From the NCBI GenBank assembly GCA_034723125.1, contig JAYEOP010000311.1, positions 1-34,612 of the forward strand: 34,612 nucleotides of DNA, written 5' to 3'. The notes under the pieces were generated by a model that had not been told where the DNA came from, did no database searches, and worked only from the letters and a program-made list of their open reading frames with translations. The DNA comes from Bacteroidota bacterium (lineage in GTDB: Bacteria > Bacteroidota > Bacteroidia > CAILMK01 > JAAYUY01). Positions within the stretch are counted from its first letter, which is position 1; each line of letters starts with the position of its first letter. Shown here piece after piece: positions 1 through 34,612 of this stretch. Position numbers and translations under genes: made by a program.

Positions 1-2
1 GA

Positions 3-710
3 GATTCTTTATACTTTCCAATTGATTCAACCGAAGATGAATGTGTAGCAGATTTTTCATTCACGGAAGATGAATTTGATGAAATGACTTATGAATTTAC
101 GGATAAATCAACAGCATCTACAAATGCTTCAATTATTTCATGGTCATGGGATTTTGGTGATGGTGGTACCTCGTCATCACAGAATCCTACATATTCTTAT
201 ACAGAAGAGGGAAGCTATGATGTAACACTTACTATAACAGACAATTTCAACTGTACTAAAACAAGTGATGAAAAAAAAGTAAAAATTAAAACAACTGAAT
301 GTTGTAAACGAAGGGGGAAGGCACCACCATATAGAAAAGATTATACTGGAGGTGAAAAAGAATGGTACTTATGGACAAAAGGATGGAAAAATTTTTTTGT
401 ATTATTTACTGGTATCGGTGCTAGCACAAAAAATTTTCATAGACAAAATAATAAATTCAAAAAGAATAAAGCTGATGAAATATATGCTTCTTATGGTGGT
501 AAAATTTATTATGAGGATTGTGAGACTGAAGCACCTGTCAGTAAGCCCTCACGAAAATATAATAAAAAATGTGTATCAGTGGATATAACTCTTTGGATAG
601 ATGGTTCAAAGATAAAAAGTAATTCTTTGGGATGTTCGCATGATATCAAAGATGAAGGCTATGAGCTTGATGAACCATATTTAAGAATAATAACTCCAAA
701 TTGTAATTAA
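3..710 (+). CDS. PKD-domain surface or secreted protein, 3' part (5' end outside window)
   Basis: The reading frame is open to the left edge, so the start lies outside; 235 residues are visible. The first ~95 visible residues form a PKD domain: it begins near CVADFSF, contains the hallmark WDFGDG and ends with the YDVTLTITD strand. PKD domains are Ig-like beta folds common in secreted and cell-surface proteins of Bacteroidota. The remaining ~140 residues, rich in Lys, Tyr and Cys, resemble no family I recognise. They include a CC pair and several single Cys that could form disulfides in an exported protein. There is no type IX sorting domain at the C-terminus. An intrinsic terminator follows 8 nt after the stop. 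The PKD call is firm; the overall function is unknown. Confidence 0.8.
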   Translation, partial: DSLYFPIDSTEDECVADFSFTEDEFDEMTYEFTDKSTASTNASIISWSWDFGDGGTSSSQNPTYSYTEEGSYDVTLTITDNFNCTKTSDEKKVKIKTTECCKRRGKAPPYRKDYTGGEKEWYLWTKGWKNFFVLFTGIGASTKNFHRQNNKFKKNKADEIYASYGGKIYYEDCETEAPVSKPSRKYNKKCVSVDITLWIDGSKIKSNSLGCSHDIKDEGYELDEPYLRIITPNCN

Positions 711-718
711 TTAACATA

Positions 719-755
719 CCGCACAAAAGTAATTGCTTTTGTGCGGTTAATTTAT
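719..755 (+). terminator. Intrinsic terminator after the PKD gene
   Basis: CCGCACAAAAG at 719-729 pairs perfectly with CTTTTGTGCGG at 736-746 around a 6-nt loop. The T-rich stretch TTAATTTAT follows. It lies directly between the PKD gene and the next gene and ends 15 nt before that gene's ATG. Confidence 0.8.
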
Positions 756-761
756 AAAATT

Positions 762-2336
762 ATGAAACTATTTATAACAACACTAATAATATTTTGTTTT
801 ACTACATCAGATATAAAAGCACAAGAACTAAGAAGGATTAATTTCAGTATTAATGTAAATAATGTATTTACTTACCCTCATGTTGAGAATTATTATGGTA
901 CTAATGTTGGGAAAATAGAAGCACGTATCGGAACAGGAAGACAACTTGAATTTAGAACTAATGTGAGAATTGCTGATAATTATACTGCTTTTACAGGTAT
1001 TTCACTTTTAGGTTATAGAACAAAAACAGTTTTTTATTATTTCAAATATTATTATCCTTCTACTAAACCAACTTTATTCCACTATCCTCCTGATATTGTT
1101 CGGCACATGTTAACAGAAATACCCTTAGGTCTTTCAAGGTCATGGCATTTGACTGAACAATTTTCGCTTTCTGCAGAACTTGGAATGAAATTGTCAGTTA
1201 TTGAAGCATTGGATGTTCCTATGGGTTTTGAGAAAATTTCACTTTTAGAATCAGGTGATAGTTCTCATTTTTGTTTATTACAAGATTATTACTCTAATGA
1301 GCCATATACTTATTTTGACAAGAAAAAAACTCTTTTTTATAAGTATTTTAGTGAAATTAATATTTATAAAAAATTAAAAAATCAAAATCTTTTGGGACTT
1401 GGATTAAATTATACAGGTGCATTTTACAGAAAAACTAAACCTCAGGTGGAGGGTTATAGTTATTTTTATTATTACGACAAATTAAGTGGTAAAGGATATA
1501 TGCGTAATTCAGGTTCATATCTTGGAATAAAGATTTCTTATGTTTTTGGTCGTGCTAAAAGTAGCCACGCTCCATTATTTGATAAAGTACAAAAAACTGA
1601 TGAACTTAGAAGGATTAATTTCAGTTTAAATCTTAATAATGCATTTACCTACCCTCATGTTGAAAATTATTATGGTACTAATGTTGGAAAAGTTGAGCCA
1701 CGCCTTGGAATAGGATGGCAACTTGAATTTAGAACTAACTTAAGAATTGCTGATAATTATAATGCTTTTATGGGGTTTTCGCTTTTAAGATATAAAACAA
1801 TAACCAAACATTATTATTATTACCATCCTTCTATAGTTAATTTTAATATTTTTCCATTTAAAACGAAATCTTTATTAACAGAAATTCCCTTTGGTATTTC
1901 AAAATCATGGGATTTATCTGAAAAGTATTCATTGTCAGCAGAACTTGGAATAAAATTGTCAGTTATTGAACATATGATTAGTGATTTTTCTGTAGGTAAA
2001 CCAATAATAGCAAATGTAGGTGATACGAATCATCATCTTTTGTATTTCCAAAATCTATACACTAACAACGATTCTTTATTTAATAAGAAAAAACCACTTT
2101 ATTTTAAATATTTTGGTGAAATTAATATTTATAAAGAATTAAAGAATCAAAATCTATTAGGATTTGGTTTGAATTACACAGCTGCATTTTTTAGAAAAAC
2201 TAAACCTCAGGCGGAGGGTTATAGTTATTTTTATTATTACGATAAATTACGCGGTGAAGGATATATACGAAATTCAGGTTCATATCTTGGAATAAAGATT
2301 TCTTATATTTTTAGACTTGCTAAAAAGAAAAAATAA
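762..2336 (+). CDS. Exported protein with two tandem beta-barrel-like domains (hypothetical)
   Basis: 524 residues from the ATG at 762. The frame can be extended to a GTG at 741, but that lies inside the upstream terminator stem, and the ATG gives a clean signal peptide: a Lys start, a hydrophobic core at residues 3-15, then IKA|QE near residue 20. The mature protein is two homologous halves, residues 22-~266 and ~281-524. Each begins LRRINFS and ends with an aromatic-rich stretch closing on GSYLGIKISY. Alternating aromatic and polar strands, and a terminal aromatic strand in each half, suggest an outer-membrane beta-barrel like the small porin-type barrels of Bacteroidota. I do not recognise the family. 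The upstream terminator argues for its own promoter, which I could not identify. Confidence 0.7.
   Translation: MKLFITTLIIFCFTTSDIKAQELRRINFSINVNNVFTYPHVENYYGTNVGKIEARIGTGRQLEFRTNVRIADNYTAFTGISLLGYRTKTVFYYFKYYYPSTKPTLFHYPPDIVRHMLTEIPLGLSRSWHLTEQFSLSAELGMKLSVIEALDVPMGFEKISLLESGDSSHFCLLQDYYSNEPYTYFDKKKTLFYKYFSEINIYKKLKNQNLLGLGLNYTGAFYRKTKPQVEGYSYFYYYDKLSGKGYMRNSGSYLGIKISYVFGRAKSSHAPLFDKVQKTDELRRINFSLNLNNAFTYPHVENYYGTNVGKVEPRLGIGWQLEFRTNLRIADNYNAFMGFSLLRYKTITKHYYYYHPSIVNFNIFPFKTKSLLTEIPFGISKSWDLSEKYSLSAELGIKLSVIEHMISDFSVGKPIIANVGDTNHHLLYFQNLYTNNDSLFNKKKPLYFKYFGEINIYKELKNQNLLGFGLNYTAAFFRKTKPQAEGYSYFYYYDKLRGEGYIRNSGSYLGIKISYIFRLAKKKK
825..2333 (+). repeat. Intragenic tandem duplication (two ~0.75-kb units)
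   Basis: Copy 1 is 825 to ~1559 and copy 2 is 1602-2333, with a ~42-nt linker. The starts are 777 nt apart and the ends 765 nt apart, so small in-frame indels have accumulated. The first ~85 nt and last ~60 nt of the copies are nearly identical at DNA level, while the middle has diverged strongly. Confidence 0.9.
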
Positions 2337-2351
2337 AGCCTTATGGTTTTT
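2335..2351 (+). terminator. Weak hairpin overlapping the stop codon of the barrel gene
   Basis: AAAGCC at 2335-2340 can pair with GGTTTT at 2345-2350 (one G-T wobble) around TTAT, and T residues follow. The stem is short and contains only two G-C pairs, so this is a doubtful terminator. The stronger bidirectional hairpin at 2535-2552 could do the job instead. Confidence 0.3.
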
Positions 2352-2424
2352 CCTGTTTTCCGCACTTTTTTGCAACACCCACATTAATAAATAATAATCA
2401 ATACTATTTTAGTAATTTTGTAAT

Positions 2425-2510
2425 CTGTGGATCTGTCTTTGACAGACGCAGTCTTTACTTTTAGCATGTCTTCGACAGACGAAGCCTGTGGCAAATTTGA
2501 TTACCCACAG
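2425..2510. repeat. Short direct repeats with internal palindromes in a gene-free gap
   Basis: The gene-free stretch 2337-2590 contains two 19-nt units, 2433-2451 and 2466-2484, identical at 16 of 19 positions. Their shared parts are TGTCTT and GACAGACG. Each unit can fold on itself (CTGTC/GACAG in the first, CTTCG/CGAAG in the second). CTGTGG at 2425-2430 and CCACAG at 2505-2510 enclose both. It resembles a dispersed extragenic palindromic repeat rather than a coding or promoter element. Confidence 0.55.
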
Positions 2511-2526
2511 TATTTGACATAAAACC

Positions 2527-2556
2527 AAAAAAAACCTCATAAAAATATGAGGCTTT
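2527..2556 (-). terminator. Intrinsic terminator of the ribosomal cluster, probably bidirectional
   Basis: CCTCATA at 2535-2541 and TATGAGG at 2546-2552 form a 7-bp stem with an AAAA loop. On the minus strand eight T follow (A-run at 2527-2534), a textbook intrinsic terminator ~40 nt after the rplQ stop. On the plus strand CTTTCTT follows, so it may also stop transcription from the barrel gene. It marks the convergence point of the two gene sets. Confidence 0.85.
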
Positions 2557-2590
2557 CTTAAAATATTTGAAGCTTTTTTAAAAAGCAATA

Positions 2591-3310
2591 TTATTTTTTA
2601 TCTGAATCTTCTTTTTTGTCTTCACTTTCAGCTTTCTTTTCCTTTGGTTCTTCTTTTGCCTTTGGCTCTTCTTTCTTTACTTCATCCTTCTTTTCTTCTT
2701 TCTCAACTTTCACTTCTTTTTTTGCTTCAGGCTTATCTTCTTTCTTTTCTTCCTTTTTTGCTTCTGGCTTTTCCTCTTTTTTTGCTTCGGTCTTTTCTTC
2801 TTTCACTTCAGCTTTTTCCTCTACATTAGCTTTTGCCTCTTCAGTAGTTTCTTTTGCTACTTTATCAGTAGTTAATTGTTCTGAAGTGGATTTACGTCCT
2901 CGCCTTGTTCTCTTTCTTCCTGTTGATTTTTTCTCATCTTTAACATAAATATCGTTAAAGTCAACTAGTTCAATGATACAAGTTTCAGCATTATCTCCTA
3001 ATCTTTTACCAAGTCTTATAATTCTTGTATAGCCACCAGGTCTATCAGCAATTTTTTCAGCTACTACATCAAACAATTCTTTTATAGGATGTTTGTCTTT
3101 CAATAATTTAAAAACATTTCTCCTAGATTCAGTAGTATCTGTTTTTGATTTTGTGATGATGGGTTCAACGTATTTTCTTAAAGCTTTTGCTTTAGCAACA
3201 GTCGTTGTAATTCTTTTATGCAGAATTAAAGATGTTGCCATATTAGCCAACATTGCTTTTCTATGGGCTGATTTTCTGCCCAGATGATTAAATTTCTTTC
3301 CGTGTCTCAT
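2591..3310 (-). CDS. rplQ: Large ribosomal subunit protein bL17 with a long Lys/Glu tail
   Basis: bL17 sits near the peptide exit tunnel of the 50S subunit. Residues 1-~122 are a complete bL17: [12 protein letters not shown] at the start, then [10 protein letters not shown], the [12 protein letters not shown] motif and the IIELVDF strand. Residues ~123-239 form a basic stretch ([10 protein letters not shown], 131-140) followed by ~95 residues built almost entirely of Lys, Glu and Ala in loose repeats of the type [10 protein letters not shown]. The E. coli protein is 127 residues. Bacteroidota bL17 often carries a C-terminal extension, but this one is long. It is the last gene of the alpha operon, 4 nt after rpoA, and is followed by a strong terminator. 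Confidence 0.97.
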
Positions 3311-3314
3311 TTCT

Positions 3315-4307
3315 TTACTCTTCTTCGTCTAAATTATAAAGAGAAACATCCATTCCGAATGTTAAACCTTTTTCTCTAACTAGTTCTTCAATTTCAATAA
3401 GTGATTTTTTTCCAAAATTTCTAAATTTCAGTAAATCACCAACGTCATAATTTACTAATTCGCCTAAAGTTCCAATTCCTGCAGCAGCTAAACAATTGTA
3501 TGCTCTAACAGAAAGGTCAAGATCAGTAAGTGTTGTTTTGAGTAATTTTCTCATTTGTAAAAATTTCTCATCAACTTTTCTTTTTTCTTTCTTGATATCT
3601 TCATCAAGAGTAATCTTTTCTTCAGAAAATAATGCAAAATGTTGCATTAATACTTTTGCTGCTTCCTTTAGTGAATCTTCAGGATGAATTGAACCATCTG
3701 TATGAATCTCTATCTTTAATTTTTCGTAATCAGTATCTTGCCCTACTCTGTAATTTTCAACAGAATAATTTACTAATTTTATTGGAGAAAATATTGAATC
3801 AAGTGTAATTACGCCAATTGGTGCATCTAAAGGTTTGTTCTCATCAATGGAAACGTATCCTCTACCTCTTCTTACATCAATTTCCATGTCTAATTTTACT
3901 GACTTTTCCATTGAACAAATAACATGTTCAGGGTTAAGCACTTCAAAACTATTAGAAGCTTTTCCAATATCTGTAGCTGTAAAAGTTTCTTGTCCTTTTA
4001 TTGAAACAAATATTTTTTCTTCGCTTTCATCAGTGAGTGGTTTAAATCTAACTTCCTTTAAATTTAAAACTATGCTTACTACATCTTCCACCACGCCTTT
4101 AATTGTGGCAAATTCCTGTTCAATACCTTCAATTTTGATATTAGTAACAGCAAAACCTTCTAATGATGAGAGCAGTACTCGTCTAATCGCATTCCCGATT
4201 GTAACTCCATAACCTTTTTCTAAAGGAAAAAATTCAAAATTACCTTTGAAATCCGATGCTTTCTGCATCACAACTCTTTCTGGTTTTTGAAAAGGGATTA
4301 ATGTCAT
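3315..4307 (-). CDS. rpoA: DNA-directed RNA polymerase subunit alpha
   Basis: The alpha dimer nucleates assembly of RNA polymerase, and its C-terminal domain contacts upstream DNA and activators. The protein has 330 residues (329 in E. coli). The N-terminal domain carries [20 protein letters not shown], and the C-terminal domain carries the helix-hairpin-helix segment [13 protein letters not shown]. The ATG at 4307 was chosen over an in-frame ATG at 4343 because the protein then begins [13 protein letters not shown] like relatives and does not run 26 nt into rpsD. It lies between rpsD (10 nt upstream) and rplQ, the usual alpha-operon order. Confidence 0.97.
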
Positions 4308-4317
4308 ATTTCTATTA

Positions 4318-4920
4318 TTATAATTGCTTAGAATAAAATTCAACTATTAAGTTTTCCCTGATATTTTCAGGTATTTCTTCTCTTTCAGGATAATTAACAA
4401 ACTTTCCTAGTTTGTTTTCATCATCCCACTCAAGCCATTTAAAATTTTGTTTTCTTCCTGCTAATGCATCTTGTATTGCTTCAAGAGATTTAGATTTTTG
4501 TCTAACTTCAATTAAATCTCCGGGACGTAAACTATATGATGGAATATTTACTACTTGTCCATTAACAGTAATATGTTTATGTGAAACTAATTGTCTTGCT
4601 CCTGCACGTGTTGTAGAAATTCCTAAACGAAAAACAGTGTTATCTAACCTTGACTCAAGAAATACTAATAAGTTATCTCCTGTTTTGCCTGGTTTACTTG
4701 CAGCTTTCACAAACATTTTTCTAAACTGACGTTCTAATACGCCATAAGTGTATTTAGCTTTTTGTTTTTCTGTTAATTGAATTCCATACTCGGTAACTTT
4801 TTTTCTACCTCTTCTGCCCTTGCCATCTGCACCTTTTTTTCCTAAAGATTTATCAGGTCCAAAAATCGGATCTTTAAATCTTCTTGCAATTTTTGACTTG
4901 GGTCCTATATATCTAGCCAT
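4318..4920 (-). CDS. rpsD: Small ribosomal subunit protein uS4
   Basis: uS4 is a primary 16S rRNA binder that starts 30S assembly and lines the mRNA entry site. The protein has 200 residues (206 in E. coli). MARYIGPKSKIARR is the conserved start; the S4 RNA-binding domain covers roughly residues 92-155, with SRLDNTVFRLG and the HITVNG turn. The N-terminal zinc cysteines found in some bacterial S4 proteins are absent. In E. coli S4 is the translational repressor of this operon; I see no obvious homologous leader here. Confidence 0.97.
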   Translation of the reverse strand: MARYIGPKSKIARRFKDPIFGPDKSLGKKGADGKGRRGRKKVTEYGIQLTEKQKAKYTYGVLERQFRKMFVKAASKPGKTGDNLLVFLESRLDNTVFRLGISTTRAGARQLVSHKHITVNGQVVNIPSYSLRPGDLIEVRQKSKSLEAIQDALAGRKQNFKWLEWDDENKLGKFVNYPEREEIPENIRENLIVEFYSKQL

Positions 4921-4947
4921 ATTATACTAATTCTATTGTTATCAAAT

Positions 4948-5343
4948 TTATACTCTTCTTCTTTTTGGAGGTCTGCAACCATTATGAGGAATTGGTGTTG
5001 TATCATGAATTCCTGTAACTTCAATTCCTGCATTATGAATTGATCTTATAGCAGCATCTCTACCTGAACCTGGTCCTTTTACATAAACAGTTGCTTTTCT
5101 CATTCCAAGATCGTAAGCAACTTTTGTACAATCCTCAGCAGCTCTTTGAGCAGCGTAAGGTGTGTTTTTCTTTGAACCTCTAAAGCCCATTTTTCCAGCT
5201 GATGACCAAGCAATTACTTGTCCTGCGGAATTAGTAATAGAAACAATTACATTATTAAAAGTAGCTTTAATATAAACGTTACCAATTGGTTCAATACTGA
5301 CCTTGCGTTTTCTAGAAACCGTTCTTGTTCTTTTCTTTCCCAT
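4948..5343 (-). CDS. rpsK: Small ribosomal subunit protein uS11
   Basis: uS11 forms part of the 30S platform next to the 3' end of 16S rRNA. The protein has 131 residues (129 in E. coli), with the conserved core [19 protein letters not shown] and the C-terminal signature [12 protein letters not shown]. It starts 4 nt after the rpsM stop and is followed by a 27-nt gap to rpsD. Confidence 0.97.
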
Positions 5344-5347
5344 TTAA

Positions 5348-5731
5348 TTAGCCTTTACCTACTTGTTTTTTATTTGCAACAGCACCTTTTTTCTTTCCTT
5401 TTCGAGTTCTTGCATTTGTGTGAGTTCTTTGCCCTCTAACGGGTAAACCTTTACGATGCCTTACTCCTCTGTAACAATTAATATCAATTAATCGTTTAAT
5501 ATTCATCTGAACCTCAGTTCTTAATTCACCTTCGGTTTTATACTCATCACTAACAATATTCCTGATTGCAATTAATTGTTCATCTGTCCAATCATCTACT
5601 TTTGTTTCAAAATCAACTTTAGCATTTGCTAAGATTTCTTGGGCTGTAGATTTTCCTATTCCAAAAATGTATGTTAATGCAACATCACCTTTTTTATTGC
5701 CCTGAAGATCAATACCTCTTATTCGTGCCAT
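5348..5731 (-). CDS. rpsM: Small ribosomal subunit protein uS13
   Basis: uS13 sits in the 30S head, contacts the P-site tRNA and bridges to the 50S subunit. The 127-residue protein (118 in E. coli) starts [15 protein letters not shown] and carries the helix-two-turn-helix [13 protein letters not shown]. It ends in the basic [14 protein letters not shown] tail that reaches the tRNA. It begins 3 nt after rpmJ. The AAGGA located 7 nt before the ATG is the end of the rpmJ coding sequence, so it is probably not a real ribosome binding site. Confidence 0.97.
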
Positions 5732-5734
5732 TTT

Positions 5735-5851
5735 TTATCCTTGTCTTTGTTTAAATCTTGGGTTTTTCTTATTAATTACATATAAAACACCTTTACGTCT
5801 TACAATCTTGCAATCCTCACTTCTTTTTTTTATTGATGGTTTTACTTTCAT
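5735..5851 (-). CDS. rpmJ: Large ribosomal subunit protein bL36, zinc-free form
   Basis: This 38-residue gene encodes [19 protein letters not shown]..., ending in the bL36 tail NPRFKQRQG. bL36 helps organise 23S rRNA near the factor-binding region. The classic C-x2-C-x12-C-x4-H zinc site is lost: only Cys14 remains, and the other positions are Ser, Asn and Phe, so this is the C-minus form. It lies between infA (5-nt gap) and rpsM (3-nt gap), the standard position. Confidence 0.96.
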
Positions 5852-5856
5852 AACTT

Positions 5857-6075
5857 TTACTTATATCTAAATGTTATTCTTCCTTTTGATAAATCATAGG
5901 GTGACATCTCAACTTTTACTTTATCACCTGGTAATATTCTAATGTAATACATTCTCATTTTTCCTGAAATATGAGCCAATATTTCATGCCCATTTTCCAA
6001 TCTAACTTTAAACATAGCATTTGGAAGTGCCTCTGTTACCTCACCATCTTGTACTATCATCATTTGCTTTGCCAT
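5857..6075 (-). CDS. infA: Translation initiation factor IF-1
   Basis: IF-1 is a single OB-fold protein that blocks the 30S A site during initiation. Its 72 residues match the usual length, with the conserved [19 protein letters not shown] and the C-terminal [12 protein letters not shown]. It is preceded by the 67-nt gap after secY, which holds a good -7 box (6104-6111), so infA may begin its own transcription unit running to rplQ. No methionine aminopeptidase gene separates it from secY. Confidence 0.97.
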
Positions 6076-6103
6076 GTCTTTATTCCATTTTTTATTGAGC
6101 GTG

Positions 6104-6111
6104 CAAATTTA
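6104..6111 (-). promoter_or_regulatory. Bacteroidota-type -7 box before infA
   Basis: On the minus strand this reads TAAATTTG, an exact match to TAnnTTTG, followed by CACGC. It ends 28 nt before the infA ATG. I see no clear TTTG or TTG element at the right distance upstream, so the promoter is supported only by the -7 box and its position in the largest gap of the spc/alpha region. Confidence 0.55.
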
Positions 6112-6142
6112 CTAATAATTTATTAATAAATATTTCATAATT

Positions 6143-7507
6143 TTACATTCTTCTTGCTCCACCACCTGCTCTTCCTTTTATTTTTCCTGATTTCATTAAT
6201 CCATCATAATGACGCATCAATAAATGACTTTCTATTTGTTGTAAAGTATCTAATATTACCCCGACCATAATTAATAATGATGTTCCTCCAAAAAACTGAG
6301 CAAACTGAGAGTTAACTTTAAACAACATTGCAAATGCAGGCATAATTGCAACTAATGCTAAAAATATGGAGCCAGGAAATGTTATTCTACTCATTATTTT
6401 GTCAATGTAATTTGATGTTTTTTTACCGGGTTTTATTCCTGGGATAAATCCTCCATTCCTTTTTAAATCATCTGCAATTTGAACAGGATTTATTGTTACC
6501 GCAGTATAAAAATAAGTAAACAATATAATCATTATTGCAAAAGTAAAATTATACGGAAAAGAAGTGAAATTATTGAACGCTCCTGCTATTCCACTCCAAG
6601 CTGATGAGTTAGGAAAAAATTGTGCTACTGTTGAAGGAATAAACATTAGTGCTTGTGCAAAAATAATTGGCATAACTCCGGCAGAGTTTACTTTTAATGG
6701 TAAATACTGTCTAACTCCTCCATATTGTTTGTTTCCAACAATTCTTTTTGCGTATTGCACAGGTATCCTTCGCACTCCTTGAACCAATAGTACTGTTGCT
6801 AGTATTACAAATAATAGTGCAACTATTTCGAGGAAGAATACTACTAATCCACCTCCTGCTTCTCCTAATCTTGTATCAAATTCGGCAACAAGTGCCATTG
6901 GTAATCTGGCAATAATACCTATCATAATAAGTATTGAAATACCATTTCCTATTCCTTTGTCAGTAATTTTTTCTCCAAGCCACATCACAAACATTGTTCC
7001 TGTTGTAAGAATTATGATGTTTGTAAACATAAAGAAAAATGGAGACATCAATTCAGGATTTGTTTCACTAATAATTGCAAAACTTGCCTGAGCACGTAAG
7101 TTGGATAAAAATGCAACTGATTGTGTAGCTGTAACAATAATAGTAAGAACTCTGGTAATTTGATTTATTTTCTTTCTTCCAGATTCACCTTCACGTTGTA
7201 ATTTCTGAAAGTATGGTACTGCGATTCCAAGTAGCTGTATTACAATAGATGCTGAAATATAAGGCATAATACCAAGTGCAAAAATTGATGCACGAGAAAA
7301 AGCACCACCTGCAAACATATTAATTAGTCCCAAAATTCCTTCTGTTGCTTGTTTTTGATAACTTGAAAGTGCATTGGGATCAACACCTGGTAAAACTATA
7401 TATGAACCAAGTCTATAAATTAATATAAAACCTAAAGTAAAAAGAACTCTTATCCTCAGGTCTTCTATTTTCCAAATATTCTTTATTGTTTGAATCAGCT
7501 TTAACAT
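6143..7507 (-). CDS. secY: Protein translocase subunit SecY
   Basis: SecY is the channel-forming subunit of the inner-membrane Sec translocon and works with SecE, encoded at 30962-31159. The protein has 454 residues (443 in E. coli). The first membrane helix contains GFILIYRLGSYIVLPGVDP, the plug region FAGGAFSRASIFALGIMPYISASI follows, and the C-terminal tail is basic and Gly-rich (GRAGGGARRM). About ten hydrophobic segments are visible, as expected. The ATG directly abuts the rplO stop. A 67-nt gap follows. Confidence 0.97.
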   Translation of the reverse strand: MLKLIQTIKNIWKIEDLRIRVLFTLGFILIYRLGSYIVLPGVDPNALSSYQKQATEGILGLINMFAGGAFSRASIFALGIMPYISASIVIQLLGIAVPYFQKLQREGESGRKKINQITRVLTIIVTATQSVAFLSNLRAQASFAIISETNPELMSPFFFMFTNIIILTTGTMFVMWLGEKITDKGIGNGISILIMIGIIARLPMALVAEFDTRLGEAGGGLVVFFLEIVALLFVILATVLLVQGVRRIPVQYAKRIVGNKQYGGVRQYLPLKVNSAGVMPIIFAQALMFIPSTVAQFFPNSSAWSGIAGAFNNFTSFPYNFTFAIMIILFTYFYTAVTINPVQIADDLKRNGGFIPGIKPGKKTSNYIDKIMSRITFPGSIFLALVAIMPAFAMLFKVNSQFAQFFGGTSLLIMVGVILDTLQQIESHLLMRHYDGLMKSGKIKGRAGGGARRM

Positions 7508-7957
7508 CTATTTTGATTTTTTAACTGTACCACCTATTTTCTCAATAGCTTTTTGTGCATTTTTAGAAAATGCATCTGCTTCAATTTCAATTTTACTTTT
7601 CAGTTCACCATTAGCAAGAATTTTTATCAATGATTTTTTTGATGCAATTCCGTATTTTATGAACACCTCTTTATCAAATTTTTCAATTTTATATTTTTCA
7701 ATCAATTGTTGTAAGTTTGATAAATTAACAGGAACATATTCTTTTCTGTTTCTATTTTTAAATCCAAATTTTGGAATTCTTCTTTGCAAAGGCATTTGTC
7801 CTCCTTCAAAACCAATTTTTTTACTATAACCTGATCTTGATTTTTGACCTTTATGTCCTCTAGCAGAAGTGCCACCTTTTTTTGAACCTTCGCCTCTTCC
7901 TAGACGTTCTTTTGTTTTGGTGGAACCTTTTGCTGGTTTTAAATTACTTAAGTCCAT
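7508..7957 (-). CDS. rplO: Large ribosomal subunit protein uL15
   Basis: uL15 is a late-assembly 50S protein. The protein has 149 residues (144 in E. coli), beginning MDLSNLKPAKGSTK with the Gly/Lys-rich N-terminal extension GRGEGSKKGGTSARGHKGQ that threads into 23S rRNA. The globular C-terminal part starts after IPKFGFKN. Its ATG overlaps the rpmD stop by one base (TAATG), a sign of coupled translation. Confidence 0.97.
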   Translation of the reverse strand: MDLSNLKPAKGSTKTKERLGRGEGSKKGGTSARGHKGQKSRSGYSKKIGFEGGQMPLQRRIPKFGFKNRNRKEYVPVNLSNLQQLIEKYKIEKFDKEVFIKYGIASKKSLIKILANGELKSKIEIEADAFSKNAQKAIEKIGGTVKKSK

Positions 7958-8145
7958 TACTTTTTGTATTCAATTTTTACTAAATGACTAATTTTATTAA
8001 CCATTCCAAGAATTGGTGGAGTTGCTTTATGAACAATTTTACTATTCAATTTTCCAAGGCCTAATGCTTTAGCAGTAAGCTTTTGTTTTTTGTGTCTATC
8101 AATCAAACTCTTAATTAGAGTTATTTCAATTTCCTTTTCCTTCAT
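7957..8145 (-). CDS. rpmD: Large ribosomal subunit protein uL30
   Basis: A 62-residue uL30 (59 in E. coli), starting MKEKEIEITLIKSLID and carrying the core AKALGLGKLNSKIVHKATP. The frame is open further upstream to an ATG at 8172, but that start would overlap rpsE by 23 nt and add residues absent from the family, so 8145 is preferred (4 nt after rpsE). It ends in a TAATG overlap with rplO. Confidence 0.95.
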   Translation of the reverse strand: MKEKEIEITLIKSLIDRHKKQKLTAKALGLGKLNSKIVHKATPPILGMVNKISHLVKIEYKK

Positions 8146-8149
8146 GGTT

Positions 8150-8665
8150 TTATCCGTTAAATACTTTATCAATACTAATACCTCTTATTTTTGCAATTGT
8201 TTTGGCATCTCTTATTTCCGTTAAAGCTTTTACTGTTGCTTTTACAACACTGTGAGGATTAGATGACCCTTTTGATTTTGCAAGAATATCTGCAACACCT
8301 GCACTTTCAAGTACTGCTCTCATAGCACCACCAGCAACAATTCCTGTACCTGGTGAAGCAGGTTGGATATATACTTGTGCACCTCCATATTTTGCTTCTT
8401 GCTCATGTGCTATTGTACCATTTACAACAGATACATGGATAAGATTTTTCTTAGCATCATTAACACCTTTGTTAATAGCTTCGGTAACTTCTCTGGCTTT
8501 ACCTAATCCAAATCCTACAATACCGTCACCATTGCCAACAACGACTATTGCTCCAAAGCTAAAAGTTCTACCACCCTTTGTAACTTTAGTTACTCTTTGA
8601 ATGCTAACAACTCTTTCTGAAAGCTCAATTTCACTTGTTTTTATTCTATTAATATTTCGATCCAT
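8150..8665 (-). CDS. rpsE: Small ribosomal subunit protein uS5
   Basis: uS5 lies at the mRNA entry channel and affects decoding accuracy. The 171-residue protein (167 in E. coli) has the N-terminal dsRNA-binding-like domain with [23 protein letters not shown] and the C-terminal domain with [18 protein letters not shown]. The 19-nt gap to rplR contains AAGGA 11-12 nt before the ATG, too far to be a convincing Shine-Dalgarno site. Confidence 0.97.
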
Positions 8666-8684
8666 TACAGAATTTCCTTTTCAA

Positions 8685-9047
8685 TTAAAATTTTAAACCA
8701 CCCTTTCTTGCACCTTCGGCTAAAGCTTTTACTCTTCCATGGTATAAATAACCATTTCTATCAAAAACAACGTTGTCTATTTTTGATTCAAGAGCATTTT
8801 TTGCTACTAATTCACCTACTAAACTTGCAATTTCAGTTTTTGTTTTTCCTTTTTTATCTATCTCTTTTTGTAAAGAATTTGCTGAGGCTAATGTGTAACC
8901 TGTTGAGTCATCTATTGCTTGAGCATAAATTTCTTTATTACTTCGAGAAACAGTCAATCTAGGTTTTGTAGAAGTTCCTAACACTCGACTTCTGATACCT
9001 TTTTTGATCTTCTTTCTTCTTTCTATTTTACTTTTAAAATTTCCCAT
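8685..9047 (-). CDS. rplR: Large ribosomal subunit protein uL18
   Basis: uL18 binds 5S rRNA together with uL5 and helps dock it into the central protuberance. The 120-residue protein (117 in E. coli) has a very basic N-terminus ([20 protein letters not shown]), the [14 protein letters not shown] strand and the C-terminal [20 protein letters not shown] motif. It lies between rplF (11-nt gap) and rpsE, as usual. Confidence 0.97.
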
Positions 9048-9058
9048 TCTAAATAATT

Positions 9059-9619
9059 TTATCCTTCAGTTGCTGCTGCTTTTCCTGCTTTTCTTCTAAT
9101 AACTTCACCTTTATACTTAATTCCTTTTCCTTTATAAGGTTCTGGTTTTCTAAGTTTTCTTATTCTTTCGGCAAGTTGACCTATCAATTGTTTATCATGA
9201 CTTTCTAAAATAATAACAGGTGGTTTACCTTTTACGGTTTCTGTTTTAACTTTTACTTCTTGTGGAATTATAAAAACTATATCGTGAGAAAATCCAATAT
9301 TCAATTCTAATTTTTGTCCTTGACTATTTACTTTATACCCAACTCCAATAACTTCCAATTCAATTTTATATCCATTAGTAACTCCTTCAACCATGTTTGC
9401 AATTAACATTCTGTAAAGTCCGTGCATTGATTTATGTCTTTTTAAATCAGTAGGTCTTTCAACGGTCAATACATTTCCTTTAATAACAATTTTAATTTCA
9501 GGCTGTACATTTTCAGTAAGTTCACCTTTAGGTCCTTTTACTTTTATTTCATTACCTTTTGAAACTTCAATTTTTACACTCTCTGGTATATTTATAGGCA
9601 TTTTTCCTATTCGTGACAT
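9059..9619 (-). CDS. rplF: Large ribosomal subunit protein uL6
   Basis: uL6 sits near the sarcin-ricin loop at the factor-binding site. With the ATG at 9619 the protein has 186 residues (177 in E. coli) and begins [15 protein letters not shown], as relatives do. The frame stays open to an ATG at 9667, but that would overlap rpsH and add a Lys-rich leader of no clear meaning. The C-terminal motif [20 protein letters not shown] is intact. The A/G-rich AAGAAG immediately before the ATG is too close to serve as a standard ribosome binding site. Confidence 0.97.
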
Positions 9620-9632
9620 CTTCTTCTTTTTT

Positions 9633-10028
9633 TTAATAAACGTAACAAAGTACTTCTCCACCCACATTTAATTTTCGGGCTTGTTTATCAGTAATTATTC
9701 CTGATGAGCTTGAAATTATTGAAATTCCCAATCCGTTAATTATTCTTGGTAAATCTTTTGACCCTGAATAATTTCTTAATCCCGGAGTACTTATTCTTCC
9801 AATTTTTTTAATAGCAGGTGTTCCTGTTTCTCTATCATATTTTAATGCAATTTTAACAGTTCCCTGCACATTTTTATTTTTATCTTCTTTATAATTTAGG
9901 ATATATCCATTTTCGTAAAGAATTTTTGTGATTTCAAGTCTAACATTTGAGCGAGGAATTTCCACTACTTTCTTTTTTGCCTTCATGGCATTCCTTATCA
10001 TTGTTAAGTAATCTCCAATTGTATCCAT
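9633..10028 (-). CDS. rpsH: Small ribosomal subunit protein uS8
   Basis: uS8 is a primary binder of the central domain of 16S rRNA. Its 131 residues nearly equal the E. coli length (130). It starts MDTIGDYLTMIRNAMKAKKK and ends with the motif GISIISSSSGIITDKQARKLNVGGEVLCYVY. In E. coli S8 represses the spc operon at rplE; no matching leader was identified here. Confidence 0.97.
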   Translation of the reverse strand: MDTIGDYLTMIRNAMKAKKKVVEIPRSNVRLEITKILYENGYILNYKEDKNKNVQGTVKIALKYDRETGTPAIKKIGRISTPGLRNYSGSKDLPRIINGLGISIISSSSGIITDKQARKLNVGGEVLCYVY

Positions 10029-10044
10029 AGTTTTTCTCTTAAAT

Positions 10045-10314
10045 TTACCAGCTTGCTTTTTTTACACCAGGTACTTTTCCTGCTAGTGCTAATTCTCTAA
10101 AAACATGTCTGCTAACACCAAATTTTCTACTATATGCTCTTGGTCTTCCTGTTATCTGACATCTATTTCTAACTCTTACAGGTGATGCATTTTTAGGTAA
10201 TTTATCTAAAGCTACATAATCACCGGCAGCTTTTAATTCTGCTCTTTTGCTAGCATATTTTTTTACCAACTCCCTTCTTTTTCTGTCTCTAACAATTACT
10301 GATAGTTTTGCCAT
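10045..10314 (-). CDS. rpsN: Small ribosomal subunit protein uS14, zinc-free form
   Basis: uS14 belongs to the 30S head. At 89 residues it is intermediate between the short zinc form (~61) and the E. coli zinc-free form (101). The C-terminal signature [20 protein letters not shown] is present, but the two CxxC pairs of the zinc form are missing. It lies 6 nt after rplE and before rpsH, the normal spc position. Confidence 0.97.
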
Positions 10315-10320
10315 TATTTT

Positions 10321-10878
10321 TTAGTCATTTTGATTTTTAAAAGGGAAACCTATTTCTTTTAAAAGATGATAAGCTTCTTTATCTGTTTTTGCAGTAGTAA
10401 CAATAGTAACATCTAAACCTGTTATTTTTCCTACTTTGTCAAGATTGATTTCAGGGAATACAATGCTTTCTAATATTCCCATAGAGAAATTCCCCCTACC
10501 GTCAAAACCTTTGTCGCTAATACCTTTAAAGTCTCGTACACGAGGAAGTACAATTGAAATAAATCTTTCTACAAATTCCCACATCATATCACCTCTCAAG
10601 GTTACTTTTGCACCAATTGGCATTCCTTCTCTTAATTTGAAATTTGAAATTGATTTTCGAGCATAAGTAGGAACTGCTTTTTGACCGGTAATCACTTCAA
10701 GTTCTTCAACTGCCTTATCAACTAATTTTTTATCAGTTACAGCTTCTCCAACTCTTCGATTTAGCGATACTTTAACAATCTGGGGGATTTCCATTTCATT
10801 AACATAACCCAGTTCTTTTATTAAAGCAGGTCTAACTTTTTCGTTGTACTTTTTTCTATATTCCGGAGTTATTTTCAT
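10321..10878 (-). CDS. rplE: Large ribosomal subunit protein uL5
   Basis: uL5 binds 5S rRNA and contacts the P-site tRNA from the central protuberance. The 185-residue protein (179 in E. coli) carries the conserved [21 protein letters not shown] segment and the [12 protein letters not shown] and [19 protein letters not shown] motifs. It starts 2 nt after rplX. The GAGGA 9 nt upstream is the coding end of rplX, so it is probably coincidental. Confidence 0.97.
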
Positions 10879-10880
10879 TG

Positions 10881-11216
10881 TTAAATTTCCTCACCTGTTT
10901 TTTTTGAATATCTTACTAGTTTACCTTCATCATCACGTTTTTTACCAACTCTTGTTGGCTCAGAAGTTTTAGGATTGATTAGCATTAAATTTGATATATC
11001 AATATAAGCTTCTTTTTTTATGATTCCTCCATCCTGATTTTCCTGACTTGGTTTGGTATGTTTAGTAATAATATTTATTCCTTCAACAATTGCTTTATTT
11101 TTTTCTCTATTTAAAGAAAGAACTCTACCTTTTTTACCCTTGTAATTACCTGAAATAGCAATTACAGTATCTTCTTTCTTTATTTTTATTTTCCTACTAA
11201 ATTTTTGATTTTTCAT
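10881..11216 (-). CDS. rplX: Large ribosomal subunit protein uL24
   Basis: uL24 initiates 50S assembly and lies near the tunnel exit. The 111-residue protein (104 in E. coli) has a KOW motif at about residues 14-40 ([20 protein letters not shown]) and the [14 protein letters not shown] segment. It follows rplN by 4 nt and precedes rplE by 2 nt. Confidence 0.97.
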
Positions 11217-11220
11217 TATT

Positions 11221-11589
11221 CTATATTACTTCTGGTGCTAATGAAACAATTTTCATATATTTTCGATCTCTCAATTCTCTTGCTACTGGTCCAAAAATTC
11301 TTGTGGCAACAGGTTCATTGGATTCATCAAGTAAAACACATGCATTCTCATCAAATCGGATATATGAGCCATCTTTTCGTTTTACTTCTTTTCTAGTTCT
11401 AACAACAACGGCTTTAGAAATAGTTCCTTTTTTTATTGTTCCACTAGAAACAGCTGATTTAACAGTAACAACAATTTTATCACCAACCGATGCATATCGT
11501 CTTTTTGAACCACCTAAAACATTTATACACAGTACTTCTTTTGCACCACTATTATCAGCAACTTTTAATCTACTTTCTTTTTGTATCAT
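11221..11589 (-). CDS. rplN: Large ribosomal subunit protein uL14
   Basis: uL14 forms an intersubunit bridge on the 50S side. Its 122 residues match the family (123 in E. coli): [19 protein letters not shown] at the start and the conserved [22 protein letters not shown] end. The start directly abuts the rpsQ stop with no spacer. Confidence 0.97.
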
Positions 11590-11859
11590 CTACTTTGCTT
11601 TTTCAAGAATTTTAACCAAACGCCATCTTTTTGTTTTACTTAAAGGACGGGTTTCCATAATTTGAACAACATCTCTTTCATTGCACTCATTTTTTTCATC
11701 ATGAGCATGGAATTTAGAGGATTTTCTAATAATTTTGCCATAAACAGGATGAGTAACTCTTCTCTCAACCATAACAACAATAGTTTTATCAGCTTTATTG
11801 CTAAAAACCTTTCCAACAACGGTTTTTCTACTATTTCTTTTTACTTCTTTATTTTCCAT
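11590..11859 (-). CDS. rpsQ: Small ribosomal subunit protein uS17
   Basis: uS17 is a primary 16S rRNA binder with an OB fold. With the ATG at 11859 it has 89 residues (84 in E. coli), beginning [16 protein letters not shown]. It carries the [19 protein letters not shown] core and the [22 protein letters not shown] motif. The ATG at 11883 is less likely, because it adds residues without family counterpart and deepens the overlap. The chosen start still overlaps the end of rpmC by 11 nt. Confidence 0.95.
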
Positions 11860-12061
11860 CAGTTCCGTCTTTTGATAATTCACGTTTTTTTAATTCTGTT
11901 TTCAGTTTGGCCACTTGCCTCCTTGATTTATTAATCTTTTGAGGATTGTCAAGTGGAGAAACAGCATGAGAAATTTTTAGTTTTGTGTAGTTTTTTTGTT
12001 CTTCTATCACAAATTCCTTTATCTCCTTTGTCGTCAAATCTCTTATTTCCGAATATTTCAT
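11849..12061 (-). CDS. rpmC: Large ribosomal subunit protein uL29
   Basis: uL29 is a small two-helix protein at the exit tunnel, close to the docking site for trigger factor and SRP. The 70-residue protein (63 in E. coli) has the start [18 protein letters not shown] and the helix [19 protein letters not shown]. Its last 11 nt overlap rpsQ in another frame. Confidence 0.95.
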
Positions 12062-12073
12062 TTTATTATTTTA

Positions 12074-12493
12074 TTAAGCTGACAAATCTTTTCTAGAAAT
12101 AAATTTTGTAATTACTGGTAATTTTTGAGCTCCTAATGCTAAAGCTCTTTTTGCAATGTCTTCATTCATGCCTTCTAACTCAAAAATTATTTTACCTGGT
12201 CGTACAGCAGCAACAAAATATTCCGGTGCACCTTTACCTTTACCCATTCTAACTTCAGCAGGTTTTTTTGTAATTGGTTTGTCAGGAAATACTCTAAGCC
12301 ACAATTTACCTTCTCTTTTTATGTATCTCATTATTGCAACACGAGCAGCTTCGAGCTGATTAGATGTCAATCTAGTTGGCTCTAGGCTTTTTAAAGCATA
12401 AGTACCAAACGCTATTGTTGTTCCTCTAGTAGCTATTCCTTTTATTCTACCTTTTTGTACTTTTCGGTATTTCGGTTTTTTTGGTTGTAACAT
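12074..12493 (-). CDS. rplP: Large ribosomal subunit protein uL16
   Basis: uL16 helps position A-site tRNA and completes 50S assembly. The 139-residue protein (136 in E. coli) starts [16 protein letters not shown] and includes [20 protein letters not shown] and the loop [19 protein letters not shown] near the peptidyl transferase centre. It lies between rpsC (24-nt gap) and rpmC. Confidence 0.97.
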
Positions 12494-12517
12494 CTTCTAT
12501 TTTTTTAATCTCTTTTA

Positions 12518-13213
12518 TTATTTCCTTCTGTTCGGTCTTCTTTTTGGCTTATTTGTAGCTGCACCAAAATTCATTGAAAGGTCTCTTTTGCCAAAAACTT
12601 CTCCTTTACAAATCCAAACTTTTACTCCAATTTTACCGTAAACGGTATTTGATTCTACTAAGGCATAGTCAATGTCTGATCTTAATGTATGTAATGGGAT
12701 TCTACCTTCTTTATATTCTTCAGTTCTAGCCATTTCAGCACCACCAAGTCTTCCTGAGCATTTAATTTTTATTCCTTTTGCACCCACTCTCATTGTAGAA
12801 GCAATTGCCATTTTCATAGCTCTTCTGTAAGACATCCTTGCTTTTAGTTGTCCTGCAATATTTTCTCCCACTAATTGAGCTTCCAATTCAGGATTTCTGA
12901 TTTCAAAAATATTTATTTGAACATCTTTATTTGTTATTTTCTTTAGTTCTTCTTTCAGTTTATCAACTTCTTGACCTGCTTTACCAATAACAAGACCTGG
13001 TCTTGAAGTATGAACAGTAACAGTTACTCTTTTTAATGTTCTTTCAATTACGATTCTTGCAATTCCTCCTTTTGAGAGTCTTGCATTAACATATTTTCTA
13101 ATTTTATTATCTTCCAACAATTTTTCGGAATATCCTTTGTTGCTATACCAGTTTGATTCCCATCCTCTGATATAACCTAATCGTAATGCTATTGGATTAA
13201 TTTTTTGTCCCAT
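12518..13213 (-). CDS. rpsC: Small ribosomal subunit protein uS3
   Basis: uS3 forms the mRNA entry ring with uS4 and uS5. The 231-residue protein (233 in E. coli) starts [20 protein letters not shown]. The type II KH domain has GKAG at residues 77-80 in the expected GxxG turn, and the C-terminal domain carries [20 protein letters not shown]. The ATG overlaps the rplV stop by one base (TAATG). Confidence 0.97.
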
Positions 13214-13593
13214 TATTCTTGAATAGTGTTTTCTTTTAAAATAGATTGAACTTCTACATCAACTACAACTGTAATATGATTTGATCTTTTTCTTATTCTA
13301 TGTGCCCTTCCCTGAGGAGCAGGTTTTATTCGTTTTAATTGACGTGCATTATCAACAAAAATTAATTTTACAAATAAATCATTATCATCAGAACCAAGAT
13401 CTTCATTTTTTACTTGCCAATTTGCTATTGCAGATAAGACTAATTTCTCCAATTTTTTTGAATAAGCCTTTTTGGGGTGAAACTTTAATATATTTAATGC
13501 TTCCTCTACCTTTTTACCTCTAACAAGATCAGCTAACAATCTCATTTTTCTTGCAGGATAGGGACAATTTTTTAATTTTGCTACAGCTTCCAT
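13213..13593 (-). CDS. rplV: Large ribosomal subunit protein uL22
   Basis: uL22 has a long beta-hairpin that lines the exit-tunnel constriction together with uL4. The 126-residue protein (110 in E. coli) carries [20 protein letters not shown], and in the hairpin region it has [20 protein letters not shown]. It shares one base with rpsC and starts 4 nt after rpsS. Confidence 0.96.
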
Positions 13594-13597
13594 TTAA

Positions 13598-13864
13598 TTA
13601 ACTTCTTTTAGTAGGATGACCTCGGAAATTTTTTGTTTGTGAAAATTCACCTAATTTATGTCCAACCATATTTTCAGAAATAAATACAGGAATAAATTTC
13701 TTCCCATTATGGACAGCAAATGTAAACCCAACAAAGTCAGGTGTTATCATTGATCTTCTTGACCAAGTTTTAATAACACTTTTTTTTCCTTTTTTATTCA
13801 TTGCTTCAACTTTTTCTATAAGTCTCCAATAAACATAAGGTCCTTTTTTTATTGATCTAGACAT
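13598..13864 (-). CDS. rpsS: Small ribosomal subunit protein uS19
   Basis: uS19 lies in the 30S head and bridges to the 50S subunit. The 88-residue protein (92 in E. coli) starts [11 protein letters not shown] and has the signature [20 protein letters not shown] followed by [16 protein letters not shown]. It starts 3 nt after rplB. Confidence 0.97.
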
Positions 13865-13867
13865 GTT

Positions 13868-14695
13868 TTATTTTTTTCTTCTTTTTATAATATGTTTGTT
13901 AGACATTTTATTTTTATCTCTGGTTTTTTTACCTTTTGCATACAAGCCTGTTCTTGACCTAGGATGCCCTCCTGAAGATTTCCCTTCTCCACCACCCATT
14001 GGGTGATCAACAGGATTCATAGCTACACCTCTTGTTCTTGGTCTTATTCCCATCCATCTTTTTCTTCCAGCTTTTCCTAATTTTATTAATTCGTTATTTG
14101 GGTTAGATACACTTCCTATTGTTGCCATACAGTTGACCAATATTTTTCTTACTTCACCTGATGGTAATTTTATTCCTGCATGTTTTCCTTCTCTAGAAAT
14201 AATTTGTGCAAATCCTCCTGCACTTCTTACTAATTCGCCACCCTTGCCAGGATGCATTTCAATATTATGTACTTGAGTACCTAAGGGTATATTGCTAAGT
14301 TTTAATGCATTACCAATTTCAGGTGGAACATTATCTCCACTAATAACTGTCATTCCAACTTTTAATTTGTCAGGAGCAATAATGTATCTTTTTTCACCAT
14401 CTTTATAAAACAATAAAGAAATATAAGCACTCCTGTTTGGATCATATTCAATAGTTTTTACAACTGCGGGAATATTAAATTTATCTCTTTTAAAATCAAT
14501 TATTCTATATTTCTTTTTATGTCCTCCACCTCGATAACGAACAGTCATTTTCCCTTTGTTATTTCTACCACCTGTTCTTTTCTTGGTTCCGAGCAGGCTC
14601 TTTTCAGGCTTAACACCTTTTGTCAGTTCTGAATAATCATTCAAAACTGTGAACTTTTGTCCCGGAGTAGTTGGTTTTAGCTTTTTTAATCCCAT
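13868..14695 (-). CDS. rplB: Large ribosomal subunit protein uL2
   Basis: uL2 is needed for subunit association and for the peptidyl transferase region. Its 275 residues match the family (273 in E. coli). The conserved [20 protein letters not shown] loop, including the key histidine, is intact, and the basic tail ends [20 protein letters not shown]. It lies between rplW (6-nt gap) and rpsS, the invariant S10 order. Confidence 0.98.
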
Positions 14696-14701
14696 AATAA
14701 A

Positions 14702-14992
14702 TTAGATATTACTGTAAAAATCAATTGAATCACCTTGTTTTAAGGTAACAACTGCTTTTTTAAATCCCTTTGTTCTTCCTAATAAAATACTTCTTTTAGT
14801 ATGTCTTGACTTTTCTTTTCCCTGATAAATCATTGTTCGAACTTTTAAAACCTTTACTTTAAAAAGTTGTTCAATTTCTTTTTTAATTTGTTCTTTATCA
14901 GCTTTCTTATCAACGATAAAACCAAATTTATTTTCCGTTTCGCTTAAAGCGGAATATTTTTCAGTTATCAACGGTTTCTTTATAATGTTCAT
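14702..14992 (-). CDS. rplW: Large ribosomal subunit protein uL23
   Basis: uL23 is the docking site at the tunnel exit for trigger factor and SRP. The 96-residue protein (100 in E. coli) starts MNIIKKPLITEKYSAL and has the loop LKVRTMIYQGKEKSRHTKRS followed by the final strand KKAVVTLKQGDSIDF. It lies 4 nt after rplD. Confidence 0.96.
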   Translation of the reverse strand: MNIIKKPLITEKYSALSETENKFGFIVDKKADKEQIKKEIEQLFKVKVLKVRTMIYQGKEKSRHTKRSILLGRTKGFKKAVVTLKQGDSIDFYSNI

Positions 14993-14996
14993 CGTT

Positions 14997-15623
14997 CTAA
15001 TTAAAAATTTTAGTTATTACCTTTACTGCACTTTCCGTCAAAATCAACAAATCATTGTTTAAAATGTTATAAGTGTTGAGTTTTTCAGGGGTGCAAATAT
15101 AGGAATTAGAAATGTTTTTTGAAGACAAAATTATATTATTATTTTCTTCTGAAATTACCATTAAATTTTTTCTACCATCTGCTTTAAGATTTTTAAGAAT
15201 ATTCTTATATTCTTTTGTCTTTGGAGCTTCAATTGAAAAATCTTCAACAATAAGAATTTTTTTATCAGACAACTTATAAGATAGTGCTGATTTTTTTGCT
15301 ATTAACTTTACTTTTTTATTAAGTTTAAAAGAGTAATCTCTTGGTCTTGGTCCAAAAACTCTTCCACCACCTCTAAAAATTGGATTTTTGATACTACCTA
15401 CTCTGGCAGAACCAATTCCTTTTTGTCGTCTAAGTTTTCTCTGTGAACCGACAATATCAGAACGTTCTTTAGCTTTATGAGTACCTTGTCTTCTATCTGC
15501 CATTATTCTTTTAACATCCAGATAAATTACATGGTCGTTTGGCTCTATTTCAAAAATTGATTCATTAAGATCAATTTTTTTGTCGGTTTTTTCACCTTTT
15601 ATATTATATACTTCAACTTTCAT
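14997..15623 (-). CDS. rplD: Large ribosomal subunit protein uL4
   Basis: uL4 sends a long loop into the exit tunnel next to uL22. The 208-residue protein (201 in E. coli) has the loop QRKLRRQKGIGSARVGSIKN followed by RGGGRVFGPRPRDYSFKLNK, both strongly conserved. In E. coli L4 regulates the S10 operon; here fusA lies only 9 nt upstream of rpsJ, so no equivalent S10 leader exists. Confidence 0.97.
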   Translation of the reverse strand: MKVEVYNIKGEKTDKKIDLNESIFEIEPNDHVIYLDVKRIMADRRQGTHKAKERSDIVGSQRKLRRQKGIGSARVGSIKNPIFRGGGRVFGPRPRDYSFKLNKKVKLIAKKSALSYKLSDKKILIVEDFSIEAPKTKEYKNILKNLKADGRKNLMVISEENNNIILSSKNISNSYICTPEKLNTYNILNNDLLILTESAVKVITKIFN

Positions 15624-15625
15624 AG

Positions 15626-16261
15626 TTACTTCTCTATAATTACGAATGAACCCTTTGGTCCTGGTACAGCACCTTTTAGGAAAATTAAATTCTTTTCATG
15701 AATAAGTTTTGCAACAATCAGATTAAATACTTTTATTTTGTTTCCACCTGTACGACCTGCCATTCTCATTCCTTTAAATACTCTTGAAGGATCGGATGAT
15801 GCTCCTATTGAACCAGGTGCTCTTAATCTGTCTTTCTGTCCGTGAGTTTGTCCACCAACTCCATGAAAACCATGTCTTTTTACTACTCCCTGAAATCCTT
15901 TTCCTTTTGAATAGTTTGATACATCGACCCATTCATTAACATTAAAGATGTCTGTTTTTAATTCATCTCCAAGTTTAAGATTTTCAACTCCCTCAAATCT
16001 TCTCAAATTTCTAAATTCAACAACCTTTCTTTTAGGTGTTGTATTAGCATTATCAAAATGACCTTTTAGGGCTTTTGTTGTTGCTTTTTCAGTTTTTTTA
16101 CCAAATGCAAGTTGAACAGCATCGTATCCATCCTTACCATCTTTATTTTTTAGTTGGGTTACAACGCATGGTCCTGCTTCAATAACTGTACAAGGGATAT
16201 TTTCCCCTTCTTCAGTAAAGATACTTGTCATTCCCAATTTTTTTCCAATAATACCTACCAT
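15626..16261 (-). CDS. rplC: Large ribosomal subunit protein uL3
   Basis: uL3 starts 50S assembly, and its central extension reaches the peptidyl transferase centre. The 211-residue protein (209 in E. coli) starts [20 protein letters not shown] and has the extension [20 protein letters not shown] followed by the PGSIG turn. Spacing is 4 nt after rpsJ and 2 nt before rplD. Confidence 0.97.
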
Positions 16262-16265
16262 TATC

Positions 16266-16574
16266 TTATACTTTAATTTCTACATCAACACCACCTGGTA
16301 ATTCCAATTTCATTAGTGCATCAACTGTTTTTGTACTTGTACTATAAATATCTATTAATCTTTTATGTGAACAAAGTTCAAATTGATCTCTAGCTGTTTT
16401 GTTTACATGAGGAGACTTAAGAACGGTATATACTTTCCGTTTTGTTGGCAAAGGAATAGGACCACTCACCACAGCTCCTGTAACTTTTACTGTTTTTACA
16501 ATCTTTTCTGCTGATTTATCAACCAAGCTAAAATCGTATGAACGTAATTTTATTCGAATTTTTTGAGTACCCAT
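16266..16574 (-). CDS. rpsJ: Small ribosomal subunit protein uS10 (NusE)
   Basis: uS10 is a 30S head protein and also a transcription-antitermination partner of NusB and NusG. The 102-residue protein (103 in E. coli) has [20 protein letters not shown] and the conserved [20 protein letters not shown] loop. It follows fusA by 9 nt, so the str and S10 clusters are joined with no tufA gene between them. Confidence 0.97.
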
Positions 16575-16583
16575 TATATTAAT

Positions 16584-18704
16584 TTAATCATTTAAAAACT
16601 CACCTTTTAATTTGTCTAATATTTTCTTTTCAATATCAGCAGAAACCTTTTGATACTTGTGAAAAGTTATTGTAGATAATGCTCTTCCCGAAGTTAAAGT
16701 TCTTAGGGTTGTAACATAACCGAATAGTTCTGCTAAAGGCACTTTTGCATTCACAATTTGAGAATCACCTTTCATTTCAGAACCTTCAATACTTCCTCTC
16801 CTGCGGTTTAAATCTCCAATTACATCTCCTAAATATCTTTCGGGAGTAACAACCTCAACACTCATTAAAGGTTCAAGTAAAACAGAATTTGCTTTTTTAG
16901 CTGCTTTACGAAATGCAAGTTTCGCAGCTGTTTCAAATGACAATGCATCTGAATCAACATTATGAAAACTACCATCAAAAAGTCTAACTTTAATTGCTTC
17001 TACTGGAAAACCAGCAACAGGTCCGTTTGATATTGCTTGATTAAACCCTTTTTCTATTGCGGGAATATATTCCCTTGGAATAGCTCCTCCAACAATATCA
17101 TTTGTAAACTGAACACCTTGTTGTCCTGCATCTGCAGGTCCAATTTCTATTTCAATATCTGCAAATTTCCCTCTTCCACCTGTTTGCTTTTTATAAATCT
17201 CTCTATGCTCTATAGTTGTTGTTAACGCCTCTTTGTATGAAACTTGTGGAGCTCCTTGATTTATCTCTATTTTGAATTCACGTTTTAATCTGTCAACAAT
17301 AATTTCTAAATGCAATTCTCCCATTCCACTAATTATTGTTTGTCCAGAATCTTTGTCAGTTCTTACAGTAAATGTAGGATCTTCTTCAGCTAATTTTCCT
17401 AATGCAATTCCTAATTTGTCCATTGCAGCTTGAGTTTTAGGCTCAACCGCTACTCCAATAACAGGATCAGGAAATTTTATTTCTTCAAGAAGGATAGGTT
17501 TTTTTATATCACTTAAGGAATCTCCGGTTTTAGTGCTTCTAAATCCAACACCGGCACCAATATCCCCTGCTTTTATTTCTTTAATAGGATTTTGTTTGTT
17601 AGCATGCATTTGATAAATACGTGTTAACTTTTCTTTTTTTCCTGTTCTTACATTTAATACTGCTTCACCTGCCTTAAGTGTTCCGCTATATACTCTAAAG
17701 TAAGCTAATCTCCCGACAAATGGATCTGTAACAATTTTAAAAACCAGTGCACTGAATGGTTCCTTGAAATCACATTTTCTTTTTTCTATATTTTCATTAT
17801 CAGGATTTACTCCCTCTATTGGAGGAAGGTCAACAGGAGATGGAAAATATTTAATAACAGCATTTAAAAGTGGCTGAATACCTTTGTTTTTAAATGCAGA
17901 ACCACATAATACTGGTGTAATTTTTTGGTCTATCGTTGCTTGTCTTACTGTAGCAAAAATTTCGTTTTCAGTAATAGATTCGGGTTTACTAAAATACTTT
18001 TCTAAAATATCATCATCCATTTCAGAAATTGATTCTAATAATTGATCTCTCCATTCTTCGGCTTCGTCTAATAATTCTTTAGGAATATCAGTAGTTGTAA
18101 ATGATGCTCCTAAATCTTCTTCTTCCCAAATTATTGCCTTCATGGTAATAAGGTTAATTACACCTTGAAATTCAGATTCGGCACCAATTGGGATTTGAAG
18201 AGGAACAGGATTAGCACCTAATTTTTCGTCAAGTTCATTAACGACTCCAAAGAAATTAGCACCTGCTCTATCCATTTTATTTACAAAAGCAATGCGTGGA
18301 ACGTTATATTTATTTGCTTGTCTCCAAACAGTTTCTGATTGAGGTTCAACTCCGCCTACGGCACAAAAAAGGGCTATTGCACCATCTAATACTCTAAGTG
18401 AGCGTTCAACCTCTACGGTAAAATCAACATGACCGGGTGTATCAATAATATTTATTGAATAAGGAGTGTCATTTTCATTCCAAAAAACTCTAGTAGTTGC
18501 AGAAGTAATTGTAATACCTCGTTCTTGCTCCTGTACCATCCAATCCATAGTAGCAGAACCTTCATGAACTTCTCCAATTTTATAATTTACACCAGCATAG
18601 TACAGAATTCTTTCTGTAGTAGTAGTTTTACCTGCATCAATGTGAGCCATAATGCCGATATTCCTATTCTTGGATAACTCTATTTCCTTTGCTAGCTTGC
18701 CCAT
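16584..18704 (-). CDS. fusA: Elongation factor G
   Basis: EF-G is the GTPase that drives translocation and, with RRF, ribosome recycling. The protein has 706 residues (704 in E. coli). The P-loop AHIDAGKT is at 20-27, RGIT of switch I at 62-65, DTPGH at 88-92 and NKMD at 142-145. Domain IV and V sequence follows to the C-terminal [17 protein letters not shown]. It lies 6 nt after rpsG in the usual rpsL-rpsG-fusA order. Confidence 0.98.
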
Positions 18705-18710
18705 GTTATA

Positions 18711-19181
18711 TTAAAATCTAAAATGTGAGAATGCTTTATTAGCTTCCGCCATTCTATGCATTTCTTCTTTCTTTTTAACAGCACCACCTTCATTTTTATA
18801 TGCTGCTAAAACTTCATTCGCTAAATTATCTGTCATTGTTTTCCCACTTCTTTTTCGTGAGAATGATATCATCCATTTCATTCCTAAAGACAAACGTCTT
18901 TTTTCACTTACTTCTGTTGGAATCTGAAATGTTGCACCACCAATTCTTCTACCTTTAACCTCTACACTCGGCATTACATTTCGTAGTGCTTTTTTCCAAA
19001 CTTCTAATTCGTTCTCTTCTTTAATTTTGGTTTTTATTATTTCTAATGCACCGTAAACAATTTTATAAGCTTTACTTTTTTTTCCACCTTCCATTAAATT
19101 GTTTACAAATTTTGTTACCAGTATATCATTATAAATTGGATCTGGATTAATTTCTCGTTTTTTTGCTTGCCCTTTTCTCAT
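18711..19181 (-). CDS. rpsG: Small ribosomal subunit protein uS7
   Basis: uS7 organises the 30S head and touches the E-site tRNA. The 156-residue protein starts MRKGQAKKREINPDPIYND and has the beta-hairpin VEVKGRRIGGATFQIPTEV and the C-terminal HRMAEANKAFSHFRF. It starts 20 nt after rpsL. In E. coli S7 regulates the str operon through the rpsL-rpsG spacer, which is too short here for a comparable structure. Confidence 0.97.
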   Translation of the reverse strand: MRKGQAKKREINPDPIYNDILVTKFVNNLMEGGKKSKAYKIVYGALEIIKTKIKEENELEVWKKALRNVMPSVEVKGRRIGGATFQIPTEVSEKRRLSLGMKWMISFSRKRSGKTMTDNLANEVLAAYKNEGGAVKKKEEMHRMAEANKAFSHFRF

Positions 19182-19201
19182 TTGTCAAAATATTTTCTTA
19201 A

Positions 19202-19576
19202 TTATTTTTTTGGTCGTTTAGTTCCATACTTTGATCTGGATTGTGTTCTATCATCAACACCTAAGGTGTCAAGAGCTCCACGTATCATATGGTATCTAAC
19301 ACCCGGAAGGTCTTTTACTCTTCCTCCTCTAATCAATACAATTGAGTGTTCTTGCAGGTTATGTCCTTCTCCTGGAATATAAACATTTACTTCTTTACCA
19401 TTTGTTAACCTCACTCTTGCAACTTTTCTCATTGCTGAGTTTGGTTTTTTTGGTGTAGAAGTATATACTCTTGTACAAACGCCTCTTTTTTGAGGGCAAT
19501 TTTCCAAAGCAGGAGATTTGCTTTTTTTAACTAATTTTTTCCTACCTTTTCGTACTAATTGTTGTATTGTTGGCAT
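19202..19576 (-). CDS. rpsL: Small ribosomal subunit protein uS12
   Basis: uS12 monitors codon-anticodon pairing in the decoding centre. It has 124 residues, the same as E. coli. Lys43 (in TPKKPNS) and Lys88 (in GGRVKDLPG) are wild type, so the classical streptomycin-resistance changes are absent; Asp89, the residue often methylthiolated, is present. An 89-nt gap upstream contains a consensus -7 box, so rpsL probably starts its own transcription unit. Confidence 0.97.
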
Positions 19577-19609
19577 ATTCTATATTATTAATTCATTTTT
19601 TTTGAGCCG

Positions 19610-19617
19610 CAAAGATA
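19610..19617 (-). promoter_or_regulatory. Bacteroidota-type -7 box before rpsL
   Basis: On the minus strand this reads TATCTTTG, an exact match to TAnnTTTG, followed by CGGCTC. It ends 33 nt before the rpsL ATG, in the 89-nt gap after the DUF3467 gene. No clear upstream TTTG element is visible at 17-23 nt. Confidence 0.6.
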
Positions 19618-19665
19618 AAATTCTTTTTTTGAAAAAAGATTAAACTTAAAAGATTTATTATTTTT

Positions 19666-19986
19666 TTATGCTTCAGGAACAGGACCTCCAAAATTCATTG
19701 GAATTCCATCAAATCCAGCATTATTTTTTATCTGTCCATACATTGATTCAAATTTATTGATATTGTCGCCTAAGGCTTTTAAAAGCCTTTTTGCATGTTC
19801 AGGTGTTAATAATATCCTAGATTTTACTTTTGCTTTTGGTACTCCGGGCATTATTCTAACAAAATCAACAATAAATTCTGACTGAGAATGTGATATTAGT
19901 GCTAAATTTGAATAGATACCATCAGCAATTTCTTCTGTCAATTCAATATCTATTTTATTTTCTTTTCTATTATCGTTTTCTTTCAT
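19666..19986 (-). CDS. DUF3467 family protein
   Basis: A 106-residue soluble protein with no signal peptide or membrane segment. From memory it belongs to DUF3467, whose function is unknown; the IDIELTEEIADGIYSNLALI start and the SRILLTPEHAKRLLKAL segment are the recognisable parts. It begins 9 nt after the rpoC stop and is separated from rpsL by a promoter-bearing gap, so it is probably co-transcribed with rpoBC. This position after rpoC recurs in Bacteroidota, which suggests a role linked to gene expression, but that is inference. Confidence 0.8.
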   Translation of the reverse strand: MKENDNRKENKIDIELTEEIADGIYSNLALISHSQSEFIVDFVRIMPGVPKAKVKSRILLTPEHAKRLLKALGDNINKFESMYGQIKNNAGFDGIPMNFGGPVPEA

Positions 19987-19995
19987 AATAAATTT

Positions 19996-22900
19996 CTATT
20001 CTTTTATTTCTTCTTTAACAACTTCATCCGTATTGTTCATTAATTCTTCATATTCCTTTTTAGAACCGACAATAATACTATCATATTCTCTCATTCCTGT
20101 ACCTGCTGGAATTTTATGACCTACAATTACATTTTCTTTCAGTCCTGACATAACATCAATTTTTCCTGCAATTGCCGCTTCGTTAAGTACTTTTGTTGTT
20201 TCCTGAAACGATGCTGCTGATAAAAAGCTTTTTGTACTAAGACTTGCTTTTGTAATTCCTTGTAACAAAGGACTAACTGTTGCCGGTACTGCATCTCTTG
20301 CTTCAACAAGTTTTTTATCTTTTCGTTTCAAATTAGAATTTTCTTCTCTTAATTTTCTTGCACTTATTATCTGTCCTTGCTTCAAATTTGGAGAATCATT
20401 TTCTTCAACAACTACTTTTTTATCGTAAATCCAATTGTTTTCTTTAATTACATTAAACTTATCTACAGGATTACCTTCAAGCAATGTAGTATCACCTGAA
20501 TTTTCAATATTAACCTTCTGCATCATTTGTCTAACAATAACTTCAATATGCTTATCATTAATTTTTACACCTTGTAATCGATAAACTTCCTGAATACCAT
20601 TTAAAATATATTGCTGAACGGCATAAGGTCCTTTAATTTTCAAAATATCAGATGGTGTAATTGCTCCATCAGATAATGAACTTCCTGCTTTCACATAATC
20701 GTTCTCCTGAACTAAAATATGTCGTGATAGAGGAACAAGATATTTTTTCACATCTCCTTGTTTTGATGTAATCATTATTTCTCTATTACCTCTTTTAACT
20801 CCTCCAAAAGAAACTACTCCGTCAATTTCGGAAATAACTGCTGGATTAGATGGATTTCTTGCTTCAAATAATTCGGTTACACGTGGTAATCCACCTGTAA
20901 TATCTCGTGTTTGGCTACCAGAACGAGGGATTTTTATTATTGTTTCTCCTGAAACAATCTTTGTTTCATCCAGCTTTACAAGATGTCCTCCAACTGGAGC
21001 ATTATATTCTTTTAAAGTATTACCATCTTTGTCTTCAATAATTATTGAAGGAATTCTTCTTTTATCCTTTGTTTCTGTAATAACTTTTTCCTTATGTCCT
21101 GTTTGTTCATCAGATTCCTGACGGTAGGTTACATTCTCAATAATATTGTTGTATCTTACTAATCCATCAAACTCAGAAATAATGAGAGCATTATAAGGAT
21201 CCCAAACACAAATATTATCACCTTTAGTTACATTGTCCCCATCTTTTTGATAAATTGTTGCTCCATAAGGGATGTTGTGTGAATATACTACAGTATCAAA
21301 TTCTTTGTCAATTATTCTTATTTCTCCTGATCTACTTACGACAATATTGGATTTTTCACCTTCGTCATTAATGTTGTCAATCACTTTAATTCCTTCGTAT
21401 TCTATTACACCATCAACTTTGGCATTTATTTGACTTTCGGAAGCAATTTTAGAAGCAGTACCACCAACGTGGAAAGTTCTAAGTGTTAACTGTGTACCAG
21501 GTTCTCCAATTGATTGTGCAGCAATTACACCAACAGCCTCTCCTCGTTGAACACGTGTTCCTCTCGCTAAATTACGTCCATAACATTTTTCACAAACCCC
21601 GTTTCTTGTTTCACAGGTTAAAACCGAACGTATTTCAATTGAATCTATTGTACTATCTTCAATTTCTGCTGCAATTTCTTCTGTAATATTTTCACCTGAG
21701 ACAAGAATTAGTTTGTTTGTTATAGGATTATAAACGTCATGTAAAGCAACTCTACCAAGAATTCTATCATAAAGTGTTTGTACAACTTCTTCATTATCTT
21801 TGAGTGCTGTTGTAACGATACCTCTAAGTGTTCCACAATCTTGTTCTCTAACAACAACATCTTGTGCAACATCATGTAATCTTCTTGTTAGATAACCTGC
21901 ATCGGCTGTTTTTAGAGCAGTATCAGCAAGACCTTTACGTGCACCGTGAGTAGAAATAAAATATTCAAGAACTGAAAGACCTTCTTTGAAGTTAGCAATA
22001 ATTGGATTTTCAATAATTTCTCCTACTCCACCGCCTGAAATATGTTTCCTTGGTTTTGCCATCAAACCCCTCATTCCTCCCAATTGTCTAATTTGCTCTT
22101 TTGATCCACGAGCACCTGAGTCAAGCATCATATAAATTGGATTAAATCCATGCTTGTCGGTTTCAAGTTGAGTAAGTAAGTGTTTTGTAACTCTGTTAGT
22201 TATTCTTGTCCAGATATCAATTACCTGATTATATCTTTCGTTATTGGTAATAAAACCATTAAGATAGCTCTCTGTAATTTCATCAACTTCTTCTTGTGCT
22301 TGTGCAATAAGGCTGTCTTTCTTTTCTGGAATTGGAATGTCTAATAAATTAAATGACAATCCTCCAATAAAAGAATAATAAAATCCTAAGCTTTTAATAT
22401 CATCGAGGAACTTAGATGTTTTCTCAACTCCTGTTTTTCTGTATATATCTCCGATAATATCTCTTAAAGATTTTTTTGTAAGTAATTCATTTAGGAATCC
22501 CATTTCAACAGGAACTATTTCATTTAAAATTACTCTACCAACAGAAGTGTCAATTATTTCACTTTTTTCTGAGCCGTCTTCTTCTTTATGCTTAAATCTT
22601 AATTTTATTTTTGCATGTAAATCAACTTTATTGTGATTATATGCAATAAGTACTTCTTCAGAAGAATAGAAAGAACTACCTTCACCTTTAATTGATTCTT
22701 CGTGTATAATACTATCCCTCATTTTTGTAAGATAATAAAGTCCTAAAACCATATCTTGAGATGGAACTACAATAGGAGAACCATTAGCAGGAGTAAGTAT
22801 ATTATGAGAAGAAAGCATTAATAGTTGAGCTTCAAGTACAGCATCATGACCTAATGGTACATGAATAGCCATTTGGTCACCATCAAAGTCGGCATTAAAA

Positions 22901-24312
22901 CCTGTACAAACCAAAGGATGAAGTTGCATTGCCTTACCTTCAATAAGTTTAGGTTGGAAAGCCTGAATCCCTAGCCTGTGCAATGTAGGAGCACGATTTA
23001 ATAAAACAGGATGTCCTTTAAGAACATTCTCAAGGATATCCCAAATCATATCGTCTTTTCTTTCTACAATTTTTTTTGCAGATTTAACAGTTTTTACAAT
23101 TCCTCTTTCTATTAGTTTTCTAATAATAAAAGGTTTGAATAATTCTGCACCCATTGCTTTTGGAATACCACACTCGTGCATTTTAAGAGTTGGTCCAACA
23201 ACAATAACAGAACGACCTGAAAAATCAACACGTTTACCAAGTAGGTTTTGACGGAAACGACCTCGCTTACCTTTAAGCATATCACTCAATGATTTAAGTG
23301 GTCTATTTCCTGCTGTTTTTACAGCATTTGCTTTTCTTGAATTATCAAATAATGAGTCAACAGATTCCTGAAGCATTCTTTTTTCATTTCTTAAAATTAC
23401 TTCAGGAGCATTTATTTCCATTAATCTTTTTAGTCGATTATTTCTGATAATAACTCTTCTATAAAGATCGTTAAGATCGGAAGAAGCAAAACGTCCACCA
23501 TCAAGTGGTACCAGAGGCCTCAATTCGGGAGGCATAACAGGAAGAATTTTAATCATCATCCATTCAGGACGATTTTCCCTTGTTTTGTTAGCACTTCTAA
23601 AATATTCAACAATTTGAAGTCTTTTAAGAGCTTCTTTTTTTCTTTGTTGAGATGTTTCAGTATTTGCTTTATGACGAAGATCATAGGAAAGATTATCAAG
23701 ATTTATCTTTGACAATAAATTAAATAGTGCTTCACCACCCATTTTTGCAATGAATTTTTGAGGGTCACTATCATCCAAACTTTGATTTTCAGGAGGAAGT
23801 GAATCAATAATATCAAGGTATTCTTCTTCCGTTAAGAAATCATTGATTTTTAAATCATCAGTTTCTTTTATTCCTGGTTGAATGACTATATATCTTTCAT
23901 AATATATAACCATTTCAAGTTTTTTTGCAGCAATACCTAAAAGATATCCAATTTTGTTTGGTAATGATTTGAAATACCAAATATGAGCAACAGGAACAAC
24001 CAGATTGATATGTCCCATTCTATCTCTACGTACTCGTTTTTCAGTAACTTCAACTCCACATCTGTCACAAACAATTCCTTTGTACCTAATTCTTTTGTAT
24101 TTCCCACAATGACATTCATAGTCTTTTACAGGTCCAAAAATTCTTTCACAAAAAAGCCCACCCATTTCTGGCTTAAATGTTCTGTAATTAATTGTTTCGG
24201 GTTTAGTAACTTCACCATATGACCATTCAAGAATAGTTTCGGGTGATGAAAGACCAATTCTAACTTGCTTAAAATTGCTGTCTAAAATTTTATTGTTCTT
24301 TTTTAGAGACAT
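19996..24312 (-). CDS. rpoC: DNA-directed RNA polymerase subunit beta'
   Basis: This is the catalytic large subunit of RNA polymerase. The protein has 1438 residues (1407 in E. coli). The N-terminal zinc site is Cys67, Cys69, Cys82 and Cys85. The active-site magnesium motif NADFDGDQ is at 473-480. A second cysteine cluster (CGT...[13 protein letters not shown]) and the trigger-loop region [16 protein letters not shown] are intact. The start is unusual: AGGAGG lies exactly six A's before the ATG, in the 21-nt gap after rpoB, a textbook Shine-Dalgarno site in a cluster otherwise lacking them. Confidence 0.98.
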
Positions 24313-24318
24313 TTTTTT

Positions 24319-24324
24319 CCTCCT
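24319..24324 (-). promoter_or_regulatory. Perfect Shine-Dalgarno sequence before rpoC
   Basis: The minus strand reads AGGAGG followed by six A and the rpoC ATG. Spacing and sequence are optimal by E. coli standards. I checked the upstream bases of every other gene start on this strand and found no comparable site. Confidence 0.75.
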
Positions 24325-24333
24325 AAAAAAAAG

Positions 24334-27300
24334 TTATTCAAAATTAATATCAAGTGCTAACGCTTTAAGTTCGTTTACTAAAACGTTAATAGATTCCGGA
24401 ATTCCGGGTTCTTTTAATGGATCTCCTTTAACAATGGATTCGTATGTTTTAGCTCTACCAATAATATCATCAGATTTTATTGTTAAAACTTCACGAAGTA
24501 TGTTTGAAGCACCAAATGCTTCCAGTGCCCATACTTCCATTTCACCAAATCGCTGACCTCCAAACTGAGATTTTCCACCTAACGGCTGTTGTGTAATCAA
24601 TGAATAAGGTCCAATTGATCTTGCATGCATCTTATCATCAATCATGTGAATAAGTTTCAGCATATAAATAATACCTACTGTTGTCGGCTGGTGAAATTTA
24701 TCTCCTGTTAATCCATTGTAAAGATATGTTTTACCAAAAGAAGGTAAATCAGCTTTTTTAATGTATTCTTCAATTTGATTAAGAGAAGCTCCATCAAAAA
24801 TTGGTGTTGCAAATTTAACATCCAGTTTTTTTCCTGCCCAAGCAAGAACTGATTCGTAAATTTGTCCAAGGTTCATCCTTGAAGGCACTCCTAATGGATT
24901 CAATACAATATCTACAGGTGTACCATCATCTAAGAATGGCATATCTTCCTCAGGGACAATTTTGGCAATACAACCTTTGTTACCATGTCTTCCTGCCATT
25001 TTATCACCAACTTTTAGTTTTCTCTTTTCTGCAACATAAACTTTTGCAAGTTTTATTACACCTGTTGGCAATTCATCTCCTATTTTTAAAGAAAATTGTT
25101 CTCTTTTATAGTTACCTGTTTCTTCGTTGAATTTCTTTTTGTAATTCTGGAGTATCCTTTTTACTAATTTGTTTTTATCTTCGTCTCCTGTCCATTTTTC
25201 CGGTCGGAGAAGACTATAATCTTCAATTTTTAAAAGAGTTTTTTGTGTAAATTTATTTCCTCTTGGGATAACAATTTCATTGTAATCATTGTAAACCCCT
25301 TTTGAAGATTTTCCTGATAATAATTTCAGGAGTTTGTCAACAAGTTTCTCTTTTAATAAAATTATATTCTTTTGATAAGCTTTTTCAATTATCGCTAATT
25401 CTTCTTTATTCTTTTCTTTTGTTCCTTTTTCGTACTTAGCTCGTTCAAAAAGTTTTTTATTAATAACTACACCTTTAGCTGATGGAGGAACTCTTAAAGA
25501 AACATCTTTAACATCGCCTGCTTTATCTCCAAAAATTGCTTTAAGTAATTTTTCTTCAGGAGAAGGTTCGCTTTCACCTTTTGGTGTAATTTTTCCAATA
25601 ATTATATCACCTTCTTTTACTTCAGCACCTATTCTTATCAACCCATTCTCATCAAGGTTCTTAGTTGCCTCTTCACTTACGTTTGGAATATCACTTGTAT
25701 ATTCTTCCATACCTCTTTTGGTATCTCTAACATCAAGTTCATATTCAGTAATGTGAATAGAAGTAAAGTAATCGTCTTTAACTACTTTTTCAGAAATAAC
25801 AATAGCATCTTCAAAGTTGTATCCTTGCCAAGGCATAAAAGCAACTTTTAAGTTACGTCCTAATGCTAATTCACCTTTTTCTGAGGAAAATCCATCACAA
25901 AGTATTTGACCTTTTGTAACATTTTCACCTTTTTTAACTATTGGCTTTATGTTGATACAAGTGTTTTGATTTGTTCGCTTGAATTTTGAAAGTTTATAAG
26001 TTTTTATATCACCATCAAAAGCAGCAATTCTATCATCTTCATTCCTATCGTAATTAATTACTATTTCATCTGAATCAACGTATTCAATAACACCGTCATT
26101 TTCTGCTACATAAAACATACGTGAATCATGAACAAGTCTAGCTTCAATACCTGTACCTACAATTGGTGCTTCGGGTTTTATTAATGGTACACCCTGGCGT
26201 TGCATATTACTACCCATCAAAGCACGGTTTGCATCATCATGTTCAAGAAATGGAATTAGTGAAGCCGCAATTGAAGTAATCTGATTTGGAGATACATCCA
26301 TAAAATGGATTTTCTCCGGCTCTGTAATTATAAATTCACCTGTTTCTCTACATTTAATTCTGTCGTTTACAAATTTACCATCAGCTTCAATTAGAGCATT
26401 TGCTTGAGCAATGATAAATTCGTCTTCATCCTCAGCTGATAAATATTGTACATCACTGTCAATAGCAACTTTTCCTTCCTTTACTTTTCGATATGGAGTT
26501 TCAATAAATCCCATACCATTTATTTTGGCATAAACAGCCAAAGAAGAAATAAGACCAATATTTGGACCTTCGGGAGTTTCAATTGTACATAATCTTCCGT
26601 AGTGAGTATAGTGAACATCTCGTACTTCAAAACCTGCTCTTTCTCTTGATAAACCACCTGGTCCTAAAGCAGATAGCCTTCTTTTATGGGTAACTTCTGC
26701 AAGACAGTTAGTTTGATCCATAAATTGTGAAAGCTGATTAGTTCCAAAAAATGAATTAAGAACAGATGTTAATGTTCTTGCATTTATAAGATCAATCGGT
26801 TTAAAAACTTCATTATCCCTAACGTTCATTTTTTCACGTATAGTTCGAGCCATACGAGATAAACCTACTGCAAATTGTTGATAAAGTTGTTCTCCAACAG
26901 TTTTAATTCTTCTGTTTCCCAAATGGTCAATATCATCAATATCAGCTTTAGCATTACTAAGCTGAATTAAGTATTTGATAATTTTTATAATATCCTCATT
27001 TGTAAGAACTTTTTTGTCTTCATCAATATCAAGATCAAGTTTTTTATTCAATCTATATCTTCCAACATCACCAAGGTCGTATCTTGTTTCTGAGAAAAAC
27101 AATTTATCAATTATACTACGAGCAGTTTCTTCATCAGGAGGATCTGCATTTCTCAATTGTCGATAAACATACTCAAGAGCTTCTTTTCCTGTATTTGAAG
27201 GATCTTTTTGCAGTGTATTGTAAATGATTTCATACTCATGGCTATCAATATCTTCCTTATGAAGAATTATTGATTTTGTATTTGCATTTAAAATCAGATC

Positions 27301-28146
27301 AATATGCTTTTCAGCAATAACTGTATCTCTTTCAATGATGATTTCATTTCTTTCAATTGAAACAACTTCACCTGTATCTTCATCTACAAAATCTTCTACC
27401 CATTTTCTTAAAACACGAGCTGCTAATTTTCTACCGATAATTTTCTTTAGCTCTGTTTTTTTTACTTTAATCTCTTCTGCAAGATTAAATATCTCAAGTA
27501 TTTCTTTGTCGGTTTCAAAACCAATAGCTCTTAATAATGTAGTAACAGGAAGTTTTTTCTTCCTATCAATATATGCAAACATCACATTATTAACATCAGT
27601 AGCAAATTCCATCCAAGAACCTTTAAAAGGTATTACCCTAGCAGAATATAATCTTTTACCACTTGTGTGAAAGCTTTGACTAAAAAATACCCCGGGAGAT
27701 CTATGCAACTGAGATACAATAACTCTTTCGGCACCGTTGATTATAAATGATCCTCTGTCGTTCATGTAAGGAATTGTACCTAAATAAACATCCTGAACTG
27801 TTGTTTCAAATTCTTCATGTTCTTCATCTGTACAATATAATTTAAGCCTAGCTTTTAACGCAACGCTATAAGTAAGGCCTCTATCAACACATTCCTCAAT
27901 AGAATATTTGGGATGATCAATAAAATAATCTAGAAATTCCAATACGAATATCTTTCTTGAATCAGTAATTGGAAAATTTTCAGTAAAAACTTTATATAGA
28001 TTTTCATCTTTCTTTCTATCAGAAAGAGTTTCTAACTGAAAAAAATCTCTGTACGACTTAAGTTGAATTTCAAGAAAATCCGGATATTCTATTGGGCTTT
28101 CAATTGTTCCGAAATCAATTCTTTTCGTTGATTTTTTTTCTTTCAA
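24334..28146 (-). CDS. rpoB: DNA-directed RNA polymerase subunit beta (TTG start)
   Basis: This is the beta subunit of RNA polymerase, which forms most of the rifampicin pocket. The protein has 1270 residues, typical of Bacteroidota and shorter than E. coli (1342). The rifampicin region is at ~465-500: Asp477, His487 and Ser492 correspond to E. coli D516, H526 and S531 and are all wild type, but Cys481 replaces the usual Pro (E. coli P520). The start codon is TTG: an in-frame TAA lies 9 nt upstream, there is no ATG before the conserved [16 protein letters not shown], and the next Met lies far inside. A 122-nt structured gap separates it from rplL. Confidence 0.97.
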
Positions 28147-28192
28147 GATTAATTAATTTTTAGTGTGAATAAAAATTCCATTACACACATTA

Positions 28193-28223
28193 AACCTTTT
28201 ATCATTAATAATAGTAAAAGGTT
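28193..28223 (-). promoter_or_regulatory. Hairpin in the rplL-rpoB spacer
   Basis: AACCTTTTA at 28193-28201 and TAAAAGGTT at 28215-28223 form a perfect 9-bp stem with a 13-nt loop in the leader of rpoB. No T-run follows on the minus strand, so it is not a plain terminator. It could be a partial attenuator, a pause site or an RNase processing site, as known for the E. coli rplL-rpoB spacer. I found no consensus -7 box in the gap. Confidence 0.45.
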
Positions 28224-28259
28224 CTTCGTTCAAGATTAAAACTTTAGTATTAAACACTA

Positions 28260-28280
28260 GAACTTAAATTACTTAAGTTC
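28260..28280 (-). promoter_or_regulatory. Hairpin spanning the rplL stop codon
   Basis: GAACTTAA at 28260-28267 pairs with TTAAGTTC at 28273-28280 around a 5-nt loop. On the minus strand the TAA stop of rplL (28269-28271) lies in the loop. No T-run follows. It may protect the rplL end of a processed message or slow transit to rpoB. Confidence 0.4.
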
Positions 28281-28640
28281 AACTTCAGCACCAGCTTCTT
28301 CTAATCTTGATTTAAATCCTTCTGCGTCCTCTTTAGAAACACCTTCTTTTACAGCTTTTGGTGCTTCATCTACTAAACCTTTAGCCTCTTTTAATCCAAG
28401 GCCAGTTATTTCTTTAACTAACTTTACTACTTGAAGTTTTGCTCCACCGGGAGCTTTAAGAATTACATCAAATTCTGTTTGTTCTTCTTGTGCTTCTTCT
28501 CCACCGCCACCGATTGCTACAGCAACAGGTGCTGCTGCTGGTTCAATACCATACTCATCTTTTAATAATTCAGTAAGTTCATTAACTTCTTTTACAGTTA
28601 AGTTTACTAAATCTTCAGCTATTACCTTAATATCTGCCAT
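28269..28640 (-). CDS. rplL: Large ribosomal subunit protein bL12 (L7/L12)
   Basis: bL12 is the multicopy stalk protein that recruits and stimulates the translational GTPases. The 123-residue protein (121 in E. coli) has an N-terminal dimerisation part (residues 1-~33), a Gly/Ala-rich acidic hinge ([19 protein letters not shown]) and the C-terminal domain from [10 protein letters not shown] to [10 protein letters not shown]. It follows rplJ by 43 nt, and a hairpin straddles its stop. Confidence 0.97.
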
Positions 28641-28683
28641 TTTACTTTAATATTTATTATTTATCAAAATTTATTAAAAATTA

Positions 28684-29205
28684 TTACTCTTCTTCTTTTT
28701 TAGATAATGTTTCTAAAACACCCATTATCTTAGCACCTCCGTTTAAGGCACTTATTAATTTTTTCATTGGTGAGTTCAATAATTGAACTACATCGGCAAT
28801 AAGTTCTTCTTTTGACTTAAGATTTGCCAACATTTCCAATTTATCATCACCAACATATATATTTTCTTCAACATACGCTACTTTTATTAAAGGTCTTTCA
28901 TTAGTTTTTCTAAACTCTTTAATAAGTTTTGCAGGTGCATTAATACTATTAGAAAACATTATTGATGATGGTCCTTTTATTGTTTCCAGTAACTCACTAT
29001 CATTAATTCCAGCAATTTCAAATGCTTTTTTTATTAATGTGTTCTTTACTACTTTAAGTTCAACATCGTTGTCATAGCAAAGTTTCCTAAGGTCAGTTGT
29101 TTGATTAACAGTCAATTCAGAAACATCAGTAATATAAAAATTATTTGTTTCTTTAATTTTTTCACCAATCAAACTTGATAACTCTTTTTTTTCTTCTCGT
29201 TTCAT
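28684..29205 (-). CDS. rplJ: Large ribosomal subunit protein uL10
   Basis: uL10 is the base of the stalk and binds bL12 dimers through its C-terminal helix. The 173-residue protein (165 in E. coli) carries VELKVVKNTLIKKAFEIAG and ETIKGPSSIMFS. It ends in an acidic tail (SKKEEE). The 42-nt gap before it is short for the L10-leader element that regulates rplJL in many bacteria, and I could not identify one. Confidence 0.95.
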   Translation of the reverse strand: MKREEKKELSSLIGEKIKETNNFYITDVSELTVNQTTDLRKLCYDNDVELKVVKNTLIKKAFEIAGINDSELLETIKGPSSIMFSNSINAPAKLIKEFRKTNERPLIKVAYVEENIYVGDDKLEMLANLKSKEELIADVVQLLNSPMKKLISALNGGAKIMGVLETLSKKEEE

Positions 29206-29247
29206 TTTGAATAATGTCTTTTAGAAATAATTGGAAATAATTCAGTT

Positions 29248-29955
29248 TTATTCATCTGTTTTACTACCAATAGATTTAACATTCACTTTTATTCCAGGAC
29301 TCATTGTACTGGAAATAGTTATTCCTTTCATGTAAGTTCCTTTTGCAGCAGGAGGTCTCATTTTTTGAATAATTGTTACCAATTCAGTAATGTTTCCTAT
29401 CAATTGATTCTCTTCAAAATCTGCTCTACCAATAGGCACATGAATAATTCCAAATTTATCAACTCTGAAATCAATTTTCCCTCTTTTTACTTCTGCTACT
29501 GCTTTAGGAATATCTTGTGTAACTGTACCTGCTTTAGGATTAGGCATTAAACCTCTTGGTCCCAGCACTTTACCATATCTACCTAATTTAGGCATCACAT
29601 CAGGACTTGTAATGATAACATCTATATCTGTCCATCCGCCTTTAATTTTTTCAAGATATTCGTCTAATCCTGCATAATCAGCACCGGCTTCTTTTGCAGC
29701 ATCTACAACATCAGGATTACAAAGCACTAAAACTTTAATTTCTTTTCCTGTACCATGAGGTAATGTAGCTACTCCTCTTACCATTTGGTTTGCCTGCTTT
29801 GGATCAACTCCTAAATTAATATCAATATCAACTGAGGCATTGAAATTAGCAGTAGATACTTCTTTTACTAATCTTACAGCTTCATTTAATTGATATTTCT
29901 CTAATTTATCAATTTTTTCAAGAGCTAATTTTCTTTTCTTTGCTATTTTAACCAT
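29248..29955 (-). CDS. rplA: Large ribosomal subunit protein uL1
   Basis: uL1 forms the mobile stalk that helps release E-site tRNA. The 235-residue protein (234 in E. coli) has the conserved VRGVATLPHGTGKEIKVLVL and MPKLGRYGKVLGPRGLMPNP motifs and the C-terminal strand TYMKGITISSTMSPGIKV. In E. coli L1 represses the rplKA message. It starts 8 nt after rplK. Confidence 0.97.
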   Translation of the reverse strand: MVKIAKKRKLALEKIDKLEKYQLNEAVRLVKEVSTANFNASVDIDINLGVDPKQANQMVRGVATLPHGTGKEIKVLVLCNPDVVDAAKEAGADYAGLDEYLEKIKGGWTDIDVIITSPDVMPKLGRYGKVLGPRGLMPNPKAGTVTQDIPKAVAEVKRGKIDFRVDKFGIIHVPIGRADFEENQLIGNITELVTIIQKMRPPAAKGTYMKGITISSTMSPGIKVNVKSIGSKTDE

Positions 29956-29963
29956 GTTATTAA

Positions 29964-30407
29964 TTAATTATTCCATGGAGCTTTACCTTTTACAACAAGC
30001 CCCATACTTCTAGCTGTTCCAGCAATCATTTTCATTGCTGATTCAATTTTTTTTGTGTTAAGATCTACCAGCTTATCTTCAGCTATATCTTTTACCATAT
30101 CCCATGTAACTGTTCCAACTTTTGTTTTGTTAGATTCAGATGAGCCTGATTTAAGTTTTGCTTTTTCAAGCAATTGTGCCGAAGCGGGTGGTGTTTTAAT
30201 CTCAAATGTAAATGACTTATCTTTATAAATATTTATAACAACAGGAATAAGTTTCCCAGCCATTTTTTGAGTTCTTGCATTAAACTGCTTGCAAAATTCC
30301 ATTATATTCACTCCTTTAGCACCTAATGCAGGTCCAACAGGAGGAGATGGGTTCGCAGCACCACCTTTTATCTGAAGCTTTATAAATCCAGCAATTTCTT
30401 TTGCCAT
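29964..30407 (-). CDS. rplK: Large ribosomal subunit protein uL11
   Basis: uL11 binds the GTPase-associated region of 23S rRNA with uL10 and is needed for RelA activation and for thiostrepton action. The 147-residue protein (142 in E. coli) has the proline-containing [20 protein letters not shown] segment and the C-terminal [11 protein letters not shown]. It starts 5 nt after nusG. Confidence 0.97.
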
Positions 30408-30412
30408 AATCT

Positions 30413-30949
30413 TTAACTTTTTTCTACCTGCATATAATTTAATTCTACAGGTGTTCTTCTACCAAAAATTTTAACTTCAACCTTAAGTTTTTTCTTCTCT
30501 TCGTTTATTTCTTCAATTATTCCGTTAAAGCCATTAAAAGGTCCATCAATTATTTTTATCGGTTCACCAACCATATAAGGAACTTCTATTTGTTCTCCTT
30601 CATCGGTTACCTCTTCCATTTTGCCCAAAATTCTATTAATTTCATTTGCACGTAATGGAACTGCTGAATCTTTTGTACCAAGAAAATCAAAAACACCGAC
30701 AACACTTTTTATTTTATAATGCACTTCTGTTGTAAGCATTACTTCAACAATTATGTAACCGGGATAAAAGTTTTTCTCTTTAACAACTTTTTTACCTTTT
30801 CGTAACTGAACAACTTTTTCTACAGGAACAATTATTTGATTGACATAATTCAAATAGTTACTATTTTCAAGCTCTACTAAAATTTGATCTTTTATTTTTA
30901 TTTCTCTACCGCTTATAACTCGTAAAGCGTACCATTTAAAATCAGCCAT
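30413..30949 (-). CDS. nusG: Transcription termination/antitermination protein NusG
   Basis: NusG rides on elongating RNA polymerase and links it to Rho or to the ribosome via uS10. The 178-residue protein (181 in E. coli) has the NGN domain at ~3-110, with [12 protein letters not shown] and [10 protein letters not shown], and a KOW domain at ~128-155 starting [14 protein letters not shown]. It follows secE by 12 nt and precedes rplK by 5 nt, the usual secE-nusG-rplK arrangement. Confidence 0.97.
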
Positions 30950-30961
30950 CCAAATTATTCC

Positions 30962-31159
30962 TTAAATAAACAATTGATAAAAAACTTTAAAAACATTCTC
31001 AAAAGCTGAGTCCATAATAAAAACAATTAATGCAAATATTAAGGAAGCAACTAAAGTAATAACAGCACTAGCCTGTAATTCTTCCCAGCTTGGCCAAGTT
31101 ACTTTATGCATTAATTCAATATATGTAAGTTTTATAATTTCTTTTAATTTCGAGAACAT
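30962..31159 (-). CDS. secE: Protein translocase subunit SecE
   Basis: SecE clamps the SecY channel in the inner membrane. This is the short single-span form: 65 residues against 127 in E. coli. The amphipathic helix ends in the family motif KVTWPSWEE (19-27), and one membrane helix covers about residues 31-49. It lies between tRNA-Trp and nusG and starts 20 nt downstream of the tRNA 3' end. Confidence 0.95.
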   Translation of the reverse strand: MFSKLKEIIKLTYIELMHKVTWPSWEELQASAVITLVASLIFALIVFIMDSAFENVFKVFYQLFI

Positions 31160-31179
31160 AATACTTTTTATAATTTATG

Positions 31180-31252
31180 CACGGGTGGGAAGGATCGAAC
31201 TCCCAACCTTTGGTTTTGGAGACCAACGCTCTACCAGTTGAGCTACACCCGT
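31180..31252 (-). tRNA. tRNA-Trp (anticodon CCA)
   Basis: A 73-nt cloverleaf. The acceptor stem ACGGGTG/CACCCGT is perfect, the anticodon stem TTGGT/ACCAA encloses the loop CTCCAAA, giving anticodon CCA, and the T-loop GTTCGATCC is present. The discriminator is G. No CCA tail is encoded. It lies between tuf (12-nt gap) and secE, the usual place in Bacteroidota. Confidence 0.97.
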
Positions 31253-31264
31253 ATCCTTTATAAA

Positions 31265-32452
31265 TTATTCAATAATTTCAGTAACTTTACCAGCACCAAT
31301 TGTTCTACCACCCTCACGAATAGCAAAACGTAAACCTTTATCTAAAGCAACAGGAGTAATCAGTTCAACAGTAATAGTAACATTATCACCAGGCATTACC
31401 ATTTCAACACCTTCTGGCAATCTAACATCACCTGTAACATCTGTTGTTCTTAAGTAAAACTGAGGTCTATAGTTAGTAAAGAATGGAGTGTGTCTTCCAC
31501 CTTCATCCTTTTTAAGAATATAAACTTCTCCTTTGAATTTTGTATGAGGAGTAATTGATTTCGGCTTAGCTATTACCATTCCGCGTTTAATTTTATCTTT
31601 ATCAACTCCTCTTAACAATAAACCTGCATTATCACCAGCTTCACCTCTATCAAGAAGTTTTCTAAACATCTCAACACCGGTAACAGTAGTTGACATTGGT
31701 TCATCCATTAGTCCAACAATTTCTACTTTTTCTCCAACATTAATAACACCTTTTTCAATTCTACCTGTAGCAACTGTTCCTCTACCTGTTATTGAAAAAA
31801 CATCTTCAACTGGCATTAAGAAAGGAAGATCTACATCTCTTGGTGGAAGTGGAATAAATGAATCAATAGCAGATATAAGCTCATCAATAGTTTTTACCCA
31901 TTTATCTTCACCATTAAGAGCTCCTAATGCAGAACCTTTAATAACAGGAATATTGTCTCCGTCAAATTCATAGAAACTAAGAAGATCTCTTATTTCCATT
32001 TCTACGAGTTCAATAAGTTCTTCATCATCAACCATATCAACTTTGTTCATGTAAACAACAATTTCAGGTACTCCAACCTGACGTGCAAGAAGGATATGCT
32101 CTCTTGTTTGAGGCATAGGTCCATCAGTAGCAGCAACTACTAATATTGCTCCGTCCATTTGTGCCGCACCTGTAACCATGTTTTTAACATAGTCAGCGTG
32201 ACCCGGACAGTCAACATGAGCATAATGTCTTTCAGGTGATTCGTATTCAACATGAGCTGTGTTAATTGTAATACCTCTTTCTTTTTCTTCAGGGGCATTA
32301 TCAATTGAATCAAAACTTCTAATTTCTGATAAACCACTTTTATTAAGGTGCAATGTCATTGCAGCTGTTAAAGTAGTTTTACCGTGGTCAACGTGGCCAA
32401 TTGTACCAATGTTAACATGCGGTTTACTTCGATCAAATTTTTCTTTTGCCAT
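31265..32452 (-). CDS. tuf: Elongation factor Tu
   Basis: EF-Tu delivers aminoacyl-tRNA to the ribosome. The protein has 395 residues (394 in E. coli). The P-loop GHVDHGKT is at 19-26, RGIT at 59-62, DCPGH at 81-85 and NKVD at 136-139. Domains II and III run to the C-terminal [18 protein letters not shown]. It lies between four tRNA genes upstream and tRNA-Trp downstream, so its message is probably produced by tRNA processing of a common transcript. It is the only tuf copy in this window; none lies in the str cluster. Confidence 0.98.
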
Positions 32453-32500
32453 AACTTAACATTCTATTAATTTCTTACTAAAACTTTTTTAAAATTTCCG

Positions 32501-32572
32501 AGCCAATGACGGGATTTGAACCCGTGACCTCGTCCTTACCAAGGACGCACTCTACCTCTGAGCTACATCGGC
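32501..32572 (-). tRNA. tRNA-Thr (anticodon GGU)
   Basis: A 72-nt cloverleaf including the discriminator. The acceptor stem GCCGATG/CATTGGC contains one G-U pair; the anticodon stem CGTCC/GGACG encloses TTGGTAA, giving anticodon GGU. The discriminator is U and no CCA is encoded. It is the last of four clustered tRNAs, 48 nt before tuf. Confidence 0.97.
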
Positions 32573-32580
32573 AATCTTTG

Positions 32581-32653
32581 AGCGGGAGACGAGAATCGAA
32601 CTCGCGACCTACAGCTTGGAAGGCTGTCGCTCTGCCAGCTGAGCTACTCCCGC
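32581..32653 (-). tRNA. tRNA-Gly (anticodon UCC)
   Basis: A 73-nt cloverleaf. The acceptor stem GCGGGAG/CTCCCGC is perfect and the anticodon stem ACAGC/GCTGT encloses CTTCCAA, giving anticodon UCC. The discriminator is U and no CCA is encoded. Only 8 nt separate it from the following tRNA-Thr. Confidence 0.97.
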
Positions 32654-32710
32654 ATTAATGAAAATTTGAAAATCCTTTTGATTACAAATCTTACATTAAA
32701 TAAATTATTG

Positions 32711-32793
32711 TGGGGAGAGGAGGATTCGAACCTCCGAAGGCGTACGCCAACAGATTTACAGTCTGCCCCATTTGACCGCTTTGGTATCTCCCC
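32711..32793 (-). tRNA. tRNA-Tyr (anticodon GUA)
   Basis: An 83-nt class II tRNA with a long variable arm. The acceptor stem GGGGAGA/TCTCCCC is perfect and the anticodon stem CAGAC/TCTG region encloses TGTAAA, giving anticodon GUA. The discriminator is A and no CCA is encoded. A 57-nt spacer follows before tRNA-Gly. Confidence 0.96.
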
Positions 32794-32801
32794 AACAAAT
32801 G

Positions 32802-32875
32802 AGCCGAAAGAGGGATTCGAACCCCCGACCTGCTGATTACAAATCAGCTGCTCTGACCAACTGAGCTATTTCGGC
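32802..32875 (-). tRNA. tRNA-Thr (anticodon UGU)
   Basis: A 74-nt cloverleaf. The acceptor stem GCCGAAA/TTTCGGC is perfect and the anticodon stem GCTGA/TCAGC encloses TTTGTAA, giving anticodon UGU. The discriminator is U and no CCA is encoded. It is the first tRNA of the cluster, 8 nt before tRNA-Tyr and ~65 nt after a consensus -7 box. Confidence 0.97.
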
Positions 32876-32940
32876 AATTTATTCTTACATTAACTTAAAA
32901 TAACTAAATAATTCTTTTCAACTCTTGAAAAAAATGAGTG

Positions 32941-32948
32941 CAAAGATA
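32941..32948 (-). promoter_or_regulatory. Bacteroidota-type -7 box before the tRNA-tuf operon
   Basis: On the minus strand this reads TATCTTTG, an exact match to TAnnTTTG, followed by CACTC. It lies in the 110-nt gap between hpf and tRNA-Thr(UGU) and would drive the tRNAs, tuf and probably the genes through rpoC. A TTG-like element is not seen at the best spacing. Confidence 0.6.
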
Positions 32949-32971
32949 GATAAAAACTTTTCAATAAAAGT
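32949..32971 (-). terminator. Weak intrinsic terminator after hpf
   Basis: On the minus strand ACTTTT and AAAAGT (32956-32971) form a 6-bp stem with a 4-nt loop, followed by TTTTTAT. The stem has a single G-C pair, so termination is likely partial. It lies 15 nt after the hpf stop and directly upstream of the tRNA-tuf -7 box. Confidence 0.4.
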
Positions 32972-32985
32972 GAATATTTTTTGCA

Positions 32986-33270
32986 TTATTTTTGCTTTGA
33001 CTTTTTTAATTGCCTTTCCATGCTGCTAGTTGCTGATTCTAAGGCTTTTTCAAAACTTTCCGAATTTTCTTTACACACTAAAGTATGGTCTTTTACATTT
33101 ACTTTTATCTGAACTTCTTTTGAGTTTACTCCCTCTCCTTCATTTCTTAAATAAACGTCTGTATTAATAATGTAGGCATGGAAATTTTGCAATTTTCCTA
33201 CTTTTTTAAGTATCAAATCATTTAATGTATCCCAAACATTAATGTTTTTAGCATGAATATCAATTTTCAT
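32986..33270 (-). CDS. hpf: Ribosome hibernation promoting factor (short HPF/RaiA type)
   Basis: HPF/RaiA proteins bind the 30S decoding centre in resting cells and stop translation. The protein has 94 residues (95 in E. coli HPF), with the family start MKIDIHAKNINVWDTLNDLI and the beta strands EVQIKVNVKDHTLVCKE. The C-terminal dimerisation domain of long HPF is absent, so 100S formation by the long-form mechanism is not expected. It lies 98 nt downstream of the recombinase gene, near rpsU and tuf. Confidence 0.9.
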   Translation of the reverse strand: MKIDIHAKNINVWDTLNDLILKKVGKLQNFHAYIINTDVYLRNEGEGVNSKEVQIKVNVKDHTLVCKENSESFEKALESATSSMERQLKKSKQK

Positions 33271-33307
33271 CGGTTTGTAATTTAATTCAAAAAATAATTT
33301 TTAGCTG

Positions 33308-33315
33308 TAAAGTTA
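33308..33315 (-). promoter_or_regulatory. Possible -7 box before hpf
   Basis: On the minus strand this reads TAACTTTA followed by CAGCT, one mismatch from TAnnTTTG. It lies 37 nt before the hpf ATG in the 98-nt gap after the recombinase. An AT-only palindrome, ATTAGT/ACTAAT (33327-33345), lies just upstream. hpf might therefore be transcribed separately, but the match is imperfect. Confidence 0.3.
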
Positions 33316-33368
33316 CTTCTTTTTCTATTAGTAAAAAAAACTAATTTAAAATCTTTCTATTTTCAAAT

Positions 33369-34250
33369 TCATCCTCGTGGATGAGCTTGCTTAAATACTT
33401 TTTTCAACCTTTCAATCGTGTTATGGGTATAAAGCTGTGTTGCTGCTAAATTTGCATGCCCAAGTAACTCTTTTATTGCATTTATGTCTGCACCTTTTGA
33501 AAGCAAATGAGTTGCAAAACTATGCCTTAACACATGAGGACTAACATTTATTCTATCTGTTTGTTGATCCAAATATTTTTTTACTACCCTATAAACAAAG
33601 ATCGGATATAATTGTTTGCCTTTTGAGCTAAGAAAAAAATGACCCTTTTGATCATTTTCAAAACTTTCGGTACGTATTTTTAAATACTTCCGAATTTGTT
33701 CTTTTAATGTTGCATTAATCGGAATTATTCTTTCTTTGTTCCTTTTTCCTAAAACCTTGAGTGATGAGAAACCGGGCTCTACATCTAATACTTTTAAATT
33801 TATTAATTCCGAGAGTCTCATCCCTGTTCCATACAACATTTCAAGTATCAATTTATCTCTTATTCCATCAAAATCATCTTTAAATTCAAAATTATCAAGT
33901 ATCTGTATTATCTCTTTTATTTCTAAGTACTTTACAATTCTATCAGCAGTTTTAAAACCATGAATATTTTTTACAGGATTTTCTATAATAACTTCCTCTT
34001 TTTCTAAATACTTATAAAAACTATTAAGTGAAACAATTTTTCGGTTTACTGTTCTTTTTGAAAACTTATTGTCAATTAAAGATACAACCCATGACCTTAC
34101 AATTTGCAAATCTGCATTTTTTAAATCAATATCCGGATAGGCATTTAAAAGATATTTTTGGAACTGACTAATGTCATTTAAATACGACTTTACAGTATGC
34201 TTTGAATATCTTTTTTCTTTCTCTAACCAATTTTTAAATGCATTAAGCAT
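33369..34250 (-). CDS. Tyrosine recombinase of the XerC/XerD type
   Basis: A 293-residue site-specific recombinase (E. coli XerC 298). The N-terminal core-binding domain covers ~1-95 and the catalytic domain ~105-293. All six catalytic positions are present: Arg145 (GTGMRLSE), Lys169, His239 and Arg242 (HVLRHSFATH), His265 (LLGHANL) and Tyr274. Such enzymes resolve chromosome dimers at dif. The ATG at 34250 was chosen; a TTG one codon earlier is possible. It lies 18 nt after rpsU, a conserved chromosomal position in Bacteroidota, so it is a housekeeping Xer rather than a mobile-element integrase. I cannot say whether XerC or XerD. A small hairpin (33369-33384) includes its stop codon. Confidence 0.92.
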   Translation of the reverse strand: MLNAFKNWLEKEKRYSKHTVKSYLNDISQFQKYLLNAYPDIDLKNADLQIVRSWVVSLIDNKFSKRTVNRKIVSLNSFYKYLEKEEVIIENPVKNIHGFKTADRIVKYLEIKEIIQILDNFEFKDDFDGIRDKLILEMLYGTGMRLSELINLKVLDVEPGFSSLKVLGKRNKERIIPINATLKEQIRKYLKIRTESFENDQKGHFFLSSKGKQLYPIFVYRVVKKYLDQQTDRINVSPHVLRHSFATHLLSKGADINAIKELLGHANLAATQLYTHNTIERLKKVFKQAHPRG

Positions 34251-34268
34251 CAATTTTTTTTAAACAAA

Positions 34269-34466
34269 TTATTGATTTTCCTCTTGGCTTCTCATTTTCT
34301 GTTTGTAAGCTGCTTTAATAACTTCTTCTCTTCTTTCAATAGATGGTTTTATAAAAAACCTTCTATTTCTGTATTCCTTTAATACACCACTTTTTTCAAG
34401 TTTCTTTTTGAAGCGTTTAAGTGCTTTGTCCACTGATTCATTATCACTAAATTGTACTTTTACCAT
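34269..34466 (-). CDS. rpsU: Small ribosomal subunit protein bS21
   Basis: bS21 binds next to the 3' end of 16S rRNA. In Flavobacterium ribosomes it helps hide the anti-Shine-Dalgarno sequence. With the ATG at 34466 the protein has 65 residues (71 in E. coli) and begins [20 protein letters not shown]. An ATG at 34505 is possible, but its leader would contain the promoter region. The bases before the ATG (AAATTTAAAATTCTT) contain no Shine-Dalgarno sequence. It leads the cluster, with a good promoter upstream. Confidence 0.95.
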
Positions 34467-34502
34467 AAGAATTTTAAATTTAAAACATTTTTTTTTGAGG
34501 TG

Positions 34503-34532
34503 CAAAAGTACAATAAAGTTTTTCTAAGCAAA
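34503..34532 (-). promoter_or_regulatory. Promoter of rpsU
   Basis: On the minus strand TACTTTTG (34503-34510) is an exact match to the TAnnTTTG -7 box, and TTTG (34529-34532) lies 18 nt further upstream, in the range known for the Bacteroidota -33 element. The -7 box ends 36 nt before the rpsU ATG. This is the best-supported promoter in the window. Confidence 0.65.
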
Positions 34533-34612
34533 AAAAAATCACATTATTTTTAACTAAATATTTTGAGGTACAGAAAAAACTTCATTTATTCCAAACTTTA
34601 ACAATAGTATTA

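Follow-up and report, generated by a model that had tools for sequence, protein, structure and literature searches.

The window analysed here, 34,612 nucleotides in length, is the whole of one contig (C311) of a Bacteroidota draft genome that consists of 620 contigs and is 96.47% complete. Most of the contig is occupied by minus-strand genes for ribosomal proteins, RpoB/RpoC, and elongation factors, as named by eye from their translations. At the left end lies a plus-strand gene, convergent with rplQ, whose product contains two similar barrel-like halves, referred to here as domains A and B (Table 1). The original prediction gave the duplication as 825–2333, which fits the mature part of the protein, but the full open reading frame spans 762–2336. 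It also described the product as exported, and the protein is indeed exported-looking, with a signal-like start of 21 residues recognised by eye.

Table 1. Coordinates of the double-barrel gene, its predicted parts, and the features upstream of it in the window.
Feature	Coordinates	Strand	Basis and remarks
PKD-domain protein, C-terminal part, truncated by the contig end	3–710	+	PKD_4, E 3e-17
Terminator-like 13-pair hairpin directly 5' of the gene	718–747	+	Terminator-like scan match
Double-barrel gene, 524 aa	762–2336	+	Open frame with ATG at 762; domain profile matches twice within the frame
Signal-peptide-like N-terminus, MKLFITTLIIFCFTTSDIKAQ	762–824	+	21 residues, read by eye from the translation
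Barrel domain A, predicted strands b1–b8, last residues SYLGIKISYVF	825–1547	+	66% identity with B; strands and loops parsed by eye; amphipathicity test
Domain A loop L2, predicted extracellular, variable	1023–1106	+	38% identity with the B loop; borders by eye
Domain A loop L3, predicted extracellular, variable	1203–1331	+	31% identity with the B loop, dN 0.79; borders by eye
Domain A predicted loop L4, conserved, Tyr-rich	1425–1514	+	83% identity between copies
Inter-barrel linker, GRAKSSHAPLFDKVQKT	1548–1598	+	About 17 residues
Barrel domain B, last residues SYLGIKISYIF, then RLAKKKK	1599–2333	+	66% identity with A
Domain B predicted loop L2, variable	1800–1871	+	Placed through the A–B alignment
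Domain B predicted loop L3, variable	1968–2096	+	Placed through the A–B alignment

The truncated gene upstream codes for a PKD protein with a cysteine-containing C-terminal region, for which no Pfam or NCBIfam family scores above its cut-off. The segment 700–770 folds with −22.5 kcal/mol (z −5.87), and because the hairpin within it ends 14 bases before the start codon there is little room for a promoter; perhaps the hairpin is an attenuator placed between the PKD gene and the double-barrel gene. The spacer between the convergent genes (2430–2510) contains short imperfect repeats, TTTGACAGACGCAG and TTCGACAGACGAAG, noted by eye. Beyond it, the L17-like product encoded at 2591–3310 (239 aa) has a long low-complexity tail rich in lysine and glutamate, and the frames at this position vary in length among relatives.

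The two copies, taken as 825–1562 and 1599–2333, find each other in a search within the genome with 66% protein identity and an E value of 1.7e-96, and their resemblance is not a chance match. The DNA repeat families D1, D3, and D4 are 87%, 81%, and 83% identical, 552 of the 729 aligned codon bases are the same and 177 differ, and the overall dN/dS is 0.50. The internal duplication of a whole barrel-like domain that had been proposed at this locus is thus present as two tandem copies, and the duplication of the whole predicted barrel appears to be fairly young. Searched with a profile built from the two units, the genome yields no further copy at E values up to 10; with a broader family profile it yields one additional weak match, to a 417-aa frame (E 7.8e-10). 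No single-copy version of the domain was found in this draft genome.

Because the genome is a draft in 620 contigs and the gene sits near a contig end, the doubling could in principle be an assembly artefact in which two related genes were misjoined. However, the frame runs unbroken across the junction at 1548–1598, and frames with two domains are also present in other genomes. The 177 base differences are too many for collapsed repeats, and together with the visible constraint they make a collapsed or chimeric assembly unlikely; we regard such a misjoin as extremely improbable.

After alignment of the two halves, eight strands, four long loops, and three short turns were assigned by eye. Identity between the copies is 78% over strands b1–b3 and 83% over b6–b8, compared with 46% over the stretch between them. 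The contrast between like ends and a diverged centre that had been described is therefore real, but 'nearly identical' overstates the likeness of the ends. When positions are sorted by class, the strands and turns together are 77% identical (dN/dS 0.29), loops L1 and L4 are 85% identical (dN/dS 0.17), and loops L2 and L3 are 33% identical, with a dN/dS of 0.88; because the interval on this last value is wide (0.39–1.84), positive selection on L2 and L3 is not shown. The difference between middle and ends at the protein level was equalled in none of 5000 permutations, and the divergence sits in predicted loops L2 and L3, as would be seen if surface loops diversified after duplication, one of the two explanations put forward originally.

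The other explanation was that repeated gene conversion homogenised the ends while the middle escaped. Synonymous divergence is lower at the C-terminal end (pS 0.26, compared with 0.45 in the middle), and the longest identical run, of 36 bases, also falls there. However, the contrast is far stronger in the protein than at synonymous sites, where it was equalled in 308 of 5000 permutations with both ends included and in 172 of 5000 with the C-terminal end alone. In codons for the same residue, the third positions agree at 129 of 158 sites and do so fairly evenly along the gene (14 to 19 of 20 per bin, and 17 of 18 in the last), and no unusually long run of identical third positions occurs, the longest being equalled in 2587 of 5000 permutations. 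As this run is ordinary and the synonymous contrast is weak at most, selection accounts for the pattern and a separate conversion of the ends is unnecessary; we consider it improbable, although there may be a mild homogenising effect at the C-terminal end. Relaxed or diversifying selection on two loops fits the shape of the divergence better.

No Pfam or NCBIfam model recognises the window protein above its cut-off, and three weak sub-cut-off Pfam matches of the full protein, including one to a PelB C-terminal barrel (E 0.043), are not relied on. PDB sequences gave no match to profiles A1 or A2, and pattern scans of genome contigs returned 59 and 124 matches from which no relative was confirmed. 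A two-row profile matched 16 genomes besides its own at E values up to 0.05; nine of these loci were inspected for plus-strand frames and only the one in G046 was kept, with those in G116 and G147 appearing DNA-methylase-like by eye. The full protein matched just one of 148 other genomes, again the 524-aa frame of G046, over its C-terminal 75 residues or so. Through this frame we reached frames of 542 aa in G042 and 526 aa in G173, as well as adjacent single genes in G308 and G012 and single genes in G095 and G232.

A profile of 12 domains that leaves out the window finds its halves with 25.4 and 26.7 bits, compared with 9.3 for the best of 1000 shuffles and 1.8 and 4.6 for the reversed sequences, and hhalign pairs this profile with the halves at 95.6% over 222 columns. 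Once 26 single-barrel frames are included, the halves score lower, at 10.7 and 13.4 bits (hhalign, 84.1%; best shuffle, 6.7). When the profile is made from single frames only, neither half is recognised: their 5.5 and 3.5 bits stay below the 7.1 of the best shuffle, and hhalign gives 2.4%. The window protein is therefore linked to the family by way of G046 and the other relatives of the double or tandem type.

Profile A2 contains 14 domains, among them those of the window and of the double genes traced from it, and it matches 225 of the 395 genomes of the class, the window's own included, at E values up to 1e-4. The matches listed are mostly single frames of about 230–370 aa. A search for single-domain homologues had been suggested as a check, and many distantly related single frames of about 250 aa occur in the class. 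Among the matches listed there are at least five frames with two domains, namely the window gene, one each in G046 and G173, and two adjacent genes in G042; four of these five are seeds of the profile, and up to seven candidates were scored per genome. A single clear domain is present in each of the frames from G002 (501 aa), G011 (532 aa), and G006 (415 aa) and in the 417-aa frame of the window's own genome, and these were not counted as doubles. In the family of G173, 22 of 24 genomes match at E values up to 1e-15, with two domains per frame in G173 only among the matches listed. The other genome of the two in G042's family has no match at E values up to 1e-15, and G046's family consists of G046 alone.

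Two of these loci contain larger arrays. In G042 (L094:3991–7269) the two adjacent double-domain genes, of 550 and 542 aa, are 84% identical and provide four tandem domains, and their neighbour is a frame that contains SBBP beta-propeller repeats and matches PKD below the cut-off. In G308 (L097:3172–6965) there are four neighbouring frames that match the family (295, 301, 289, and 319 aa), two of them strongly.

The parse of each half, read from the sequence, contains eight amphipathic strands and a last strand like that of outer-membrane proteins, with loops of 22, 28, 43, and 30 residues alternating with turns of 4, 5, and 6 (borders by eye). We scored the fold as the best eight non-overlapping amphipathic stretches, optimised alike on real and shuffled sequence, and this score was equalled by only one of 300 shuffles for half A and by none of 300 for half B. 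The corresponding counts for four domains from three relatives are 0, 6, 5, and 5 of 300, and those for eight control pieces from seven proteins of the window are 143, 78, 130, 255, 138, 264, 6 (ribosomal protein S3), and 17 of 300. A simple count of amphipathic peaks gave no gain over shuffles (66 and 276 of 1000), and shuffle tests of the strand borders, with 0 of 2000 in both cases, are given no weight because borders drawn by eye are biased.

These data suggest that each half is a complete small barrel, and that the chain holds two eight-stranded barrels rather than one of 16 strands. The halves could alternatively close together as a single 16-stranded barrel with a porin-sized pore, in which the linker would be a long periplasmic turn. 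Such an arrangement is compatible with the strand number and the position of the linker, and AlphaFold, with a mean pLDDT of 30.7 for one half (two-row alignment) and 27.4 for the full-length protein by itself, leaves room for it. However, homologues also exist on their own, in frames of about 250 aa that have a separate start and a last strand of similar kind, from which it follows that each half already holds a complete unit, and the paired domains of the G046 and G042 frames resemble different relatives. A 16-stranded barrel is thus unlikely. We favour, with a probability of roughly 70%, two complete small barrels, most likely eight-stranded, in one chain with a periplasmic linker of about 17 residues, in which loops L2 and L3 have diverged.

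The two halves of the window protein come out as sisters, with a support of 100/100, in a tree of 42 domains. The first copies of the double genes fail to group as a single clade (AU test, p 3.75e-65, for a group named before the tree was seen), and neither do the second copies, as read from the same tree. Because first and second copies do not fall into two clades, fusion has likely happened more than once; this conclusion is weakened by several long branches in the tree, for which the program warns of false joins. A single ancestral double gene that was later homogenised in the window lineage could also account for these relationships.

The window gene itself could have arisen when adjacent single-barrel genes fused, with loss of a stop codon and a signal peptide, instead of by duplication within a gene. 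Adjacent single-barrel genes do exist in the family, as the pair in G012 and the run of four frames in G308. However, the window's own draft genome offers no single-copy version, and no significant trace of a signal peptide or of a 3' flank is left in the linker: the one strong match in a search for such relics is the start of the domain itself, and the others extend over 7–8 bases with E values of 0.22–0.88. We rate fusion as a serious possibility, at somewhat short of even odds. The site beyond rplQ was examined in eight of the nine order relatives with an rpoA match (G009 was left out), and the stretch fetched from these eight contains no family frame of 150 aa or longer. A broader scenario, in which adjacent small-barrel genes fuse recurrently across the class and the window gene is a recent or recently homogenised case with two of its four loops specialising towards a two-faced receptor, is offered tentatively and is rather doubtful as a whole.

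Sec-dependent export, folding by BAM, and a short periplasmic linker are expected of outer-membrane proteins generally. The double-barrel protein would accordingly be exported by Sec, and BAM would then fold two barrels in one chain; each half retains a last strand of the outer-membrane type. The linker would join the barrels on the periplasmic side; an even number of strands brings the end of each half back to the periplasm, allowing tandem joining without a change of topology. Constraint on the scaffold and on loops L1 and L4 would have persisted after duplication while the extracellular loops L2 and L3 diverged and specialised, so that the protein would probably display, instead of a pore, a pair of small neighbouring surfaces for binding or adhesion that are related yet distinct. 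Because the barrels are small and the loops divergent, the most likely function is surface binding or adhesion through two related faces. We infer this binding role, like the fold, strand number, topology, and export route, whereas the duplication, the selection contrast, and the relatives are shown.

Among known families, PF13568 (OMP_b-brl_2) resembles the halves in size and strand pattern, and it is matched by their distant relatives. Its cut-off is passed by four of 16 family frames (G173, G232, L056, and one frame of G308), with two stretches matched in the double frame of G173; the other 12, including the doubles of G046 and G042, fall below it, and the window protein gives no match up to E 1, either in full or as separate halves. 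Homology to PF13568 is nevertheless indicated through intermediates, at a distance, since the 12-domain profile finds the halves and its rows from G173 and G232 pass the cut-off. The window protein differs in having this domain doubled. The double genes of G046, G173, and G042 are alike in length (524–550 aa), in a signal-like N-terminus recognised by eye, and in two domains found by the same profile. In the three double frames compared, however, the halves miss each other by phmmer at E values up to 10, whereas those of the window find each other at about 1e-99, and the domains of these three genomes group differently between genomes in the tree. PorP/SprF, the type IX secretion partner barrels, were considered because of the PKD protein upstream, and they give no Pfam or NCBIfam match up to E 1.

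Multi-barrel outer-membrane proteins were reportedly described by Solan, Pereira, Lupas, Kolodny, and Ben-Tal in PNAS in 2021, who are said to have stressed eight-stranded combinations and repeated lineage-specific fusion. In the window protein one chain contains two domains, each with homologues among free-standing barrels, and profile A2, which includes the window, matches it twice at full length. Chains with more than one outer-membrane barrel form a published class, of which GfcD/YjbH is the best known, and the window protein shares with them more than one predicted complete barrel in an exported chain (PMC11494523, PMC9603273). Two barrels in one chain had originally been called unusual; given this published class and the relatives with two domains per frame, they are no strong anomaly. 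GfcD carries two unlike barrels, one of 12 and one of 13 strands, separated by a periplasmic domain, and has a connection with polysaccharide export (PMC11494523); the window protein, in contrast, has two like small barrels and a short linker, and no capsule-export gene was recognised by eye among the frames of the window. A narrow search of titles and the openings of abstracts found no report of tandem small barrels in this class. The window gene changes no general picture, but in its duplication the constraint on the scaffold and the divergence of the loops can be separated codon by codon, and it could be useful for testing how BAM deals with a chain that carries two last-strand signals. Compared with the systems above, it is a fairly ordinary new example of an already known multi-barrel kind.
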